Assembly: GCF_900110555.1 (NCBI RefSeq)
Contig: NZ_FOEE01000004.1
Location: 62,001 to 126,000 of the forward strand
Reading direction: 5' to 3'
Source: Trujillonella endophytica
Lineage (GTDB): Bacteria > Actinomycetota > Actinomycetes > Mycobacteriales > Geodermatophilaceae
Length of the DNA: 64,000 bases
Shown here: positions 1 through 64,000 of the stretch, one piece after another
Position numbering within the stretch: the first letter of the stretch is position 1
Layout: every line of letters begins with the position of its first letter
The notes under the pieces: model-generated
Told to the model about the DNA's origin: nothing
Database searches by the model: none
Seen by the model: only the letters and a program-made list of their open reading frames with translations
Position numbers and translations under genes: made by a program

Positions 1-1
1 C

Positions 2-136
2 ATGCGCGAGTTCATCAAGGCCGGTAAGGCCGAGGCGGTGAGGGCGGCGCACAGTCCGAACAAGGGCATGCGCCACGAGCGCTGCTCGATCGAGGGCTGC
101 AAGGCCGGAGCGGACCCCACCCCGCCGCTGGGGTGA
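2..136 (+). CDS. C-terminal fragment of an unknown protein (cut by window edge)
   Basis: An open frame runs from the left edge to a TGA at 134-136 and gives 44 visible residues. They are basic, contain a C-x4-C pair (CSIEGC) and end in a proline-rich tail. The apparent ATG at position 2 need not be the true start, because the frame may continue to the left. I do not recognise the family. Its place just inside the decayed island suggests a mobile-element gene, but nothing in the sequence proves this. A hairpin follows 16 bp after the stop, as expected for the end of a transcript. Confidence 0.4.
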   Translation: MREFIKAGKAEAVRAAHSPNKGMRHERCSIEGCKAGADPTPPLG

Positions 137-152
137 CTCAGCGGCAGCGCCC

Positions 153-191
153 CCTGGACTGGCGTGCCCGGTCTTGAGGCACCAGTCCAGG
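153..191 (+). terminator. Hairpin after the first fragment, possible terminator
   Basis: The arms CCTGGACTGG (153-162) and CCAGTCCAGG (182-191) are perfect inverted repeats around a loop of about 19 bases. The inner bases GTGCC and GGC can extend the stem imperfectly. There is no T-tract, which is common for actinobacterial terminators. It sits directly downstream of the stop at 136. A protein-binding palindrome at the island edge is an alternative reading. Confidence 0.4.
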
Positions 192-228
192 CAGCGGCTT
201 CCCGCCACCACACTGCCGGGCCTGGAGT

Positions 229-282
229 GTCGTCAGCTCGCTGCGGCCGCGGCGGCGACGAACACCCGGCCCGGCTCGTTCA
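229..282 (-). pseudogene. 54-bp remnant of a cpaF/tadA ATPase gene
   Basis: This stretch nearly matches 6229-6283, part of the truncated CpaF gene at the right end of the island, in the same orientation and about 6 kb apart. Read on the minus strand it encodes NEPGRVFV and then diverges, because it is one base shorter than the right copy, so the frame is broken. Neither side continues into CpaF-like sequence. It is either a scrap of the interrupted gene left at the other island edge or a duplicated recombination product. The repeat is seen directly; its origin is inference. Confidence 0.6.
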
Positions 283-430
283 GCAGAACTAGCCCGTCAT
301 GATTGGTACGGGTGGATTGCTATGTGGACATCGGCCTGACCTGCTGTTGCAGCATCTTCGAGCCCGCCGGCCGTGTCACCAAGCGTGACTCGAAGGTGTC
401 CCGAAGGCCGCCCTTCGAGCACCGCGCGAG

Positions 431-458
431 GTGTCCTCAAGCGGCCCACTATGGGACA
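431..458 (+). repeat. IS-end-like motif, copy A
   Basis: A 28-bp motif begins GTGTCC, has GCGGCCCACTATGGGACA as its right part, and has inverted ends (TGTCC / GGACA). Similar copies lie at 795-809 (partial), at 1213-1241 (same orientation) and, inverted, at 4553-4581. Such ends resemble insertion-sequence termini, but no transposase gene is next to any copy. This copy lies 30 bp past the end of the L7/L12-like membrane gene at 489-764. Confidence 0.55.
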
Positions 459-488
459 GGACGATGGACTCTCGCCGCAGCGTGCCGC

Positions 489-764
489 CTATGGCCTTGA
501 CCGTCGGCCCTCCTCCTGGAGCCACTGCATCACCGTGTGGCGGGCCTCGAGCAGTCCTAGTCCGGTGCGTTCACGCAGCAGTTTGATCGCCCGTATCCGG
601 TCACGATCTGCACCGCCTGCCGCAACGGACATCACTTCGGCGCGTGCCTGCTCCGCCGGGACCCGTGGACGATTGGCCGCCCGCGTCTTCTCAATGCGCT
701 TGGACCAGAAGGTCAGCAAGACGCACGCCAGGACAGCGATCGCTGCAACGACGGTCAGTGTCAC
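489..764 (-). CDS. Small membrane protein with ribosomal L7/L12 C-terminal-like domain
   Basis: The protein has 91 residues. Residues 1-18 form one hydrophobic helix, followed by a basic stretch (SKRIEKTR) that should be cytoplasmic. The C-terminal third (about 53-84) reads IRAIKLLRERTGLGLLEAR, which matches the L7/L12 C-terminal fold signature IK-x-VR-x2-TGLGL-x-EAK. Small anchored proteins of this kind are known in actinobacteria but their function is not. The start is a GTG without a strong Shine-Dalgarno site. The gene lies between two same-orientation copies of the IS-end-like motif, so it may have moved with them. The domain call is fairly sure; the role is unknown. Confidence 0.65.
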   Translation of the reverse strand: MTLTVVAAIAVLACVLLTFWSKRIEKTRAANRPRVPAEQARAEVMSVAAGGADRDRIRAIKLLRERTGLGLLEARHTVMQWLQEEGRRSRP

Positions 765-794
765 GTCGCCAGCATCGTCGATGCGTCACGACGA

Positions 795-809
795 GGCCCA
801 CTATGGGAC
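795..809 (+). repeat. IS-end-like motif, partial copy C
   Basis: GGCCCACTATGGGAC matches the right part of copy A (431-458). The left part has diverged. It is in the same orientation as copies A and B and lies 30 bp upstream of the start of the 91-residue membrane protein gene. Confidence 0.45.
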
Positions 810-1212
810 GCGGCCGCGATCTAGCGATGTGCCTGGTCTCAGCGCTTGGCTCGCTTGAATGTGGGTGAATCCAGTACCGACATGTATCGGTGGCTCTATC
901 GTCCTCACGTGCACGCGCGGTGGGCGGAGGCAGCAGCCCGCGCCGTGCTGTTGGGACTCACTGCGGCGATCTTCCGCCGTATGGGTCAGCGGGCTTACCG
1001 GGCGGCGTTCCGCGCTGAGCCCCGGGTCGCTTCGTTGTCAGCTTGACCGACACCATTCTCAGCTGGCGTCGGACCAGTCGTCGGCGACGCGAGAGACGTG
1101 ACCGCGTCACCGTCCGCGACGGCGAGTCGTCGGCGCCTGGCGTAACCCCATCTGCTGGGACGCGTTAGCTGCTGGACTGCACACCGCGCGCTGCGCTGCT
1201 CGCCCGCAGGTC
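810..1212. other. Stretch without a convincing gene
   Basis: Short open frames occur in several phases, for example 846-1046 and 859-1101. They have no plausible ribosome binding site, no recognisable motif and no actinobacterial third-position bias. It reads as decayed DNA between two copies of the IS-end-like motif. Confidence 0.5.
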
Positions 1213-1241
1213 GTGTCTCCAAGCGGCCCACTACGGGACAC
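1213..1241 (+). repeat. IS-end-like motif, copy B
   Basis: GTGTCTCCAAG followed by CGGCCCACTACGGGACAC differs from copy A at only a few bases. Together with the inverted copy D at 4553-4581 it encloses 3.3 kb that contains exactly the phosphatase-like, deacetylase and membrane-protein genes. I see no target-site duplication in the bases just outside B and D. Confidence 0.55.
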
Positions 1242-1427
1242 CGGGGGGCTACCGTGAGCGGACAACTCCCGCTACTTGATTCACAAGTGGCTGAGCGCCT
1301 CTAGCGGACCCAGGGCGTGGCAGGCGGTCCGCGCAATAGTTTTCCGGAACGGAGTGGGGACGCTCATTCGTACGGTCCTGAGCGTCATTCTAGAGGGGGC
1401 CACGACTCCGGGACGCCGACCGACCGA

Positions 1428-1466
1428 GACGCGGGTACGGGACGCCGGTACGGGACGCGGGTCTGG
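1428..1466 (+). repeat. Three tandem 13-bp repeats upstream of the phosphatase-like gene
   Basis: The units GACGCGGGTACGG, GACGCCGGTACGG and GACGCGGGTCTGG follow one another without spacers, and a fourth GAC begins. They end 49 bp before the start codon at 1516, so they could be operator iterons for this transcript. They could equally be simple slippage repeats. Confidence 0.5.
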
Positions 1467-1515
1467 GACTGGATGATCTTCACTGCAGCGGGCTGCGCTG
1501 GCCTAGCATGCCCCC

Positions 1516-2517
1516 ATGGACTCTTGGGCGACGGGGCGCAATATCAAAGAGCATGCGACAAACTTGTGCGTTGAATTGTCCACAACCCTTGCTGCTAATG
1601 CAGCAAAAATCATCGAGTTCGACATTCAAGCCTTCAATCGAGCCCCAGGCCGACAACACCACGCGGGTCAACCACCCCGCCGGGTCGATCTTGCTAATGC
1701 CGAGTTGGCAGAACGATGGCTTAGTCAATCAGACGTGCAGGCGCGCATGCCCGATGGTGTTCGCATGGAAACAGAGGAGAATCCGGCCCGACCCTTCGGC
1801 TCTGACTTTCGGTCCCTATTTCTACGCGTTGACGAATTGGATGGCACCTCTAATGCCGCCGCCACCGCGCAGAACTGGAGCACAGTCGCACTCGCATTTG
1901 TTTGGGATCAGACGTACGCGAAGCACGTCCTGGCGGGTGGAGCTATCGCCCTGCCGGACGGGCACGCTGTCAGCTTTACTGACCGGACTCGACACCGCGC
2001 CGACGGCACCCCGCGCCCACTGGAAGCATCGGTCTATCTGCACAAGTGGGATACATACGCGGATCGAACAATTGGAGATCCCACACCGGTTGACGTCCGT
2101 ACGTTGGGCGAAATCCCCGACCCGCCACATGATGGCGAGCCCGATGTCGTGCTCATCAACGCATCCGCAGGAACAGTGCGCTGCCCAAGAATTCTGGATC
2201 GGTATCCAGCCCTACTGCGGAGCACATCTTACCGGAGCTTATGTGCAGGTACGCCCATCACCTATGCGGCCGCGAGAGGTTTGACTGGAATGATCGTTGA
2301 CCCTGGCGAGTCCACCTTGCATGACTCAGCACATCTTTTTATATTGGCAGCTCTCGGTTGGACCATTATGGACCTGGAAACCAGGGAGACGATCAACCTG
2401 ATCGCCATTGCCGAGGAGTTTGCACTTGTCCCGGGCTACGTTAAGGCACTACCGCCAACTGTCGCATTCCGCCAGGAGAAGGCGCTAGAGCTATTGGGAG
2501 CGGTTCAGCCAGCATGA
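1516..2517 (+). CDS. Inositol-monophosphatase-superfamily-like protein
   Basis: The 333-residue protein carries the metal-site pattern of Li+-sensitive phosphatases in order: TEEN (E87/E88), DELDGTSN (D106, D109, G110, T111) in place of the usual D-P-I-D-G-T-x-N, and a late HDSAH (D270) followed by ILAALGWTIMDLETRE, the counterpart of W-D-x-A-A-G...VTDLDG. These residues normally bind two or three Mg2+ ions and position a sugar or inositol phosphate. It is longer and more divergent than the usual 260-280 residues, so the substrate is open. The stop overlaps the next start (ATGA), which points to coupling with the PIG-L deacetylase. Base composition is lower in GC than the chromosome. The ATG has no clear Shine-Dalgarno site. 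Confidence 0.6.
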   Translation: MDSWATGRNIKEHATNLCVELSTTLAANAAKIIEFDIQAFNRAPGRQHHAGQPPRRVDLANAELAERWLSQSDVQARMPDGVRMETEENPARPFGSDFRSLFLRVDELDGTSNAAATAQNWSTVALAFVWDQTYAKHVLAGGAIALPDGHAVSFTDRTRHRADGTPRPLEASVYLHKWDTYADRTIGDPTPVDVRTLGEIPDPPHDGEPDVVLINASAGTVRCPRILDRYPALLRSTSYRSLCAGTPITYAAARGLTGMIVDPGESTLHDSAHLFILAALGWTIMDLETRETINLIAIAEEFALVPGYVKALPPTVAFRQEKALELLGAVQPA

Positions 2518-3245
2518 CCCAGTCTCCAGCCCCCACTATCCTTCACCTGAGCCCGCACCCGGACGACGAGATGCTAGGAGCCGGTGCCGTATTACTGGCG
2601 GCCCGTCGGTCAGGTTTACGGGTTATCAACCTAGTCTGCAGCCTAGGCAGACCGCCGGATCATCAACGACGGCGTCAGGAAGTTGAGTGCGCAGCACGAT
2701 TGTCGGGGATTCAGCTGGAGGTTTTACAGCCACCCCTAGGGCTGTCTCGCGGCGACGACCTTGAGGCTGCCGAGGAGTTGCTTTGCCAGACTCTGCGCCA
2801 GTTGATTGACGAGTACCGCCCCGCGCTCATCATTGGACCACATGAGCGAGACGCGCACCATGCGCACGAGCTGGTTGGGCGGGTCACCCGACGTTCCATC
2901 GAAGACAGCGGTCACAAGGGCCCTTGGTGGGCTTGGGGTCTTTGGGCCGACCTCTTGCAGCCGACACTCTACTTCTCTTATTCGGACGATTTGATGTCCG
3001 ATGCGCTCCGCTGCCTACAGTGCTACGCCGGAGAGAATGCGAGAAACGACTACATTCGGCTTGCGCAAGCAAGGGGGACGGTACAGTCCGTTATCGGGTC
3101 AGAACGCATTTTTGGTTTTGGCGCCGGCCGTGCAAGCGAGTTGCCTTATGCGACCCTATTCACGGAAGAGATATTCAACGGGGGGTGGAGACTGGGAGTC
3201 AAGCGAGTCGTCGATGCCACTTCGCAACATTCATGGATCGACTGA
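2514..3245 (+). CDS. PIG-L/LmbE family N-acetylglucosaminyl deacetylase
   Basis: The 243-residue protein opens with HPDDE (H15, D17, D18, E19), the zinc and catalytic motif of PIG-L deacetylases such as MshB, BshB and LmbE. The second metal motif is degenerate: D113-A-H-H-A-H118, where the family usually has D-x-H-P-D-H, so H118 is the likely third ligand. Such enzymes remove the acetyl group from GlcNAc conjugates. Translation is coupled to the phosphatase-like gene by an ATGA overlap. In mycothiol synthesis a phosphatase and then MshB act in that order on GlcNAc-inositol phosphate, which is a suggestive parallel. Two TTA leucine codons (L27, L35), rare in such genomes, support recent transfer. 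Confidence 0.8.
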   Translation: MTQSPAPTILHLSPHPDDEMLGAGAVLLAARRSGLRVINLVCSLGRPPDHQRRRQEVECAARLSGIQLEVLQPPLGLSRGDDLEAAEELLCQTLRQLIDEYRPALIIGPHERDAHHAHELVGRVTRRSIEDSGHKGPWWAWGLWADLLQPTLYFSYSDDLMSDALRCLQCYAGENARNDYIRLAQARGTVQSVIGSERIFGFGAGRASELPYATLFTEEIFNGGWRLGVKRVVDATSQHSWID

Positions 3246-3275
3246 AAACTAACCCTTAAGCATCCCCTCGTTCCG

Positions 3276-4052
3276 CTAGGCTGCGCCCGGATTCTCTGAA
3301 GAGTCCGCTGTAAGTGTGGGCTCAGTTTCAACGTGCTGTTCGTAACGGCCGACTGCCTTTGGGCGCCGCTTGGCAGTACGCCACGGCAAGATTAGTCGGT
3401 ATAACGCCGCCATCGCCAGCGCGCCAAGCAAAAGAATTTGGTTTAGGCCTTGCCGATGGCCCGCAAGAAGGTCCTTCACCTCCACGACCTTGTAGCACGA
3501 AGCGACGACAATAAAAAATACGCTCACCGATACGGCGCGCCAAGGCCTTGGTGCACGAGTTGAACCGGCTGCTATCAAGGCTCGAATTTGGTTGCCTCGC
3601 GCGAAACTGGCGACCGCATAGCAGGCGAACACCGCCGCACACCCCCACCAGAAGTCGGTCAAGGATCCCGCACCAAAGTGTGGTGGCTCAGAAACGCGTC
3701 TCACTTGGATAAGGAGGTATGCATACAGGCAAACCGCCGCCACGTCGCTGTAGAAACGAACCTTGCCAGCCAGGCCGTCGGGGTCATATGGCGCTTCGCT
3801 GACGCGACGCGACAGTGCTATCCAGCTGCTAAGTGCGATAAAGAAGACTAGTACCAAAGCAAGTGTGGCAGTCCGGCTATCGGCAGCTGTGGCCGTTAGG
3901 ATCACGTTCTCATACTTCAAGAAGGCCTGCCCCAAGACGACGCCCAGCAATACCTGCACCATCCGCTCGAGCCAGACGGAGGTCCGCTCCGCGACCTTCT
4001 CCCGCCCAGGTAGCGTCTCTTGCGGCGGGCCGGCGCTATCAGCTTCATGCAT
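3276..4052 (-). CDS. Six-helix membrane protein of unknown function
   Basis: About 258 residues with a polar N-terminal segment of about 30, then six hydrophobic helices with short loops and a basic, acidic-ended tail. No enzyme motif is visible. I chose the ATG at 4050-4052 because GGGAG lies five bases upstream. The same frame is open to a TTG at 4122-4124, which would add 24 residues. It is convergent with the deacetylase gene, 30 bp apart, inside the pair of inverted IS-end-like motifs. Codon use resembles its two neighbours and not the chromosome, so the three genes probably arrived together. It could be a transporter, an effector or an anchor. Confidence 0.65.
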   Translation of the reverse strand: MHEADSAGPPQETLPGREKVAERTSVWLERMVQVLLGVVLGQAFLKYENVILTATAADSRTATLALVLVFFIALSSWIALSRRVSEAPYDPDGLAGKVRFYSDVAAVCLYAYLLIQVRRVSEPPHFGAGSLTDFWWGCAAVFACYAVASFARGNQIRALIAAGSTRAPRPWRAVSVSVFFIVVASCYKVVEVKDLLAGHRQGLNQILLLGALAMAALYRLILPWRTAKRRPKAVGRYEQHVETEPTLTADSSENPGAA

Positions 4053-4552
4053 CTTCTCTCCCAGAGGCGCCTCGCCGGGACTCATTGTCGCCGACGATCC
4101 ATCACAGTGTCTGCTCCCCGCCAACTTTGCCGAACCGAGGTCAGCAAACTAGGCAGGGCCGAGGAGTCAAACTGGTTATGGGTGATGCGCGCAGAGGATC
4201 GCATACGCTCGGCGGTCAACCGATAGTGCGTCTTCTGGACGCCGGCGATGCTGAAGGTACCCCGTACACCCGACTCCGATGTTCGGGCTGGACTTAGTGG
4301 GTAGATGCCGCGGTAGGGCGCTATTCGCCACAGCGAAGGTCTCGCTCCGTCCGTGATCCGCGCGTCCGCCCGGGGAGGGGCTCCCGCTGAGCCAGTCGCG
4401 GAAGCTGGATACCGATCCCTGTGGTATGCGCCAGGCGGTGTCGTCGGGCAATCCGTCGGTACTGAGCGCACGGACCACAGGGGAGGTCATTTTGTGGCGG
4501 CCTCACGCCGAGTAGGCGTTGAATCGCATGGCTGTTTTGGACGACCGGCCGG
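4053..4552. other. Non-coding stretch upstream of the membrane-protein gene
   Basis: This should hold the promoter of the minus-strand membrane protein. Open frames on both strands (for example 4176-4490 on the minus strand) show no motif and no ribosome binding site. No tRNA-like fold or repeat is visible except the motif that follows at 4553. Confidence 0.45.
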
Positions 4553-4581
4553 GTGTCCCATAGGCCGCCCTTAGGGACACC
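4553..4581 (-). repeat. IS-end-like motif, copy D (inverted)
   Basis: GTGTCCCATAGGCCGCCC followed by TTAGGGACAC is, on the minus strand, the counterpart of copies A and B, with a small internal length difference. It forms the right partner of copy B at 1213-1241. The right flank shows no matching target duplication. Confidence 0.55.
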
Positions 4582-4590
4582 CGTGCGAGG

Positions 4591-5079
4591 TCACTGCAAA
4601 TGCGGCTGGGGCCAGGGAACCAGCGGCGGCAGCCGGTGACCCGGTTGCGGGACGCCGTCGGCGTCGCGAGACGTGTGGTGCTGTTCGTGGCTTCCGGCGG
4701 CGTGGGCCATGGCGGCAAGGACGAGGGTGAGGGCGTGGCGGTCGAGGCCGGTGACAAGGTCGCCGAGGTCGACCGGGTGGCCGTCGGCGATGCTGGCGGC
4801 TGCGCGCAACACCCAGCGTTGGCTGCTGGTGCCAGTGATTGTGCCGATGCGCATGGCCCCGTCGAGTTCGGGCCAGGCGATGTGAGCCCACAGCCCCTCC
4901 CCGTCGACGTTCCCATCGAGGGTGATCAACCCAGAGGACTGTAGCTGCGGTAACCAATGGCCGGAGGTGATCAGCAGAAGGACCGCGGCCTCGTCTGAGT
5001 AGTCGCCCAGTGCGGCCCGCAGGAGTGCGTTCTCCACGTCGACCGGGTCGAGGTCGGCGGCTCTGGGCTCGAAGAGCAC
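4591..5079 (-). CDS. Hypothetical 162-residue protein of the island
   Basis: The GTG start at 5077-5079 follows GAGAGGAG at five bases, a strong Shine-Dalgarno site, and third-position GC is high, so the gene looks real. The protein is soluble and rich in leucine and alanine. An N-terminal helical part (about 1-50) is followed by a segment rich in glycine and aspartate (55-80), a helical hairpin (90-128) and a histidine- and proline-rich tail. I do not recognise a family. Proteins of this size occur near the excisionase gene in actinobacterial integrative elements, and an excisionase gene lies 480 bp away on the other strand. Confidence 0.55.
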   Translation of the reverse strand: MLFEPRAADLDPVDVENALLRAALGDYSDEAAVLLLITSGHWLPQLQSSGLITLDGNVDGEGLWAHIAWPELDGAMRIGTITGTSSQRWVLRAAASIADGHPVDLGDLVTGLDRHALTLVLAAMAHAAGSHEQHHTSRDADGVPQPGHRLPPLVPWPQPHLQ

Positions 5080-5555
5080 GGGTTCTCCTCTCCCGGCCGG
5101 CGTCAGGTTCCGGTCGAGTGTGCCGACAGGGTCTGACAGCGCGGCCGGCCCTATGAATCACGCCTGAGTCGAGCGTGGCCACGGTCGCCCGCCGCCCGGG
5201 GCGTCCGTCCGGACTCTGTGGACGGGGAACCGTGCTCACACGTACCCCTTGCCCCGGAGGAACTCCGTGCGGGAGAAGCGCACGTCAGGCAGGCCAACAG
5301 CCGACCTCCAGTAGTTGTCCAGTTCACGGCGGCGCTGCTAAGTCGCGCGGTGGTCACCAGGGACCGGAGAACCGCTGCGCACGCGCGGCCCGCTCAGGTC
5401 GGCAGGGGGCCACTCGCGGCGACCACTAGATCAACCGGCCGGAGAAGAACCGGAGAGAGCCAGACAAAGCTGGCTGTGACGTGTCACCAACGGGCCGGAA
5501 ATGGCGCCTTCTGTGGTGACAGCACCGCCAGCACCGACGACCCCGGGAGCCAGCC
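5080..5555. other. Divergent control region before the excisionase gene
   Basis: 476 bp lie between the minus-strand hypothetical gene and the plus-strand excisionase gene. It should contain both promoters. I see no convincing gene: a minus-strand frame at 5151-5357 has no ribosome binding site and is rich in serine and arginine, as shadow frames are. No obvious palindrome stands out. Confidence 0.45.
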
Positions 5556-5765
5556 ATGCCCGACCCCACCGCCGGCCACCAGCCCGAGCTGCTCACCATC
5601 ACCGAGGCCGCGGACATGCTCCGCGCACCCGTCGCCACTCTCAGGTACTGGCGCCACCTCGGCACCGGACCGCGCAGCTTCCGACTCGGCCGGCGCGTCC
5701 TCTACCGCCGGGCCGACCTGCGCAGCTGGATCGATGCCCAAGCAGACCCATCACCGCGCCCATAG
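5556..5765 (+). CDS. xis: Excisionase-like MerR-type helix-turn-helix protein
   Basis: A 69-residue protein. Residues 12-60 form the winged helix-turn-helix of the HTH_17/excisionase family: LTITEAADML, then VATLRYWRHLGTGPRSF, then LGRRVLYRRADLRSWID. In actinobacterial integrative elements such a gene normally sits just before the tyrosine integrase and directs excision. Here GGGAG lies six bases before the ATG, but the 270 bp that follow hold no integrase, so the element has probably lost its recombinase. A small regulator outside an integrative element is the alternative. Confidence 0.75.
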   Translation: MPDPTAGHQPELLTITEAADMLRAPVATLRYWRHLGTGPRSFRLGRRVLYRRADLRSWIDAQADPSPRP

Positions 5766-5950
5766 CCCCGCGTCTGGCAGAGCGGCGGAACAAGGGCCTG
5801 GGGGCGCTGCGTGTTCGGGGCAGGCATCCGGTGCGGCCGTCGCGGGCGCCTGCGCCAAGCAAGGGGCTGCGCAGCATGGAAGGCCGAGGGCGGTACGGAT
5901 GCAGCGGACGGGCCATCCGCGCAGCGGCAGGCCCCGTCTAGGGGCTTACA

Positions 5951-5983
5951 GTCCGCACTGGGTCCGCAGAAAGTCCGCAAGAT
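5951..5983 (+). repeat. Three 11-bp direct repeats at the island right end
   Basis: GTCCGC recurs at 5951, 5962 and 5973, exactly one helical turn (11 bp) apart, as GTCCGCACTGG, GTCCGCAGAAA and GTCCGCAAGAT. The set lies between the excisionase gene and the broken cpaF gene, about 105 bp inside the point where CpaF similarity stops. Phased repeats in such a place are typical of integrase or excisionase arm sites. That role is inferred. Confidence 0.5.
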
Positions 5984-6035
5984 GCCCGTATCCGGCCGTA
6001 GAGGGTCAACTGCTTTCCTCTCCAATAAGCGCAGG

Positions 6036-6563
6036 TCAGGCCGCCGATTTGAGGGAAGCGGGCAGGTCAGCGAGACGCCTGTCAATCATGTCCGGGATCA
6101 CGACGTGCAGCCGGGAGCCGTCGGGAAGCATCGCGTCGACGAACGGCGTCGACATGTCGAGGCGTCGACCCGAGGTGCGCAGCATCCGCTCGACCAGGTC
6201 GGCCAGCTCCCCGGCGCCCAGGATCGTCGTCGTCAGCTCGCTGCGGCCGTGCCGGGCGACGAACACCCGGCCCGGCTCGTTCACCCAGATCTCCTCGACC
6301 TCGGGATCGTCCAGGTAGCGCTGCAGCGGGCCGAACCCCGCGACCCGGTCCAGCACGTCGCGGACGACGGACTCGGGGTCGCCGATCGGCGGCAGGGTCG
6401 AGGTCAGCGACCGCTCGGAGTAGTCGGCGACGACGTCGCGCACCAGCACCCGCACCGGCGCCGGATCGACCAGCGGGTCGAGCCCGCGACGGCGGATGAG
6501 CTCGCGCACCTCGCCGTCGACGACCTCGAGCGCACTGGTCGCAGTCGGCACACGCACCCCCAT
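6036..6563 (-). pseudogene. CpaF/TadA secretion ATPase, C-terminal two-thirds missing
   Basis: The N-terminal domain of a type II/IV secretion ATPase of the CpaF/TadA group is clear: VLDRVAGFGPLQRYLDDPEV, WVNEPGRVFVAR, then PFVDAMLPDGSRLHVVIPD. Similarity stops at about position 6090. The last 17 codons and the stop come from island sequence. Full-length proteins have 400 or more residues and carry Walker A and B after this point, so the product cannot be an active ATPase. I start at the ATG at 6563; the frame is open to 6596. No other tad/flp pilus gene is in the window. Confidence 0.75.
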
Positions 6564-6791
6564 CGAGCACTGACGGTTCCGGAACGCGGGGACCATAGGA
6601 GAAGGGACGCGTTCCGTGGGACGCCCGACCGGGTGCCTGTGGACAGCTCACGCTCACGGGCCGGCACGGACCACCGGAACGGGTGTCGCCCGGGCGGGCG
6701 GCGCCGCCGCTTGACGGCGACCCTAGGGTCGCCCTGAGCAGGGGGAACTCGACGTCCATCGTCCGCGCACGTGCCCACCTCGGGATCCCTC

Positions 6792-7769
6792 ATGAGCCTC
6801 TGGCTGCCCTCCTGGCGCCGCGCCGTCTGCCTGACCGCGCTCGTCGCCCTGTTCGCCGTGACCGGCCTGGCGGGGGCCTCGCCCGCGCGGGCCGCTCCGG
6901 GGGTCCCGGCCGGCGGCTGGCAGATCGTGACGATGGGCGACTCGTACAGCTCCGGCGAGGGCGCCCCGCCCTTCCGGTCGACACCCGGGTACGGGGACAG
7001 CTACGCCAGCGGCTGCCACCGCTCGCCCTGGGGGCACGCGGGCTTCGCCGCCACGCTCTCCGCGTGGACCGGCTGGGACCAGGCCAACGTCGCCTGCAGC
7101 GGCGCCGGGGTGCAGGACGTGGTCGACGGCTACCGCGGCGAGCCCTCCCAGCTGGACGCGCTGGGCCCGCGCACCCGGGTCGTCACCCTGAGCGTGGGCG
7201 GCAATGACGTCGGCTTCACCACGATCATGGCGGCCTGCGTCCTGCAGACCCTCCGGCTCGGGATCGCCTGCGCCACGGAGCTCGCGAGGGCCGAGACGGC
7301 GCTGCGGGAGCTCACGTCCCCGCAACCCGGCGGTGTCTCCCGCCTCGAGGCGTTCTACCGCGACGTCCTCACCCGCGCGCCGAACGCGAGGCTGCTGGTC
7401 ACCGGCTATCCGCTGCTGTTCCCCACGTCCGCCGACGCCGCGCAGCCCTGCTTCGTCGCCCCGCGGTACTGGGCGACGATCAACGACCTGACCGTGCGCG
7501 GCAACGCGCTGATCCGGCAGACCGTCGAGCGGCTCGGCGGGACCTACGTCGACCTGGAGCCGACGTTCCGAGGCCACGGCGCCTGCGTCCGCGCGGGCGA
7601 GACCCCGTGGATCTGGCAGGTGATCGGCATCCCCGGTGACATCTGGGGAACCGGGAACTTCAGCTTCCACCCGACGGCCGCCGGGCAGCTCGCCATCGCC
7701 GGCGCGCTCGGTCGGGCCCTTCCCCGCGCGCGGGTGCCGCAGCCGGCCGGGGTCGCGCCGCTACCGTGA
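6792..7769 (+). CDS. Secreted SGNH/GDSL-family hydrolase
   Basis: A 325-residue protein with a Sec signal peptide (basic start, hydrophobic 11-27, likely cleavage after ARA near 34). The catalytic blocks are present in order: GDSYSSGEG with nucleophile S51, a glycine near 105 (CSGAG), GGND at 136-139 and SFHP with H293. It should act as an extracellular esterase or lipase on lipid or acylated carbohydrate. Cysteines at 75 and 102 and further pairs can form disulfides, as in Streptomyces-type lipases of this clan. The frame is open from a GTG at 6771, but the signal peptide fits the ATG at 6792. Confidence 0.85.
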   Translation: MSLWLPSWRRAVCLTALVALFAVTGLAGASPARAAPGVPAGGWQIVTMGDSYSSGEGAPPFRSTPGYGDSYASGCHRSPWGHAGFAATLSAWTGWDQANVACSGAGVQDVVDGYRGEPSQLDALGPRTRVVTLSVGGNDVGFTTIMAACVLQTLRLGIACATELARAETALRELTSPQPGGVSRLEAFYRDVLTRAPNARLLVTGYPLLFPTSADAAQPCFVAPRYWATINDLTVRGNALIRQTVERLGGTYVDLEPTFRGHGACVRAGETPWIWQVIGIPGDIWGTGNFSFHPTAAGQLAIAGALGRALPRARVPQPAGVAPLP

Positions 7770-7801
7770 CGCACCTCCGACCCGAACCTGGGGAGCCAGC
7801 C

Positions 7802-8374
7802 ATGAACCACGCCCGCACCAAGCAGATCGGCTGGTGCGCCTTCCTCCTCCTGGCCGTCGCCGCCGCGCTCGCCGCCTGGGGCTACGACACCGGGTCGTCC
7901 AGCGGCCGCGGCCGGGGTCTCGAGCTCGCCTGGCACGGCCTGCTCGCCCTGATCGGGCAGGAGGACGTCTCCGGCTGGCGGATCTGGGTCGCCCGCGGCC
8001 TCGCGCTCGCCGGGCTGGGCCTGCTCGCCTGGTTCGTCGTCCGCCGGGTGCGCGGTCGGCGCCCGGCGGGCGCGGCGCCGGCCCCGTTCCACCCGCCGCA
8101 GGACGGCGTTCCCGGCCCGCCCTGGCAGCCGGCGACCGAGCAGCCGCGCCTGCCGGAACCGCAGCCGCAGGTCCGGTGGTCGACGGACGGGCCGCAGCCC
8201 GCCCCGCCCGTCGCGCCGGTGCTGTCCTGGGGCGCGGAGACCAGCGGCCCGACGGTGCTCCCTGTGCTCCCGACGGCCCCGCCGAGCGCCGCGTCCGGGG
8301 CCCCGGTCCCCCCGGCCGACGCCACCCGCGAGGTGATCATCCCGCCCCTGCCGCCGGGCTGGGCGCGGAACTGA
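7802..8374 (+). CDS. Two-helix membrane protein with proline-rich tail
   Basis: A 190-residue protein with hydrophobic helices at about 12-27 and 61-80 and a long C-terminal region rich in proline, alanine and glutamine, predicted cytoplasmic or disordered. GGGGAG six bases before the ATG at 7802 decides the start; the same frame is open from 7766. No known family is recognised. It follows the hydrolase gene by 33 bp on the same strand and may be cotranscribed, and it converges with the urt operon 16 bp away. Confidence 0.7.
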   Translation: MNHARTKQIGWCAFLLLAVAAALAAWGYDTGSSSGRGRGLELAWHGLLALIGQEDVSGWRIWVARGLALAGLGLLAWFVVRRVRGRRPAGAAPAPFHPPQDGVPGPPWQPATEQPRLPEPQPQVRWSTDGPQPAPPVAPVLSWGAETSGPTVLPVLPTAPPSAASGAPVPPADATREVIIPPLPPGWARN

Positions 8375-8390
8375 ACCCCGGACCGGGCCG

Positions 8391-9083
8391 TCAGAAGGCC
8401 ATGACCGACCGCACCGCGTCCGCCGAGGCCGAGCCGCCGTCCCCGGTACCGGTCACCCGGCCCGACTCCATGACGTAGTAGGTCGTCGCCGCGGACAGGG
8501 CGAACCCGACGTGCTGCTCGACCAGGAGCACCGACAGCCCGCCGCGCCGGGCGAGGGCCAGGATCGCGTCCTGGATCTCGGTGACGACGCTCGGCTGGAT
8601 GCCCTCGGTGGGCTCGTCCAGCACGAGCACGCGGGGCCCGGTGATGAGCGCCCGGGCGATGGCCAGCTGCTGGCGCTGACCACCCGACAGCAGGCCCGCC
8701 CGCCGGGCCAGCAGGCCGCGCAGCGCCGGGAACAGGTCCAGCGCCTCGTCGGTGCGCTCCCGGCCGTCCCGCCGCCCGTCGGCCACCAGTTGCAGGTTCT
8801 CCGCCGTCGTGAGCTGCGGAAAGCTCTGCTGGCCCTGCGGCACGTAGGCCAGGCCGCGGCGCACCCGCTGGTGCGGCCGCAGCCGGGTCACGTCCTCGCC
8901 GTCGAGCAGCACGCTGCCCGACCGCGGCTTGAGCATGCCGACCGCGGCGCGCAGCAGCGTCGTCTTCCCGGCGCCGTTGTGCCCGAGGACGACGGCGATG
9001 CCGTCCCGCGGGACGACGACGTCGACCCCGTGCACCACCTCGGTCCGGCCGTAGGCGACCCGCAGGTCCCGGAGCTCGAGCAT
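8391..9083 (-). CDS. urtE: Urea ABC transporter ATPase UrtE
   Basis: 230 residues, an ABC ATPase of the LivF branch: Walker A GHNGAGKT (34-41), signature LSGGQRQQ, Walker B VLVLDEPTEG and the H-loop in LVEQHVGFAL. The EGIQPSVV segment after Walker B is typical of UrtE. With UrtD it energises uptake of urea. It is the last gene of urtABCDE, and its ATG overlaps the urtD stop (ATGA). No urease gene follows in this window; the next gene is convergent. Confidence 0.93.
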   Translation of the reverse strand: MLELRDLRVAYGRTEVVHGVDVVVPRDGIAVVLGHNGAGKTTLLRAAVGMLKPRSGSVLLDGEDVTRLRPHQRVRRGLAYVPQGQQSFPQLTTAENLQLVADGRRDGRERTDEALDLFPALRGLLARRAGLLSGGQRQQLAIARALITGPRVLVLDEPTEGIQPSVVTEIQDAILALARRGGLSVLLVEQHVGFALSAATTYYVMESGRVTGTGDGGSASADAVRSVMAF

Positions 9084-9853
9084 CAGAGCACCTCCCCCAG
9101 CGCCGGCGCGGGCTCCGCCGTGTGGCCGGGCCCGAGGTAGACCTCCTGCACCCGCGGATCGGCCTGGACCTGCGCGTAGGTGCCCTCGGCGAGCACCTTC
9201 CCCGAGGCCAGCACCGTCACCGAGTCCGCGTAGGACCGCAGGAACTGCATGTCGTGCTCGACGACGATCACCACGTGGTCGCGGCGGATCCGGCGCAGCA
9301 GCTCCCCCGTCTGCTCGCGCTCCTCGCCGCTCATGCCCGCGACCGGCTCGTCGAGGAACAGCACGGTGGCGTTCTGCACGAGCAGCATGCCGATCTCCAG
9401 CCACTGCTTCTGCCCGTGCGCGAGCTCCCCCGCCGGGCGGTCGCGCAGGGCGGTGAGCCCCGTCGTCTCCATGGCGAGCTCGACCGTCGGCGGGATGCCC
9501 GACCGCGCCCGCAGCAGGGTCCGCCAGTTCCGAGCCGCGCCCGCGGCGATGTCGAGGTTCTGCAGCACCGTCAGCTGCTCGAACACGCTCGCCGTCTGGA
9601 AGGTCCGCCCCACCCCCGACCGGGCGATCCGGTGCACGCTCTTGCCCAGCAGCTGGACACCGTCCAGGCGCGCGGAGCCGGTCGCCGGCACGAGGCCGGT
9701 GACGGCGTCCACCAGCGTCGTCTTTCCGGCGCCGTTCGGGCCGATGAGGAACCGCAGGTCGCCCTGCAGCACCGTCAGGTTCACCCCGTCGACGGCGACG
9801 AACCCGTCGAACTCCACCCGCAGGTCCCGGATCTCGAGGTAGTCCTCACGCAT
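9083..9853 (-). CDS. urtD: Urea ABC transporter ATPase UrtD
   Basis: 256 residues of the LivG branch: Walker A GPNGAGKTT (38-46), the insert ARSGVGRTFQTASVFEQLTV, a modified signature LAHGQKQWLEIGM where others have LSGGQ, and Walker B VLFLDEPVAGM. The AHGQKQWLEI form is a hallmark of UrtD. It pairs with UrtE on the cytoplasmic face of the permease UrtBC. Both ends overlap neighbours by an ATGA-type junction, so translation of the operon is coupled. Confidence 0.93.
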   Translation of the reverse strand: MREDYLEIRDLRVEFDGFVAVDGVNLTVLQGDLRFLIGPNGAGKTTLVDAVTGLVPATGSARLDGVQLLGKSVHRIARSGVGRTFQTASVFEQLTVLQNLDIAAGAARNWRTLLRARSGIPPTVELAMETTGLTALRDRPAGELAHGQKQWLEIGMLLVQNATVLFLDEPVAGMSGEEREQTGELLRRIRRDHVVIVVEHDMQFLRSYADSVTVLASGKVLAEGTYAQVQADPRVQEVYLGPGHTAEPAPALGEVL

Positions 9854-11037
9854 CACGCGCCTCCGCTGCGTACGTCGGCCGGGGTCGGTTCGGGGTCCGG
9901 GGCGTCCGGCTCGGGTACCCCCCGGGGCAGCTCGTCCGCCGCCGGTCGCCGCCGCCGGCTGCGGACGACGGCGGCGATGGAGCCGAGCCCCCCGGGCAGG
10001 AACGCGACGACGAGGATGAACAGGAAGCCCTGGACGTAGACCCAGCCCGACTCGATCTGCTCCGACAGCGTGCTGCCGGCGTAGGAGACGGCCAGCGAGC
10101 CGAGGACCGGGCCGAACAGCGTCGCCCGCCCGCCGACGGCGACGCCGACCAGGAAGCCGATCGACGGGACGACCCCGACGTTCTGCGGCGAGATGATGCC
10201 GACGATCGGCACGAACAGGGCCCCGCCGATCGCGGCGAACACCGCGGCCACCACGTAGGCGACCACCTTCACCATCGCGGTGTCGTAGCCGAGGAACCGG
10301 GCGCGCTCCTCGCCGTCGCGGACCGCGGTGAGCAGCTCGCCGTACCGGCTGCGCCGCAGCTGGTGGACGACGGCGACCATCGCGATGAGGACGCCGGCGG
10401 CGATGAAGTACAGCATCCGCCGGTTGACCGGGTCGTTGAGCGCGAACCCGAAGAACTGGCGGAAGCTGCTCAGCCCGTTGGAGCCGCCGATGGTGTTCTG
10501 CTGGCTGATCAGCAGCAGCGCGAACGCCGCAGCCGAGGCCTGCGACAGGATCGCGAAGTAGGCGCCCTTCACCCGCCGGCGGAACACGCTGAGCCCCAGC
10601 AGCAGGGCCAGCAGCCCGGGCACCGCGACGATCCCGAGCAGCGCCGTCGCCGGGCTGCGGAACAGCTCCCACCACCACGGCAGGTCGCTGCCGGTCACCA
10701 TGAACGCCGGCCGCCCGCTCGGGCCCGCGCTGCTCAGCTGCAGGTGCATGGCCATGATGTAGGCGCCGAGGCCGAAGAACAGCCCCTGCCCCAGGGTGAG
10801 CATCCCGCCGCTCCCCCACGCCAGCCCGATGCCGACGGCGACCATCGCGACGCACAGGAACTGCGCCAGCATCCGGAGCCGGAAGTCCGTCAGCATCGCC
10901 GGCGCCGCCCCGAAGAGCACGATCGCCGCGACGGCGTAGGTGGCCAGCATGGCCGCCCGCCCGGTCCACGGCCCCCGCGCCCGCGGCGCCGACACCTCGG
11001 CCGCTGCCGCTTCCGCGGGGGTGGCACTGCCGATCAC
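9853..11037 (-). CDS. urtC: Urea ABC transporter permease UrtC
   Basis: 394 residues with about ten hydrophobic helices and the LivM-type core (GLAWGSGGMLTLGQGLFFGLGAYIMAM). The long periplasmic stretch that mentions FMVTGSDLPWWWELFR is typical of UrtC. The start is a GTG that overlaps the urtB stop as GTGA. A proline- and aspartate-rich C-terminal tail follows the last helix. It forms the channel together with UrtB. Confidence 0.92.
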   Translation of the reverse strand: MIGSATPAEAAAAEVSAPRARGPWTGRAAMLATYAVAAIVLFGAAPAMLTDFRLRMLAQFLCVAMVAVGIGLAWGSGGMLTLGQGLFFGLGAYIMAMHLQLSSAGPSGRPAFMVTGSDLPWWWELFRSPATALLGIVAVPGLLALLLGLSVFRRRVKGAYFAILSQASAAAFALLLISQQNTIGGSNGLSSFRQFFGFALNDPVNRRMLYFIAAGVLIAMVAVVHQLRRSRYGELLTAVRDGEERARFLGYDTAMVKVVAYVVAAVFAAIGGALFVPIVGIISPQNVGVVPSIGFLVGVAVGGRATLFGPVLGSLAVSYAGSTLSEQIESGWVYVQGFLFILVVAFLPGGLGSIAAVVRSRRRRPAADELPRGVPEPDAPDPEPTPADVRSGGA

Positions 11038-11918
11038 ACGAGACTCCTCGACTTGACGCTGAACAGCCCCTGCGGCCGCACCTGCAGGAAGGCGATGACG
11101 CAGATCAGCAGCAGCACCTTGGCGGTGCTCACCGACTGGGAGTAGGCGAACGTCGCCTGCAGCACGCCCAGCCCGAAGGCCATGAGCACCGCCCCGCGCA
11201 CCCGCCCGACACCGCCGGCGACGACCACCAGGAACGCGTCGACGATGTAGGTCTGCCCCATGTAGGGCTGCGTCGAGGCGATCAGGGTGAGCGCGACGCC
11301 GGCGATGCCGGCCAGGCCCGATCCGATGAAGAAGGTCAGCCGGTCGGTGGCGCGGGTGTCGATGCCCGACGTCTCCGCCAGGCCCCGGCTCTGCACCACC
11401 GCCCGGATCCGGCGGCCCAGCGCGGTGTAGCGGAGCACCACCCCGAGCACGAGCACCGCGGTCAGGGCCAGCCCCAGGATGAACAGCCGGCCCTTGGTGA
11501 AGGGCGCGCCGAACAGGTCGACGTTGCCCTTCAGCCACTCCGGCGTCCGCACCTCGACGGCGGGGGCGCCGAAGACGTCCCGGGCCAGCTGCTGCAGGAC
11601 CAGCGCCACCCCCCACGTCACGAGCAGGGTGTCCAGCGGCCGGGAGTACAGCCGGCTGATCAGCGTCGTCTCCAGCAGCACGCCCAGCAGGCCACCGACG
11701 AGGAAGGCCAGCGGGAGCGCGATGAGGAGCGACAGCCCGGCTCCGCCGACCACCTGCTGCACCACGTAGGTGGTGTAGGCGCCCGCCATGAGGAACTCGC
11801 CGTGGGCCATGTTGATGACCCCCATCTGACCGAAGGTCAGCGTGAGCCCCAGGGCGATCAGGAGGAGGACGGAGCCGAGGCTGAGCCCGGCGTACAGCTG
11901 ACCGAGGACGGCGTCCAC
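11034..11918 (-). CDS. urtB: Urea ABC transporter permease UrtB
   Basis: 294 residues, a LivH-type permease: it opens with a hydrophobic helix (LGSVLLLIALGLTLTFGQMG) and then VINMAHGEFLMAGAYTTY, the conserved NMAHGEF motif. About eight helices are predicted. The length matches the family. The gap to urtA upstream is 24 bp, and the stop overlaps urtC. Confidence 0.93.
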   Translation of the reverse strand: MDAVLGQLYAGLSLGSVLLLIALGLTLTFGQMGVINMAHGEFLMAGAYTTYVVQQVVGGAGLSLLIALPLAFLVGGLLGVLLETTLISRLYSRPLDTLLVTWGVALVLQQLARDVFGAPAVEVRTPEWLKGNVDLFGAPFTKGRLFILGLALTAVLVLGVVLRYTALGRRIRAVVQSRGLAETSGIDTRATDRLTFFIGSGLAGIAGVALTLIASTQPYMGQTYIVDAFLVVVAGGVGRVRGAVLMAFGLGVLQATFAYSQSVSTAKVLLLICVIAFLQVRPQGLFSVKSRSLV

Positions 11919-11942
11919 GGGACTATCCCTGCCCGACCGGGG

Positions 11943-13214
11943 TCAGCAGTAGGTCTCGTCCCGCTCGAGCGAGGCGGCCCAGGCGTAGCCCTCCAGGCAC
12001 GGGTCGGGCTCGATCGGGCCGGCGGAGGACCAGACGGTGTCGATCAGACCCTCGGGGTTGACCCGGCCGATGAGCGCGGTCTTGGCGATGTGGTGGTTGT
12101 CCCCGTTCACCGTCACCGGGCCCTCGGGGGCGGCGAAGCTGATGCCGCCGGCCGCCTCCTGGACGTCGTCGACCTCGAAGGACCCGGCCGCCTCGACCAT
12201 GTTCCGCCACAGGTAGAGCGAGGTGTAGGCGGCCTCCATCGGGTCGCTGGTCACGGCGTCCGAGCCGTAGGCCTCCTGGAAGGCCGCGACGAACGCCTCG
12301 TTCTCCGGGCTCTGCACGGTCTGGTAGTAGTTCCAGGCCGTGTACTGGCCCACGAGCCGCTCCACCCCGATGCCGGGCACCTCCTCCTCCGCGATCGACA
12401 CCGACAGCACCGGCATGGTCTCCGCGGTGAGGCCGACGTTGGAGTACTGGGAGAAGAAGCTGACGTTGGAGTCGCCGTTGAGCGTGTTGAAGACGGCGTC
12501 GGCCCCGGAGGACTGCACCCGGTTCACGATCGTCGGGATGCCCTCGACCGACCCCAGCGGCTCGTAGTCCTCACCGACGATCTCGATGTCGTACTCCTCC
12601 GCGTACGCCGTGATGATGGCGTTCGCGGTGCGCGGGAAGACGTAGTCGCTGCCGACCAGGTACAGGGACTGTGCGCCGAGCTCGGTCCGCAGGTAGTCCA
12701 GGGCCGGGATGATCTGCTGGTTGGTGGTCGCGCCCGTGTAGAAGATGTTCTCCGACGCCTCGAGCCCCTCGTACTGCACGGGGTAGAAGAGCAGGCCGTC
12801 GTTGTCCTCGAAGACCGGCAGCATCGCCTTGCGGCTGCTGGAGGTCCACCCGCCGAACACCGCGGCCACGCAGTCGCTCTGCAGCAGCTTGGTCGCCTTC
12901 TCGGCGAACACCGTCGGCTCGGAGGCGCCGTCCTCGGTGACCAGCTCCAGCCGCTTGCCGAGCACCCCGCCGTCGGCGTTGATCTCGGCCGCGGCGAGCT
13001 CCAGGGACCGGCGCACGGTCTGCTCGCTGATCGACATCGTGCCGGACATCGAGTTGAGCAGCCCGATCTTGACGCTGTCGCCCGAGGTGTCGATGCAGGA
13101 CTCGACGTCGGCGGTCGAGTCGCCGTTCTCGTCCACCTTGGCCCCGCAGGCGCTGGCCGCGAGGAGTGCGGCGAGGGCGAACGTGACGGTCACCGGTCGG
13201 CGGAGGGCGGTCAT
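11943..13214 (-). CDS. urtA: Urea-binding lipoprotein UrtA
   Basis: 423 residues, a type I periplasmic-binding protein of the UrtA/FmdD group. Residues 1-22 form a lipoprotein signal with a lipobox ending in SAC (C23). Typical blocks are [45 protein letters not shown] and [11 protein letters not shown]. The lipid-anchored protein captures urea outside the membrane and delivers it to UrtBC. It is the first gene of the operon. The 250 bp upstream are free of genes and contain a GlnR-like site, which would tie uptake to nitrogen shortage. Confidence 0.93.
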
Positions 13215-13358
13215 GGGGCTCCTTGTCGTCGAGGCGCCGCGCCGGCAGGGGCTGCCGGGCGGGGCGGAGGGCAGCGACGGCGCGGCCTCGGCGAGGCCTC
13301 GGTGCTGTCCGACGACGGGGAAGGTAGGAACCCCGTGTTCCGGTGCTGGACGTTTGCT

Positions 13359-13410
13359 GTGAACGGGCAGTTAACGCGAATGTGCTGGTCAACACGTCGT
13401 CACGGTTACG
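13359..13410. promoter_or_regulatory. Possible GlnR operator upstream of urtA
   Basis: GTGAAC at 13359 and GTTAAC at 13370 start 11 bp apart. GTCAAC at 13388 and GTCACG at 13399 are again 11 bp apart, followed by GTTACG. The actinobacterial nitrogen regulator GlnR binds pairs of GTNAC / GAAAC-like half sites with this 11-bp period. The location, 145 to 195 bp before the urtA start, suits an activator. The match is partial, so this is a prediction. Confidence 0.45.
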
Positions 13411-13464
13411 ACACGATCGCCGTGGCGCCCTTGCCCAGCCGCGCGGGAAATGCCCGCGGGGGGC

Positions 13465-16086
13465 TCAGGCGCCGGCGCGGACGCTGGTGGCGAGCAGCAG
13501 CAGCGAGGCGTCGGCCGGCTCCAGCGGCCGGGCGAACAGGTAGCCCTGGGCCGAGTCGCAGGAGCCCTCGACCAGGAGCCGCCGCTGCGTCTCGGTCTCC
13601 ACGCCCTCCGCGACGATCTCCAGACCCAGCGTGCGGCCGAGGTCGATCATCCCGCGCACGATCGGCGGCATCACGCCGTCGTCACCGATGGTCGCCACGA
13701 AGGAGCGGTCGATCTTGAGGACGTCGACGGTGAACTGCCGCAGGTGCGCCAGCGACGAGTACCCGGTGCCGAAGTCGTCCAGCGCCAGCCGCAGGCCCAG
13801 CGCGCGCAGGGCCGCCAGGCACTCGCTGGCCCGCTCGGGGTCGCTCACCAGCGCCGTCTCGGTCACCTCGAGGACCAGCGCCGAGGCCGGCAGGCCGCTG
13901 GCGGCCAGCGCGTCGGTGATGTGTCCGATCAGGTGCGGCGAGGTCAGCTGGACGGCGGAGACGTTGACCGCCATCGTCAGGTCCCGGCCGTGCTCGGCGC
14001 GCCAGGCCGCCGCGGCGGTGCACGCCTCGTGCAGCACCCAGGCACCGATGGCCTCGATCAGCCCCGACGCCTCGGCCACCGGCACGAACCGCGAGGGGCA
14101 CACCGGGCCGAGCCGGCGCGAGTCCCAGCGCAGCAGCGCCTCGAAGCCGGTCACCCTGTCGTCGGCGAGGTCCACGACGGGCTGGTAGGCCAGCCGCAGC
14201 TCTCCCCGTGCCAGCGCGCCCTGCAGTTCCTGCTCCAGCTCGCGCGCCGCGACGGCCGACGCGCGCATGGCGGGGTCGAAGACGACGGACCGGCCGCGTC
14301 CGGACAGCTTCGCCGCGTACATCGCGATGTCGGCGTCACCGACGAGGGAGTCGCTGGTCGAGGCCGCGTCGCCCACGGCGATGCCGACGCTGCCCGACAC
14401 GGTGACGCTCTGCCCGTCCAGCGGGAACGGCTCGGCGAGCGCGTCCAGCACCCGCTGCGCCGTCGCGACCGCCTCGTCGGCGCCGGACTGCTCGACCAGG
14501 AGGGCGAACTCGTCGCCGCCGAGCCGGGCGACGGTGTCCTCGATGCGGACCACCCCACGCAGCCGGGCGGCCACCCCGCGCAGCAGCGCGTCTCCGGCCG
14601 CATGGCCGAGGGTGTCGTTGACGCCCTTGAACCCGTCGAGATCGATGAAGACCACCGCCGGACGGCCGCCGCTGCGCGCGCCGCGCCGCAGCGCCTGGTC
14701 CACCCGGTCGGCGAACAGCGCGCGGTTGGCCAGCCCGGTCAGCGCGTCGTGGAAGGCCTGGTGGGCCAGCGCCTCCTCGGCGCGCTTGCGGGCAGTGATG
14801 TCCGTGATGTGGATGACGACGCCCCGCACGTCCGGGTCATCGGTGAGGTCGGCCAGCCGGACGCCGTACCAGTACGCCTCTCCCTGCCGCGCGCACTCGA
14901 GCTCGGCGTCCACCATCTCGCCGGCGGCCTCGATCGCCCGCAGGAACATGGCCAGCGCCTCGCCCGGGTCGGCCCCGAGTTCCCGCACCAGGTCGGCCGA
15001 CTCGATCCCGCGACCGCGCTGGTACTCCGCCGGCAGGGTCGCGGGGTCGCTGAGCAGCTGCCCGTTGCGGCCGAGCACCACCACGGCGTCGGAGCTGTGG
15101 GCCGCCAGCGCGGCGCTGTAGCGCTGCTGCGAGACCAGCCGGGCGCGGGCGGCAGCCTCGGCGCGCACCAGCAGCATCGTCCGGGCGAACAGGAGCCCCA
15201 CGAGGAGCACGCTGACGACCAGGAGCAGCCCGGGCTCCTCCTCGACGCCACCCATGTCGTTGACCGCCTCCATGCCCGTGGGCACGAGGAGGGCGCAGAG
15301 GCAGATCGCCAGGCGGCCGAGCACACCGCGCGCCGAGTCCTCGCGGTCGCGCCGGGGGTCGATGGGTCGCTCCGACGGCCGCGACACGGTAGCCAGGGCG
15401 ATCAGGACGGCCCCGGCCATCCACCCGCTGTCCAGGGACAGGCTCATCACCGTGGCGTTCGCACCCAGCAGGTACCCGATGTCGCAGACCAGCCAGATGC
15501 CGGCTCCGGCGGCGACGACCAGCGGAGAGGCATCCCGCCGCACGAACAGCCGTAGGGCCAGCCCGATCAGCAGGGCGTCCAGGGCGGGATACAGCGACCA
15601 GACGATGCGCGTCCCCGTCGGCAGGTGGGCGTCGGAGGCGAGCGAGGCCAGCGACAGATGCCACACGACGGTCAGCGCCGCGAGGAACACGACGACCGCG
15701 TCGATGAACCCGGCCAGCAGGTCCTCGGTCCGGCGTTCCCGAGACCCCGCGAGCCGCCACAACCCGCTCGCCAGCGCGGCGTAGCTGCTGAGGTACAGGG
15801 CGTCCGAAGGAGCGACCTCGGCGCCGAGGTCCAGCTGGGCCTGCGCCCACCAGGAGAGGTCGGCGAGGAGGAACAGGGTCAACCCGAGGGCCAGCAGCAT
15901 CGCCGCGGTCCGCCGGTGGGCGGGCTGCCGGCGGCTCCCCCACCACGCCAGGGACGCGGCGGCCAGTTCCACGCCGTGCGAGATCGTCGACCCGAGGACG
16001 CTGCCGTGGCGCGCGACGTAGAGCACGAGCAGCACCGTGACCGCCAGACCGGCGAGAGCCGGTGCCGCGCGTCGAGCTGATGCCAC
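13465..16086 (-). CDS. Membrane GGDEF-EAL cyclic-di-GMP protein
   Basis: 873 residues from the GTG at 16084-16086, chosen because GGAGG lies eight bases upstream (the frame is open to 16155). The N-terminal 300 residues hold eight or nine hydrophobic helices. A PAS-like segment (about 320-435) follows, then a GGDEF domain with intact RLGGDEF (523-527) and an EAL domain with FEALLRW (649-651) and DDFGTGYSSL. Both sites look intact, so it may make and degrade cyclic-di-GMP. There is no RxxD inhibitory site five residues before GGDEF. It stands alone, divergent from nothing close by, and precedes urtA on the same strand by 250 bp. Confidence 0.88.
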   Translation of the reverse strand: MASARRAAPALAGLAVTVLLVLYVARHGSVLGSTISHGVELAAASLAWWGSRRQPAHRRTAAMLLALGLTLFLLADLSWWAQAQLDLGAEVAPSDALYLSSYAALASGLWRLAGSRERRTEDLLAGFIDAVVVFLAALTVVWHLSLASLASDAHLPTGTRIVWSLYPALDALLIGLALRLFVRRDASPLVVAAGAGIWLVCDIGYLLGANATVMSLSLDSGWMAGAVLIALATVSRPSERPIDPRRDREDSARGVLGRLAICLCALLVPTGMEAVNDMGGVEEEPGLLLVVSVLLVGLLFARTMLLVRAEAAARARLVSQQRYSAALAAHSSDAVVVLGRNGQLLSDPATLPAEYQRGRGIESADLVRELGADPGEALAMFLRAIEAAGEMVDAELECARQGEAYWYGVRLADLTDDPDVRGVVIHITDITARKRAEEALAHQAFHDALTGLANRALFADRVDQALRRGARSGGRPAVVFIDLDGFKGVNDTLGHAAGDALLRGVAARLRGVVRIEDTVARLGGDEFALLVEQSGADEAVATAQRVLDALAEPFPLDGQSVTVSGSVGIAVGDAASTSDSLVGDADIAMYAAKLSGRGRSVVFDPAMRASAVAARELEQELQGALARGELRLAYQPVVDLADDRVTGFEALLRWDSRRLGPVCPSRFVPVAEASGLIEAIGAWVLHEACTAAAAWRAEHGRDLTMAVNVSAVQLTSPHLIGHITDALAASGLPASALVLEVTETALVSDPERASECLAALRALGLRLALDDFGTGYSSLAHLRQFTVDVLKIDRSFVATIGDDGVMPPIVRGMIDLGRTLGLEIVAEGVETETQRRLLVEGSCDSAQGYLFARPLEPADASLLLLATSVRAGA

Positions 16087-16224
16087 GCCTGTCCCCTCCA
16101 CCCGGTGGTCCATCCCGTCGGGGAAGGCATCGGCGGCGGTACACCGGGTCTGCACCCGGGGCGGCCGGGGCTCCCCCGGAGGGGTGAGGAGGCCGGCGGA
16201 GGCGTTTCCCGAAGAGGCCGGGGT

Positions 16225-17766
16225 TCAGCGCAGGACGGCGTCGATCAGGTGCGGTCCGGGCGCCGCGAGGGCGGCGCGCAGCTGGTCGGCGAGCTCCTCG
16301 GCCGTCGCGGCCCGCGTCGCCGGCACGCCCATGCCGCCGGCGAGGGCGACGAAGTCCAGCCCGGGACCGCCGAGGTCCAGCAGCCGCCCGGCCCGCTCGC
16401 CGCCGCCGGAGGCACCGACCCGGCCCAGCTCCCCCTGCAGGATCGCGTAGGAGCCGTTGTCGCAGACGACGACGGTGACGTCGAGCTGCTCGCGGGCCAT
16501 CGTCCACAGCGCCGAGATCGTGTACATCGCGCTGCCGTCGGCCTGGATCACCAGCACCGGCCGGTCCGGGGCGGCCACGGCCGCGCCCACCGCCAGGGGC
16601 AGCCCGTCGCCGATCGCGCCGCCGGTGAGCGACAGCCAGTCGTGCCGCGGCGCGCCGGACGTCAGCTCGGCCAGGCCGACGCCGGAGGTCAGGGCCTCGT
16701 CGACGACGATCGCCCGCTCCGGCAGCAGCGCCCCGACCACCGCCGCCATCGACCGCGGGGTCAGCGGCCCGCTCGGCAGCTCCGGCCGGGAGGCCTCCAG
16801 CAGCTCGGGTTGCACCTCCCTGGCCACCAGATCTGCCAGCTCGCGCAGCGCCGCGACGCCGTCCTCCCCGGGCTCGGAGAGCACGTGCACCGTGCAGTCC
16901 ACGGGCACCGGGGTGCCGGGGGTGTCCGGGTAGCCGAAGAAGTGCACCGGGGGCAGGGCACCGGCCACGACGAGGTGGACGGTGCCGGCGAGCGAGGCCA
17001 TCGCCATCTCCGGCGGATAGGGCAGTCGGGGCAGGTCCGGCAGTCCCGCGCCGCGCACGGTGCGCGCGGGGAACGTCTCGCTCATCAGCCGCGCGCCGGT
17101 GCCCGCGGCGACCTGCCCGGCCGCCCGCAGCCCGGCCTCGGACGCGACGACGTCCCCTCCGACGAACAGCACCACCGGCGCGCCGGAGCGCAGGACGGCG
17201 GCGACCTGCGTCAGCCGGTAGCCCGTCGGCACCGGCGCGTACCGGGCGGCGGGCGGGGCGGCGGGCTCGGCACCCTCGGACCACGAGACGTCGGCCGGCA
17301 GCAGCAGCGTGGCCACCTGCCCGCGGGCCGCGGCGGCCACCGCGTCGACGGCGTCCGCGGCGACGTCGGCCGGCGACAGCGACCGGCGCACCCAGCCCGA
17401 AACGCTGCCGGCGATCGCGTCGACGTCGGACTCCAGCGGCGCGTCCAGCCGCTTGTGCGACCGGGCGTGGTCGCCCACCACGTTGACCAGCGGCGCGCCG
17501 CCGCGGCGGGCGTTGTGCAGGTTGGCCAGCCCGTTGCCCAGCCCCGGCCCCAGGTGCAGCAGGGTGGCCGCGGGCCGGCCGGCGATGCGCGCGTACCCGT
17601 CGGCCGCGCCGGTCGCCACCCCCTCGAACAGCGTGAGGACGCCGCGCATCTCGGGCACGTCGTCCAGCGCGGCGACGAAGTGCATCTCCGACGTGCCGGG
17701 GTTGGCGAAGCAGACGTCCACCCCCGCTCCCACGAGGGTCCGGATCAGTGCCTGCGCTCCGTTCAC
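16225..17766 (-). CDS. IlvX-like thiamine-diphosphate-dependent enzyme
   Basis: 513 residues with the three-domain layout of acetolactate synthase and benzoylformate decarboxylase. The N-terminal domain has NPGTSE and the ThDP-activating glutamate in LFEG (E48), followed by ADGYARI. The C-terminal ThDP motif starts at ADG (409-411) and ends at CDN (435-437). It is shorter than IlvB and has no partner regulatory subunit here. The closest known type is the actinobacterial IlvX, whose substrate is not settled. It probably decarboxylates a 2-oxo acid. The GTG start is 78 bp from the divergent small membrane protein gene. Confidence 0.78.
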   Translation of the reverse strand: MNGAQALIRTLVGAGVDVCFANPGTSEMHFVAALDDVPEMRGVLTLFEGVATGAADGYARIAGRPAATLLHLGPGLGNGLANLHNARRGGAPLVNVVGDHARSHKRLDAPLESDVDAIAGSVSGWVRRSLSPADVAADAVDAVAAAARGQVATLLLPADVSWSEGAEPAAPPAARYAPVPTGYRLTQVAAVLRSGAPVVLFVGGDVVASEAGLRAAGQVAAGTGARLMSETFPARTVRGAGLPDLPRLPYPPEMAMASLAGTVHLVVAGALPPVHFFGYPDTPGTPVPVDCTVHVLSEPGEDGVAALRELADLVAREVQPELLEASRPELPSGPLTPRSMAAVVGALLPERAIVVDEALTSGVGLAELTSGAPRHDWLSLTGGAIGDGLPLAVGAAVAAPDRPVLVIQADGSAMYTISALWTMAREQLDVTVVVCDNGSYAILQGELGRVGASGGGERAGRLLDLGGPGLDFVALAGGMGVPATRAATAEELADQLRAALAAPGPHLIDAVLR

Positions 17767-17844
17767 GCCCGCGACCCTCGCACGCGGGCGCCGCCTCCGC
17801 TGGGCCAGACTGACCGCGTCCGCCGCCGCACCGAACGAGGAGCC

Positions 17845-18240
17845 ATGACCACCCCGCAGCCCGCCACCGCCGCCACCCGCCCGCACCCCGCGTTCAGCGC
17901 GCTGGTGGGCCTGACCTCGCTCGGCGTGCTGCTCCAGGGGCTGTGGGCCGGCCTGTTCATGGGCACCGACGACGGCAGCACCTGGGTGTCGGTGCACCAG
18001 CACGGGGGCGAGGTCACGGTCGTGCTCGCGCTGCTGGCGACCGTCGCCGCCGTCGTCCTCGTGCGGCACCGGCGGGCGGTCGTGATCGCGACCGCGGTGC
18101 TGTTCCTCGCGCTGGTCGTCGAGTACTTCCTCGGCTACTTCGCCGAGGACGCCCGGGGCAACCTGGTCGTGCACGTCCCGCTGGCGATGCTGCTCATGGG
18201 GCTGGCCGTCTACCTGCCGGTGCTGGCCCGCCGCGGCTGA
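17845..18240 (+). CDS. Small four-helix membrane protein
   Basis: 131 residues with four hydrophobic helices (about 18-39, 51-69, 75-93 and 105-125) and little loop sequence. GAGGAG lies right before the ATG. No enzyme motif is visible and I do not recognise the family. It is divergent from the IlvX-like gene and convergent with the acyl-CoA dehydrogenase gene 107 bp downstream. Confidence 0.7.
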   Translation: MTTPQPATAATRPHPAFSALVGLTSLGVLLQGLWAGLFMGTDDGSTWVSVHQHGGEVTVVLALLATVAAVVLVRHRRAVVIATAVLFLALVVEYFLGYFAEDARGNLVVHVPLAMLLMGLAVYLPVLARRG

Positions 18241-18347
18241 CCCCCGCGCCCGCGCCGCCGGAGGTTCGCCCTCGCCGCCGCCCGTCGAGCCGCGCCAGGC
18301 CCTGGCTCCACGGGCGGTGGGGCGGCTCCACCTCCGGGCGTGCCGGT

Positions 18348-19544
18348 TCAGCGCTTGAGCTGGTACTCCCGCAGCAGGCTGCGGCTGATGATCGTCTTCT
18401 GGATCTCGCTGGTGCCCTCGCCGATGAGCAGGAACGGGGCCTCGCGCATGAGCCGCTCGATCTCGTACTCCTTGGAGTAGCCGTACCCGCCGTGGATGCG
18501 GAAGGACTCCTGGGTGACCTCGGCGGCGTACTCGCTGGCCAGCATCTTGGCCATGCCGGCCTCGACGTCGTTGCGCTGGCCGGCGTCCTTGAGCCGCGCG
18601 GCGCGCACCATCATCTGGTGCGCGGCCTCGACCTTGGTGGCCATCTCCGCGAGCTTGAACGCGATCGCCTGGTGCTGGGCGATCGGCTTGCCGAAGGTCT
18701 CCCGCTGCTGGGCGTACCGGATGCCGAGTTCGAACGCGCGGATCGCGATGCCGCAACCGCGGGCGGCCACGTTGACGCGGCCGACCTCGACGCCGTCCAT
18801 CATCTGGGCGAAGCCCTTGCCCGGCACGCCGCCGAGGATCGCGTCGGCGCCGATCCGGTAGCCGTCGAACACCAGCTCGGTGGTGTCGACGCCCTTGTAG
18901 CCCATCTTCTCGATCTTGCCGGGGATGGTCAGCCCCGGGGCGACCTCGCCGAAGCCGCGGGGCTTCTCGACGAGGAAGGTCGTGAGGTTCTGGTGCGCCT
19001 TCTCGGCGCCCTCGTCGGTGCGCACCAGCGTGGCGACCAGGCTGGAGGAGCCCCCGTTGGTCAGCCACATCTTCTGGCCGTCGATGACGTAGTCGTTCCC
19101 GTCGCGCACGGCCTTGGTCCGGATCGCCGCCACGTCGGAGCCCAGGCCCGGCTCGGACATCGAGAAGGCGCCGGTCACCTCGCCGGTGGCCATGAGCGGC
19201 AGCAACCGCTCCTTCTGCTCCGCGGTGCCGTGCTGGCGGAGCAGGTAGGCGACGATGAAGTGGGTGTTGATCACGCCGGAGACGCTCATCCAGCCCCGGG
19301 CGATCTCCTCGACCGTGAGGACGTAGGTCAGCAGGCTCTCGCCGAGGCCGCCGTACTCCTCGGGGATCATCAGCCCGAAGATCCCCAGCTCCTTGAGCCC
19401 GTCGACGATCTCCTGCGGGTAGGTGTCGGCGTGCTCGAGCTCCTGCGCGACGGGGATGATCTCCTTGTCGACGAAGCTCCGGACCGTCGACAGGATCTCC
19501 TGCTGCACGTCGGTCAGGTCGGCGGTCTGGGCGAGACGGGCCAT
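18348..19544 (-). CDS. Acyl-CoA dehydrogenase
   Basis: 398 residues, full length for the family. The FAD-contact segments AFSMSEPGLGSD and KMWLTNGG are present, the C-terminal helical domain has RIHGGYGYSKEYEIERLMREAP, and the catalytic glutamate lies in IGEGTSEIQK (E376). It oxidises an acyl-CoA to the 2-enoyl-CoA and passes electrons to ETF. The substrate cannot be read from sequence. A malyl-CoA-lyase-type gene lies 1.2 kb further on the same strand, but two unrelated plus-strand genes separate them. Confidence 0.9.
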   Translation of the reverse strand: MARLAQTADLTDVQQEILSTVRSFVDKEIIPVAQELEHADTYPQEIVDGLKELGIFGLMIPEEYGGLGESLLTYVLTVEEIARGWMSVSGVINTHFIVAYLLRQHGTAEQKERLLPLMATGEVTGAFSMSEPGLGSDVAAIRTKAVRDGNDYVIDGQKMWLTNGGSSSLVATLVRTDEGAEKAHQNLTTFLVEKPRGFGEVAPGLTIPGKIEKMGYKGVDTTELVFDGYRIGADAILGGVPGKGFAQMMDGVEVGRVNVAARGCGIAIRAFELGIRYAQQRETFGKPIAQHQAIAFKLAEMATKVEAAHQMMVRAARLKDAGQRNDVEAGMAKMLASEYAAEVTQESFRIHGGYGYSKEYEIERLMREAPFLLIGEGTSEIQKTIISRSLLREYQLKR

Positions 19545-19664
19545 CTGGTGTGCGCTCCTCCGGGACTCCGGTGTCCTTTGTTACCCGCGAGTATGCGGGA
19601 CGGCGGGCCATGGTTCTCCGTGGCTCCTGTCACCTGGTTCCCCGCGAGGCTAGCGTCGGCGCCG

Positions 19665-20357
19665 ATGAACGCCCGCCGCCGGTTCCTGACCGCCGTGGCC
19701 GCCACCGCCCTCCTCCTCGCCGGCTGCGGCGGGGAGGACGACGCCGGCGGCCAGGACGGCGTCCCCACCGGCGAGCCGGCCCCCGCGCAGGCGGCCGAGT
19801 CCGTCGCGGCGGCGCTCGACCCCGCCACCGTCGCCCACACCGGGGAGGCCGCGCTCGCCGTCGCCCTGCGCGCCACCGATCTGCCGGCCGGCTGGTCGGT
19901 GCAGGCCAACCCGGTGCCCGACGGGAGCGACCTGGCCGGCAACCCGAGCCTGGCGGGGATCTGCGGGGTCGCCTTCGCCTCGGAGGAGCGGCGGGTCGTC
20001 AAGTTCCCGGTCGTGGGCCTGGACCCGCAGGGGGCGCCGTCCGTCGTCTCCGAGGCGATCGGCTACGACTCGGCCGCGGCGGGCGCCCTCGCGCTCACCG
20101 AGCTGCGCGACGCGCTCTCCGCCTGCCCGGCCGGCGACCGCACGTTCGTCGAGCCGCCCCTGGTGGAGTCGCTGGCCGAGGACGTCGTCGTCGCGCGGTA
20201 CCGCCTCGCCGACGGCACCACCCAGGACGTGATCGCCCAGGGGCGTGGCGCGGTGGTGTCGGTGCTCATCGCGGAGGATCCTGCGGCGGGCGCGGCCGCC
20301 GCCCAGGGCATCGCCGGACGGCTTCGGGCGCTGCCCGCGGCCGCGGTCGGCCAGTGA
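19665..20357 (+). CDS. Putative lipoprotein
   Basis: 230 residues. A signal peptide ends in the lipobox LLAGC (C21), then an acidic, low-complexity linker leads into a globular domain from about residue 45. Two cysteines at about 99 and 146 may pair outside the cell. It resembles the exported, PknH-sensor-like or DUF-type lipoproteins common in actinobacteria, but I cannot assign one. It precedes the DUF4190-type gene by 13 bp on the same strand. Confidence 0.72.
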   Translation: MNARRRFLTAVAATALLLAGCGGEDDAGGQDGVPTGEPAPAQAAESVAAALDPATVAHTGEAALAVALRATDLPAGWSVQANPVPDGSDLAGNPSLAGICGVAFASEERRVVKFPVVGLDPQGAPSVVSEAIGYDSAAAGALALTELRDALSACPAGDRTFVEPPLVESLAEDVVVARYRLADGTTQDVIAQGRGAVVSVLIAEDPAAGAAAAQGIAGRLRALPAAAVGQ

Positions 20358-20370
20358 CCGGGAGGACCTC

Positions 20371-20766
20371 ATGAGCAGCGACGGCGACTTCTACCGCGGC
20401 GACCCGCCGGCGCCGGGATACGTCCCGCAGCCGGGCTACGGCCCGCAGCCCGGCTACGGCCCTCAGCCGGGGTACGGGCCACCGGGCTACGGGCCGCCGG
20501 GCTACGGGCCACTCCCGGGCGGCCCCGTGCCGTTCGGCTACCGGCGGCCGACCAACACCATGGCGATCCTCGCGCTGGTGTTCATCTTCGTGTTCACGCC
20601 GGCGAGCCTCGTGCTCGGGCTGATCGCGCGCCGGCAGATCCGCGAGACGGGCGAGGAGGGCGACGGCCTGGCGCTGGCCGGCGTGATCGTCGGCGGCATC
20701 TCGGTCGCCTTCGGTGTGCTCGGCCTGCTGCTGTTCGTCGTGCTGGCGGCGTCCGTCAGCCCCTGA
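20371..20766 (+). CDS. DUF4190-type membrane protein with PGYGPQ repeats
   Basis: 131 residues. Residues 12-50 are repeats of P-G-Y-G-P-Q/P, likely disordered. Two hydrophobic helices follow with ARRQIRETGEEGDGLALAGVIVG between them, which is the DUF4190 signature (RxxIRxTGExGxGLAxAG). GGAGG lies six bases before the ATG. The function of the family is unknown. The stop codon lies inside a strong terminator-like hairpin. Confidence 0.82.
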   Translation: MSSDGDFYRGDPPAPGYVPQPGYGPQPGYGPQPGYGPPGYGPPGYGPLPGGPVPFGYRRPTNTMAILALVFIFVFTPASLVLGLIARRQIRETGEEGDGLALAGVIVGGISVAFGVLGLLLFVVLAASVSP

Positions 20767-20777
20767 CGGACGCCGCC
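20745..20777. terminator. Bidirectional terminator hairpin between convergent genes
   Basis: GGCGGCGTCCGTCAG (20745-20759) and CTGACGGACGCCGCC (20763-20777) are perfect 15-bp inverted repeats around a 3-base loop. The hairpin contains the stop codon of the DUF4190 gene and ends 11 bp before the stop of the convergent lyase gene, so it can serve both. Confidence 0.7.
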
Positions 20778-20787
20778 GGCACGACGG

Positions 20788-21741
20788 TCACTCCTCGGGC
20801 GGGGTGAAGGTGGAGGTCCGGGACATGCCCGCCGCGCGGCCCTTGCCCGCGATGACCAGGGCCATCTTGCGGCTGGCCTCGTCGATCATCTCGTCGCCGA
20901 GCATCGCCGAGCCCTTCTTGCCGCCGGCCTCCGACGTCGCCCAGTCGTAGGCGTCGAGGATGAGCTCGGCGTGGTCGTAGTCCTCCTGCGACGGCGAGTA
21001 GATCTCGTTGGCCGCGTCGACCTGGCCGGGGTGCAGCACCCACTTGCCGTCGAAGCCGAGGACGGCGGAGCGCTTGGCCACCTCCTCGAACGCGGGCACG
21101 TCGCGCACCTGCAGGAAGGGGCCGTCGATGGCCTGCACGCCGCGGGCGCGGGCGGCCATGAGGATCTGCATGAGGATGTAGTGGAACGGGTCGCCCGGGT
21201 AGTCCGGGTGCAGGGCGCCGACGACCAGCGACTTCATGTTGATGCTGGCCATGAAGTCGGCCGGGCCGAAGATGATCGTCTCGATGCGGTCGCTGGCGAA
21301 CGCGATGTCGTTGACGTTGATCAGGCCCTGCGCGGTCTCGATCTGCGCCTCGATGCCGATCCGGCCGACCTCCAGGCCGTTGGCCTTCTCGATCTGGGTC
21401 AGCAGCAGGTCCAGCGCCTTGACCTGGGCGGCGTCGGCGACCTTCGGCAGCATGATGCAGTCGAGGTTCGCGCCCGCGCCGCCGACGACCTCCAGCACGT
21501 CCTGGAACGTCCACTCCGTCGTCCAGTCGTTCACCCGGACCGTGCGGATCTTGTCGCCCCACCCGCCCTCGTTGAGCGCCGCGACGATGTTCTTGCGGGC
21601 ACCGGGCTTGGCCAGCGGCGCGCAGGCGTCCTCGAGGTCGAGGAAGACCTGGTCGGCGTTCAGCCCCTTCGCCTTCTCCAGGAACCGCGGGTTGCTGCCC
21701 GGGACGGCCAGGTTGGAACGGCGGGATCGGAGCTCGGCCAC
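20788..21741 (-). CDS. HpcH/HpaI-family CoA-ester lyase (malyl-CoA lyase type)
   Basis: 317 residues. The N-terminal RSNLAVPGSNPRFLEKA and VFLDLEDA, the substrate arginine region (VRVND), the Mg2+ ligands in EAQIET (E135) and GPADF (D162), and the late HPGQ are those of L-malyl-CoA / beta-methylmalyl-CoA lyases. The enzyme cleaves a 3-hydroxyacyl-CoA such as malyl-CoA to acetyl-CoA and glyoxylate, or runs in reverse. The related citramalyl-CoA lyases are an alternative. It is transcribed alone. Confidence 0.83.
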   Translation of the reverse strand: MAELRSRRSNLAVPGSNPRFLEKAKGLNADQVFLDLEDACAPLAKPGARKNIVAALNEGGWGDKIRTVRVNDWTTEWTFQDVLEVVGGAGANLDCIMLPKVADAAQVKALDLLLTQIEKANGLEVGRIGIEAQIETAQGLINVNDIAFASDRIETIIFGPADFMASINMKSLVVGALHPDYPGDPFHYILMQILMAARARGVQAIDGPFLQVRDVPAFEEVAKRSAVLGFDGKWVLHPGQVDAANEIYSPSQEDYDHAELILDAYDWATSEAGGKKGSAMLGDEMIDEASRKMALVIAGKGRAAGMSRTSTFTPPEE

Positions 21742-21822
21742 GGTGCCTCCGCGAGAGTCGGTGGATGGGTTTGTTACCGGAGAGTAGCGACGGCGGGAAC
21801 GCCCCGCCGTCCCAGGGCGGGC

Positions 21823-22746
21823 CTAGGTGGCGGGCTCCACCAGGGTGGCCGGCCGGCTGCCGCGCACGACCAGCGCCACCCCCGCCACGACGAGGACGAC
21901 CCCCGGCAGCGCCAGCAGCGGCGGCAGCTGCCCGAGCAGGACCAGCGCGAACAGCAGCGCGCCCGGCACCTCCAGCAGCACGACCAGGCTGACCATCGTG
22001 GGCCCGACCGAGGCGAGCACGAGGTTGAGCAGCGTGTGGCCGAACAGTTGCGCGCAGACCGTGATGGCCGCGATCAGCCACCAGTCCCGGGCGGAGAACC
22101 CCCCGATCGGGGTACCGGTGACCAGGGCGGCGACCGCGACGGCGACCGCGCACACCCCGTAGCAGACGACGGCGTAGGCCGAGGTCGACAGCCGCTCCCG
22201 GGCCCGCGCGCCGGCCAGCACGTAGCCGCCGGCACAGATCGCGCCGAGCAGGGCCAGCGCGTCTCCGGCCAGCGCCCGCGCGCTCACGGTGACGTCGACG
22301 CCGGCCACGAGCGCGACCCCGACGACGGCCAGCACCAGCCCGCCCCAGACGGCGCCCGGCAACCGGACGCCGGCCAGGTGCGCGGCGAGCGCGGTCCAGA
22401 TCGGGGTGGTGGTCACCAGCGCCGTGGAGGCCGCGACCGACGTCATCGACAAGCTGGGCAGCCAGGCGGCGAAGTGCGCGGCGAGGAACAACCCCGCGAC
22501 GACGGAGCTGCCCAGGTCGCGCGGCCGCAGCCCCCGCAGGGTCGCGCGCTCGCGCAGCCCGAGCACCGGCAGCAGCACCGCCGCGCCGGCCGCGTTGCGC
22601 CAGAACGCCAGCGCCAGCATCGGCGCGGTCAGCAGCGTGGTCAGCGGCGCCGAGAGGCTGATCCCGACCACCGCCAGCGCGAGCAGCCCCACCTCGCGGG
22701 TGCCGGGCCGCCGCACCGCCCAGGACGCGGCGGTCGCCTGGCTCAT
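21823..22746 (-). CDS. EamA/DMT-family transporter
   Basis: 307 residues with ten hydrophobic helices in two EamA halves, the usual size for DMT exporters. The helix pattern AFWRNAAGAAVLLPVLGL in the first half is typical. It probably exports an amino acid or other metabolite. The ATG overlaps the stop of the PhzF gene (ATGA), so the two are translated together. Confidence 0.83.
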   Translation of the reverse strand: MSQATAASWAVRRPGTREVGLLALAVVGISLSAPLTTLLTAPMLALAFWRNAAGAAVLLPVLGLRERATLRGLRPRDLGSSVVAGLFLAAHFAAWLPSLSMTSVAASTALVTTTPIWTALAAHLAGVRLPGAVWGGLVLAVVGVALVAGVDVTVSARALAGDALALLGAICAGGYVLAGARARERLSTSAYAVVCYGVCAVAVAVAALVTGTPIGGFSARDWWLIAAITVCAQLFGHTLLNLVLASVGPTMVSLVVLLEVPGALLFALVLLGQLPPLLALPGVVLVVAGVALVVRGSRPATLVEPAT

Positions 22747-23564
22747 GGCACGCGGATCCGGCCCGAGGCGATCGGCACGACCGCGCCGGCCACCGTCACG
22801 GCGACGGCCACGCCGGCGGTGGCGGTCGCCGTGCAGGTCAGCACCGACGGGCGGCCCAGCAGCTCGCCCTGGTGGACGACGTAGTCGCTGTCGCCCTCCC
22901 CCGGGAGCAGGCAGGTGGCCACCAGCCACACCCCCGCGCCCAGGGCCGCCGACCCGGTCGCCGGGTCCTCGCCCCAGCCGAGCCCCTGCGCGAAGACGCG
23001 CGCCCGGGCCGTGGCGGTGGTGTGGTCCCAGGAGAAGACCGAGACGCCGTGCCCGCCGAGCCGCTCCAGCGCCCGGGGGTCGGGGACCGCCCGGTCGACG
23101 GCGTCGGGGTGCACGTGCAGGTAGGCGAACGACAGCCCGCAGCCGGCGACGTCCGCGGGGTGGCCGGCCGGGTCGGGTCCCAGCTCGAGGGTCGGCCGGC
23201 CGCCGCTGAGTCGGGCCCCGTCGCGGTCCACGACCACGTCGAGCACGCCGGCCCCGCACTCCTGGCGCAGCGTGCCGGCCGGCAGCCGGCCGGTGCGGAC
23301 CAACGTGTGGGCGGCGCCGACGCTGGGGTGGCCGGCGAAGGGCAGCTCGGTGCGCGGGGTGAAGATCCGCACCGCGTAGTCACCGCCCCGGTCCGGCGCC
23401 GAGAGGAACGACGTCTCGGAGAAGCCGAACTCGGCGGCCAGCGCCTGGCACTGCGCCGTGGTCAGCCCGTCGGCGTCGAGGACGACGGCGAGCTGGTTGC
23501 CCGCGAACGGCCGCGGGGCGAAGACGTCGACGATCTCGAAGGCCAGCGCTGGCGGGGCGTCCAC
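22743..23564 (-). CDS. PhzF-family protein
   Basis: 273 residues with the duplicated diaminopimelate-epimerase-like fold of PhzF. Key parts are NQLAVVLD, the catalytic glutamate in FSETSF (E50), FTPRTELPFAGHPSVGAA in the first half and GEDPATGSAA in the second. Such proteins isomerise small acids; PhzF itself acts in phenazine synthesis, but most members have other unknown roles. No phenazine genes are nearby. The start is a GTG. It is first in a two-gene unit with the exporter and divergent from the MgtE-N gene by 26 bp. Confidence 0.85.
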   Translation of the reverse strand: MDAPPALAFEIVDVFAPRPFAGNQLAVVLDADGLTTAQCQALAAEFGFSETSFLSAPDRGGDYAVRIFTPRTELPFAGHPSVGAAHTLVRTGRLPAGTLRQECGAGVLDVVVDRDGARLSGGRPTLELGPDPAGHPADVAGCGLSFAYLHVHPDAVDRAVPDPRALERLGGHGVSVFSWDHTTATARARVFAQGLGWGEDPATGSAALGAGVWLVATCLLPGEGDSDYVVHQGELLGRPSVLTCTATATAGVAVAVTVAGAVVPIASGRIRVP

Positions 23565-23590
23565 GTCCGCCGACGGTAGCCTCAGCGCCC

Positions 23591-24829
23591 ATGACGACGG
23601 TGACGCGGGCGTACGTCTCGCGACTCGCCGGGCTGGCGGTCTTCGACCCCAACGGCGACCGCGTCGGCAAGATCCGCGACGTCGTCATCGCGCTGCGCGT
23701 CGGCACGGCCAGCCCCCGGGTGCTGGGCCTCGTCGTCGAGGTCGTCGCGCGGCGGCGGATCTTCGTGCCGATGGGCCGGGTCACGGCGGTCGACCCGGGT
23801 GCGGTGGTGCTGAGCTCGGGCACGATCAACCTCAAGCGCTTCGAACAGCGCCGAGGCGAGACCCTGGTGCTGGGCGAGCTGCTCGACCGCTCCGTGACGA
23901 TCATCGAGAACGGCCGGCCCGCGACCGTCGTCGACGCCGGGATGGAGCAGCAGCGCACCGGCGAGTGGCAGATCACCCGGCTCGCCGTGCAGGAGCCGGG
24001 CCGGATCGGCCGCCGGGGCCAGCTGCACCAGCTGGCCTGGGACGAGGTCTCCGGGCTTGCGCTGTCGGAGACCACCCAGGGCACCGAGACGCTCATCGCG
24101 ACCTACCGCGAGCTCAACGCCGCCGACCTCGCGCACGCCCTGCAGGACCTGCCGATCAAGCGCCGGCACGAGGTCGCCGAGGCCCTGGACGACGAGCGGC
24201 TGGCCGACGTCCTCGGCGAGCTGCCCGAGGCCGAGCAGGTCGTCATCCTCGGCACCCTCGCCGACGCCCGCGCGGCCGACGTCCTCGAGGAGATGGACCC
24301 CGACGACGCCGCGGACCTGCTGGCCGAGCTGTCCAACGTCGACCGCAACCGGCTGCTGGAGCTCATGGAGCCCGACGAGGCCGCACCGGTCCGCCAGCTG
24401 CTGCAGTACTCCGAGGACACGGCCGGCGGGATGATGACCAGCGAGCCGGTCATCCTCACCCCCGACGCGACCATCGCCGAGGCGCTGGCCCGGGTGCGGG
24501 CGCCGGAGCTCACCCCCGCGCTGGCCAGCCAGGTCTACGTCTGCCGGCCGCCGTCGGCCACCCCCACCGGCCGCTACCTGGGGCTGGCCCACATCCAGCG
24601 CCTGCTGCGCGAGCCCCCGTCGAGCCTGGTCAGCGGGGTCCTGGACGACCTGGAGCCGCTGCGCCCGGACACCCCGCTGGCGCTGGTCACGCAGTACTTC
24701 GCCACCTACAACCTGGTCGCCGCGCCGGTCGTCGACGAGCAGGGCCGGCTGGTCGGCGCGGTCAGCGTGGACGACGTCCTGGACCACCTGCTGCCGGAGA
24801 ACTGGCGCGAGCGGGCGCGGCGTGGCTGA
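23591..24829 (+). CDS. PRC-barrel / MgtE-N / CBS protein
   Basis: 412 residues. Residues about 8-75 resemble a PRC-barrel (VGKIRDVVIALRVG), 170-285 are the MgtE N-terminal helical repeat (LQDLPIKRRHEVAEALDD, EEMDPDDAADLLAEL) and 290-405 a CBS pair (MMTSEPVILTPDATIAEAL; APVVDEQGRLVGAVSVDDVL). The MgtE membrane channel is missing, so it is a cytosolic Mg2+- or nucleotide-sensing protein, not a transporter. It overlaps the DUF1003 membrane gene by 8 bp. This pair is conserved in actinobacteria and probably works as one complex. Confidence 0.83.
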   Translation: MTTVTRAYVSRLAGLAVFDPNGDRVGKIRDVVIALRVGTASPRVLGLVVEVVARRRIFVPMGRVTAVDPGAVVLSSGTINLKRFEQRRGETLVLGELLDRSVTIIENGRPATVVDAGMEQQRTGEWQITRLAVQEPGRIGRRGQLHQLAWDEVSGLALSETTQGTETLIATYRELNAADLAHALQDLPIKRRHEVAEALDDERLADVLGELPEAEQVVILGTLADARAADVLEEMDPDDAADLLAELSNVDRNRLLELMEPDEAAPVRQLLQYSEDTAGGMMTSEPVILTPDATIAEALARVRAPELTPALASQVYVCRPPSATPTGRYLGLAHIQRLLREPPSSLVSGVLDDLEPLRPDTPLALVTQYFATYNLVAAPVVDEQGRLVGAVSVDDVLDHLLPENWRERARRG

Positions 24830-25376
24830 CCCCGGCCGGCGGCTCGACGTCCCGCGGGGCCAGGCCCGCGGCCTCGGCAACTTCCTGCGGCTGGACCCCG
24901 ACGCGGTCGGCCGCTTCGCCGAGGGCATCGCCCGGTTCCTCGGCACGGGGCGCTTCCTCGCCGTCCAGACGCTGATCGTGATCATCTGGATCGTGCTCAA
25001 CGTCGCCGCCGTCCGGCTGCGCTGGGACCCCTACCCGTTCATCCTGCTCAACCTGGCGTTCTCCACGCAGGCGGCGTACGCGGCGCCGCTGATCCTGCTC
25101 GCGCAGAACCGCCAGGCCGACCGCGACCGGGTGCAGGCCGAGGAGGACCGCGCCCGGGCGGCGAGCACGCGCGCCGACACCGAGTACCTGGCCCGTGAGC
25201 TGGCGGCGCTGCGGGTGGCGGTCGGCGAGCTGGCCACCCGCGACTTCATCCGCGGCGAGCTCGGCCGGATCCTCGAGGACGAGAGCGAGGAGCGGGAGAA
25301 GAAGGCCCGCAAGAAGAAGGAGCGGGACAAGGAGCGGGAACGGGAGCGCGAGCGCGAGCGGGAGGCCGGGCGCTGA
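24822..25376 (+). CDS. DUF1003 membrane protein
   Basis: 184 residues. A DUF1003 core (about 28-110) has two helices with the conserved LNLAFSTQAAYAAPLILLAQNRQ. A charged coiled-coil region (110-160) and a tail of alternating lysine, arginine and glutamate residues (about 155-184) follow. The GTG start lies inside the end of the preceding gene, so translation is coupled. The function is unknown; the pairing with an MgtE-N/CBS protein suggests ion homeostasis. Confidence 0.85.
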   Translation: MADPGRRLDVPRGQARGLGNFLRLDPDAVGRFAEGIARFLGTGRFLAVQTLIVIIWIVLNVAAVRLRWDPYPFILLNLAFSTQAAYAAPLILLAQNRQADRDRVQAEEDRARAASTRADTEYLARELAALRVAVGELATRDFIRGELGRILEDESEEREKKARKKKERDKEREREREREREAGR

Positions 25377-25419
25377 CTGCCCGGCGGACCTGTCGGTACC
25401 CGGCGGCACACTGCCGGGC

Positions 25420-25896
25420 ATGCGCGCGCACTCCGTGCTGCCCTCGCCGGTCGGTCCGCTGACCGTCGTCGCCGACGACGGCGTCCTCGTCCGGCTGTAC
25501 CTCGACCCGCCCGGTCCCGAGGCCGCCCTGGGGCCGCGGGACGACGCCGCGCTGGCGCCCGTGTCCGCCCAGCTCGGCGAGTACTTCCGCGGCGAGCGCG
25601 AGGCGTTCGACGTGCCGCTGCGGCCGGTCGGCAGTGCCTTCGAGCGGGCGGTGTGGGCGCAGCTGAGCGCGATCCCCTACGGCGAGACCCGCTCGTACGG
25701 GCAGGTGGCGCGCGCGGTCGGCGAGCCGGGCGGGGCCCAGGCGGTCGGGCTGGCGTGCGGGCGCAACCCGCTGGCGGTCGTCGTCCCCTGCCACCGGGTG
25801 GTCGGGGCGGACGGCGCCCTGGTCGGCTTCGGCGGCGGCCTGCCCCGCAAGCGGTTCCTGCTCGACCTCGAGCAGCGCGAGGCCCGGCTCTTCTAG
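25420..25896 (+). CDS. ogt: Methylated-DNA-protein-cysteine methyltransferase
   Basis: 158 residues, the size of Ogt without an Ada regulatory domain. The DNA-binding helix GETRSYGQVARAVG is followed by RNPLAVVVPCHRVVG with the acceptor C124. It takes the methyl group from O6-methylguanine or O4-methylthymine in a suicide reaction. It stands alone, 44 bp after the DUF1003 gene. Confidence 0.92.
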   Translation: MRAHSVLPSPVGPLTVVADDGVLVRLYLDPPGPEAALGPRDDAALAPVSAQLGEYFRGEREAFDVPLRPVGSAFERAVWAQLSAIPYGETRSYGQVARAVGEPGGAQAVGLACGRNPLAVVVPCHRVVGADGALVGFGGGLPRKRFLLDLEQREARLF

Positions 25897-25902
25897 CGTC
25901 CC

Positions 25903-25945
25903 ATCAACCGTTGTTGACGGAATCCGGTCATCAACGTAGGTTGAT
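25903..25945 (+). promoter_or_regulatory. Two 16-bp palindromic operators before the HTH gene
   Basis: ATCAAC-CGTT-GTTGAC (25903-25918) and ATCAAC-GTAG-GTTGAT (25930-25945) share the form ATCAAC-N4-GTTGAT with centres 27 bp apart. The second covers the ATG at 25944. The next gene encodes a small helix-turn-helix protein, so autoregulation is likely. The pattern is seen directly; the binding protein is inferred. Confidence 0.65.
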
Positions 25946-26171
25946 GGACGTGGTCGACCTCCCGCCCGTGCCCGACGCGGACGACCCCGAGGCGGCACTC
26001 GCCGCCGTCGTGGCGCTCCGCCGGCTGGCGACGCGGCTGGAGGTCGAGGCGGTGACCGAGGCCGTCGACCGGGGCTGGACGTGGGCCCAGGTCGGAGAGG
26101 CGCTCGGGATCAGCGCACAGGCCGCACACAAGAAGCTGGCTGCCGAGGTCCGCGCACGGCGCGGACGGTGA
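25944..26171 (+). CDS. Small helix-turn-helix regulator paired with a Clp-N protein
   Basis: 75 residues. A helical N-terminus (about 12-36) leads to a helix-turn-helix at 41-70 (WTWAQVGEALGISAQAAHKKLAAEV). This resembles the DNA-binding proteins found next to Clp N-domain genes in actinobacteria. There is no leader room for a ribosome site after the second palindrome, so translation may be leaderless from the ATG. Its stop lies 14 bp before the next start. Confidence 0.78.
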   Translation: MDVVDLPPVPDADDPEAALAAVVALRRLATRLEVEAVTEAVDRGWTWAQVGEALGISAQAAHKKLAAEVRARRGR

Positions 26172-26185
26172 TGGAGGAGACGACG

Positions 26186-26686
26186 ATGGGTCTGGTCCGC
26201 GCGATCCGGGACATCCGCACGATCAAGCGCCTGCTGACCGGCGCGGAGGCCGAGGCGCGCAGCGCCGGGGAGGCGGTACCCGGCCCCGAGCACCTGCTGC
26301 TGTCGGCCGCCGCGCTGCCCGACGGCTCGGCCGCGCGCGCCCTCGCGCGGCTGGGCACCGATGCCGCCGCCCTGCGCTCCGCCGTGGCCGCGACCCACGC
26401 GGAGGCCCTGACCGACCTCGGCCTGGAGGCGGGCACGGCTCCCGCACCCGCCCTCGCCACCCCCGCCGCGGGGCCGATGCGGACCAGCCCGCAGGCGCAG
26501 CAGGTATTCCAGCGGGCCGTGGAGCTCTCCAAGCGCGCGTCACCGGCGGGGCTGCGCGGTGTCCACGTGCTCGCGGCGGTCGGCGAGCTGGAGCGCGGCA
26601 CCGCGGTCCGCGCGCTGCGCCGGCTCGGGGTGGAACCCGGGCAGGTGACGGCGGCGGCGCGCGCCGAGGAGGACGTCCTCGCCTGA
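26186..26686 (+). CDS. Clp N-terminal-domain protein without ATPase
   Basis: 166 residues with two Clp-R type repeats: GPEHLLLSAAALPDGSAARALARLG (about 33-57) and GLRGVHVLAAVGELERGTAVRALRRLG (about 119-145). Clp N-domains recognise substrates or adaptors for ClpC. Here no AAA+ domain follows. I start at the ATG at 26186 because GGAGGAG lies 7-8 bases upstream; an ATG at 26171 overlaps the HTH stop. It may act as adaptor, decoy or inducer partner of the HTH regulator. Confidence 0.78.
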   Translation: MGLVRAIRDIRTIKRLLTGAEAEARSAGEAVPGPEHLLLSAAALPDGSAARALARLGTDAAALRSAVAATHAEALTDLGLEAGTAPAPALATPAAGPMRTSPQAQQVFQRAVELSKRASPAGLRGVHVLAAVGELERGTAVRALRRLGVEPGQVTAAARAEEDVLA

Positions 26687-26688
26687 GC

Positions 26689-27003
26689 TCACGCCAGGAC
26701 GTGCACCAGCGCGCCCGTTCCCCCGGCCAGCACGAGGACGACGATGAAGGGCGCCCGCAGCGCGAGGGCCAGGGCGGCGACGGCCAGCCCGGCGAGCCGG
26801 CCGTCGACCACCAGCTCGCCGTCCGCGGTGCCCGCCTGCACGGCGACCAGGGCGGCCAGCAGCGCCGCCGGCACGAAGTCGACGACCCGGGCCACCCACG
26901 GCTGCTCCACCCAGCGGGCCGGTACCGAGAGCCCGGCCAGCTTCAGCAGGTAGCAGCCGAGGGAGGCGCCGAGCACCAGCGTCCAGAGCGTGCCATCGCT
27001 CAC
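26689..27003 (-). CDS. azlD: AzlD-family branched-chain amino acid exporter subunit
   Basis: 104 residues with four hydrophobic helices and the AzlD pattern TLWTLVLGASLGCYLLKLAGL and PAALLAALVAVQ. The GTG start overlaps the azlC stop as GTGA. AzlC and AzlD together export branched-chain amino acids or analogues. It converges with the Clp-N gene, 2 bp apart. Confidence 0.85.
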   Translation of the reverse strand: MSDGTLWTLVLGASLGCYLLKLAGLSVPARWVEQPWVARVVDFVPAALLAALVAVQAGTADGELVVDGRLAGLAVAALALALRAPFIVVLVLAGGTGALVHVLA

Positions 27004-27695
27004 GCGGCGCCCTCCCGCCGGCGGGGCGGGCCGGCCAGCGCCACGGCGACCACCGCCGCGATCACCTGCACCCCGGGCGCCACGACCGGCGTCAGGAGGA
27101 GGGCGACGACCGCCCCGCCGAACGCCACCCGGCGCTGCACCGCCGCTTCCGGGAACCCGCGCAGCAACCGCGGCCACAGGAGCGCGAGGAAGGCGGCCGG
27201 GACGACGGCGTCCAGCGCCGCCTGCGCGGTCTCCCCCAGCGCCGCCGAGCCCAGGGCCCCGACGACCGTGGTCGCGTTCCACAGCAGGTAGACGCTCGCG
27301 CCGGTGGCGAGGAAGCCGACGCGGGCGAGCCTGCGCTCGGGCGCGGCCACGGCCATCGCCGTCGTCTCGTCGATGACCCAGTGCGCGCTGGCCGCCCGGG
27401 ACAGCACGCCCCGGGGACGCAGCAGCGGCACGAGCCGCACGCCGTACACGGTGTTCCGGGTGCCCAGCAGCAGGGCGCTGCCCGCGGCGGCCAGCGCACT
27501 GCCGCCCGCGCCCAGGACGCCGACCAGCGCGAACTGCGAGGCCCCGGTGAACATCAGCATCGACAGGGCCGTCGCCTGCCAGACGTCCAGCCCCGCGGCG
27601 GCGGCCGCCGCACCGAACGCCACGCCGTACAGCCCGACGGCGACGCCCAGCCCGATGGCGTCGCGCAGGACGGCGGTGCGGGCGGCGTCGGACAC
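27000..27695 (-). CDS. azlC: AzlC-family branched-chain amino acid exporter subunit
   Basis: 231 residues with about seven hydrophobic helices. The family marks are VGLYGVAFGAAAAAAGLDVWQA, MFTGASQFALVGVLGAGG and the NTVYG segment. The length matches AzlC. It is first in the azlCD unit, with a GTG start. No Lrp-type regulator is adjacent. Confidence 0.87.
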   Translation of the reverse strand: MSDAARTAVLRDAIGLGVAVGLYGVAFGAAAAAAGLDVWQATALSMLMFTGASQFALVGVLGAGGSALAAAGSALLLGTRNTVYGVRLVPLLRPRGVLSRAASAHWVIDETTAMAVAAPERRLARVGFLATGASVYLLWNATTVVGALGSAALGETAQAALDAVVPAAFLALLWPRLLRGFPEAAVQRRVAFGGAVVALLLTPVVAPGVQVIAAVVAVALAGPPRRREGAA

Positions 27696-27706
27696 GCCTG
27701 CCGAGG

Positions 27707-28231
27707 CTAGGCGGCGCGGGACCGCCGCCGCCGGACGGTGCGGTCGAGGATGCCGAGGGTGGCCTTCAGCGCGCTCTCCGGCACGATCGGCATCGCCACG
27801 AACGGCCGCAGGTCCTCGCGCAGGTTCGACCAGTCGCAGTAGGACGTCACCCGGGTGCCGCCCTCGGCCGGCTCGAGCCGGTAGCCGTACACGTGGCCCA
27901 GCGGGGGGTCGATGAGCGCCCCCTCGATCGCCCAGGCGATCGCGCGGTCCGGCTCGTAGACGGTGATGGCGACCTCGATGTCGTACCGGCCCAGCGGCAT
28001 GTCACCGAGCGCCTCGCGGTCCATGTGCACCACGAAGCGGTCGCCGACAGCGGTCACCGGCTCGCCCTCGGCATCCATGAGCATCCCGGAGGCGTCGATG
28101 TCGACGTGTCCCTGCGGGTCCCGGAGGACGGCGAACACCTCGGCCGGGGAGGCGGGGACGACGCGGCTGACCTCGATCCGTTCGGCGTCGGCGGGGACCT
28201 CGGCGGCTGCGGACCGGCTGGGATCGCTCAT
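27707..28231 (-). CDS. SRPBCC/START-fold protein
   Basis: 174 residues. VSRVVPASPAEVFAVLRDPQGHVDIDAS at the N-terminus and the late ALKATLGILDRTV helix outline the helix-grip fold of the polyketide cyclase / SRPBCC superfamily. Such proteins bind a hydrophobic ligand; no catalytic residues can be named. I start at the ATG at 28231, where the fold begins; the frame is open to 28495. It ends 11 bp from the azlC start on the same strand and may be cotranscribed. Confidence 0.75.
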   Translation of the reverse strand: MSDPSRSAAAEVPADAERIEVSRVVPASPAEVFAVLRDPQGHVDIDASGMLMDAEGEPVTAVGDRFVVHMDREALGDMPLGRYDIEVAITVYEPDRAIAWAIEGALIDPPLGHVYGYRLEPAEGGTRVTSYCDWSNLREDLRPFVAMPIVPESALKATLGILDRTVRRRRSRAA

Positions 28232-28385
28232 GCGGGGAGCCTCGCACGCGGTGCGCAGCAGATCACCCCGACGGCGGACGGCTCGTGCCGCGCACCGCCG
28301 TACAGTGGCCGCAGACCCGTGTGCGCAGGTCGCGCCGAGGCCGGAGGCCGGAACGGGTGCCCCGTCGAAGGAGACACACATCCCG

Positions 28386-29537
28386 ATGTCCGACACCCTG
28401 ACCGGCCAGCCGGCGCTCGATGCAATCAACGCCGCCCTGGCCACCGTCCAGGACCCGGAGATCAACCGGCCCCTCACCGAGCTCGGCATGGTCAAGGACG
28501 TCCAGATCGGCGCCGACGGCTCCGTCCGCGTCGACGTCTACCTGACCGTCGCCGGCTGCCCGATGCGGGAGACCATCACCAGCCGGGTGACCCAGGCCGT
28601 GGGCGCCGTCGCCGGCGTGACCTCGGTCCGGGTCGAGCTCGACGTCATGAACGACGAGCAGCGCGCCGAGCTGCGCAAGACAGTGCGCGGCAGCGACACC
28701 GCCGACCCGGTCATCCCGTTCGCCCAGCCGGGCTCGCTGACCCGCGTCTACGCGGTCGCGTCGGGCAAGGGCGGCGTCGGCAAGTCCAGCGTCACCGTCA
28801 ACCTGGCCGCGGCACTGGCCAAGCGGGGCCTGTCGGTGGGCGTCGTGGACGCCGACATCTACGGCCACTCCGTGCCGCGCATGCTGGGCGTCGACGACAA
28901 GCCCACCCAGGTCGACAACATGATCATGCCGCCGCAGTCCTACGGCGTGAAGGTCATCTCCATCGGCATGTTCACCCCGGGCAACACCCCGGTCGTGTGG
29001 CGCGGGCCGATGCTGCACCGGGCGCTGCAGCAGTTCCTCGCCGACGTGTGGTGGGGCGACCTCGACGTCCTGCTCATGGACCTGCCGCCGGGCACCGGCG
29101 ACGTCGCGATCTCGGTGGCACAGCTGGTGCCCAACGCCGAGATCCTCGTGGTGACGACGCCGCAGCTGGCCGCCGCCGAGGTGGCCGAGCGGGCCGGCGC
29201 CATCGCGACGCAGACCCACCAGCAGGTGGTGGGCGTCGTGGAGAACATGTCGTGGCTGGAGCTGCCCGACGGCTCCCGCATGGAGGTCTTCGGCGCCGGC
29301 GGCGGCGAGGCCGTCTCCGACGCGCTGACCCGCACGCTCGGCGCCCGCGTGCCGCTGCTGGGCCAGATCCCGCTGGACACCCGGCTGCGCGAGGCCGGCG
29401 ACAACGGCGCGCCGATCGTGCTCGCCGAGCCCGAGTCCCCCGCGGCGCAGGCCCTGGAGAAGATCGCCGACGCGCTCGCCGTCCGCCAGCGCGGCCTGTC
29501 CGGCATGTCCCTGGGCCTGACCCCGGTCAAGCACTGA
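28386..29537 (+). CDS. mrp: Mrp/ApbC iron-sulfur carrier ATPase
   Basis: 383 residues: an N-terminal MIP18/DUF59 domain (about 10-95, with AGCPMRETI) and a ParA/MinD-like P-loop domain with SGKGGVGKSS at 126-135, DADIYGHSVPRMLG and LLMDLPPGTGD. The deviant Walker A and the CP motif in the first domain are those of Nbp35/ApbC proteins, which carry [4Fe-4S] clusters to target enzymes. In mycobacteria mrp lies near tatB, htrA and sigE as it does here. GGAG lies 12 bases upstream of the ATG, a little far. Confidence 0.9.
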   Translation: MSDTLTGQPALDAINAALATVQDPEINRPLTELGMVKDVQIGADGSVRVDVYLTVAGCPMRETITSRVTQAVGAVAGVTSVRVELDVMNDEQRAELRKTVRGSDTADPVIPFAQPGSLTRVYAVASGKGGVGKSSVTVNLAAALAKRGLSVGVVDADIYGHSVPRMLGVDDKPTQVDNMIMPPQSYGVKVISIGMFTPGNTPVVWRGPMLHRALQQFLADVWWGDLDVLLMDLPPGTGDVAISVAQLVPNAEILVVTTPQLAAAEVAERAGAIATQTHQQVVGVVENMSWLELPDGSRMEVFGAGGGEAVSDALTRTLGARVPLLGQIPLDTRLREAGDNGAPIVLAEPESPAAQALEKIADALAVRQRGLSGMSLGLTPVKH

Positions 29538-29547
29538 GCTGACGCAT

Positions 29548-29585
29548 CGAGAGGTCGCGGTCCCGCCCGGGACCGCGGCCTCTCG
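29548..29585. terminator. Strong terminator hairpin between mrp and tatB
   Basis: CGAGAGGTCGCGGTCCC (29548-29564) pairs with GGGACCGCGGCCTCTCG (29569-29585) over 17 bp with one G-T mismatch and a 4-base loop. It starts 11 bp after the mrp stop. Confidence 0.75.
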
Positions 29586-29593
29586 CGCACTGC

Positions 29594-29649
29594 GGGTGTT
29601 CCTCGTGCGTTGCCGACGCTGCAGGACCCGCAACGCACGAGGAACACCC
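29594..29649. repeat. Perfect 20-bp inverted repeat between convergent genes
   Basis: GGGTGTTCCTCGTGCGTTGC (29594-29613) and its exact complement (29630-29649) flank a 16-base loop. It follows the mrp terminator by 8 bp and precedes the tatB stop by 44 bp. It could terminate tatB transcription, but the long loop and perfect arms also suit a dispersed palindromic (REP-like) element. Confidence 0.6.
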
Positions 29650-29693
29650 ACAAGGCCTCGCCGGAACCGTGCCAGCGCGGCGCCGGCGTCAGG

Positions 29694-30101
29694 TCAGGTC
29701 GCGTCGAGGTCGAACGGCGGCGGGGTGCCCGCGTCGCGGGGGCGGACGGCGTCCTTCCGGAAGGTCACCGCGCCCGCCCCGGCGGTCTCGGCGGCCAGCC
29801 CGCCCGAGCCGTTGCCCCGCGCCGTGCCCCGGGCGACCGGCGGGCCGTCGTCGTCGGCGAGCAACTGGTCGCGGAGGAACGTCTTCGGGTGGTACTTGCG
29901 CAGGTCGAGGTCGCGCAGGCCGGCGAGGTCGTCGCCCAGCGACTCGTCGACCTGCGCCCGGACGCCGGTGATCGCGGTGCGCAGCCGCTTCAGCCCCGAC
30001 GCGGCCTCCTTGGCCAGGTCCGGCAGCCGCTCCGGCCCGAAGATGAACAGCGCGGCCAGCGCGAGGACGACGATCTCTCCCCAGCCGATCGAGTCGAACA
30101 C
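29694..30101 (-). CDS. tatB: Twin-arginine translocase subunit TatB
   Basis: 135 residues. One hydrophobic helix (about 6-22) with the conserved E-x-x-V and FGPERLPDL hinge leads to an amphipathic helix and a polar tail. TatB forms the substrate receptor with TatC for export of folded proteins. It lies 3 bp after the htrA stop, the same order as in mycobacteria (sigE, rseA, htrA, tatB). The start is a GTG. Confidence 0.9.
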   Translation of the reverse strand: MFDSIGWGEIVVLALAALFIFGPERLPDLAKEAASGLKRLRTAITGVRAQVDESLGDDLAGLRDLDLRKYHPKTFLRDQLLADDDGPPVARGTARGNGSGGLAAETAGAGAVTFRKDAVRPRDAGTPPPFDLDAT

Positions 30102-30104
30102 GGC

Positions 30105-31565
30105 TCAGGCCTCCCCGAGCGTCGCCTGGACCGTCGTGGACTCCTCGCCGCCGCGCACGTACTCGATGGTCACCGTGTCCCCCGGCGCGTGGACATCGAC
30201 GGCCACCGCGAGCTCCTCCGAGCTGCCGACGCGCATGTCGTCGACGGCGATGATCACGTCCTGCTCGCGCAGGCCCGCCTCGGCCGCCGGCCCCTCGGGC
30301 TCGACGTTGACCACGAGGGCGCCGTCGCGCGTGCCGTCGGTGACGGACCGGGCGTTGACGCCGAGGGTGGCGTGCACGGCCTCCCCGTTGGCGATCAGCT
30401 GCTCGGCGATGAAGCGAGCCCGGTCGATCGGGATCGCGAAGCCCAGCCCGACGCTGCCGCCGCCGAGCGAGGCGATGGCGGTGTTGATGCCGATGACCGC
30501 GCCGGTCGCGTCGACCAGGGCACCGCCGGAATTGCCGGGGTTGATCGGCGCGTCGGTCTGCACCGCGCTGATGACGGCGTTGGTGTCGCTGCCCTCGCCG
30601 GACAGCCGCACGGGCCGGTCCAGCGCGCTGACGATGCCGGTCGTGACCGTGCCGGCCAGGCCCAGGGGCGAGCCGATGGCGATCACCGGGTCGCCGACGA
30701 CGAGGTCGTCGACGCTGCCGAGCGAGGCCTCGAGCAGGCCGGGCTTCTCGACCTTGATGACGGCGATGTCGCTGGCCGGGTCGCGCCCGACGATCCGCGC
30801 CTCCGACCCGCTGCCGTCGGAGAAGACGGCGCGGATCTCGGCGTCGTCGTTGCCGTCGGCGCCGGAGATCACGTGGTTGTTGGTCATGATGTAGCCGAGG
30901 TCGCCGTCGACGACCACGCCGGAACCGGTGGCCCCGGCGTCGCCCAGGCGCACCTCGATGGAGACGACGGCGGGGGTGACCGCCGCGGCGATCTCGGCGA
31001 CCGACCCCGGCTCGCGGACGACGCCCTCGTTCACCTCCGACAACTGCGTGTCGGCGTCGAGCAGCGGGGACTCGGCGGCCGTCCGCGTCAGCCAGTAGCC
31101 CAGCGCGCCCCCCAGCGCCCCGATGACCAGCACGGCCAGCAGCACCAGCGCGGAGATGCGGATCGACAGGTCGCGGAACCGCAGCTTCTTGCGGCCCTTG
31201 CCGTCGACGACGACCGGGCCTTCCTGCTCGGCCTCGTCGGGGTAGACGGCCGGACCGGTCAGCGCCGCGGGCGCGTGCGGGTCCCGCCACGGGTCGGTCC
31301 GCGCGTCGGACTTCCACCACGGGCCGGCCGAGGTGCGCCGCCGGCCGAGCCGCCCGCCGGGGGGCTCCTGGAGCCCGCGCCGGTCGGTGCCCGCGGGTGC
31401 GAAGGCCCGGAGCAGCGCCTCCGGCGGCGGGGGTGCGGCCGGGCGCGGTGGCAGGGTGGGGCCGCCGCCGGCGAAGGTGCCGCTGACCGCTGCCGGCCTG
31501 CCGAACGCCTGGCTCAGCGCCGGGCTCGCCTCGGGCCGGGCCGGCCCGGTGGAACGCGGCCGCAC
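30105..31565 (-). CDS. htrA: HtrA/DegP-like membrane serine protease with PDZ domain
   Basis: 486 residues from the GTG at 31565. A proline-rich cytoplasmic part (1-135), one helix (137-158), a trypsin-like domain with the triad H231 (TNNHVIS), D266 (SDIAVIKV) and S346 (NPGNSGGA), and a C-terminal PDZ domain (about 395-480). It degrades or refolds damaged envelope proteins and, in mycobacteria, belongs to the SigE stress response. A CTG in frame at 31677-31679 has GGAGG five bases upstream and would give 524 residues, close to the mycobacterial protein, so the true start may lie there. Confidence 0.88.
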   Translation of the reverse strand: MRPRSTGPARPEASPALSQAFGRPAAVSGTFAGGGPTLPPRPAAPPPPEALLRAFAPAGTDRRGLQEPPGGRLGRRRTSAGPWWKSDARTDPWRDPHAPAALTGPAVYPDEAEQEGPVVVDGKGRKKLRFRDLSIRISALVLLAVLVIGALGGALGYWLTRTAAESPLLDADTQLSEVNEGVVREPGSVAEIAAAVTPAVVSIEVRLGDAGATGSGVVVDGDLGYIMTNNHVISGADGNDDAEIRAVFSDGSGSEARIVGRDPASDIAVIKVEKPGLLEASLGSVDDLVVGDPVIAIGSPLGLAGTVTTGIVSALDRPVRLSGEGSDTNAVISAVQTDAPINPGNSGGALVDATGAVIGINTAIASLGGGSVGLGFAIPIDRARFIAEQLIANGEAVHATLGVNARSVTDGTRDGALVVNVEPEGPAAEAGLREQDVIIAVDDMRVGSSEELAVAVDVHAPGDTVTIEYVRGGEESTTVQATLGEA

Positions 31566-31772
31566 CGGGGGCGGGTCGAACCCGCCCGCGCGGCCTTCCG
31601 GCCGGGTGAAGGCCTCGTCGGGGGAGCCGTCGACGGGCCGGCGGTCGTCGCCCTCGGGGGACGGCGGGGTCTCGGGCAGCGGGTCCTCCCCCGGGGCGCG
31701 GGGCGGTCAGGAGCGGGGCGGTCAGGGACCGTCGGTCGTCACCAGTGTCTCAGTGCGCGGGCGCCGCGGGGA

Positions 31773-32372
31773 TCAGGGCGCTCCGCCGGCCGCTCCGGCG
31801 CGGGCCAGGGCGGTCTGGGACCCGTCGGTCAGCGTGCGCACGACCGGCGGCACGACCTCGCTGCGCTCACCGGCGTGCGAGCCGGCGACCGGGGATCCCG
31901 GCGGATCGACCCGTTCGGCGGGGGCGGGCAGGCTCAGGGCGAGCGCGGTGACGCCGATGCCCAGGCCGGCCAGCGCGCCGGCCATGCTGCGACGCAGCCA
32001 GCGGGCCTGCCCGGGGCGCACGGCTGGGGCGGGGTACGGGTCGAGCGGGACCGACCAGGAGCCGGAGTCGTCGCGGAGGGTGAGCTGCCCCGGGCCGATG
32101 CTGAGCGCGCCCGGCCCGCCGGCCCCGGGGACGTCGGTGGTGAAGGGGATCGCCCGCAGCCGGCTGAGCAGGTCGCCGGGCACCGCGACGTCGGTCGCCC
32201 CGTGCAGCGCCTCCTTGGCCTCGCGCTGGGCCTGCACGGCCATCCGGCAGGAGACGCAGCCGGTGAGGTGCCGGGCGGCGCGGGCGGCGGGTCCACTGGC
32301 GAGTTCGCCGTCGACCAGCGCGGCGATGGCCTCCTGCGCCAGGTGGCTCTCGGGAAGGCCCATGCCGCTCAT
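31773..32372 (-). CDS. rseA: Anti-sigma factor, RseA-like with zinc motif
   Basis: 199 residues. The N-terminal half is a zinc-binding anti-sigma domain with H35-x3-C39-x2-C42 ([11 protein letters not shown]). A hydrophobic helix at about 133-150 anchors it, and about 45 residues lie outside. The start overlaps the sigE stop (ATGA). It should hold SigE inactive until envelope or redox stress. The order sigE-rseA-htrA-tatB supports the call. Confidence 0.88.
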
Positions 32373-33067
32373 GCCGCGCCACCCTCGGCCGGAACCGGTC
32401 CGCGGCGCGGGGCGAGGTGGGCCAGGGACTGTCGCAGCTGCACCCGCCCGCGGTGGATGCGGCTGCGCACCGTGCCGAGCTTGATGCCCAGGGTGGCGGC
32501 GATCTCCTCGTAGGTGAGGCCCTCGATGTCGCACAGGACCACGGCGACGCGGAACTCCGGTGCCAGCGCATCCAGCGCCGCCTGCACCTGCGGGTCGAGG
32601 TGGGTGTCGGCGTAGACCTGCTCGGGACCGGGGGCGGTGCCGGGCAGCCGCTCGGTGTCGTCGGGGAGCGCGTCGAAGCGGATGCGCTGGCGGCGGCGGA
32701 CCATGTCGAGGAAGAGGTTGGTCGTGATGCGGTGCAGCCAGCCCTCGAAGGTGCCCGGCGAGAAGTCGGCCAGGGACCGGAACACCCGGACGAAGGTCTC
32801 CTGCGTGAGGTCCTCGGCGTCCTGCGCGTTGCCCGACAGCCGGTAGGCCAGCCGGTACACGCGGGCGGAGTGGTCGCGGACGACCTGCTCCCACGTGGGT
32901 GCCACCCAGACCGCCGGCTCGGCGGCCTGCTCCTCGGGAACGGGCGGGGCGGACTCGGACACGGCACCAGGATCGCAGACCGCGGCCCCGTTCTCCTGCC
33001 CGGCAGCGGTGGATCCAGCCCCGACGGGGGGCTGATCGGTCGTTCGCGAGGTGCGCACGGAACGCAC
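32369..33067 (-). CDS. sigE: ECF sigma factor SigE
   Basis: 232 residues. Region 2 runs over [20 protein letters not shown] and [13 protein letters not shown]; region 4 ends in [21 protein letters not shown]. It directs RNA polymerase to envelope-stress genes and is controlled by the anti-sigma factor encoded next. The first 50 residues are unstructured, so the start is uncertain: the GTG at 33067 or the GTG at 32962 are both possible. It is divergent from the O-methyltransferase gene, as in mycobacteria. Confidence 0.9.
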
Positions 33068-33164
33068 AACGACCCGGCACCGGGCGGGCGTTCCCGTTCA
33101 CAGCGACTTCACAGGCCACGCCGCCCGTACGGCCGACGACCGCCGCCACTACCCTCGGCCGGTG

Positions 33165-33845
33165 ATGAGCGCCCGGGGAGGGCCGCCGATCGGCGGCGAG
33201 GGCGGCGACCCCTCCGGCGGCGAGGCCGGCAGGGCCTACGCCGACCGCTTCGCCGACGAGACGCCCGCGCTGTCCGCCGCGCGCGCCCGGGCCGCGCAGC
33301 TCGACGGGCCTCCCCCGGTCACTCCTGCCGTCGGCGCGACGCTCGCCGTCCTGGCCGCCGGCGCGGGCGCGCGGGGCGTCGTGTCGGTCGGCAGCGGCGG
33401 CGGCGTCGGCGGGCTGTGGCTGCTGCAGGGCATGCGCGGCGACGGCGTCCTCACCTGCCTGGACTCCGACGCCGAGCAGCAGCTGGCCGCGCGACGGGCG
33501 TTCGCTGACGCGGGCCACCCGCAGGGCCGCACCCGGATGATCTTCGGCACACCGGGCGAGGTGCTCCCCCGGCTGTCGACCGGCGCCTACGACCTCGTGG
33601 TCTGCGCGACCTCGCCGACCGACTACGCCGACGAGCTGCCCGGACTGGTCGGGCTGCTCCGCCCGGGCGGGGTGCTGATCTGCCACGGCCTGCTCGAGGG
33701 CGGCCGGGTCGCCGACCGCTCCGTCCGGGACCCGGAGACCGTGGCCTGGCGCGACGTGGCCCGGCGGGTGCGCGAGGACGAGCGGCTCACCTCCGCCGTC
33801 CTGCCGGTCGGCGCCGGCCTGCTGGTGGCCAGCACCGCCCGCTGA
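33165..33845 (+). CDS. O-methyltransferase, class I SAM-dependent
   Basis: 226 residues with a Rossmann core: motif I VVSVGSGGGVGGLWLLQGM, acidic ribose-binding LTCLDSDAEQQ, and YDLVVCATSPTDYADELP. It matches the O-methyltransferase type 3 family beside sigE in mycobacteria (Rv1220c type). The substrate is unknown. Motif I has GSGGG where the family has G-T-G-x-G. I start at the ATG at 33165; the frame is open to 33051. Confidence 0.82.
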   Translation: MSARGGPPIGGEGGDPSGGEAGRAYADRFADETPALSAARARAAQLDGPPPVTPAVGATLAVLAAGAGARGVVSVGSGGGVGGLWLLQGMRGDGVLTCLDSDAEQQLAARRAFADAGHPQGRTRMIFGTPGEVLPRLSTGAYDLVVCATSPTDYADELPGLVGLLRPGGVLICHGLLEGGRVADRSVRDPETVAWRDVARRVREDERLTSAVLPVGAGLLVASTAR

Positions 33846-33848
33846 GGA

Positions 33849-34352
33849 TCAGCCGAAGGGGTGCTCGGCGACCGGCTCCCACGGCCCGCCGAGGTAGCGC
33901 CACAGGCCCAGCCCCCGCGCCGGCACCGTCCCCGGGACGAACGCCGCGGCGAGCTCGGCGTGCAGCGCCCGGGCGATGCCGGGGTCGACCTTGTTCTGCA
34001 CGGTGACGTGCGGGGCGTGCCACTGACGGTCCTGCGGCGTCAGCCCGTCCGCCCACGCGTTGGCCAGCCCGGCGCGCAGGTCGTCCAGCTCGGCCGAGGC
34101 CAAAGCGTAGGCGACCCCGCGGCCGAGGAACCGCACGCCGGTCACCTCGACGTCGAACGGCGGGCGGGCGGCGGCCGCGGCCAGGTCGGCGTCCACGGCC
34201 GCCAGACGCTCGCCGGGCAGCGCGTGGAACAGGGTCACGTGCGCGGCGAGGTGGTTGCGCGCCGCCGGGAAGTGCGCGGCCCGCAGCCGGTCGAACCGCC
34301 GCTGCGCCTCCTCGCCCAGCAGCAGCGTGACGACCAGAGGTGCGGCATTCAT
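33849..34352 (-). CDS. 2H-phosphoesterase / 2'-5' RNA ligase-like protein
   Basis: 167 residues with two H-x-T motifs, HVTLF (about 38) and HVTVQ (about 114), the catalytic pairs of the 2H superfamily. Members hydrolyse cyclic phosphates or join RNA ends; the biological substrate is unknown. The start is set at the ATG at 34352; a GTG four codons upstream is possible. It converges with the O-methyltransferase gene 4 bp away. Confidence 0.82.
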   Translation of the reverse strand: MNAAPLVVTLLLGEEAQRRFDRLRAAHFPAARNHLAAHVTLFHALPGERLAAVDADLAAAAARPPFDVEVTGVRFLGRGVAYALASAELDDLRAGLANAWADGLTPQDRQWHAPHVTVQNKVDPGIARALHAELAAAFVPGTVPARGLGLWRYLGGPWEPVAEHPFG

Positions 34353-34422
34353 CCCGACGCCCACTGCCCCCTGCGAGGGCCCGCCGCGAGCTCGCGCGTG
34401 GTGGGGGGCAGGGGGTCCCCCA

Positions 34423-35643
34423 TCACAGCAGGGCGCGCGCGCCCTTGCCGAGCACGGTCACCCCGCCGGCGCTGACGTCGTAGCGCTCGCGGTCGGCGTC
34501 GAGGTCGACGCCGATCCGGGCCCACGGCGGCACGACCACGTTCTTGTCCAGGATCGCGCGGCGGACGTAGGCGCCCTCGCCGATCTGCACGCCGTCCATC
34601 AGCACGCTCTCCTCGACCCGGGCCCCCCGGTCGATCCGCACGCCGGGTGAGACGACGGAGTGGTGCACCGAGCCGCCGCCGATGATCGCCCCCGCGCTGA
34701 CCATCGACTCCTCCGCGCGGCCGCCGAGGACGAACTTGGCCGGCGGCAGTTGCGGCGGGAGCGTGAGGATCGGCCAGCGGTCGTTGTAGAGGTTGAAGAT
34801 CGGCGTCACCGACACCAGGTCCATGTGGGCGTCGAAGTAGCTGTCGATCGTCCCCACGTCGCGCCAGTAGCCGTGGTCGCGCTCGGTCGCGCCCGGGACG
34901 ACGTTGGTGGAGAAGTCGTAGACCCACGCGTCGCCGGCCTCGGCCAGCATCGGCATGATCGACCCGCCCATGTCGTGCACCGAGTGCGGGTCCTCCGCGT
35001 CGGCCCGCAGCGCCTCGAGCAGGGCGTCGGTGCTGAACACGTAGTTCCCCATCGAGGCGAAGACCTCGTCGGGCGAGTCGGGCAGACCGGGCGGGTCCGC
35101 CGGCTTCTCCAGGAACTGCCGCACCTTGCCCTCGGCGTCGGCGTCGATGACCCCGAACCCGCCGGCCTCGCTGCGCGGCACCCGCAGCCCGGCGATGGTC
35201 ACGCCCGCGCCGGTCTGCATGTGCTGGTCGATCATCTGCGCCGGGTCCATGCGGTAGACGTGGTCGGCGCCGAAGACGACGACGACGTCGGGCCGGGCGT
35301 CGTAGATCAGGTTGAGGCTCTGCAGGATCGCGTCGGCGCTGCCCAGGTACCAGCGCGGGCCCAGCCGCTGCTGGGCCGGGACGGGGGTCACGTAGTTGCC
35401 CAGCAACTGCGACATCCGCCAGGTCGTGGTGATGTGCCGGTCGAGGCTGTGGCTCTTGTACTGCGTGAGGACGGCGATCTGCCGGATGTCGCCGTTCACG
35501 AGGTTGGACAGCACGAAGTCGATGAGCCGGTAGTTGCCGCCGAAGGGCACCGCGGGCTTCGCCCGGTCCTGGGTCAGGGGCGCCAGGCGCTTGCCCTCGC
35601 CACCGGCCAGGACGATGCCGAGAACCCGAGGACCGCCGCGCAT
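34423..35643 (-). CDS. glgC: Glucose-1-phosphate adenylyltransferase
   Basis: 406 residues, full length. The nucleotidyltransferase part begins [36 protein letters not shown] and has YLGSADAI and GADHVYRMD; a left-handed beta-helix follows from about 290. It makes ADP-glucose for glycogen and, in actinobacteria, for GlgM. It is divergent from glgM with 144 bp between. Confidence 0.94.
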
Positions 35644-35787
35644 GCGGGCAACGTATCCGCTGGGCAGGCCGGTCAACCGCTCCCGCCCACCGGTACCGCT
35701 CCGGCGGGTGAAGAAGAACCTGCTCGCCGCCCACCCCTCGCAGGCTCGGGGCGGGGCACGACCTCGCCGTCCTCCTAAGCTTCGTCC

Positions 35788-36951
35788 GTGCGCATCGGCA
35801 TCGTCACCCGCGAGTGGCCCCCGGACGTCTACGGCGGCGCCGGCGTGCACGTCGAACACCTCGTCGCGGCGCTGCGCTCGCTGCCCGCGGGTCCCGATCT
35901 CGACGTCCACTGCTTCGGGGCCGACCGCGGCGACGCCGTGGCCCACGCGGTGCCGGCCGGGCTCGCCGGGGCCAACGGCGCCCTCCAGGCCCTGGGTACC
36001 GACGTCGAGATCGCCGCCGCCCTGGACGGGGTCGACCTGGTGCACTCCCACACCTGGTACGCCAACGGCGCGGGGATGCTCGCCGCCCTGGTCCACGGGA
36101 TCCCGCACGTGGTCACCGCGCACTCCCTGGAGCCGCGCCGGCCGTGGAAGGCCGAGCAGCTGGGCGGCGGCTACCGGCTCTCGTCCTGGGTGGAGCGCAC
36201 CGCCTACGCCTCCGCCGACGCGGTGGTCGCGGTGAGCGCCGGCATGCGCGACGACGTCCTGGCCGTCTATCCGGAGCTGGACCCCGCGCGGGTGCACGTC
36301 GTCCACAACGGCGTCGACGCCGAGGCCTACCGGCCGGTGCCGGCGCCCGACGTCGTCCGCTCGCTGGGCGTGGACCCCGACCGGCCCTACGCGCTGTTCG
36401 TCGGGCGGATCACCCGGCAGAAGGGGCTGCTCCACCTGCTGGCCGCCGCCGACCGGCTGCCCGCCGACGCGGCTCTGGTGCTGTGCGCCGGGGCCCCGGA
36501 CACCCCGGCGGAGCGCCAGCAGGTCGCCGAGGCCGTGGCCGCGCTCCAGGCCCGCCGCAGCGGCGTCGTCTGGATCGAGACGATGCTGCCCCGCGCACAA
36601 CTGGTGCCGCTGATCACCGGGGCGACCGTGTTCGTCTGCCCGTCGGTGTACGAGCCGCTGGGCATCGTCAACCTGGAGGCGTCCGCCTGCGGCACCGCCG
36701 TCGTCGCCAGCGCGGTGGGCGGCATCCCCGAGGTCGTCGACGACGGCCGCACCGGGCTGCTGGTGCCCTACGACCCGGCCGACCCCGGCGCGTTCGAGGC
36801 GGGCCTGGCCGACCGCACCGCCGAGCTGCTGGCCGATCCGGCGCGGGCCGCGGCGATGGGGGCCACCGGCCGCGAGCGCGTGCTGTCGGAGTTCGGCTGG
36901 GCCGCCATCGCGCAGCAGACGGCGGCGGTCTACAGCTCCGTCCTCGGCTGA
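35788..36951 (+). CDS. glgM: GT4 glycosyltransferase, glycogen synthase / maltose-1-phosphate synthase
   Basis: 387 residues with a GT-B fold: [18 protein letters not shown] at the N-terminus, [13 protein letters not shown], and in the second half [15 protein letters not shown] and the E-x7-E motif in [16 protein letters not shown]. This is the short actinobacterial GT4 type (Rv1212c), which uses ADP-glucose from GlgC to make maltose-1-phosphate, rather than the longer GT5 GlgA. The start is a GTG. Confidence 0.88.
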
Positions 36952-36973
36952 CGGCGGCCGGCGCGGCGCGGCG

Positions 36974-37103
36974 GCGCTGGTACCGTCCCGTCCCGCCGGC
37001 CTCCGCGCCGGCGACGCTCCGGCAGCGAAGTCCGGTGAGAAACCGGCGCTGTCCCGCAACTGTGAGGGCCACCCCCGTGGCCCGAGCCAGATCGCCTGCC
37101 CCG
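36974..37103 (+). promoter_or_regulatory. Cobalamin riboswitch
   Basis: The conserved core is present in order: TCCGGTGAGAAACCGGCGC, then GCTGTCCCGCAACTGTG (37048-37064), a variable stem GGGCCACCCCCGTGGCCC, and the B12 box AGCCAGATCGCCTGCC (37085-37100). It lies 90 bp before the start of the binding-protein gene. A hairpin after it (CGGCACCTGCCCCGCCG) ends just before the GGAGG at 37181, so cobalamin binding probably hides the ribosome site. Confidence 0.92.
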
Positions 37104-37191
37104 CGTCATGTCCGCACCCTCGAGGCAAGGGTCGCGCGTCCGGGCGTGGGATCCCGGGGGGCGGCACCTGCCCCGCCGCTGGAGGCCTTCC

Positions 37192-38139
37192 TTGCCCCGC
37201 TCCCCCTTCCCCTCCCCGCGGCGCTCGCTCGCCCTGCTGCTGCCGGCCGCGCTCCTCGTGCTCACCGCGTGCGGCGAGGACTCCTCGGCCGACGACGACG
37301 GCGGATCCGCCTCCGGCGGCGACGGCAGCTTCCCGGTCACCGTGTCCAGCGACGCCGGCGAGATCACGCTCGACGACCGGCCGGAGGCGATCGTCTCGCT
37401 GTCGGCCACCGCCACCGAGATGCTCTTCGCCATCGGCGCCGACGACCAGGTGGTCGCCGTCGACGACACGTCGAACTTCCCGTCCGGGGTGCCGACGACG
37501 GACCTGTCGGCCTACACGCCCAACGCCGAGGCCATCGTCGGGTTCGCCCCCGACCTGGTCGTGCTCAGCGACGACATCAACGGCATCGTCGACGCGCTCG
37601 AGACCCTCGACGTGCCCGTCCTGATGCTGCCCGCCGTCGACGACCTCGAGGGCAGCTACGACCAGCTGCGACTGCTCGGCGAGGCCACCGGCAACGGCGA
37701 CGGCGCCGACGACGTCGTGGCCGACATCCAGGAGCGGATCGACGCGGCGGTGGCCTCCGTGGACGGCGCCGGGGAGGGCCGGCGGGTCTACCACGAGCTG
37801 GACCCGAGCTTCTACAGCGCCGACAGCACCACCTTCATCGGCAGCGTCTACGCCCTGTTCGGCCTGGAGAACGTCGCCGACGGCGCGTCCGGCGACAACG
37901 ACGGCTACCCGCAGCTGTCGGCCGAGTACGTCGTCGGCCAGGCGCCGGAGCTGATCGTCCTGGCCGACACGGTCTGCTGCGGGGAGTCCGCCGCGACCGT
38001 CGCGCAGCGGCCGGCCTTCGACACCGTCCCGGCGGTCCAGCAGGGCCGGATCCTGGAGGCCTCCGACGACGTCGCCTCCCGCTGGGGGCCGCGGATCGCC
38101 GAGTTCACCGAGTCCGTCGCCGCGGCGCTCGACGGCTGA
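37192..38139 (+). CDS. btuF: Cobalamin-type ABC transporter binding lipoprotein
   Basis: 315 residues from a TTG at 37192, chosen because GGAGG lies six bases upstream (the frame is open from an ATG at 37108 that overlaps the riboswitch). The lipobox LTAC places the lipid on C27. The body is a class III binding protein with the BtuF-like [24 protein letters not shown] and the long connecting helix near residues 155-185. It should bind cobalamin outside the cell. The riboswitch upstream makes B12 much likelier than iron. Confidence 0.88.
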
Positions 38140-38149
38140 CCGCACCGGC

Positions 38150-39244
38150 ATGGCGACGACGGTGAAGGGCACCCGGGACGGCGGGGCGACGGCGGGGGCT
38201 CCCGCCGGCCGCCGGTCCCCGGGCACCGTCGTCGTCGTCGGCGGCTCGGTGGCGGCGCTGCTGGCCGCCGTCCTGGCCGGGATCTGGGTCGGCGCCCTGC
38301 CCCTCCCCCCGGGCGCGGTCCTCGCCACCCTGGCCGACCGGGCGCTGTCGCCGCTGGGCATCGACGTGCCCGGCGGCCTGACCGGCACGGAGGCGGCGGT
38401 GCTGCTGGAGCTGCGCCTGCCCCGGGTGGTGCTGGCCGCCCTGGTGGGCGCCGGGCTGGCGATCGCCGGCGGCTCCTACCAGGGCGTGTTCCGCAACCCG
38501 CTGGCCGACCCGTACCTGCTGGGCGCCGCCGCGGGGGCGGGGCTGGGCGCGACGCTGGTCATCGCGTACGCGCCCGGGGTGACGGTGGCGGGGGTCGGCG
38601 TCGTCCCGCTGGCGGCGTTCGCCGGCGCGCTGGCGGGGGTCGGCGGGGCGCTCGCCCTCGGCGCGGCCGCCGGGTCCAACAACGCCACCCTGCTGCTGGC
38701 CGGCGTCGCGGTGGCCGCCTTCCTGGCGGCGGCGCAGACGCTGGTCCAGCAGCAGAACTCCGAGGACCTGCAGAAGGTCTACGGCTGGCTCCTCGGGCAG
38801 CTCGGCAGCGCGCAGTGGTCCGACATCCGGCTGGTCCTGCCCTACCTGGTGCTGGCGTCGGCGGTCCTGCTGCTCTGCGCCCGCCCGCTGGACGTCCTCG
38901 CCGTGGGCGACGACGAGGCCCGGTCGCTCGGGGTGCACCCGACCCGCGTGCGGCTGCTGGTCATCGCCGCGGCGTCGCTGGCCACCGCGTCGGCCGTGGC
39001 GGTCAGCGGCCTGATCGGCTTCGTCGGCCTCGTGGTGCCGCACATCGTGCGCCGCCTGGTCGGCGGCTCCCACGTGCGGCTGCTGCCGGTCTGCCTGGTC
39101 GGCGGCGGAGCGTTCCTCGTGCTGTCCGACGTGATCGCCCGCGTCGTCCTCGCCCCCGCCGAGCTCCCGCTGGGCGTGGTCACCGCGTTCATCGGCGCCC
39201 CCTTCTTCGCCGGGCTGCTCTGGGCCCGCGGGCGGCGGGGATGA
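38150..39244 (+). CDS. btuC: FecCD/BtuC-type ABC permease
   Basis: 364 residues with about ten helices and the FecCD marks [38 protein letters not shown] and [12 protein letters not shown]. It is the membrane channel of the cobalamin importer. The ATG follows the binding-protein stop by 10 bp, and its own stop overlaps the ATPase start. Confidence 0.9.
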
Positions 39245-40059
39245 CGGGGGCAACAGGGGCGACGGGGGCGACGGCCCCCGGCGGGGCGCGGCTGGAGGTC
39301 CTCGGCCTCGGGGCCGCGCACGGCCGCACCGCGGTGCTGCACGACGTCCGGCTCACCGTCGACCCGGGCGGCTGGCTCGCGGTGATCGGGCCGAACGGAT
39401 CGGGGAAGTCCACGCTGCTGCGCTCGGTGCTCGGCGCCCATCCGCACTCCGGGCAGGTCCGCCTCGACGGCGCCCCGCTGACCGGGACCGGGGTGCGCGC
39501 CCGGGCCCGCCAGGTCGCCTACGCCCCGCAGCAGCCGGTGCTGCCGGAGGGGCTGACCACCCGCGACTACGTCTCCCTCGGTCGCACCCCGCACCGGGCA
39601 CTGCTGTCCGCGCCGCGCGCCGTGGACCGGCGGGTGGTCGCCGAGGTGATGGGCCGGCTGGAGCTCGACGGGCTGGCGGAGCGGCTGCTGACCACCCTCT
39701 CCGGCGGCGAGCAGCAGCGCGCGGTGCTCGCCCGGGCGCTGGCCCAGCAGCCGCGGGTGCTGCTGCTCGACGAGCCCACCGCGGCGCTGGATCTCGGGCA
39801 CGCCCAGCAGGTGCTCGACCTCGTCGACTCGCTGCGCCGCCAGGACGGGATCACCGTGCTCAGCACCCTGCACGACCTCACGCTCGCCGGGCAGTACGCC
39901 GACCGGCTGGCGCTGCTGTCGGCCGGCCGGGTCGTGGCCGAGGGCCCGCCGGCCGACGTGCTCACCCCCGCGGCCCTGCAGCGCTACTACGGCGCCCGGG
40001 CGCACGTGGTGGCCGGCCCGCACGGACCCGCCGTGCTGCCGCTGCGCGGACCCGGCTGA
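39241..40059 (+). CDS. btuD: ABC ATPase of the cobalamin importer
   Basis: 272 residues. Walker A GPNGSGKST, signature LSGGEQQRAVLARALA and Walker B LLLDEPTAALDLGH are complete. A short threonine-, glycine- and alanine-rich segment ([11 protein letters not shown]) opens the protein. It drives transport through BtuC. The ATGA overlap with btuC couples the two. The block btuF-btuC-btuD is one transcript under the riboswitch. Confidence 0.9.
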   Translation: MTGATGATGATAPGGARLEVLGLGAAHGRTAVLHDVRLTVDPGGWLAVIGPNGSGKSTLLRSVLGAHPHSGQVRLDGAPLTGTGVRARARQVAYAPQQPVLPEGLTTRDYVSLGRTPHRALLSAPRAVDRRVVAEVMGRLELDGLAERLLTTLSGGEQQRAVLARALAQQPRVLLLDEPTAALDLGHAQQVLDLVDSLRRQDGITVLSTLHDLTLAGQYADRLALLSAGRVVAEGPPADVLTPAALQRYYGARAHVVAGPHGPAVLPLRGPG

Positions 40060-40118
40060 CGCCGTCCCGGCCGCTCCGACGCGCGGAGCCAGCGGGAGAG
40101 GTGACAGGCTCATCCGTC

Positions 40119-41327
40119 GTGAGCACACGACCGCCCGGCCCGGACGGCGATCCCGTGCGCTCGCTGCTGCACGTGTCGCACAACCTCCCGGCCGCGCGGC
40201 TGGGCACCGTCGTCGCCGAGCACGCCGCGGGCCTGGGCGCCCGCGAGGCCGTGGTCTACCTCGCCGACTACGCCCAGCACGTGCTGCTGCCGGTGCCCGG
40301 CGACGGGGTCCCGGACCGGCAGCCCGTGACCATCGACGGCTCGACGGCGGGCCGGGCCTTCCGCCGCGTGGTCCCGGTGCGCTCCGGCGGCGCGGAGGGG
40401 CCGGCCCGGCTCTGGATGCCGCTGCTGGACGGCGCCGAGCGGCTCGGCGTGCTGGAGCTGGTGCTGGACGCCGATGCCGGCGACGGCGTCGAGGAGGAGG
40501 CCCGGCCGTTCGCCTCGCTGGTCGCGGAGCTGGTCGTGACCCGGGACGCCTACAGCGACGCGTTCGCCCGCCTGCGCCGGCGCACGCCGCTGAGCCTGGC
40601 CGCGGAGATCCAGTGGGACCTGCTGCCGCCGCTCACCTACGCCAGCGACCGGGTCGTGATCACCGGGGCCCTCGAGCCGGCCTACGAGATCGGCGGCGAC
40701 ACGTTCGACTACGCCGCCAACGACCCGCTCGTCGACCTGATGGTGCTCGACGCGGTCGGCCACGGGCTGCCCGCGGCGCTGCTGGCCGGCGCCGCCGTCG
40801 GCGCCTACCGGCACGGCCGCCGCCGCGGCCTGGAGCTGCCCGAGATCGCTGCCGGGATGGACGCCGTCATCGCCGGGCAGTTCCCGGCCAGCCAGTTCGC
40901 CACCGCGGCGCTGGCCCGCCTCGACAAGCGCACCGGCCTGCTGCAGTGGGTGAACTGCGGGCATCCGGAACCGCTGATCGTCCGCGACGGCGCGCTGGTC
41001 CACCCGCCGTCCTGCCCGCCGGCCCGGCCGCTGGGCCTGCAGTCGGCCCCCGCCGAGCTCTGCACGACCCAGCTGCACCCCGGGGACCGGGTGGTGCTCT
41101 ACACCGACGGCGTGGTCGAGGCGCGCTCGCCGTCCGGGGAGTTCTTCGGCGAGGAGCGGCTGGCCGACCTGGTCGTCCGGGCCCAGAGCGCCGGCGAGCC
41201 CCCGCCGGAGACCATGCGCCGCCTCATGGGGAGCGTGATGCAGCACCAGGCCGGCCAGCTCCAGGACGACGCGAGCATCGTCCTGGTCGAGTGGCGCACC
41301 GGAGCCGAGGACAGGCTGCGGCTGTGA
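40119..41327 (+). CDS. PP2C/SpoIIE-type phosphatase with N-terminal sensor
   Basis: 402 residues from the GTG at 40119; a GTG at 40101 is also in frame. The first 150 residues look like a GAF domain. The SpoIIE/PP2C domain has GGDTFDYA, LDAVGHGLPAALLAG, LYTDGVVEA and DDASIVLV, which supply the metal-binding aspartates. Such enzymes dephosphorylate anti-anti-sigma proteins in partner-switching pathways. No RsbW or RsbV gene is adjacent. The stop overlaps the next gene as GTGA. Confidence 0.83.
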   Translation: MSTRPPGPDGDPVRSLLHVSHNLPAARLGTVVAEHAAGLGAREAVVYLADYAQHVLLPVPGDGVPDRQPVTIDGSTAGRAFRRVVPVRSGGAEGPARLWMPLLDGAERLGVLELVLDADAGDGVEEEARPFASLVAELVVTRDAYSDAFARLRRRTPLSLAAEIQWDLLPPLTYASDRVVITGALEPAYEIGGDTFDYAANDPLVDLMVLDAVGHGLPAALLAGAAVGAYRHGRRRGLELPEIAAGMDAVIAGQFPASQFATAALARLDKRTGLLQWVNCGHPEPLIVRDGALVHPPSCPPARPLGLQSAPAELCTTQLHPGDRVVLYTDGVVEARSPSGEFFGEERLADLVVRAQSAGEPPPETMRRLMGSVMQHQAGQLQDDASIVLVEWRTGAEDRLRL

Positions 41328-42433
41328 GCGCACTCGGAGAGGACGAGGACGTCTCGAGCGAGGTCGCGGCGCCGCTGCCCGACGTCGTCGTCGGGCTGGT
41401 CGCGGCGCCCGGCGCGGCGGCCGAGCTGGCCGGCCGGCTGGCGCCCGAACTGGCGGCGGAGCTCGCCGCGCAGCACCCCGAGGTCCGCTGGGACGTCCGC
41501 GCCGTCGAGGACGGCCTGGTCCGCCCCCCGGCCGACGACGACGCCATCGTCGCGGCGACCCGCGCGCGGCTGCTCGCCGAGGACTGGGACCTCGCCGTGG
41601 CGCTGACCGACGTGCCGCTGGAGGTCTCCCGCCGGCCCGTCGTCGGCACGGCCAGCCCGCTGCACGGAGTCGCGCTGATCTCCCTGCCCGCTCTCGGCGC
41701 GGTGGGCCGCCACCGCCGGGCGCTGCACACCGCGGTCGACCTCGTCCGGGCGCTGGTCGGCACGGCCGACGGCGAGGTCGACGCCGGCGACCGGGCCGCG
41801 CTGGGCCGGCGGCTGCGGCAGCTGGCCGCGGACGACGACGGCTCCGACGGGCTGCTGTACACGGCGCGGGTGCTCAGCGGGAACCTCCGGCTGCTCGTCG
41901 GCATGGTGCGGGCCAACCAGCCGTGGCGGCTGGCGATCCGGCTCTCCCGGGCCCTCACCGCCGCCGTCGCCGCCGGGGTCTTCGCCCTGATCACCGCCGA
42001 CGTCTGGCGGCTCGCGGACTCCTTCGGCGGAGTGCGGCTGACCGTCGTCGCGCTCGGCTCGGTGGTCGCCGTCGTGGTCACGCTGATCATCGGCGCGGAG
42101 CTGTGGGAGCGGCCCCGCGGCCGCCGGGCGCGCAAACAGGTGCTGCTGTTCAACGTGGCCACCGCGACCACCGTGGTGATCGGCGTGCTGTCGCTGTACG
42201 CCGTGCTCTTCCTGCTGGCCCTGGCCGGTGGGCTGCTGCTCGTCGTCGAGCCGCTGTTCGCCGAGGGGCTCGGGCACGACGCGCACCTGTCGGACTACCT
42301 GGAGCTGGCGTGGCTGGTCTGCTCGCTGGCCACCGTGGGCGGGGCGCTGGGTGCCGGGCTGGAGTCCGACGACGCCGTCCGCGAGGCGGCCTACACCCAC
42401 CGTTCCGGCGGGGCGGGCGACGCCCCCGGTTGA
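41324..42433 (+). CDS. Membrane protein coupled to the phosphatase, unknown
   Basis: 369 residues. The N-terminal half (to about 205) is soluble, acidic and reads like an alpha/beta domain (VVVGLVAAPGAAAELAGRL; WDLAVALTDVPLEVSRRPV). Four or five helices follow from about 210. The GTG start overlaps the phosphatase stop, so the two proteins are made together and may form a membrane sensor-phosphatase unit. I do not recognise the family. Confidence 0.72.
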   Translation: MSALGEDEDVSSEVAAPLPDVVVGLVAAPGAAAELAGRLAPELAAELAAQHPEVRWDVRAVEDGLVRPPADDDAIVAATRARLLAEDWDLAVALTDVPLEVSRRPVVGTASPLHGVALISLPALGAVGRHRRALHTAVDLVRALVGTADGEVDAGDRAALGRRLRQLAADDDGSDGLLYTARVLSGNLRLLVGMVRANQPWRLAIRLSRALTAAVAAGVFALITADVWRLADSFGGVRLTVVALGSVVAVVVTLIIGAELWERPRGRRARKQVLLFNVATATTVVIGVLSLYAVLFLLALAGGLLLVVEPLFAEGLGHDAHLSDYLELAWLVCSLATVGGALGAGLESDDAVREAAYTHRSGGAGDAPG

Positions 42434-42462
42434 CCGGCGCCTGTGGCGGGCATCACCAGGGT

Positions 42463-43206
42463 GTGGGGACCATCGCGGAGCGGTTCGACTCGGCGCTCCA
42501 GCGCGCCGGGACGCCGGGCCTCACCGGACCCGAGCTGCTGCCGGTGCGGCTGATGCGGGCCTGCGCCGAGACCCTGCCCGTGGACGGCGCCGGACTCAGC
42601 GTCGAGGACGCGTCGGGCCGGCGGCTCCCCCTGGGCGCCAGCTCGCCGGACGCCGCGACGGCCGAGCGCCTTCAGTTCATGGTCGGCGCCGGGCCGTGCC
42701 TGGCCGCGCACCACAGCCGCGAGCCGGTCTTCGCCATGACCGCGGACCTGCGCCGCCGCTGGCTGCCCTTCGCCGAGCTGCTGCTGAGCCGCACGCCCTA
42801 CCGGGGCGTGGTCGCACTGCCCCTGCCGCTGTCGCTGGCCGGCAACCTCGCCATCGACCTCTATTTCACCGACGACGCGGCCGTGCCCCGCCTGCCGGTC
42901 TTCGAGGCGATGGCCACCGGTGGCCTGATCACCTCTGCCCTCAGCGAGGCGGCCATCTGGTCGGACTGGGAGCACGCGCACGGCCCCGAGTGGCTGCGCA
43001 CCCCGGCCGCGAGCCGCCGTGCCGTGGTCTGGGAGGCGCTCGGCAGCCTCGCCGTCGCCCACGGCACCGACTCCCGCGGTGCCCTGGACCTGCTCCGCGC
43101 CGCCGCGTTCTCCGCCGGTCGCCCGGTCGACGACGTCGCCGCGGACCTGCTCTCCGGCCGGATCTCGCCCACCTCGCTCGCCCCGCCCGAGGCCCCGGCG
43201 ACCTGA
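42463..43206 (+). CDS. GAF-ANTAR transcription antitermination protein
   Basis: 247 residues. A GAF domain (about 10-160) includes FMVGAGPCLAAHHSREPVFA. The C-terminal 60 residues (VVWEALGSLAVAHGTDSRGALDLLRAAAFSAGRPVDDVA) match the ANTAR RNA-binding domain, which binds paired hairpins and prevents termination. The GTG start lies 30 bp after the membrane protein. A role in stress or light signalling fits the neighbours but is inferred. Confidence 0.83.
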   Translation: MGTIAERFDSALQRAGTPGLTGPELLPVRLMRACAETLPVDGAGLSVEDASGRRLPLGASSPDAATAERLQFMVGAGPCLAAHHSREPVFAMTADLRRRWLPFAELLLSRTPYRGVVALPLPLSLAGNLAIDLYFTDDAAVPRLPVFEAMATGGLITSALSEAAIWSDWEHAHGPEWLRTPAASRRAVVWEALGSLAVAHGTDSRGALDLLRAAAFSAGRPVDDVAADLLSGRISPTSLAPPEAPAT

Positions 43207-43287
43207 GCCCGGCATTCCCCCCGCCGGTGTGGGCTCCGCCGCCTCCGGACGCGGAACAGCGCTGCCGCGCCACCCGCTGCACCCAGG

Positions 43288-44460
43288 GTGGAGACCGCCG
43301 CACCGTCGTCCCCCGCCCGCCCGCCGTCCCCCGTCGTCCCGCCGTCCATCGGGGACGTGGCGTCCATCGGGGGCGCGCCGTCCTCCGGGGTGGTCCCGTC
43401 CCCGACCCCCCTGCTGGACGTCCGCGAGATCTACGCCGAGCCCGCCGCCCTCGACTCGGCCCGCGGCCGGGAGGTGCTCGCCCGCTTTCCCCGCGCCGAG
43501 GTGATCGAGGTGCCCTCGCACTGGCAGATCCCCGACCTGCACGGCAACGCCGGCAACGTGGACCGCTGGGTGCGGGTCAAGAGCGAGACGCTGGTGCTCG
43601 GGGTCAAGAAGTCGCTGTCGGCGCGGGCGAACAGCCGCTCGTCGAACTGGATCGCGCCGTCGACGGCGAACGGCTGCGCCATGGCGTGCGCCTACTGCTA
43701 CGTCCCGCGCCGCAAGGGCTACGCCAACCCGATCACCGTGTTCACCAACATCGAGCAGATCACCGGCTACCTGCGCCGCCACGTCGCCCGGCAGGGGCCC
43801 AAGACCGAGCCGGACCAGTGCGACCCCGGCTCGTGGGTCTACGACATCGGCGAGAACAGCGACTGCTCGGTCGACGCGCTCGTCAGCGACAACGTCGCCG
43901 ACCTGGTCGCCACCTTCCGCGAGCTGCCGACGGCGAAGGCGTCCTTCGCCACCAAGTACGTCAACCGGCGGTTGCTCGGCCTCGACCCGCGGGGGCGCAC
44001 CCGAGTCCGGTTCTCGCTCATGCCCGACGCGGACGCCCGCGTGATCGACGTCCGCACCAGCCGCATCGCCGAGCGCATCGCCGCCGTCGACGACTTCGTG
44101 GCCGCCGGGTACGAGGTGCACCTCAACCTCTCCCCCGTCGTCCTGCGGGAGGGCTGGGAGGCCGACTGGGCGCAGCTGCTCCGGCAGCTGGACGACGGGA
44201 TCGGCCCGGCGGCCAAGGCGCAGGCCGCCGCCGAGGTGATCCTGCTGACCCACAACCGGGACCTGCACGAGGTCAACCTCGGCTGGCACCCGAAGGCCGA
44301 GGACCTGCTCTGGCGGCCCGACCTCCAGCAGCCCAAGCGCAGCCAGAACGGGCAGTGGAACGTGCGGTACCGCAACGACGTCAAGCGGGCCGGCGTCGAG
44401 CGGCTGACCGAGCTGGTCGGCCACCACGCGCCCTGGCTGCGAATCCGCTACGCGTTCTGA
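43288..44460 (+). CDS. Spore photoproduct lyase-like radical SAM protein
   Basis: 390 residues. The cluster motif is C130-x3-C134-x2-C137 (CAMACAYCYVPRRKGY), the form used by spore photoproduct lyases, not the usual C-x3-C-x2-C context of other radical SAM enzymes. EVPSHWQIP and LGVKKSL upstream and the C-terminal WNVRYRNDVKR support that family. True lyases repair the thymine spore photoproduct; this group occurs in non-sporulating actinobacteria and its substrate is unproven. The first 40 residues are proline- and serine-rich, so the start may be the GTG at 43390. Confidence 0.8.
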   Translation: METAAPSSPARPPSPVVPPSIGDVASIGGAPSSGVVPSPTPLLDVREIYAEPAALDSARGREVLARFPRAEVIEVPSHWQIPDLHGNAGNVDRWVRVKSETLVLGVKKSLSARANSRSSNWIAPSTANGCAMACAYCYVPRRKGYANPITVFTNIEQITGYLRRHVARQGPKTEPDQCDPGSWVYDIGENSDCSVDALVSDNVADLVATFRELPTAKASFATKYVNRRLLGLDPRGRTRVRFSLMPDADARVIDVRTSRIAERIAAVDDFVAAGYEVHLNLSPVVLREGWEADWAQLLRQLDDGIGPAAKAQAAAEVILLTHNRDLHEVNLGWHPKAEDLLWRPDLQQPKRSQNGQWNVRYRNDVKRAGVERLTELVGHHAPWLRIRYAF

Positions 44461-44519
44461 CCGGTACCGAGCGTGTGCGATCCTGTGAACTCGGAACTGG
44501 GCGGTTCGGGAGGTGGTCG

Positions 44520-46172
44520 GTGCCCGAGACCCTCCCCGGGGCAGCCGCGTCGTCGCTGCTGGACTCCCTGCCGGACACGGTGGTCGCCGCCGACGGGGAA
44601 GGCCGGATCGTCTACGTCAACCCGGCCGTGACCGCCCTGCTCGGGCACGACCCGGCCGACGTGCTGGGCCTGCCCCTGACGGCGATCATGCCCGCGCGCT
44701 TCCACAGCGGGCACGGCGCGCACATCACCCGTTTCCTCACCACGGGCGAGGGCGAGCTCGTCGGGAACATCACGCAGCTGCCGGCCCTGCACGCCAACGG
44801 GCACGAGGTGTCCATCGACGTGACCCTCGGGCGGGTCGACCTGCCCGACCTCGGCGCCGCCGTCGTCGCCGTGTTGCGCGACGCCAGCACCACGATCCTG
44901 CTGGAGCGTCAGCTGCAGGTCAGCCGCTACCTCGCGGCGACGCTGCGGGTTACCACCGCCCTGACCGAGGCGCCGAACGCCGACGTCGCGTTCGAGCACC
45001 TGCTGCCCAACCTCTGCGCGGAGCTGGACTGGGACTGCGCCACCCTGTGGCAGCCCGACGACGCCGCTCAGCGGCTGGTCTACGGCGGCATCTTCGCGGT
45101 GCCCGGTGTGGACGTCGCCGCCCTGCACGCGGCCAAGCAGACGCTGACGTTCCACCGCGGCCAGGGGCTGCCCGGTGTGACCTGGCGCCGGCAGACCCCC
45201 CAGTCGATCGAGGACCTGCAGTCGGCTCCGCCGGCGTACGGCGCGGCGGCGGCGCGGTCGGCCGGGTTCCGCACCGGCGTGGCCTTCCCCGTCCTGCGCG
45301 GCGACGAGCTGCTGGGGGTCTGCGAGCTGTTCACCCGCCAGCCGCGGCCCGTGCCGCCGGAGCTGCTGGAGGTGCTCGGCAACGCCGGCCGCCAGATCGG
45401 CCAGTTCCTGGGCCGGCTGCGCGCCGAGTCGGAGATGCGCGAGCTCGCCGACACCCTCCAGCGCAGCCTCCTGCCCGCGACGCTGCCCACCGTGCCGGGG
45501 CTGGACCTGGCCGCCCAGTACCGGCCCGGCGGCTCCGCGCTGGTGGGCGGCGACACCTACGACGTCGTCCCGCTGCCCGACGGCCGCTGGATGGTGCTGA
45601 TCGCCGACGTCTGCGGCACCGGCGCCGAGGCGGCGGCGGTCACCGCGCTGACCCGGCACACGGCCCGCGCCGCGGCCGCCGGTTCCGGCGACCCGGCGGA
45701 GGTGCTCGCCGCGGTGCACGCCGCCCTGCTGCACGAGCAGGCGGGCGGACCGCTGCGCTTCGTCACCGCCGCCTGCCTGGTCCTGGAGCCGGGCCCGGGG
45801 ACGGTGCTGGGCCGGCTGAGCATCGCCGGCCACCCCCGGCCGCTGCTGCGCCGCGGCGAGGGCTGGGAGGAGGTCGGCGTCGTGCACCCGCCCCTGGGCG
45901 TGGGCGACGACGCCCGGTTCGAGTCGGTGCCGCTGGTCCTGTCCCCCGGCACGTCGCTGGTCCTCTACACCGACGGCGTCACCGAGGCCCGCGACTCCGC
46001 GGGGGTGCAGCTCGGGGAGGCCGGCCTGATCGGCCTGCTCTCCCGGCCCGGCGCGGACGCCGCCGACCGCATCGCCGAGACCATCGCCTCGGCCGTCGCG
46101 GCCCGGGTGGCGGGGTCCCGCTACGAGGCCGACGACCTCGCGGTCCTCGCCATCACCGTTCCCTCCCGCTAG
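44520..46172 (+). CDS. PAS-GAF-SpoIIE phosphatase
   Basis: 550 residues: PAS (about 8-125, LLDSLPDTVVAADGEGRIVYVNPA), a GAF-like domain (about 150-310) and a SpoIIE/PP2C domain (330-550) with GGDTYDVV, ADVCGTGAEAAAVTA, LYTDGVTEARD and DDLAVLAI. GGGAGG six bases before the GTG at 44520 sets the start. The sensor domains probably turn the phosphatase on partner-switching anti-sigma regulators. It is the second such phosphatase within 5 kb. Confidence 0.87.
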   Translation: MPETLPGAAASSLLDSLPDTVVAADGEGRIVYVNPAVTALLGHDPADVLGLPLTAIMPARFHSGHGAHITRFLTTGEGELVGNITQLPALHANGHEVSIDVTLGRVDLPDLGAAVVAVLRDASTTILLERQLQVSRYLAATLRVTTALTEAPNADVAFEHLLPNLCAELDWDCATLWQPDDAAQRLVYGGIFAVPGVDVAALHAAKQTLTFHRGQGLPGVTWRRQTPQSIEDLQSAPPAYGAAAARSAGFRTGVAFPVLRGDELLGVCELFTRQPRPVPPELLEVLGNAGRQIGQFLGRLRAESEMRELADTLQRSLLPATLPTVPGLDLAAQYRPGGSALVGGDTYDVVPLPDGRWMVLIADVCGTGAEAAAVTALTRHTARAAAAGSGDPAEVLAAVHAALLHEQAGGPLRFVTAACLVLEPGPGTVLGRLSIAGHPRPLLRRGEGWEEVGVVHPPLGVGDDARFESVPLVLSPGTSLVLYTDGVTEARDSAGVQLGEAGLIGLLSRPGADAADRIAETIASAVAARVAGSRYEADDLAVLAITVPSR

Positions 46173-46246
46173 CGGTTTCCGCCCGCGCGTTGGCGGCAGC
46201 ACGCCGCCTCGGGCACGGGCTGCGCGCGGCCGCCTACCGTGGCGGC

Positions 46247-47749
46247 ATGGCGCGGGTGGCGGTGGTGGGCGCCGGGCTCGGCGGGCTGGCCGCGGCCGCC
46301 CGGCTCGCCGCCCTCGGCCACGACGTCCTGGTGCTGGAGCAGGCGGCCGCGATCGGCGGCAAGCTCGGCTGGTACGCCCGCGACGGGCACGGCTTCGACA
46401 CCGGACCGAGCCTGGTGACCCTCCCCCAGGTGTACCGGGACCTGTTCGACGCCACCGGGGGCCCGCTGGACGAGGCCGTCGACCTCGTCCGGCTGGACCC
46501 CGCGGTCGCCTACCGTTTCGCCGACGGGACCCGCCTCACCGTCCCCGGGCACGCCGCCGCGGTGCCGGCCGCCCTGGACGCGGCGCTGGGCGGGGGCGCC
46601 GGAGCGCAGTGGGCCGGGCTCATGGCCCGGGCCGAGCGGATGTGGCGGGTCACCGAGCAGCCGTTCCTGCGCTCGCCCCTGGCCGGCGTGGCGACGCTGG
46701 CCCGGCTGGCCCGCAGCGGCCGGGACGTCGCCACCGTCGCGCCGTGGCGCACGCTGCGCGGGCTGGGCCGGTCGCACCTGCACTCGGCCGAGCTGCGGAT
46801 GCTGCTGGACCGCTACGCCACCTACTCCGGCTCCGATCCGCGGCGGGCGCCGGCGGTGCTGGCCACCGTGCCGTACGCCGAGCAGGCCTTCGGCTCCTGG
46901 TACGTCCGGGGCGGCCTGCGCCGGCTGGGCGAGGCAGTCGCCGCCCGGGCCGTCGAGCGCGGGGCGCGGATCCGGGTCGGGGCGGCGGTCGAGCGGATCG
47001 TCGTCGAGGGCGGGCGGACGGCGGGCGTCGCGCTGGCCGGCGGCGAGGTGGTGCGCGCCGACGTCGTCGTGTCCGGGGCCGATGCCGCCGCGCTGTACCG
47101 CGACCTGCTCCCCCCGCTGCCCGCGACGCGGCGGGTGCGCGGGGACCTGGTGCGCAGCACCCCGTCGTTGTCGGGCTTCGTGCTGCTGCTCGCGCTGCGC
47201 GGCCGCACCCCGGGCCTGGCCCACCACACCGTGCTCTTCCCGGGCGACTACGACGCGGAGTTCGACGCGGTGTTCGGCGCCGGGCGCTCGCGCGGCGTGC
47301 CCCGGCCGGTCGAGGACCCCACCGTCTACGTCAGCGCCCCCGACGACCCGGCGACCCGGCCCGAGGCCGACAGCGAGTCCTGGTTCGTGCTGGTCAACGC
47401 GCCGCGGCACGACCCGGCCGGTGGGGTCGACTGGGACGAGCCGGGGCTGGCCGACCGCTACGCCGCCCGGGTGCTGGAGGTCATGGCGCAGCGGGGGCTG
47501 GACGTGCGGCACCGGGTGCGATGGTCCGTCGTCCGCACCCCGGCGGACCTGGCGCGCGAGACCGGCAGCGTCGGCGGCTCGATCTACGGCACGTCGAGCA
47601 ACGGGGCCCGGGCGGCGTTCCTCCGCCCGGGCAACGCCGGGCCGGTTTCCGGGCTGTTCCTGGTGGGCGGTTCCGCGCACCCCGGCGGGGGGCTCCCGCT
47701 GGTCGCGCTGTCGGCGCAGATCGTGGCCGGCCTGGTCGGACCGGCCTGA
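46247..47749 (+). CDS. CrtI-family FAD oxidoreductase (carotenoid desaturase-like)
   Basis: 500 residues. It opens with the dinucleotide fold VAVVGAGLGGLAAAARLAALGHDVLVLEQ, followed by IGGKLGWYARDGHGFDTGPSLVTLPQVY, and ends with GLFLVGGSAHPGGGLPLVALSAQ, the hallmark of phytoene desaturase-type enzymes. It should desaturate or oxidise a carotenoid or related polyene. No crtB or crtE gene is in the window, so the substrate is open. The ATG is 74 bp after the phosphatase stop. Confidence 0.83.
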   Translation: MARVAVVGAGLGGLAAAARLAALGHDVLVLEQAAAIGGKLGWYARDGHGFDTGPSLVTLPQVYRDLFDATGGPLDEAVDLVRLDPAVAYRFADGTRLTVPGHAAAVPAALDAALGGGAGAQWAGLMARAERMWRVTEQPFLRSPLAGVATLARLARSGRDVATVAPWRTLRGLGRSHLHSAELRMLLDRYATYSGSDPRRAPAVLATVPYAEQAFGSWYVRGGLRRLGEAVAARAVERGARIRVGAAVERIVVEGGRTAGVALAGGEVVRADVVVSGADAAALYRDLLPPLPATRRVRGDLVRSTPSLSGFVLLLALRGRTPGLAHHTVLFPGDYDAEFDAVFGAGRSRGVPRPVEDPTVYVSAPDDPATRPEADSESWFVLVNAPRHDPAGGVDWDEPGLADRYAARVLEVMAQRGLDVRHRVRWSVVRTPADLARETGSVGGSIYGTSSNGARAAFLRPGNAGPVSGLFLVGGSAHPGGGLPLVALSAQIVAGLVGPA

Positions 47750-47766
47750 CGGCCCGCGCAGCCTGC

Positions 47767-49230
47767 TCAGCCGCGCGCGGCGCCCAGCCCGAGGAGCGCG
47801 GCCAGGCCGAGCGCGCTGCGGGGCGCGTACGCCGTGCGCCACAGCCCCCCGTGGACGGCGGCGTGCGCCTCGTCCTGCCACGGGTGCTCCTGCCGGGGTC
47901 CGCCGCCGGTGTGCAGGTCGTGCACCAGCAGCGCGGCCATCAGGACGTTGGAGGTCGCGGGTTCGAAGACCTCGACGCCGAACCGGTGGGCTCCGGCGTA
48001 GGCGGCGGCCAGCGCGCGGTTCTTCAGCACCGAGCGGGTGCGCGTGGGCGGCGCGACGTTCATCGAGACCGTCGTCCCGGCCTCCCGTGCCGTGGTGGCC
48101 CGCCATCGCTGCAACCGCTTGGCCAGCGCGTAGTTCGGGCCCTGCTGGGGAACGAGGCTGTCGTTGATCCCCGGGTCGGCGCCGGGGACGTAGGCGCGCC
48201 GCAGCAGGCGCCCGGCGCTGGCGGTGCGCAGGGGGCGGACCAGCAGCTTCGCCGCCGTCGAGCGGCCGGCGTAGGCGTGCACGGAGTGCTCCACCGCGGC
48301 ACCGGGCACGGCGAACACGTCGGTCGGCGTGGCGAGGAAGGCCAGCGCGAGGTCCGGCCGCTCCCGCTGGAGGCGGAGGGTGAGGGCGTCGACGGCGGTG
48401 GACACGCGGACGTTGTCGGCGCCGTCGGCGTACACGTAGTTGCCGAGCACGAGGGCGCCGGGCAGACCGCTTCCCCACTCGGCGACGGCGGGCACCTCGG
48501 CCACGAGGTCGACGCCGGCCGCCTCGGCCAGGTCGCCGTCGGACCGACTGCCGACGGGGACCAGGAGGGTGCCGGCACCCCGCGCGGCGGTCTCCAGCAC
48601 CCTCCGCCACAGCGGCGGGCGGGGCAGGTCCGCCGCGGCGACGCGGGCACCCCAGCGCAGCAGCGCGGGAAGCGGGCCCATCTCGGCGCCGGCGCCGAGG
48701 ACGACGACGGTCCGGTCGGGCAGCGCCAGCCACTCGGGATGCGCAGCGACCGCCCGCACCGCCTCGGCGGCGGAGGGCTCCATCACCCCGTCGGCCACCC
48801 AGCCGTCGAGCCGGCGGGCCAGGTCGTCACCGCGCAGTCGGCCGCCGCGGAAGGGCACGGAGAGCTCGCGCTCGGGCTCGGCGTGGCCGCGCACCTCGCG
48901 GGTGTCCAGGGCGCGCGCCGCCGGGGCGGTCGCGAGGGCGGCCAGCGGCTGCTCCGCCCCCTCCACCGCGACCCGCATCCGCTCGTGCAGCGACGTCAGA
49001 CCGGCGGCGGCGATGGTGCGGGCCCGGTCCGGACGCTCCAGGCCCGCCTCCACCAGGCGGCGGAAGTGCACCAGGTAGCCGGCCCGCCAGTTCGTCTCCT
49101 GCTCGGCGGCGAGGGCCCCGGGCGGGTCGATCGGCCGCAGCGCGTCGGCGACGACCGCGCGCCCGACGGCCGCGGTGCTCCGCCGCCCGTCGGCACCGGC
49201 CGGGAAGACGACGCCGTTGTCGCCCGCCAC
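47767..49230 (-). CDS. Uncharacterised 487-residue protein with a Rossmann-like segment
   Basis: The protein is soluble, with a helical N-terminus (to about 165), a nucleotide-fold segment (TVVVLGAGAEMGPLPALLRWGARVAAADLPR, about 173-203) and a long C-terminal part ending in a hydrophobic stretch (SALGLAALLGLGAA). Asparagine and histidine motifs such as LVLGNYVYADGADNVRVS are striking. I do not recognise the family. The GTG start follows directly on the aminopeptidase stop (TGA GTG, no gap), so it is translationally coupled. It is convergent with the carotenoid-type oxidoreductase. Confidence 0.72.
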   Translation of the reverse strand: MAGDNGVVFPAGADGRRSTAAVGRAVVADALRPIDPPGALAAEQETNWRAGYLVHFRRLVEAGLERPDRARTIAAAGLTSLHERMRVAVEGAEQPLAALATAPAARALDTREVRGHAEPERELSVPFRGGRLRGDDLARRLDGWVADGVMEPSAAEAVRAVAAHPEWLALPDRTVVVLGAGAEMGPLPALLRWGARVAAADLPRPPLWRRVLETAARGAGTLLVPVGSRSDGDLAEAAGVDLVAEVPAVAEWGSGLPGALVLGNYVYADGADNVRVSTAVDALTLRLQRERPDLALAFLATPTDVFAVPGAAVEHSVHAYAGRSTAAKLLVRPLRTASAGRLLRRAYVPGADPGINDSLVPQQGPNYALAKRLQRWRATTAREAGTTVSMNVAPPTRTRSVLKNRALAAAYAGAHRFGVEVFEPATSNVLMAALLVHDLHTGGGPRQEHPWQDEAHAAVHGGLWRTAYAPRSALGLAALLGLGAARG

Positions 49231-50799
49231 TCAGTCCACCGCTGCCGGGAGGGGGTCGACCGGCGCCCCGGCCTCGAGCCAGCGCAGGAGCAGCCGGGCG
49301 CCGTAGCCGGTGCCGCCCTTGACCACCTCGGCGTCGTCGGAGCCCGCGCGGGCCGGTCCGGCGACGTCGAGGTGCGCCCACGGGAGGTCGCCGGCGAACG
49401 GCTTGAGGAACAGCGCCGCCGTCGTGCCACCCGGGTTGCCCGGGGCGTTGTTCGCATCGGCGATCGTGCTCGTCAGCGCGTCGGCGTAGTCCTCGGCCAG
49501 GGGCATCCGCCAGAGCCGCTCGCCGGTGGAGCCCGCGGCCGCGGTCAGCGCCTCGGCCAGCCCGTCGGTGGTGGCGTAGAGGCCCGCCGTCCGGGTGCCC
49601 AGCGCGACCTTCATCGCGCCGGTGAGGGTCGCGACGTCGACGAGAACGGTCGCGCCCAGCTCCAGCCGCGCGTGGGCCAGGGCGTCGGCGAGGACCATGC
49701 GGCCCTCCGCGTCGGTGTTGAGCACCTCGGTCGTGCGGCCGCCCACGTGCCGCACCACGTCGCCCGGCCGGTAGGAGTCCCCCGACACCGCGTTCTCGGC
49801 GGCGGGGACGACGACGGTGACGGCGACCGGCAGCTGCAGGCGCACCGCGGCGTCGAACGCGGCGAGCACCGCCGCGCCCCCGGCCATGTCGGTCTTCATC
49901 TCGCGCATGCCGCCGGTCGGCTTGATGGAGATGCCGCCGGTGTCGAAGGTGATGCCCTTGCCGACCAGCACCGGCCGCCGGCTGCCGGCGCCCGGCGGCC
50001 GGTAGTCGGCGACGACGACCCGGGGTGGGCTGACCGAGCCTCCGCCGACGGCGAGCACGCCGCCGAAGCCGCCGGCGCGCAGCTCGTCGGGGCCGAGCAC
50101 GGTCACGGTGACGTGGTGCAGCCCGGCGAGGCGCTGCTGCGCCTGCTCGGCGAGCCACGCCGGTGTCTTGGTGTCGGCCGGGGTGTTGATCAGGTCGCGG
50201 GCCCAGGCGACCGCCTCGCCGGTGATGCGGCCGGCGGTGGCGGCGGCGGCGACACGGGGGTCCGGGGCGGCCGCGGCGACGACCGCCACCTCCGCCAGCC
50301 GCGGCGGGTGCGGCGTGCTGGTCAGGCGGAAGCGGTAGCCGGCCAGCAGGGCGGCCTCGACGGCCGCCCGCACCTCCTCGGCGCCGGCCGGTGCGACGCC
50401 GTCGAGCGGGAGGACGAGCCGGCGTGCCCCGTGCTCGGCCAGCGTCTGCGCCCGCCGCACGGCGGTCGCCACGTACGAGCGCAGGTCCGGGAGGGTGCCC
50501 GAGCCGACGCCGACGGCGACCACGCTGCGTGGCCTGCGGCCGGGCACCGGCAGGTTGGTGATCGTGCCGGCGCCGCCGGTGTTCCCGGTGTCGCGCAGGG
50601 CGCCCGCCAGCAGGTCCGCGTCGACCGGTGTGGGCCGCCCCGGCTCCGGCTCGGTGAGCCAGGCGGGGAGCGCGCTCCCGCTGCCGACCGGCACGGCCAG
50701 GACGTCGTCCGCACCGAGCGACGGCAGGTCGGGCAGGACCTCGACCCGCGGGAACGGCGCGGCCCCGGCCGCCGGCATGCTGCCGTCGGCCGGGGCCAC
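49231..50799 (-). CDS. pepA: Leucyl aminopeptidase (M17)
   Basis: 522 residues. The C-terminal catalytic domain has VGKGITFDTGGISIKP with a metal-binding lysine and aspartate, MKTDMAGGAAV and the signature NTDAEGRMVLADAL. It removes N-terminal amino acids from peptides with two metal ions, usually as a hexamer. The start is a GTG; an internal ATG at residue 8 is possible. It is the first gene of a two-gene unit with the uncharacterised protein. Confidence 0.92.
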   Translation of the reverse strand: MAPADGSMPAAGAAPFPRVEVLPDLPSLGADDVLAVPVGSGSALPAWLTEPEPGRPTPVDADLLAGALRDTGNTGGAGTITNLPVPGRRPRSVVAVGVGSGTLPDLRSYVATAVRRAQTLAEHGARRLVLPLDGVAPAGAEEVRAAVEAALLAGYRFRLTSTPHPPRLAEVAVVAAAAPDPRVAAAATAGRITGEAVAWARDLINTPADTKTPAWLAEQAQQRLAGLHHVTVTVLGPDELRAGGFGGVLAVGGGSVSPPRVVVADYRPPGAGSRRPVLVGKGITFDTGGISIKPTGGMREMKTDMAGGAAVLAAFDAAVRLQLPVAVTVVVPAAENAVSGDSYRPGDVVRHVGGRTTEVLNTDAEGRMVLADALAHARLELGATVLVDVATLTGAMKVALGTRTAGLYATTDGLAEALTAAAGSTGERLWRMPLAEDYADALTSTIADANNAPGNPGGTTAALFLKPFAGDLPWAHLDVAGPARAGSDDAEVVKGGTGYGARLLLRWLEAGAPVDPLPAAVD

Positions 50800-50843
50800 G
50801 TCGCCCGGTGCGGGGCTGCCCGAGGGCAGGCTCGCCGCGGTGT

Positions 50844-51011
50844 TCAGCTGGTCGCGCCCTTCAGTGCCTCCGAGAGCGCCGTCGCCTCGTCGGGCGACAG
50901 TTCGACGACGAGACGCCCGCCGCCCTCGAGCGGTACGCGCATGACCAGGCCGCGCCCCTCCTTGGTGACCTCCAGGGGACCTTCACCCGTGCGCGGCTTC
51001 ATGGCCGCCAT
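50844..51011 (-). CDS. DUF3117 protein
   Basis: 55 residues beginning MAAMKPRTGEGPLEVTKEG, with LVMRVPLEGGGRLVVELSPDE: the near-invariant DUF3117 sequence of actinobacteria. GAAGGAGG lies six bases upstream of the ATG at 51011. Its function is unknown; it is small, soluble and highly conserved. Confidence 0.92.
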   Translation of the reverse strand: MAAMKPRTGEGPLEVTKEGRGLVMRVPLEGGGRLVVELSPDEATALSEALKGATS

Positions 51012-51130
51012 GCGTGCCTCCTTCGCCGGCCACCCGTCCCCTTCGATGGCGACGGTGTGGCTCCTCTCCGTGCAGTGAGCTGCACCCATGATCCCGTATC
51101 CCTGCCCGCGAGACCAACCTGGGACACCGT

Positions 51131-51679
51131 TCAGGTGAGGGCGCGGAAACAGGTGGCCACGTGGTCGTCCACCATCCCGGTCGCCTGCATGAGCGCGTAG
51201 GCCGTGGTGGGGCCCACGAAGGCGAAGCCGCGGCGCTTCAGCTCCTTGGCCATGGCCACCGACTCGGGGCTCGTGGCGGGCACCTCGTCGAGCGTCGCCG
51301 GCCGGGTGCGCGGCCCCTCGGGCGCGAACGACCACAGCAACGCGGTGAGGCCTTCGGGCAGCAGTTGCGCGGCCCGGGCGTTGGCGATCGCGGCGTCGAC
51401 CTTCGCGCGGTTGCGGACGATGCCGGCGTCGGCCAGCAGCCGGGCCCGGTCCTCCTCGCCGAACTCCGCGACGGCGTCGATGGAGAACCCCGCGAACGCG
51501 GCGCGGAAGGCGGGCCGCTTGCGCAGGATCGTCAGCCACGACAGGCCCGACTGGAAGGCCTCGAGGCAGAGCCGCTCGAAGAGGGCGTCGTCGCCGCGCA
51601 GCGGCACCCCCCACTCCTCGTCGTGGTAGGTGACGTACTCGGGTGCACTGTCGCCCCAGCCGCATCGAATGGTGTCCAC
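51131..51679 (-). CDS. tag: DNA-3-methyladenine glycosylase I
   Basis: 182 residues. The zinc ligands expected from E. coli Tag are present: C6 (RCGW), H19 (YHDEEWG), H173 and C177 (DDHVATC). The catalytic region FERLCLEAFQSGLSWLTILRKR is complete. It excises 3-methyladenine from alkylated DNA. The GTG at 51679 begins the fold; a TTG at 51688 is possible. Ogt and AlkD genes elsewhere in the window give the cell two more alkylation-repair enzymes. Confidence 0.92.
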   Translation of the reverse strand: MDTIRCGWGDSAPEYVTYHDEEWGVPLRGDDALFERLCLEAFQSGLSWLTILRKRPAFRAAFAGFSIDAVAEFGEEDRARLLADAGIVRNRAKVDAAIANARAAQLLPEGLTALLWSFAPEGPRTRPATLDEVPATSPESVAMAKELKRRGFAFVGPTTAYALMQATGMVDDHVATCFRALT

Positions 51680-51797
51680 GGGCAGCAAGCTAGCCCCTCC
51701 GGCCGACCGTGGCGGCGGCACTGTCCACAGCCGCCTTCTCCATCCACAGGCTCCTTGAGCTGCGGTTTCTGTTGGAGCGGACGACTATTCTTCGCAC

Positions 51798-53099
51798 ATG
51801 TGTTCGAGATTCGAGGGTGACGCCGTGCCCACCGAGGCCGCTGGATCGTCGTGCCCCGACCTGTTCGGACTGGGGTTGGACGAGTTGGCCGGGCGGGTGC
51901 GGGACGGGCTGGCGGCGGTGAACCGGGCGGCGGCGGAGTTGACCCGGCTGGTGCGGATGGCCGACGCGCGACAGCTGCCGGAGCGCGACGGCCTGCGGTC
52001 GATGACGTCCTGGCTGGTGGGGCATGCCGGGATGGCTCCGGCGGCGGCGGCGCGGGTGGTGGCGCACGGCCGGGCGCTGGCGCACCTGCCGGCGATGGAC
52101 GCCGCCTACGCCGCCGGGGCGGTGACCGGTGAGCACGTGACCGAGGCGGCGAAGGCGGTCACGCCCCGGCGGCTGGGGCAGGCCGCCGACGCCGGGATCG
52201 ACGTCGGCCGGATCGATGCCGCCCTGGCCACCGTCGCCACCTGCCAGCCGTTCGCGAAGCTGGGCGAGGCCGTGGAGCGGTACCTGGCGCAGCTGGATCC
52301 CGACGGGCCCGAACCCGATCCCGCCGTCGAGCGGGAGTTCACGATGACCACCCACGCCGACGGGTCGGTGTCGGGCCGCTTCCACCTCGACGCCGTGGGC
52401 GGAGCGAAGGTCAAGGCCGCGATCGAGCCGATCGCCGCCACCTCGCGCACCGCCGGCGACGACCGCACCCGCCGCCAGCGCTACGGCGACGCGCTGGTCC
52501 AGCTGTCGGATCTGGCCCTGGCCGGCGGCGAGCTGCCGGTGCTGCGGACCCGCAAGCCGCAGATCGGCGCGATCGTCGGCCTGGACGCCCTGGTCGACCC
52601 GGACGTGGGCCGCGCTGCCGGGCAGCTGGACGTCGGCGCGCTGCTCTCCGCCGCCCGGGCCCGCTGGCTGGCCTGTGACTCCGACGTGGCCCGCATCGTC
52701 CTGGGCCCCGACGGGGTGCTGCGCGATCTGGGCCGCGAACACCGGGTGGTCGACCGGCACCTGCGCCGCGCGGTCGACCTGCGCGACAACGGCTGCGTGT
52801 TCACCGGCTGCACCGCCCCGCCCTGGTGGTGCGAGGCCCACCACCTGCTGCACTGGGCCTTCGGCGGCAAGACCGAACTGGAGAACCTCGCCTCCCTCTG
52901 CGAACGCCACCACGCCAAGGTCCACCACGGCTACCGCATCGAACGCCTTCCCGACGGCACCTGGCGCACCCGGCGCCCCGACGGCACGCAGATCCACATC
53001 CCCCACCGCTTGCCGCCAGAGGACCCCCTCATCGGCCACGACGACACGTCCAGCGCGGCCCTGATCGACCCCGGCTCGCTCCTGCTCGCCGGAGTCTGA
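51798..53099 (+). CDS. 13E12/DUF222 HNH endonuclease-like protein
   Basis: 433 residues. A DUF222 helical region (about 25-310) precedes an HNH domain with CVFTGCTAPPWWCEAHHLLHW and LASLCERHHAKVHH. Cysteines and histidines for the metal site are intact. Proteins of this type are present in many copies in actinobacteria and some behave as mobile repeats. A direct role (defence, repair, mobility) is not shown. It lies between tag and an exporter on the opposite strand. Confidence 0.85.
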   Translation: MCSRFEGDAVPTEAAGSSCPDLFGLGLDELAGRVRDGLAAVNRAAAELTRLVRMADARQLPERDGLRSMTSWLVGHAGMAPAAAARVVAHGRALAHLPAMDAAYAAGAVTGEHVTEAAKAVTPRRLGQAADAGIDVGRIDAALATVATCQPFAKLGEAVERYLAQLDPDGPEPDPAVEREFTMTTHADGSVSGRFHLDAVGGAKVKAAIEPIAATSRTAGDDRTRRQRYGDALVQLSDLALAGGELPVLRTRKPQIGAIVGLDALVDPDVGRAAGQLDVGALLSAARARWLACDSDVARIVLGPDGVLRDLGREHRVVDRHLRRAVDLRDNGCVFTGCTAPPWWCEAHHLLHWAFGGKTELENLASLCERHHAKVHHGYRIERLPDGTWRTRRPDGTQIHIPHRLPPEDPLIGHDDTSSAALIDPGSLLLAGV

Positions 53100-53220
53100 C
53101 CGGCCTGCCCGTGCTGGCAGGACCGGCCCGCCGCCACACCGCGCCACCTCAGCCGCCCACCACCCCCCGGTGAGCGGCCACAGGCGCGCGCCCGCTGCAC
53201 CAGCGCCCGAGCCCACGGGG

Positions 53221-54117
53221 TCAGGGGACCGGCGTCTCCACGGTCGGCTGCGCGGCGGTGCGGGGCTGGTTGCGGCGGGTCGCCAGCGCACAGCCCGCGA
53301 TGACCAGCGGCAGCCCGATCGCCAGGCCGAGGGTGAACGGCTCGTCGAGCAGCAGCACCCCGAGCAGCACCGCGACCGCGGGGTTGAGGAACGTGATCAC
53401 CAGCGCGCGCTGCGGACCGACCTCGCGGATGAGCGCGAAGAACAGCGACAACGCCAGCGCCGTGCACACCACCCCGAGCACGCCCACCGACAGCAGCGCC
53501 GACGCGGGGGCGTCGGCGACCTCGTCCAGCCGGGTCAGCGCGAACGGCGCGTACACGACGGCGGTCACCAGCAGCGCGATCGAGCTGGCCGCCACCCCTG
53601 GGACGTCGGCGAGCTTGCGGGTGACGATGAGCGGCGCCGTCCCGTACCCGACGACGACGAGCGCGACCGCGAGCAGCGGCACCCACTGCGCCCCGCCGAC
53701 GTCCAACCCGAGCAGCAGCGCGATGCCCACGACGCCGAGCCCCATGCCGGCCAGCCGGACCGGGGTGAGCCGCTCCTCCCCCAGCAGCCGCCCGGCGATC
53801 GCGGCCACGAAGGGCACCGCCGCCACCAGCAGCCCGGTGAGCGAGCTCGACAGCGACTGCTCGGCGTACCCGAGCAGGAGCCACGGCCCCGTCATCTCCA
53901 GCACAGTGAACGCCAGCAGGGGCCGCCAGTGCCGCAGCGCCGGCCGCAGGTGGCCGCGCGCGATCGTCCACGGCAGCAGCAGCGCGGCCCCGATCACGCA
54001 CCGGCCGAACACCACGACGACCGGCGACAGGTCCTCCACCGCCACCTTGATCAGCAGGTACGGCACGCCCCAGATGACCGACATGGCGAGGAACAGCACC
54101 CATCCCCGCCGGCTCAC
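53221..54117 (-). CDS. EamA/DMT-family transporter
   Basis: 298 residues, ten hydrophobic helices in two EamA repeats, opening with GWVLFLAMSVIWGVPYLLIKVAV. The second half has FLNPAVAVLLGVLLLDEPFTLG, a standard mark of RhaT/EamA proteins. The substrate cannot be deduced. It starts at a GTG and is divergent from the TfoX-like gene, 84 bp away. Confidence 0.86.
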   Translation of the reverse strand: MSRRGWVLFLAMSVIWGVPYLLIKVAVEDLSPVVVVFGRCVIGAALLLPWTIARGHLRPALRHWRPLLAFTVLEMTGPWLLLGYAEQSLSSSLTGLLVAAVPFVAAIAGRLLGEERLTPVRLAGMGLGVVGIALLLGLDVGGAQWVPLLAVALVVVGYGTAPLIVTRKLADVPGVAASSIALLVTAVVYAPFALTRLDEVADAPASALLSVGVLGVVCTALALSLFFALIREVGPQRALVITFLNPAVAVLLGVLLLDEPFTLGLAIGLPLVIAGCALATRRNQPRTAAQPTVETPVP

Positions 54118-54201
54118 CGAGCACCCCCGCTGACGTTCCGCACCCGGCCATCATGACGACCCCCTGGCCGTCGCCCGCCCCGGCCCGGCAGGCTCGCCCC
54201 C

Positions 54202-54534
54202 ATGAGCACGGCGGCCGACGGCGAGCGGCGACTCGCGGCCCTCGCCGAGGCCCTCTCCGGGGAGCCCGGCGTCGAACCGCCCGGTGCCGGCCCGCGCCGC
54301 TTCGGCTCCGCCGCGCTGAAGGTCGACGGCTCCATCGCCGCCATGGCCGTGGGCGGCTCCCTCGTGCTGAAGCTACCGAGGGCCCGGGTCGAGGCACTGC
54401 TCGCCGACGGCACCGGGACGCCGTTCCGCAGCGGCCGCGGGTCGCCGATGCGCGAGTGGGTCACCCTCGGCCCGGATGACACCACCGATGTCGAGCTCGC
54501 CCGCGAGGCACTCGCGTTCGTGCGGAAGGCCTGA
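54202..54534 (+). CDS. TfoX-N / MmcQ-like small protein
   Basis: 110 residues with an alpha/beta fold: [26 protein letters not shown] followed by REWVTLG resembles the TfoX N-terminal / MmcQ-YjbR group. Members are single-domain proteins of unsettled role, some DNA-binding. It lies 8 bp before the LysE-type gene and is probably cotranscribed with it. Confidence 0.7.
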
Positions 54535-54542
54535 CCGCCACC

Positions 54543-55163
54543 GTGTCCGGCTACGGCTCCTTCCTCGCCTTCGCCGCGGTGCTCGTGCTCGTCCCGGGTC
54601 CCGACACCGCTGTCGTCGTCCGCAGCACGCTGACCGGCGGGCGGCGCCGCGGCACGTGGAGCGCGCTCGGCATCACCGCCTCCAACGCGGTCCAGGGCAC
54701 GGCGGCCGCAGCCGGGCTCGCCGCCGTCGTCGTCCGCGCCGAGCCGCTGTTCCAGGCGATCCGCTGGGCGGGGATCGCCTACCTGACCTACCTGGGCGTG
54801 CAGTCGCTGCGCTCGGCCCTGCGCGGGCGGTACCCGGCCTCGGACGAGGGGGCGTCGGTCGCCGGCGTCGCCGTGCGCGGCTTCCGCCAGGGGTTCCTCA
54901 GCAACATCACCAACCCGAAGGTGCTGGCCTTCTACCTCGCGGTGCTCCCCCAGTTCCTCGGGGAGGCGGCCGCCGTCCCCGTGCTCCTGGCGTTCGCCCT
55001 CACCCATGCGGTCATCGGGCTGGCCTGGTCGCTGGTCCTGGTCACGGGCCTGCACCGGTCACGGGCGGTGCTCGACCGCCGATCGGTGCGGAGGTCGATG
55101 GACGCGCTCACCGGCTGCGCCCTCCTCGGCTTCGGCGCCCGGCTGGCCGTCTCCCGCGGCTGA
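54543..55163 (+). CDS. LysE/RhtB-family exporter
   Basis: 206 residues with five or six helices. The family marks are VLVPGPDTAVVVRSTLTGG, GIAYLTYLGVQSLR and FRQGFLSNITNPKVLAFYLAVLPQF. It exports amino acids or homoserine-like compounds. The GTG start is 8 bp after the TfoX-like gene. The last codons recur twice in the following 80 bp as tandem repeats. Confidence 0.88.
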   Translation: MSGYGSFLAFAAVLVLVPGPDTAVVVRSTLTGGRRRGTWSALGITASNAVQGTAAAAGLAAVVVRAEPLFQAIRWAGIAYLTYLGVQSLRSALRGRYPASDEGASVAGVAVRGFRQGFLSNITNPKVLAFYLAVLPQFLGEAAAVPVLLAFALTHAVIGLAWSLVLVTGLHRSRAVLDRRSVRRSMDALTGCALLGFGARLAVSRG

Positions 55164-55240
55164 GGCGGGCGCCCGGCTGGCCGTTCCCCGCGGCTGAGAC
55201 GGGCGACCGGCCGTCTCCCGCGGCCGAGGCGGGCGGACGG
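55147..55240 (+). repeat. Three tandem repeats copied from the 3' end of the LysE gene
   Basis: Units at 55147-55180, 55181-55210 and 55211-55240 each start CCGT(C/T)TCCCCGCGGC-like and continue GAGGCGGGCG...CGG. The first covers the LysE stop codon; the other two repeat its last codons (AVPRG and a stop in unit 2) without a gene. A local slippage duplication explains them best. They lie before the convergent AlkD gene. Confidence 0.65.
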
Positions 55241-55246
55241 CAGTCC

Positions 55247-55963
55247 TCAGACCCGGCCGGCGAGGTAGTCGCGGCGCCGCTCGGCCGGGAATCGCTCGAT
55301 CGCGTACCGGAGCATCGTGCGCGGCATGCGGGCGTACCGCGGCCCGAGGAACGCCTCGGCCCGCGCCGGGTCCCGGTTGCCGACCTCCCGCAGCATCCAG
55401 CCGACGGCCTTGTGCACCAGATCTGCCGGGTCGGTGAGCAGCCGGTCGGCGATCCGCAGGGTCGCCTCGGGATGCCCCGCCCGCACCCCGGCGAACGTCG
55501 CCATCACCGCGATCCGCCGGTCCCAGACCGAGTCCGATCCGGCCAGCTCGTCCAGCAGCGGCCCGTCCAGCTCACCGCGGTCCAGCAGCCACGGCCCGAG
55601 GAGGTAGGGCGCCGAGGCGTCCACGAGGTCCCAGTTGTCCACGCGGTCGCGGCGGGCGAGGTACAGCTCGACGATCCGGGCGCGCTCGCCGTCGTCGGCC
55701 TTCTCGAAGCGGCGGACGAGCACGAACAGCGCCGTCAGCCGCTCCTCGTGCCACGGGCTGCCGAACAGGTCGTCGACGTCGGCGAGGGACGTCCCCGCGG
55801 CGTGCCGGCGGGCGATCGCGCGCTGCGGGGGGACGGCGATCCCGAGGAACCGGTCGCCCTCCCCGTAGCCGCCCGGCCGCACCTGGAAGTACCGGGCCAT
55901 GCCCGCGGCGCGCGCGTCGTCGGCGAGCTCCGCCAGCTCGGCCCGGATCGCGGCTGCCGACAC
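55247..55963 (-). CDS. AlkD-type DNA alkylation repair protein
   Basis: 238 residues of HEAT-like helical repeats: MARYFQVRPGGYGEGDRFLGIAVPPQR, WHEERLTALFVLVRRF, DNWDLVDASAPYLLG and VWDRRIAVMATFAGVR. AlkD flips or excises bulky N3- and N7-alkyl bases without the usual base pocket. The start is a GTG, and the gene lies 4 bp after the SRPBCC gene. Confidence 0.87.
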   Translation of the reverse strand: MSAAAIRAELAELADDARAAGMARYFQVRPGGYGEGDRFLGIAVPPQRAIARRHAAGTSLADVDDLFGSPWHEERLTALFVLVRRFEKADDGERARIVELYLARRDRVDNWDLVDASAPYLLGPWLLDRGELDGPLLDELAGSDSVWDRRIAVMATFAGVRAGHPEATLRIADRLLTDPADLVHKAVGWMLREVGNRDPARAEAFLGPRYARMPRTMLRYAIERFPAERRRDYLAGRV

Positions 55964-55967
55964 CGGC

Positions 55968-56432
55968 TCAGACGGGGTAGGTCCGCGCGAACTCGGCGAA
56001 CCGGCGCAGGGAGCGCCGCACCCCGAGGACGACGAACGGCTTGACCAGCGGCCAGCCCGCCACGCCGAGCAGGCCGAAGGGCAGCCACAGCTGCTCGGTC
56101 CAGACGAAGGCCGACCCCCCGCCCTCGCGCGGCTCCACCTCGAAGATGCCGGGCCCGCGCACGATCCGGCCGGTGTGCTGGACGACGACCCGGCTCGGCG
56201 GCTCCCACTCGGTGATCACCATCGTGTCGAGCACGCCCACGTGGCGGCGCCGGCCGGGCAGCTTCACCCCGGTGCGCGCGGCCAACCGCCCCTTCACCCC
56301 CTGCGCCGGACCGCCGACGGTCTCGACGTCGGTGGCGAGCATCCATTCGCCCTGCCGCGTCCAGTCCGTCAGCGCGGCCCAGACCCGCTCCGGAGGGGCG
56401 TCGATGTCGATCCGCTCGGTCAGCTCACGCAC
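55968..56432 (-). CDS. SRPBCC-family protein
   Basis: 154 residues: IDIDAPPERVWAALTDWTRQGEWM at the start and a C-terminal long helix VRRSLRRFAEFAR define a helix-grip ligand-binding fold (polyketide cyclase / dehydrase type). It overlaps the DivIVA-like gene by 8 bp, so the two are coupled. The ligand is unknown. Confidence 0.78.
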   Translation of the reverse strand: MRELTERIDIDAPPERVWAALTDWTRQGEWMLATDVETVGGPAQGVKGRLAARTGVKLPGRRRHVGVLDTMVITEWEPPSRVVVQHTGRIVRGPGIFEVEPREGGGSAFVWTEQLWLPFGLLGVAGWPLVKPFVVLGVRRSLRRFAEFARTYPV

Positions 56433-56853
56433 GGGGAGGCGCTCCGTTCCCGCTCGGGGCGGTGTCGGCGGATGGGGCGGTGTCGGCGGATGGGGCGGCG
56501 GACGGGTCCGCCGGTGCGGGTGCCGCCGGGTCCGGGGAGGCCGGCGCGGGATCGGCCGCCCCCAGCCGGGCGCGCAGCGCGGCGAGCTCCCGGTCGCGCT
56601 CGTCGAGCGTGGTGGCCAGCTGGTCCAGCAGCCAGTCGACCTCGGTCATCCGGTAGCCGCGGGCGGTCACCGAGATCCGCAGGACCCGCACGTCGTCGCC
56701 GGTGACCGCGCGGTCGGCGGGCAGCTCGACCGGTGAGCGGTCCAGCTCCGCCGGCGGCTGCGTCTCCCCCCGGCCGAGGAGGACCGAGGCGCCGAGGAAG
56801 AGCAGCCCGCCCACCAGCAGCACGGTGACGACGAAGACGACGACGGAGAGCAC
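56425..56853 (-). CDS. DivIVA-like membrane-anchored protein
   Basis: 142 residues. A hydrophobic helix (about 3-25) precedes RISVTARGYRMTEVDWLLDQLATTLDERDRELAALRARL, a shortened DivIVA domain (GY-x-M-x2-VD) with coiled coil. The tail is rich in alanine, proline, serine and aspartate, with two SADTAP repeats. DivIVA proteins mark curved membrane at poles and septa. The gene follows the LOG-family gene directly. Confidence 0.8.
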   Translation of the reverse strand: MLSVVVFVVTVLLVGGLLFLGASVLLGRGETQPPAELDRSPVELPADRAVTGDDVRVLRISVTARGYRMTEVDWLLDQLATTLDERDRELAALRARLGAADPAPASPDPAAPAPADPSAAPSADTAPSADTAPSGNGAPPRA

Positions 56854-56854
56854 G

Positions 56855-57691
56855 TCAGTCGTCGACCGGTCCGCTGTCGCGGGGCGCCCGCATGCCCCCG
56901 CCGTTGTCCCCCGGCTCGCGCCCCTGATCGGCGGCCCGGATGACGGCGACGACCTCGTCGACGTCGTCGGTCAGGGTGAACAGGTCCAGGTCGGCCGCGT
57001 TGATCGTGCCGGCGGGGACCATGGTCGACCGGATCCAGTCGATCAGCCCCGACCAGTAGGCCGTGCCGAACAGCACCACGGGGAAGCGCGTGACCTTGCG
57101 GGTCTGCACCAGGGTCAGCGCCTCGAACAGCTCGTCGAGCGTGCCGAAGCCGCCGGGAAGGATGACGAACGCCTGCGCGTACTTCACGAACATCGTCTTG
57201 CGGATGAAGAAGTAGCGGAAGGCGATGCCGACGTCGACCCACTCGTTGAGCTCCTGCTCGAACGGCAGCTCGATGCCGAGGCCGACCGAGAGGCCGTCCG
57301 CCTCGCACGCCCCACGGTTGGCCGCCTCCATCGCACCGGGACCACCGCCGGTGATCACCGCGTACCCGGCCCGCGCGAGCGCCGCGCCGACCTCCACGCC
57401 GGCGGCGTAGAACGGGTCGTCGGGCTTGGTCCGGGCGCTGCCGAAGACGCTGACCGCCTTGGGCAGCTCCGCGAGCAGGCCGAAGCCCTCGACGAACTCG
57501 CTCTGGATCCGCAGCACGCGCCAGGGGTCGGTGTGCACCCAGTCGGTGGGGCCGCGGCGGTCCAGCAGCCGCTGGTCGGTCGTCGTCCCGACGGTCCGGG
57601 GGTCCGGCTCGCCACCGCGCAGCATCACCGGCCCGCGGTGACGGGTCGGCCGCGGCCTGCGACCCTCGGCCGGCTCGGGCGTGGTGGTCAT
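56855..57691 (-). CDS. TIGR00730/LOG-family Rossmann protein
   Basis: 278 residues. VSVFGSARTKPDDPFY, VITGGGPGAMEAANRGA and VILPGGFGTLDELFEALTL form the LOG signature (PGG-x-GT-x2-E), known from cytokinin-nucleotide phosphoribohydrolases and once misnamed lysine decarboxylase. It probably cleaves a nucleoside 5'-monophosphate. About 60 extra basic residues precede the fold. It lies 29 bp from dapE on the same strand. Confidence 0.85.
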   Translation of the reverse strand: MTTTPEPAEGRRPRPTRHRGPVMLRGGEPDPRTVGTTTDQRLLDRRGPTDWVHTDPWRVLRIQSEFVEGFGLLAELPKAVSVFGSARTKPDDPFYAAGVEVGAALARAGYAVITGGGPGAMEAANRGACEADGLSVGLGIELPFEQELNEWVDVGIAFRYFFIRKTMFVKYAQAFVILPGGFGTLDELFEALTLVQTRKVTRFPVVLFGTAYWSGLIDWIRSTMVPAGTINAADLDLFTLTDDVDEVVAVIRAADQGREPGDNGGGMRAPRDSGPVDD

Positions 57692-57720
57692 GGGGGGGAG
57701 GTCCTCCGGGGGATCGGGAG

Positions 57721-58827
57721 TCAGGCGGGCGGGGCGGAGAGGTAGGCGACCAGCGCGTCCTCGGCGGGCTGCAGCCGCTCCACCAGGACCGACTCCTCCC
57801 GGGTGTGCGCCAGCTGGGGATCGCCCGGGCCGTAGTTGACGGCGGGGATGCCGAAGGCGGCGAACCGGGCGACGTCGGTCCAGCCGAGCTTCGCGCGCGG
57901 GGGGCGGCCGACGGCAGCGACGAACGCCGCCGCCGCGGGCTCGGCGAGCCCCGGCAGCGCACCGGCGGCGTTGTCCACCACGGTGAGCGTCACGCCCGCG
58001 GCGAGCGCGTCGGCGAACACCTCGCGGACGTGGGCCTCGGCGGCGTCGGCGTCCCGGTCCGGCGCGTACCGGAAGTTCACCGTCACGCGGCACTCGTCGG
58101 GCACGACGTTGCCGGCGACCCCGCCCTCGATCCGCACGGCGTTCAGGCCCTCGCGGAACAGGCAGCCGTCGATCTCGACCTGGCGCGCGTCGTAGGCCGC
58201 GAGCGTGCCGAGGATCGGCGCCGCACCGTGGACGGCGTTCACCCCGAGCCAGCTGCGCGCACTGTGCGCCCGCCGGCCGGGCACCTCGAGCACCGCGCGC
58301 AGCGTCCCCTGGCACCCGCCCTCGATCTCGCCGTCGGTGGGCTCCAGCAGGATCGCGAGGTCGCCGTACAGCCAGCCGCGCCGCTCGCGGGCGACCCGGC
58401 CGAGGCCGTTGCGCACCGCCTCGACCTCTTCGTTGTCGTAGAGCACGAAGGTGAGGTCGTGCGCGGGCTCGGCACCGGGGACGCCGAACCGGGCGGCCAG
58501 CCGCAGGATCACGGCGTCGCCGGACTTCATGTCGCTGGTCCCGCAGCCGTGCAGCCGGTCGCCGTCGAGCCGGCTGGGCACGTTGTCCGCGATCGGGACC
58601 GTGTCCAGGTGCCCGGCCAGCACGACCCGGCTCGGGCGGCCGAGGTTGGTCCGGGCGAGCACCGAGTCCCCGACCCGCTCCACCTCCAGCCCGCCCAGCG
58701 CGCGCAGCGCCGCCTCGACCGCGTCGGCCAGCGCGCCCTCGTCGCCCGACACCGAGGGGGCGTCGACGAGTGCACGGGTGAGCGTGAGGACGTCGGCGTG
58801 GAGATCGAGGGGAGGGACGGCGCTCAC
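57721..58827 (-). CDS. dapE: Succinyl-diaminopimelate desuccinylase
   Basis: 368 residues from the GTG at 58827. The M20 metal site is complete: AGHLDTVP (H73, D75), TSDMKSG (D99) and YDNEEVE (E133/E134), with NFRYAPDRD in the lid domain. It hydrolyses N-succinyl-LL-diaminopimelate for lysine and peptidoglycan. It is divergent from dapD, and dapC is 2.5 kb away, so the succinylase branch is nearly complete here. The frame is open upstream to 58950. Confidence 0.9.
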
Positions 58828-58934
58828 GGTCGCCGAGCCTAGATGACGGGCCCCTCCGCTCCCCGCCGCTCGCACGGTCACGGCAGGCCCCTGCGCAGCG
58901 GCCGGGAACGGGCCGCTGGGTACCGTCCTGCACC

Positions 58935-59909
58935 GTGACTGACGCCGCACCCCGCTCCGCCGTCGCCGCCGGGCTGGCCACCGTGACCCGCTCCGGCACC
59001 GTCCTCGACGTCTGGTACCCCGAGCCCACCCTCGGTGCCCCCGCCGGCGCCGCGAACGGCACCGCCCAGCTCGGCGCCCTCGAGCTGTCCGGGGAGCTCG
59101 GCCCCGACTACGGCGGGCTGGTGCGCACCGACGACGCGCGCGGCGTGGAGGTCGTCGCCGTCCGCACGGTGATCACCGACCTGGCCGCGCCGCCGGTCGA
59201 CACCTACGACGTCTGGCTGCGCCTGCACCTGCTCAGCCACCGGCTGATCCGCCCGCACGGCGCGGACCTGACCGGGATCTTCGGCCTGCTCACCAACGTG
59301 GCGTGGACCAGCGCCGGGCCCGTCGAGGCGGCCGGGTTCAACGCCCACCGGCTGCGCGCCGCGGTGGGGAACGTGACGGTGTTCGGCGTCGACAAGTTCC
59401 CGAAGATGACCGACTACGTCATCCCCTCCGGCGTCCGCATCGCCGACGCCGACCGGGTCCGGCTGGGCGCGCACCTGGCCGAGGGGACGACGGTCATGCA
59501 CGAGGGCTTCGTCAACTTCAACGCCGGCACGCTGGGCCCCTCGATGGTGGAGGGCCGGATCAGCGCGGGCGTCGTCGTCGGCGCCGACAGCGACATCGGC
59601 GGCGGCGCGTCGATCATGGGGACGCTCTCCGGCGGCGGCAAGGAGGTCGTCTCCATCGGCAGCGGCTGCCTGCTGGGCGCCAACGCCGGAGTGGGCATCT
59701 CTCTCGGCGACGGGTGCGTCGTGGAGGCCGGCTGCTACGTGACGGCGGGGTCCCGGGTGACGCTGCCTGACGGCTCCACCGTCAAGGCCCGCGAGCTCTC
59801 CGGCCGCAGCGGCCTGCTCTTCCGGCGCAACAGCGTGAGCGGCGCCCTCGAGGCCCTGCCGCGCGCCGGCGAGTGGGGCGCGCTCAACGCCGACCTGCAC
59901 GCGAACTAG
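58935..59909 (+). CDS. dapD: Tetrahydrodipicolinate N-succinyltransferase
   Basis: 324 residues. The N-terminal domain leads to a left-handed beta-helix (about 170-290: [52 protein letters not shown]), the actinobacterial DapD type. It succinylates tetrahydrodipicolinate from succinyl-CoA. It starts with GTG 107 bp from the divergent dapE. Confidence 0.92.
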
Positions 59910-59963
59910 GGCCCGGCGCCGCTTCCAGGGTTCGGCCAGGGAGCCGACCTACCCTCGGAGGCG

Positions 59964-60899
59964 ATGTCCAGCCCCCGGCACCGCCGCCCCCGGTCGGGTG
60001 CGCGCCGCACGACCGGGCGACGGTCGGGCGGTCCGCGCCCGCGACCGCGGCCGTCGGGGGCGACGCGCGCCCGGAGGCGCCGCGGCCGCCGCCGGGTTCC
60101 CCCGGCCCTGCTGGGCTGGGGAGCCGCCCTCGTCGCCCTCGCGGTGGTCGTGGTGCTCGGGGTCCGGATGGCCGGGGACCGGACGCCGGCGTCGGCGACC
60201 GGCCGGTGCTCCGTCGCGGGCAGCGAGCTCGAGCTCGACGGGGAGCAAGCGGCGTCGGCGGCCACCATCGCGGCGGTGGCCCGCTCGCGCGGCCTGCCCG
60301 AGCGGGCCGTCGTCATCGCGCTGGCGACCGCCCAGCAGGAGTCGACGCTGCGCAACCTCGACCACGGCGACCGGGACTCCCTCGGCCTCTTCCAGCAGCG
60401 CCCCTCGCAGGGCTGGGGATCGCCCGAGCAGGTCCGGGATCCGGTGTACGCCGCGGGGAAGTTCTACGACCGGCTGGTCGAGGTGCCCGGCTGGGAAACC
60501 GGGCGCCTCACCGAGGTCTCGCAGTCCGTCCAGCGCTCGGGCTTCCCCGAGGCGTACCAGAAGCACGAGCCGATGGCGCAGACGCTCACGTCGGCGCTGC
60601 TGACCGGCGGGCTGAGCTGCTCCTGGGAGCCGCAGGAGGTCGGCGGCCGGCTGAGCGAGCGCACCTCGGCGGCCGCCGGGCGGGCCGAGCGGGAGCTCGG
60701 GGTCTCCGCGAGCGAGGAGTTCGGGGCCGTGTCCCTCGACCCGGCCGCCGGCTGGCTCGGGGCCACATGGGCGGTGGCCCACGCCGAGGGGCTGCAGGTC
60801 GAGTCGGTCGCCTACGCCGGCCGGACGTGGACGCCCGAGGGCGGCTGGGCCGACTCCGGGGCCGGCGCCGGGGCCGTCCGCCTCGAACTGCGCGCCTGA
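59964..60899 (+). CDS. Membrane-anchored lysozyme-like protein
   Basis: 311 residues. The first 45 are strongly basic, then one helix (about 48-68) and an extracytoplasmic part. The segment ALATAQQESTLRNLDHGDRDSLGLFQQRPSQGWG resembles the catalytic glutamate region of lysozyme-like muramidases and lytic transglycosylases. Enzyme activity on peptidoglycan is likely but not certain, because the overall similarity is weak. It follows dapD by 54 bp. Confidence 0.72.
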   Translation: MSSPRHRRPRSGARRTTGRRSGGPRPRPRPSGATRARRRRGRRRVPPALLGWGAALVALAVVVVLGVRMAGDRTPASATGRCSVAGSELELDGEQAASAATIAAVARSRGLPERAVVIALATAQQESTLRNLDHGDRDSLGLFQQRPSQGWGSPEQVRDPVYAAGKFYDRLVEVPGWETGRLTEVSQSVQRSGFPEAYQKHEPMAQTLTSALLTGGLSCSWEPQEVGGRLSERTSAAAGRAERELGVSASEEFGAVSLDPAAGWLGATWAVAHAEGLQVESVAYAGRTWTPEGGWADSGAGAGAVRLELRA

Positions 60900-60909
60900 G
60901 CCCCCGGTC

Positions 60910-61068
60910 TCAGGCCACGCGCAGCCGCAGGGCGTAGAGCTCCGGGTGGTCGGCGAACGCCGGCTCCCCGGGCAGGCGCCGGTCGGGGATGCCGACGCTC
61001 CAGGTCTGGGCCAGGGCGAGCAGCGACACGACGGCGAGGACGGCGAGCAGGACGACGAACAGGGTCAT
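60910..61068 (-). CDS. Small single-helix membrane protein
   Basis: 52 residues: hydrophobic helix at 1-20 (MTLFVVLLAVLAVVSLLALA) followed by a short polar part. GGAGG lies seven bases before the ATG but sits inside the palindrome CGGAGGACCTCCG (61069-61081), which could hide it. No family is known. It is convergent with the lysozyme-like gene. Confidence 0.6.
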   Translation of the reverse strand: MTLFVVLLAVLAVVSLLALAQTWSVGIPDRRLPGEPAFADHPELYALRLRVA

Positions 61069-61081
61069 CGGAGGACCTCCG

Positions 61082-61331
61082 GGTGCGGGGGCGCGGTGCC
61101 CCGGGACGGGAGCGCCGTCCCGATGTCCGCGGCGGCGCGACACGACGGTGCGCCCGGCCGCTTGCGCGGGGGTGGCGGTGCACTGGCACCGCACTGGAGG
61201 CCTGCGGACGGCGTCTGCCCGACGGGTCCCGGGTCGAGCCGGGCGGTCGCCGCCGGAGCCGCCCCACGGCGCGGCTCCACGGGCGGAGGACCGGCCCCAC
61301 GTCGGCCCGGGAGGGGCCGGCGACCGCGGCC
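61082..61331. other. GC-rich gap between the small membrane gene and dapC
   Basis: 250 bp with no convincing gene on either strand. It should hold the promoter of the small membrane gene and the transcript end of dapC. No clean long hairpin was found. Confidence 0.4.
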
Positions 61332-62450
61332 TCAGCCGGCGAGGCGCTCCACCGCGGCGTCGATCCGCTCGTCGCTCGCCGTCAGCGCCATGCGGACGTG
61401 CCGGGCGCCGGCCGGGCCGTAGAAGGAGCCCGGCGCGGCGACGATGCCCAGCCCGGCGAGCCAGTCGATCGTCGTCCAGCAGTCCTCGTCGCGGGTGACC
61501 CACAGGTAGAGCCCGGCCTCGGAGGCGTCGATGCGCGCCCCCGTGCCCCGGACCGCAGCGGCCAGCCGCTCGCGGCGGGCGCGGTAGCGCTCCCGCTGCC
61601 GGTCGACGTGCGCGTCGTCGGCCAGCGCGGCCGCCATGGCCGCCTGCACCGGCCCGGGCACGAGCAGGCCCAGGTGCCGGCGCACGTCCCAGATCCGCCG
61701 GACCAGCGCGGGGTCGCCGCAGAGCAGCCCCGCCCGGTAGCCCGCGGCCGTCGACTGCTTGGACAGCGAGTGCACGGCGAGCAGACCGGTGTGGTCGCCG
61801 CCGGCGATCTCCGGGTGCAGCAGCGAGCGGGGCTCGGCCTCCCAGCCGAACACCGCGTAGCACTCGTCGGCGACGACGGGCACACCGTGCTCGCGCCCCC
61901 ACGCGGCCCAGCGGCGCAGCTCGTCGTCGGACAGCACCCGCCCGTGGGGGTTGCCCGGGGAGTTGATCCAGACGAGCACGACGTCGCCCGGCTCGGCGGG
62001 CGGCACGTCGCTGCGCAGTACGGACAGCCCCGCCACCACCGCGCCGACCTCGTAGGTCGGGTAGGCGACCTCGGGGATCACGACCGTGCCGGTGCGCAAG
62101 CCCAGCAGCGTCGGCAGCAGCGCGACGAGCTCCTTGGAGCCCACCGTCGGGATGACCGGCGGGTCGGCGGCGAGCGGGTCGACCACCCGGACGCCGAGCC
62201 GGCGCTCCAGCCACCCGGCGGCCGCCGTCCGCAGCTCCGCGGTGCCCAGCGCCGTCGGGTACCCCGGCGAGTCGCCGGCGGCGGCCAGCGCTGTCGAGAG
62301 CACCTCGGGGGTGGAGTCGACCGGGGTTCCGATGGAGAGGTCGACGACGCCCCCGGGGTGCTGTGCCGCGCGCGCCCGCGCCCCCGTCAGGGAGTCCCAC
62401 GGGAAGTCCGGCAGCCCGCCGACGGGCCGCCCCGCGACCGGCGGGGTCAG
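61332..62450 (-). CDS. dapC: Succinyldiaminopimelate transaminase
   Basis: 372 residues. LPDFPWDSL and VDLSIGTPVD at the N-terminus are typical of actinobacterial DapC. The PLP lysine lies in HSLSKQSTAAGYRAG; VWINSPGNPHG binds the cofactor ring. No ATG, GTG or TTG fits the N-terminus; a CTG at 62448-62450 overlaps the fdxA stop as CTGA and gives the expected length. So it is probably read by coupled translation from a CTG start. Confidence 0.87.
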   Translation of the reverse strand: MTPPVAGRPVGGLPDFPWDSLTGARARAAQHPGGVVDLSIGTPVDSTPEVLSTALAAAGDSPGYPTALGTAELRTAAAGWLERRLGVRVVDPLAADPPVIPTVGSKELVALLPTLLGLRTGTVVIPEVAYPTYEVGAVVAGLSVLRSDVPPAEPGDVVLVWINSPGNPHGRVLSDDELRRWAAWGREHGVPVVADECYAVFGWEAEPRSLLHPEIAGGDHTGLLAVHSLSKQSTAAGYRAGLLCGDPALVRRIWDVRRHLGLLVPGPVQAAMAAALADDAHVDRQRERYRARRERLAAAVRGTGARIDASEAGLYLWVTRDEDCWTTIDWLAGLGIVAAPGSFYGPAGARHVRMALTASDERIDAAVERLAG

Positions 62451-62773
62451 TGCCCTTCGCCCTGGGGCGGCAGCGCGGCGACCAGCGGGTGGTCGTGACC
62501 GACCTTGCCGGTCTTCGCCGCACCACCGGGGCTGCCCAGGTCGGAGAAGAACTCCACGTTGGCGTTGTAGAAGTCCTTCCACTTGTCCGGGACGTCGTCC
62601 TCGTAGTAGATGGCCTCCACCGGGCAGACCGGCTCGCACGCACCGCAGTCGACGCACTCGTCGGGGTGGATGTAGAGCATCCGGTCGCCCTCGTAGATGC
62701 AGTCCACCGGACACTCGTCGATGCAGGCCTTGTCGAGCACGTCGACGCATGCCTGGGTGATCACGTAGGTCAC
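62447..62773 (-). CDS. fdxA: Seven-iron ferredoxin
   Basis: 108 residues, starting with GTG. Cysteines at 9, 17, 21, 25, 40, 43, 46 and 50 fit a 3Fe-4S plus 4Fe-4S ferredoxin of the FdxA/FdxC type, with CVDCGACEPVCP as the second cluster. It carries electrons in the cytosol. The order fdxC-dapC is conserved in mycobacteria. The stop TGA overlaps the dapC start. Confidence 0.92.
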   Translation of the reverse strand: MTYVITQACVDVLDKACIDECPVDCIYEGDRMLYIHPDECVDCGACEPVCPVEAIYYEDDVPDKWKDFYNANVEFFSDLGSPGGAAKTGKVGHDHPLVAALPPQGEGH

Positions 62774-62925
62774 GGTGTTGCCTCCCGAACGCGCAGCTCG
62801 ACCGGGCGTCAGCCACGGTCACTCCTCGCCGCACAGTATGACGCCCCGCGGAACCGTGGGCGCGCGCGGCCGGGCGCGTCACCCGGTGGAGTCGCCGTCG
62901 GGGCCCGCATCGCAGGATCACGGGC

Positions 62926-63684
62926 ATGGGACAGAGCCGCGCACCCCTCGACGTCGCCGGGCTGGAGCACCTCGCCGCCCGGGGCTGGCGCGGCTGGGAC
63001 TGCGCCCCGCTCGGCGACTGGCTGCTGCGCGCCGGCGGCGGGTTCACCGGCCGCGCGAACTCGGCCCTGGTCGTCGGCGACCCGGGGTGCCCGCTGCCCC
63101 AGGCCGTCGAGGCGGTGGGCGGCTGGTACCGCGAGCGGGGCCTGCGCCCGGCGGTGCAGTTGCCCGGGGTCCGGTCCCGCGCGGCCGGCGCCGCCTTCGC
63201 CGCGGCCGGCTGGGAGCGCGACGAGGACGTGCTCGTGCTGACCATGCCGCTGTCCGCGCCGCCGGACGACGGCCGGGTCCCCGTCGAGCTCTCCCCCACC
63301 CCGGACGACGCCTGGCTGGCCGGCTACCGCCACCGCGGGGCGCCGCTTCCGCCGGCCGCCCGCCGGGTCCTGACCGACGCCGAGGAGGTCGTCTTCGCCT
63401 CCGTGCGCCCGGAGCCCGCCCCGGCGCCGCCGGCGGCCGTCGCCCGCGGCGTGGTGACCGACGGCTGGCTCGGCGTGGGCGCGGTGACCGTCGACGAGGC
63501 GCACCGCCGGCGGGGCCTGGCCACGGCCGTGACGACCGCGCTCTACCGCTGGGGCGCCGAGCGCGGCGCGCGCTGGGCGTACCTGCAGGTGGCGGCGTCC
63601 AACGCGGCCGCCCGGCAGCTGTACCGCCGGGACGGCTTCATCGAGCACCACCGCTACCACTACCGGCGCGCGCCGCTCCCCTGA
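62926..63684 (+). CDS. GNAT-family acetyltransferase
   Basis: 252 residues. The C-terminal GNAT core has GWLGVGAVTVDEAHRRRGLATAVTTAL (acetyl-CoA loop R-R-x-G-L-A) and LQVAASNAAARQLYRRDGF. The N-terminal part (to about 120) is a second, degenerate domain. The substrate is unknown. It is divergent from fdxA by 152 bp, and its end overlaps the convergent last gene by 25 bp. Confidence 0.85.
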   Translation: MGQSRAPLDVAGLEHLAARGWRGWDCAPLGDWLLRAGGGFTGRANSALVVGDPGCPLPQAVEAVGGWYRERGLRPAVQLPGVRSRAAGAAFAAAGWERDEDVLVLTMPLSAPPDDGRVPVELSPTPDDAWLAGYRHRGAPLPPAARRVLTDAEEVVFASVRPEPAPAPPAAVARGVVTDGWLGVGAVTVDEAHRRRGLATAVTTALYRWGAERGARWAYLQVAASNAAARQLYRRDGFIEHHRYHYRRAPLP

Positions 63685-64000
63685 GCGGGCGCACCGTCCG
63701 GCGGCGCCGGCGCGCCGGCCGGTGCGACCGGCCGCGGCATCGCCAGGACCCGGCCGACGGCGACGGAGGCGCCGAGCACGCCGAACAGCAGGAACGCCAG
63801 CCCCTCCCAGCCGCCGGTCAGCACCAGGTCGCCCTCGGGGCGCCGCTGACCGGCCGGCAGGACCACCACCAGCCACACCAGCGCCGGCAGGACGGCCGCC
63901 ACCCGCGAGCCGGTGAGCCGGTGGGTGATCCAGACCAGCAGCAGGTTGGCGGCCAGCGCGGCCGGGATGGAGACCGGCACCGGCACGCCGCCGATCCGCA
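63660..64000 (-). CDS. DUF6113-type membrane protein, cut by window edge
   Basis: At least 108 residues are visible in frame with a GTG at 63984-63986, and the frame continues past it to the window edge, so the true start may be outside. The visible part has three hydrophobic segments (ALAANLLLVWI, VAAVLPALVWLVVVLPAG, GLAFLLFGVLGASVAV) and an alanine-, proline-rich tail. It looks like the small DUF6113 membrane proteins of actinobacteria. The function is unknown. Confidence 0.6.
   Translation of the reverse strand, partial: RIGGVPVPVSIPAALAANLLLVWITHRLTGSRVAAVLPALVWLVVVLPAGQRRPEGDLVLTGGWEGLAFLLFGVLGASVAVGRVLAMPRPVAPAGAPAPPDGAPAQGSGARR

Follow-up and report, generated by a model that had tools for sequence, protein, structure and literature searches.

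ClpC1 is a tuberculosis drug target. Its mycobacterial relative ClpC2 is reported, in the available text of Taylor et al. (PMC10030653), to be one protein composed of a dimerising N-domain and a part resembling the N-domain of ClpC1, and to act as a repressor of its own promoter through CGTCAAC-n5-GTTGACG sites overlapping the -35 and -10 elements. According to the same text, cyclomarin A releases this repression and ClpC2 soaks up the drug, acting as an inducible sponge that blunts cyclomarin, and homologues occur in several actinobacteria, including Modestobacter marinus. Three ligands that bind ClpC2 are compared in the available part of PMC12913811, where only desoxycyclomarin is reported to cause induction. 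A second relative is the antitoxin RelI, which is said in the available part of PMC13284704 to resemble the HTH (helix-turn-helix) region of ClpC2, its homologues being described as emerging from ClpC2; the discussion of that paper states that there is no evidence of DNA binding by RelI.

We analysed a 64,000-nucleotide stretch of DNA (the window) that contains a small HTH gene followed by a gene for a free Clp N-domain protein (Clp-N), preceded by twin palindromes (Table 1). The pair probably forms an operon that represses itself and functions like mycobacterial ClpC2, but with the two parts encoded by separate genes, and, judged by sequence, such split HTH/Clp-N pairs are widespread in actinobacteria.

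The HTH and Clp-N genes of the window

Table 1. Coordinates of the HTH/Clp-N locus and its upstream neighbour in the window
Feature	Position	Strand	Remarks
O6-methylguanine DNA methyltransferase gene (upstream neighbour)	25423-25896		Pfam E 8.9e-33; ends 6 bases before the first operator
Upstream operator ATCAACCGTTGTTGAC	25903-25918	.	One mismatch; right half supplies TTGAC of the -35 TTGACG (25914-25919)
Downstream operator ATCAACGTAGGTTGAT	25930-25945	.	Perfect fit to ATCAAC-N4-GTTGAT; contains the -10-like TAGGTT (25937-25942)
Small HTH protein	25950-26171	+	Probable leaderless GTG at 25950, 73 aa; longest form from ATG 25944, 75 aa
Shine-Dalgarno-like GGAGGAG of the Clp-N gene	26173-26179	+
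Free Clp N-domain protein	26186-26686	+	166 aa, two repeats, no ATPase; start 14 nt past the HTH stop

An earlier note on this DNA had described a 75-residue HTH protein and a Clp N-domain protein lacking an ATPase, and both descriptions hold: an open reading frame of 75 codons is present at 25944-26171 (73-75 aa depending on the start), and the second product carries two Clp_N stretches (Pfam E 2e-12) within 166-171 aa, which leaves no room for an ATPase. Its placement of a palindrome over the start codon was correct only for the longest form. The ATG at 25944 overlaps the downstream palindrome by 2 bases, but the GTG at 25950, which lies just outside the palindrome and 7 nt after TAGGTT, is the likelier start, because, among 8 close relatives, the equivalent ATG falls outside the HTH frame in four (L012, L014, L015 and L016) and is in frame in the others (L010, L011, L013 and L017). 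The HTH gene ends with TGA at 26169-26171, and the Clp-N gene has its separate start in a different frame, probably at the ATG at 26186 behind the GGAGGAG rather than at 26171, since the starts of relatives align there and an in-frame TGA lies upstream in L011 and L012.

The HTH protein was modelled with a pLDDT of 91.4 and helices at residues 15-42, 47-54 and 58-73 (75-aa numbering), the last being the recognition helix, which in this family opens with an [ST]XQA motif whose variable residue is referred to below as X. Foldseek gave no match to this model at E <=0.001, and a second fold comparison returned middling Z scores to many HTH proteins (DeoR, 5.5); neither the ClpC2 N-domain nor RelI appeared in the fold matches listed, which is uninformative either way. 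At the sequence level, the HTH profile matched the ClpC2 N-domain (8ada) marginally, at E 0.097, and reached fused ClpC2-like genes at E ~1e-7, while a phmmer search of PDB sequences with the HTH protein placed RelI (E 8.8e-4; profile E 4.6e-7) second after a protein named CAP REPEAT. The Clp-N model (pLDDT 89.2) matched the ClpC N-domain 2y1q with Z 18.4, the cyclomarin-bound ClpC1 N-terminal domain 3wdc with Z 17.4 and the ClpC2 C-terminal domain 8ad9 with Z 12.0. The same genome encodes full-length Clp ATPases in frames of 973 and 891 aa. No RNA element was matched by Rfam at gathering score within positions 25000-27500 of the window.

Operators, promoter and distribution

Two clean 16-bp palindromes had been claimed in the earlier note; both lie where it placed them, but only the one at 25930-25945 is perfect, that at 25903-25918 carrying one mismatch. 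Dinucleotide shuffles of the window contained a mean of 0.26 sites with <=2 mismatches, and 3 of 100 shuffles reached two sites anywhere in the 64 kb; two sites within 27 bp are therefore well beyond chance. In its own 4.87-Mb genome the perfect ATCAAC-N4-GTTGAT occurs once, and the degenerate pattern RTCAACN4GTTGAY with <=1 mismatch occurs six times, compared with no occurrence of the reversed-pattern control. Half of these six sites lie at the genome's two HTH/Clp-N operons, two at the window pair and one at a second pair (C20:273.6 kb). The genome-wide search for a regulon that the earlier note had proposed thus revealed none, with just three near-matches outside the HTH/Clp-N operons, and local autoregulation would be the simplest reading of the palindromes.

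The earlier note had also made its reading depend on conservation of the palindromes in relatives, and they proved to be conserved. Under a rule of at least 10 of 12 matches upstream with spacers of 2-8 allowed, 85 of 86 split pairs had at least one operator site, and each of these 85 had an N4 site, versus 6 of 257 control windows taken from inside genes. An origin of the palindromes by chance was rejected on the strength of the shuffles, the own-genome count with its reversed control, and this conservation relative to control windows. Under stricter conditions (N4, with 7 of 8 letters matched in the TCAA/TTGA cores) two sites were found in 100 of 112 split pairs but not in the remaining 12; the spacing between the sites in the 100 two-site pairs was 27, 28 or 29 bp (36, 52 and 12 pairs, respectively).

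The two sites differ in the promoter elements that they carry. TTGAC was present in the upstream site in all 100 pairs and in the downstream site in 63 (the rule itself largely imposes TTGA but not the C), while TAnnnT was present in the downstream site in 96 of 100 versus 5 of 100 for the upstream one. These positions imply a distance between -35 and -10 of 17, 18 or 19 bp (63, 31 and 2 pairs; 17 bp in the window, from TTGACG to TAGGTT), and in 92 of 96 pairs the nearest in-frame start, taken from 2 nt past the -10 onwards, came after 6 or 7 nt. From these regularities we infer that the operators are themselves the promoter, overlapping its -35 and -10, and that the mRNA is probably leaderless. 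The window promoter was not among the calls of a generic promoter scan. All 13 true fusions had a 5-bp operator spacer at both sites, versus 4 bp in split pairs. At five loci (L086, L090, L092, L093 and L095) the operators were asymmetric, with AGCAAC/CGCAAC as the left half upstream and GTTGCT/GTTGCC as the right half downstream, which suggests a further operator code.

To define the distribution of the pair, an HTH profile built from 11 proteins was searched with a cut-off of E <=0.001, and matches were obtained in 130 of 396 genomes of the phylum and in 83 of 96 genomes of the family. Of the phylum matches listed down to E 1.1e-14, 77 lay outside the own genome, and 76 of them were fetched; a separate Clp-N gene followed the HTH gene in 70 of these 76, five lacked a Clp-N partner, and one (L098, a frame-joined split pair) was apparently an in-frame fusion. 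When 16 split family loci and weaker matches picked to sample fused genes were added, the resulting 108 classed loci comprised 86 split, 14 fused (13 excluding L098) and 8 partnerless loci; most being split, the mycobacterial fusion is therefore just one form. The gaps between the HTH and Clp-N genes piled up at -4 and -1 nt (35 of 85 loci with a called start). A sequencing frameshift in a fused gene was rejected as a cause of the split, given that 86 loci were split and that their start codons lay a short way from the HTH stop. Three genomes of another family (f2) of the same taxonomic order contained a split pair as well as a fused gene (split/fused loci L083/L123, L101/L122 and L106/L128 in G169, G487 and G393, respectively), and the fused L123 protein matched the M. 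tuberculosis ClpC2 structures 8ad9 (E 9.6e-45) and 8ada (E 1.8e-29).

A genome scan for Clp-N of the window type yielded 37 named loci, with an HTH gene upstream at 33 and none detected upstream at 4; for 10 of the 37 an ORF guess was made for flanking genes. These loci include Corallococcus (Myxococcota) and Pelagerythrobacter (Alphaproteobacteria). On plasmid pSU1 of Agarilytica rhodophyticola (Gammaproteobacteria; L178), an HTH gene with Lys at X and a Clp-N gene are accompanied by twin GTCAA-type sites at 2192-2207 and 2220-2235, with a TATAGT -10 within the downstream operator and the annotated start, ATG 2239, 7 nt on. Pairs outside Actinomycetota look like natural transplants in which pair and operators moved together. 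A plasmid search with Clp-N alone returned 3 records, and tblastn of both proteins against 50,697 phage records returned no match.

Two further observations concern the variety of these loci. The window's own genome contains a third, more distant HTH (L125, C20:442582-442767), a 97-aa frame with an LTKQGAQQRF helix, three GTCAA-type N5 palindromes upstream and no Clp-N partner found. In the split pairs L087, L100 and L107 the Clp-N protein is ~330 aa long with an extra C-terminal part, which from its appearance we take to be SRPBCC/START-like.

Covariation of HTH and operators, and the Clp-N clade

The half-site tally covered 87 of the 112 split pairs, those in which two sites were present and the [ST]XQA motif could be read (28 with Ala/Gly and 59 with Arg/Lys at X), and the three half-sites outside the -35 were counted as informative. 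With Ala/Gly at X the outer operator base was A in 79 of 84 informative half-sites from the 28 pairs, and with Arg/Lys it was G in 161 of 177 half-sites from the 59 pairs and in 39 of 39 from 13 fusions. The fourth half-site, the upstream right half, was of G type in 100 of 100 pairs, as would be expected from the embedded -35. Scored by locus, A-type operators accompanied 27 of 28 Ala/Gly versus 4 of 62 Arg/Lys proteins (Fisher p 1.2e-17, uncorrected for kinship), and within the window's clade 27 of 28 versus 0 of 8. The exceptions were the Arg loci L086, L092, L095 and L100, scored as A-type because their half-site is AGCAAC, and the Ala locus L164, scored as G-type. On a Clp-N tree of 109 rows, residue X changes 4 times on the best tree and once on starred branches; with so few independent changes a tree-based pair test is unable to reach significance, and with a single change forced by the starred branches kinship may underlie the covariation.

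Window-type pairs have Ala/Gly at X and ATCAA-type sites. Nine genomes of the family contain such a pair, and eight of them also have a second one (L006 and L171-L177), with Arg at X. The upstream sites of these second pairs are GTCAAC/GTCAAT, and the downstream left half is GTCAAC in five and CGCAAC/TGCAAC in three, never ATCAAC, a pattern consistent with insulated paralogues. At the Actinomadura and Spirillospora loci, which represent one lineage, AHHR replaces AHKK and the sites are GTCAAA.

Because a recognition-helix residue covaries with the outer base of the operator, the HTH protein is the likely reader of the operators. In the available text of PMC10030653, DNA binding by ClpC2 was placed on the Clp-N domain, an R185A/R189A double mutant binding less well, and the words helix-turn-helix, operon and fusion are absent from its main text. 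The residue equivalent to R185 (ClpC1 position 93, by counting from F172/F80) is Arg in 2 of 36 loci of the window's clade versus 43 of 73 other split pairs, and the operators are kept in this clade although that Arg is mostly gone. The published ClpC2 structures cover residues 4-72 (N-domain) and 94-252 (C-domain), while the recognition helix of a close fused relative, TKQAAQKRF, corresponds to about residues 73-81; the other ClpC2 entries listed (8ad9, 8b9o and 9p2p) match this relative from residue 92 on only. For ClpC2 itself, the two assignments of DNA binding may both be correct.

The Clp-N protein of the window belongs to a clade of 36 loci on a long branch (SH-aLRT 99 in a quick tree). 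The phenylalanines of ClpC2 that contact cyclomarin, F96 and F172, correspond to F2 and F80 of ClpC1. F2 is present in 0 of 36 members of the clade versus 58 of 73 other split pairs; position 80 is Phe in 0 of 36 and aromatic in 0 of 36, versus Phe in 50 and an aromatic residue in 63 of the 73. Both contact phenylalanines being gone, the ligand should therefore differ: the clade's Clp-N would bind something, but probably in another way than ClpC2 binds cyclomarin. Of the two glutamates E31 and E106, which we take to be phospho-arginine contacts in ClpC, the clade has kept E31 in 36 of 36 and E106 in 0 of 36.

Mechanism and relation to known systems

In the operon that we consider probable, the HTH protein would bind both operators over the -35 and -10, one dimer per palindrome, and would thereby repress the probably leaderless transcript for HTH and Clp-N, two steps for which the comparative data argue strongly. 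The later steps are put forward more cautiously. Clp-N might be a decoy of the docking domain of ClpC and might contact the HTH protein, keeping it on DNA or in a complex; a molecule that targets the ClpC N-domain (a natural product, foreign protein, adaptor or unfolded client) could then bind Clp-N, whereupon repression would lift and more decoy would shield ClpC. Action of Clp-N in trans on the HTH protein is suggested by the fusions, the adjacency of the genes and their overlapping frames. The earlier note's view of the pair as a stress-type switch agrees with the conserved operators and the HTH protein as likely reader, and stress-type induction fits the relative ClpC2 as described in the available text of PMC10030653.

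It is unlikely, though conceivable, that the two proteins are independent parts, with the HTH protein alone repressing and either sensing for itself or being titrated, and Clp-N serving as output only (a ClpC decoy or holdase) without contacting it. The HTH protein is indeed predicted to fold alone (pLDDT 91.4), and the covariation involves HTH and DNA only; against this, its 73-75 residues offer no obvious room for a sensor domain, and the close adjacency (70 of 76 loci) and 13 natural fusions suggest joint action.

We regard as improbable the reading of the earlier note, in which the switch would lie in the stability of the HTH regulator and Clp-N would act as its adaptor or anti-adaptor, handing it to ClpC or protecting it from ClpC. 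Clp-N does have the fold of the ClpC docking domain, full-length Clp ATPases of 973 and 891 aa are encoded in the genome, and E31, presumably a phospho-arginine contact, is kept throughout the clade (36 of 36), but the second glutamate, E106, is kept in 0 of 36. Moreover, ClpC N-domains receive adaptors and substrates, and there is no evident route by which a free N-domain would bring a substrate to ClpC; for ClpC2, what was measured in the available text of PMC10030653 was an effect of the ligand on DNA binding, not on regulator turnover. ClpC2, whose ligand-bound Clp-N part frees the promoter and soaks up ligand, would be the better-founded analogy than delivery or protection.

There is little to recommend a toxin-antitoxin-like pair, with Clp-N as an effector that is neutralised by a RelI-type antitoxin, the HTH protein. 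RelI ranks second among the PDB sequences that the HTH protein matches (E 8.8e-4; profile E 4.6e-7) and its homologues are described as emerging from ClpC2 in the available part of PMC13284704, but the immediate neighbours of the HTH gene are the DNA methyltransferase gene and Clp-N, with no RelE-like toxin, a Clp N-domain has no known catalytic site, PADLOC matched neither protein, and the gene order and twin operators follow ClpC2. Least credible of all is that the palindromes are accidental or the site of an unrelated regulator: TCAAC/GTTGA sites are short and a site alone names no reader, but sites accompany 85 of 86 split pairs versus 6 of 257 control windows, are spaced by 27-29 bp in 100 of 100 two-site pairs, and have bases that covary with the HTH recognition helix.

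A broader reading of the self-repressing operon can be offered tentatively. The split operons may form a widespread, self-contained family of sensor-decoys with insulated operator codes (4 versus 5 bp; A versus G), of which ClpC2 would be one fused member; its reader would be the HTH, with a recognition helix lying between the two published ClpC2 domain structures, and the window's clade, which extends to Myxococcota and Proteobacteria, might protect ClpC, or some other Clp, from N-domain ligands of a different class, its free Clp-N acting in trans on the repressor. If the sponge belongs to a large two-gene sensor-decoy family, many actinobacteria may have a ready tolerance to natural products that target ClpC, and the divergent Clp-N pocket of each clade would indicate a ligand yet to be discovered. 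With the split form it can also be tested which domain reads the DNA, a point that the ClpC2 structures listed do not settle, none of them including the aligned recognition helix.

Among known systems, the split pair is unnamed in the titles and abstract openings of the literature matches listed, and no experiment on such a pair turned up in this search, outside which most subscription papers fall; the available part of PMC9240326 contains nothing on ClpC2, and PADLOC-DB returned 0 families for both proteins at E <=1. Mycobacterial ClpC3, described in the available part of PMC10864484, is another small Clp protein and is said there to bind cyclomarin and ecumicin; it may conceivably correspond to the Clp-N half of a split pair such as L083 or L101. 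RelI (Rv2664, of RelS-RelI) is a small protein of the same family as the window HTH; however, as described in the available part of PMC13284704, its partner is a RelE-like RNase, its toxin gene comes first and no inverted repeats were found upstream, whereas in the window the HTH gene precedes that of its partner, Clp-N, and the operators are clear. With ClpC2 (Rv2667 and the M. smegmatis homologue) the pair shares an ATPase-free part resembling the ClpC1 N-domain, twin TCAAC/GTTGA pseudopalindromes over the -35 and -10, and a proposed leaderless transcript, which in the present case is deduced from sequence alone; each system also has an HTH-bearing part, the direct match between these parts being marginal. 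It differs from ClpC2 in that it consists of two genes rather than one fused polypeptide, in its operator (ATCAAC-N4-GTTGAT/C versus GTCAAC-n5-GTTGAC, and hence in spacer and in outer base, A versus G), and in the cyclomarin phenylalanines, which are present in ClpC2 and absent from the window's clade. Since fusion, 5-bp spacer and cyclomarin phenylalanines were each looked for and found lacking, we do not class the window pair as ClpC2; it is best described as a variant form that appears to work like ClpC2.
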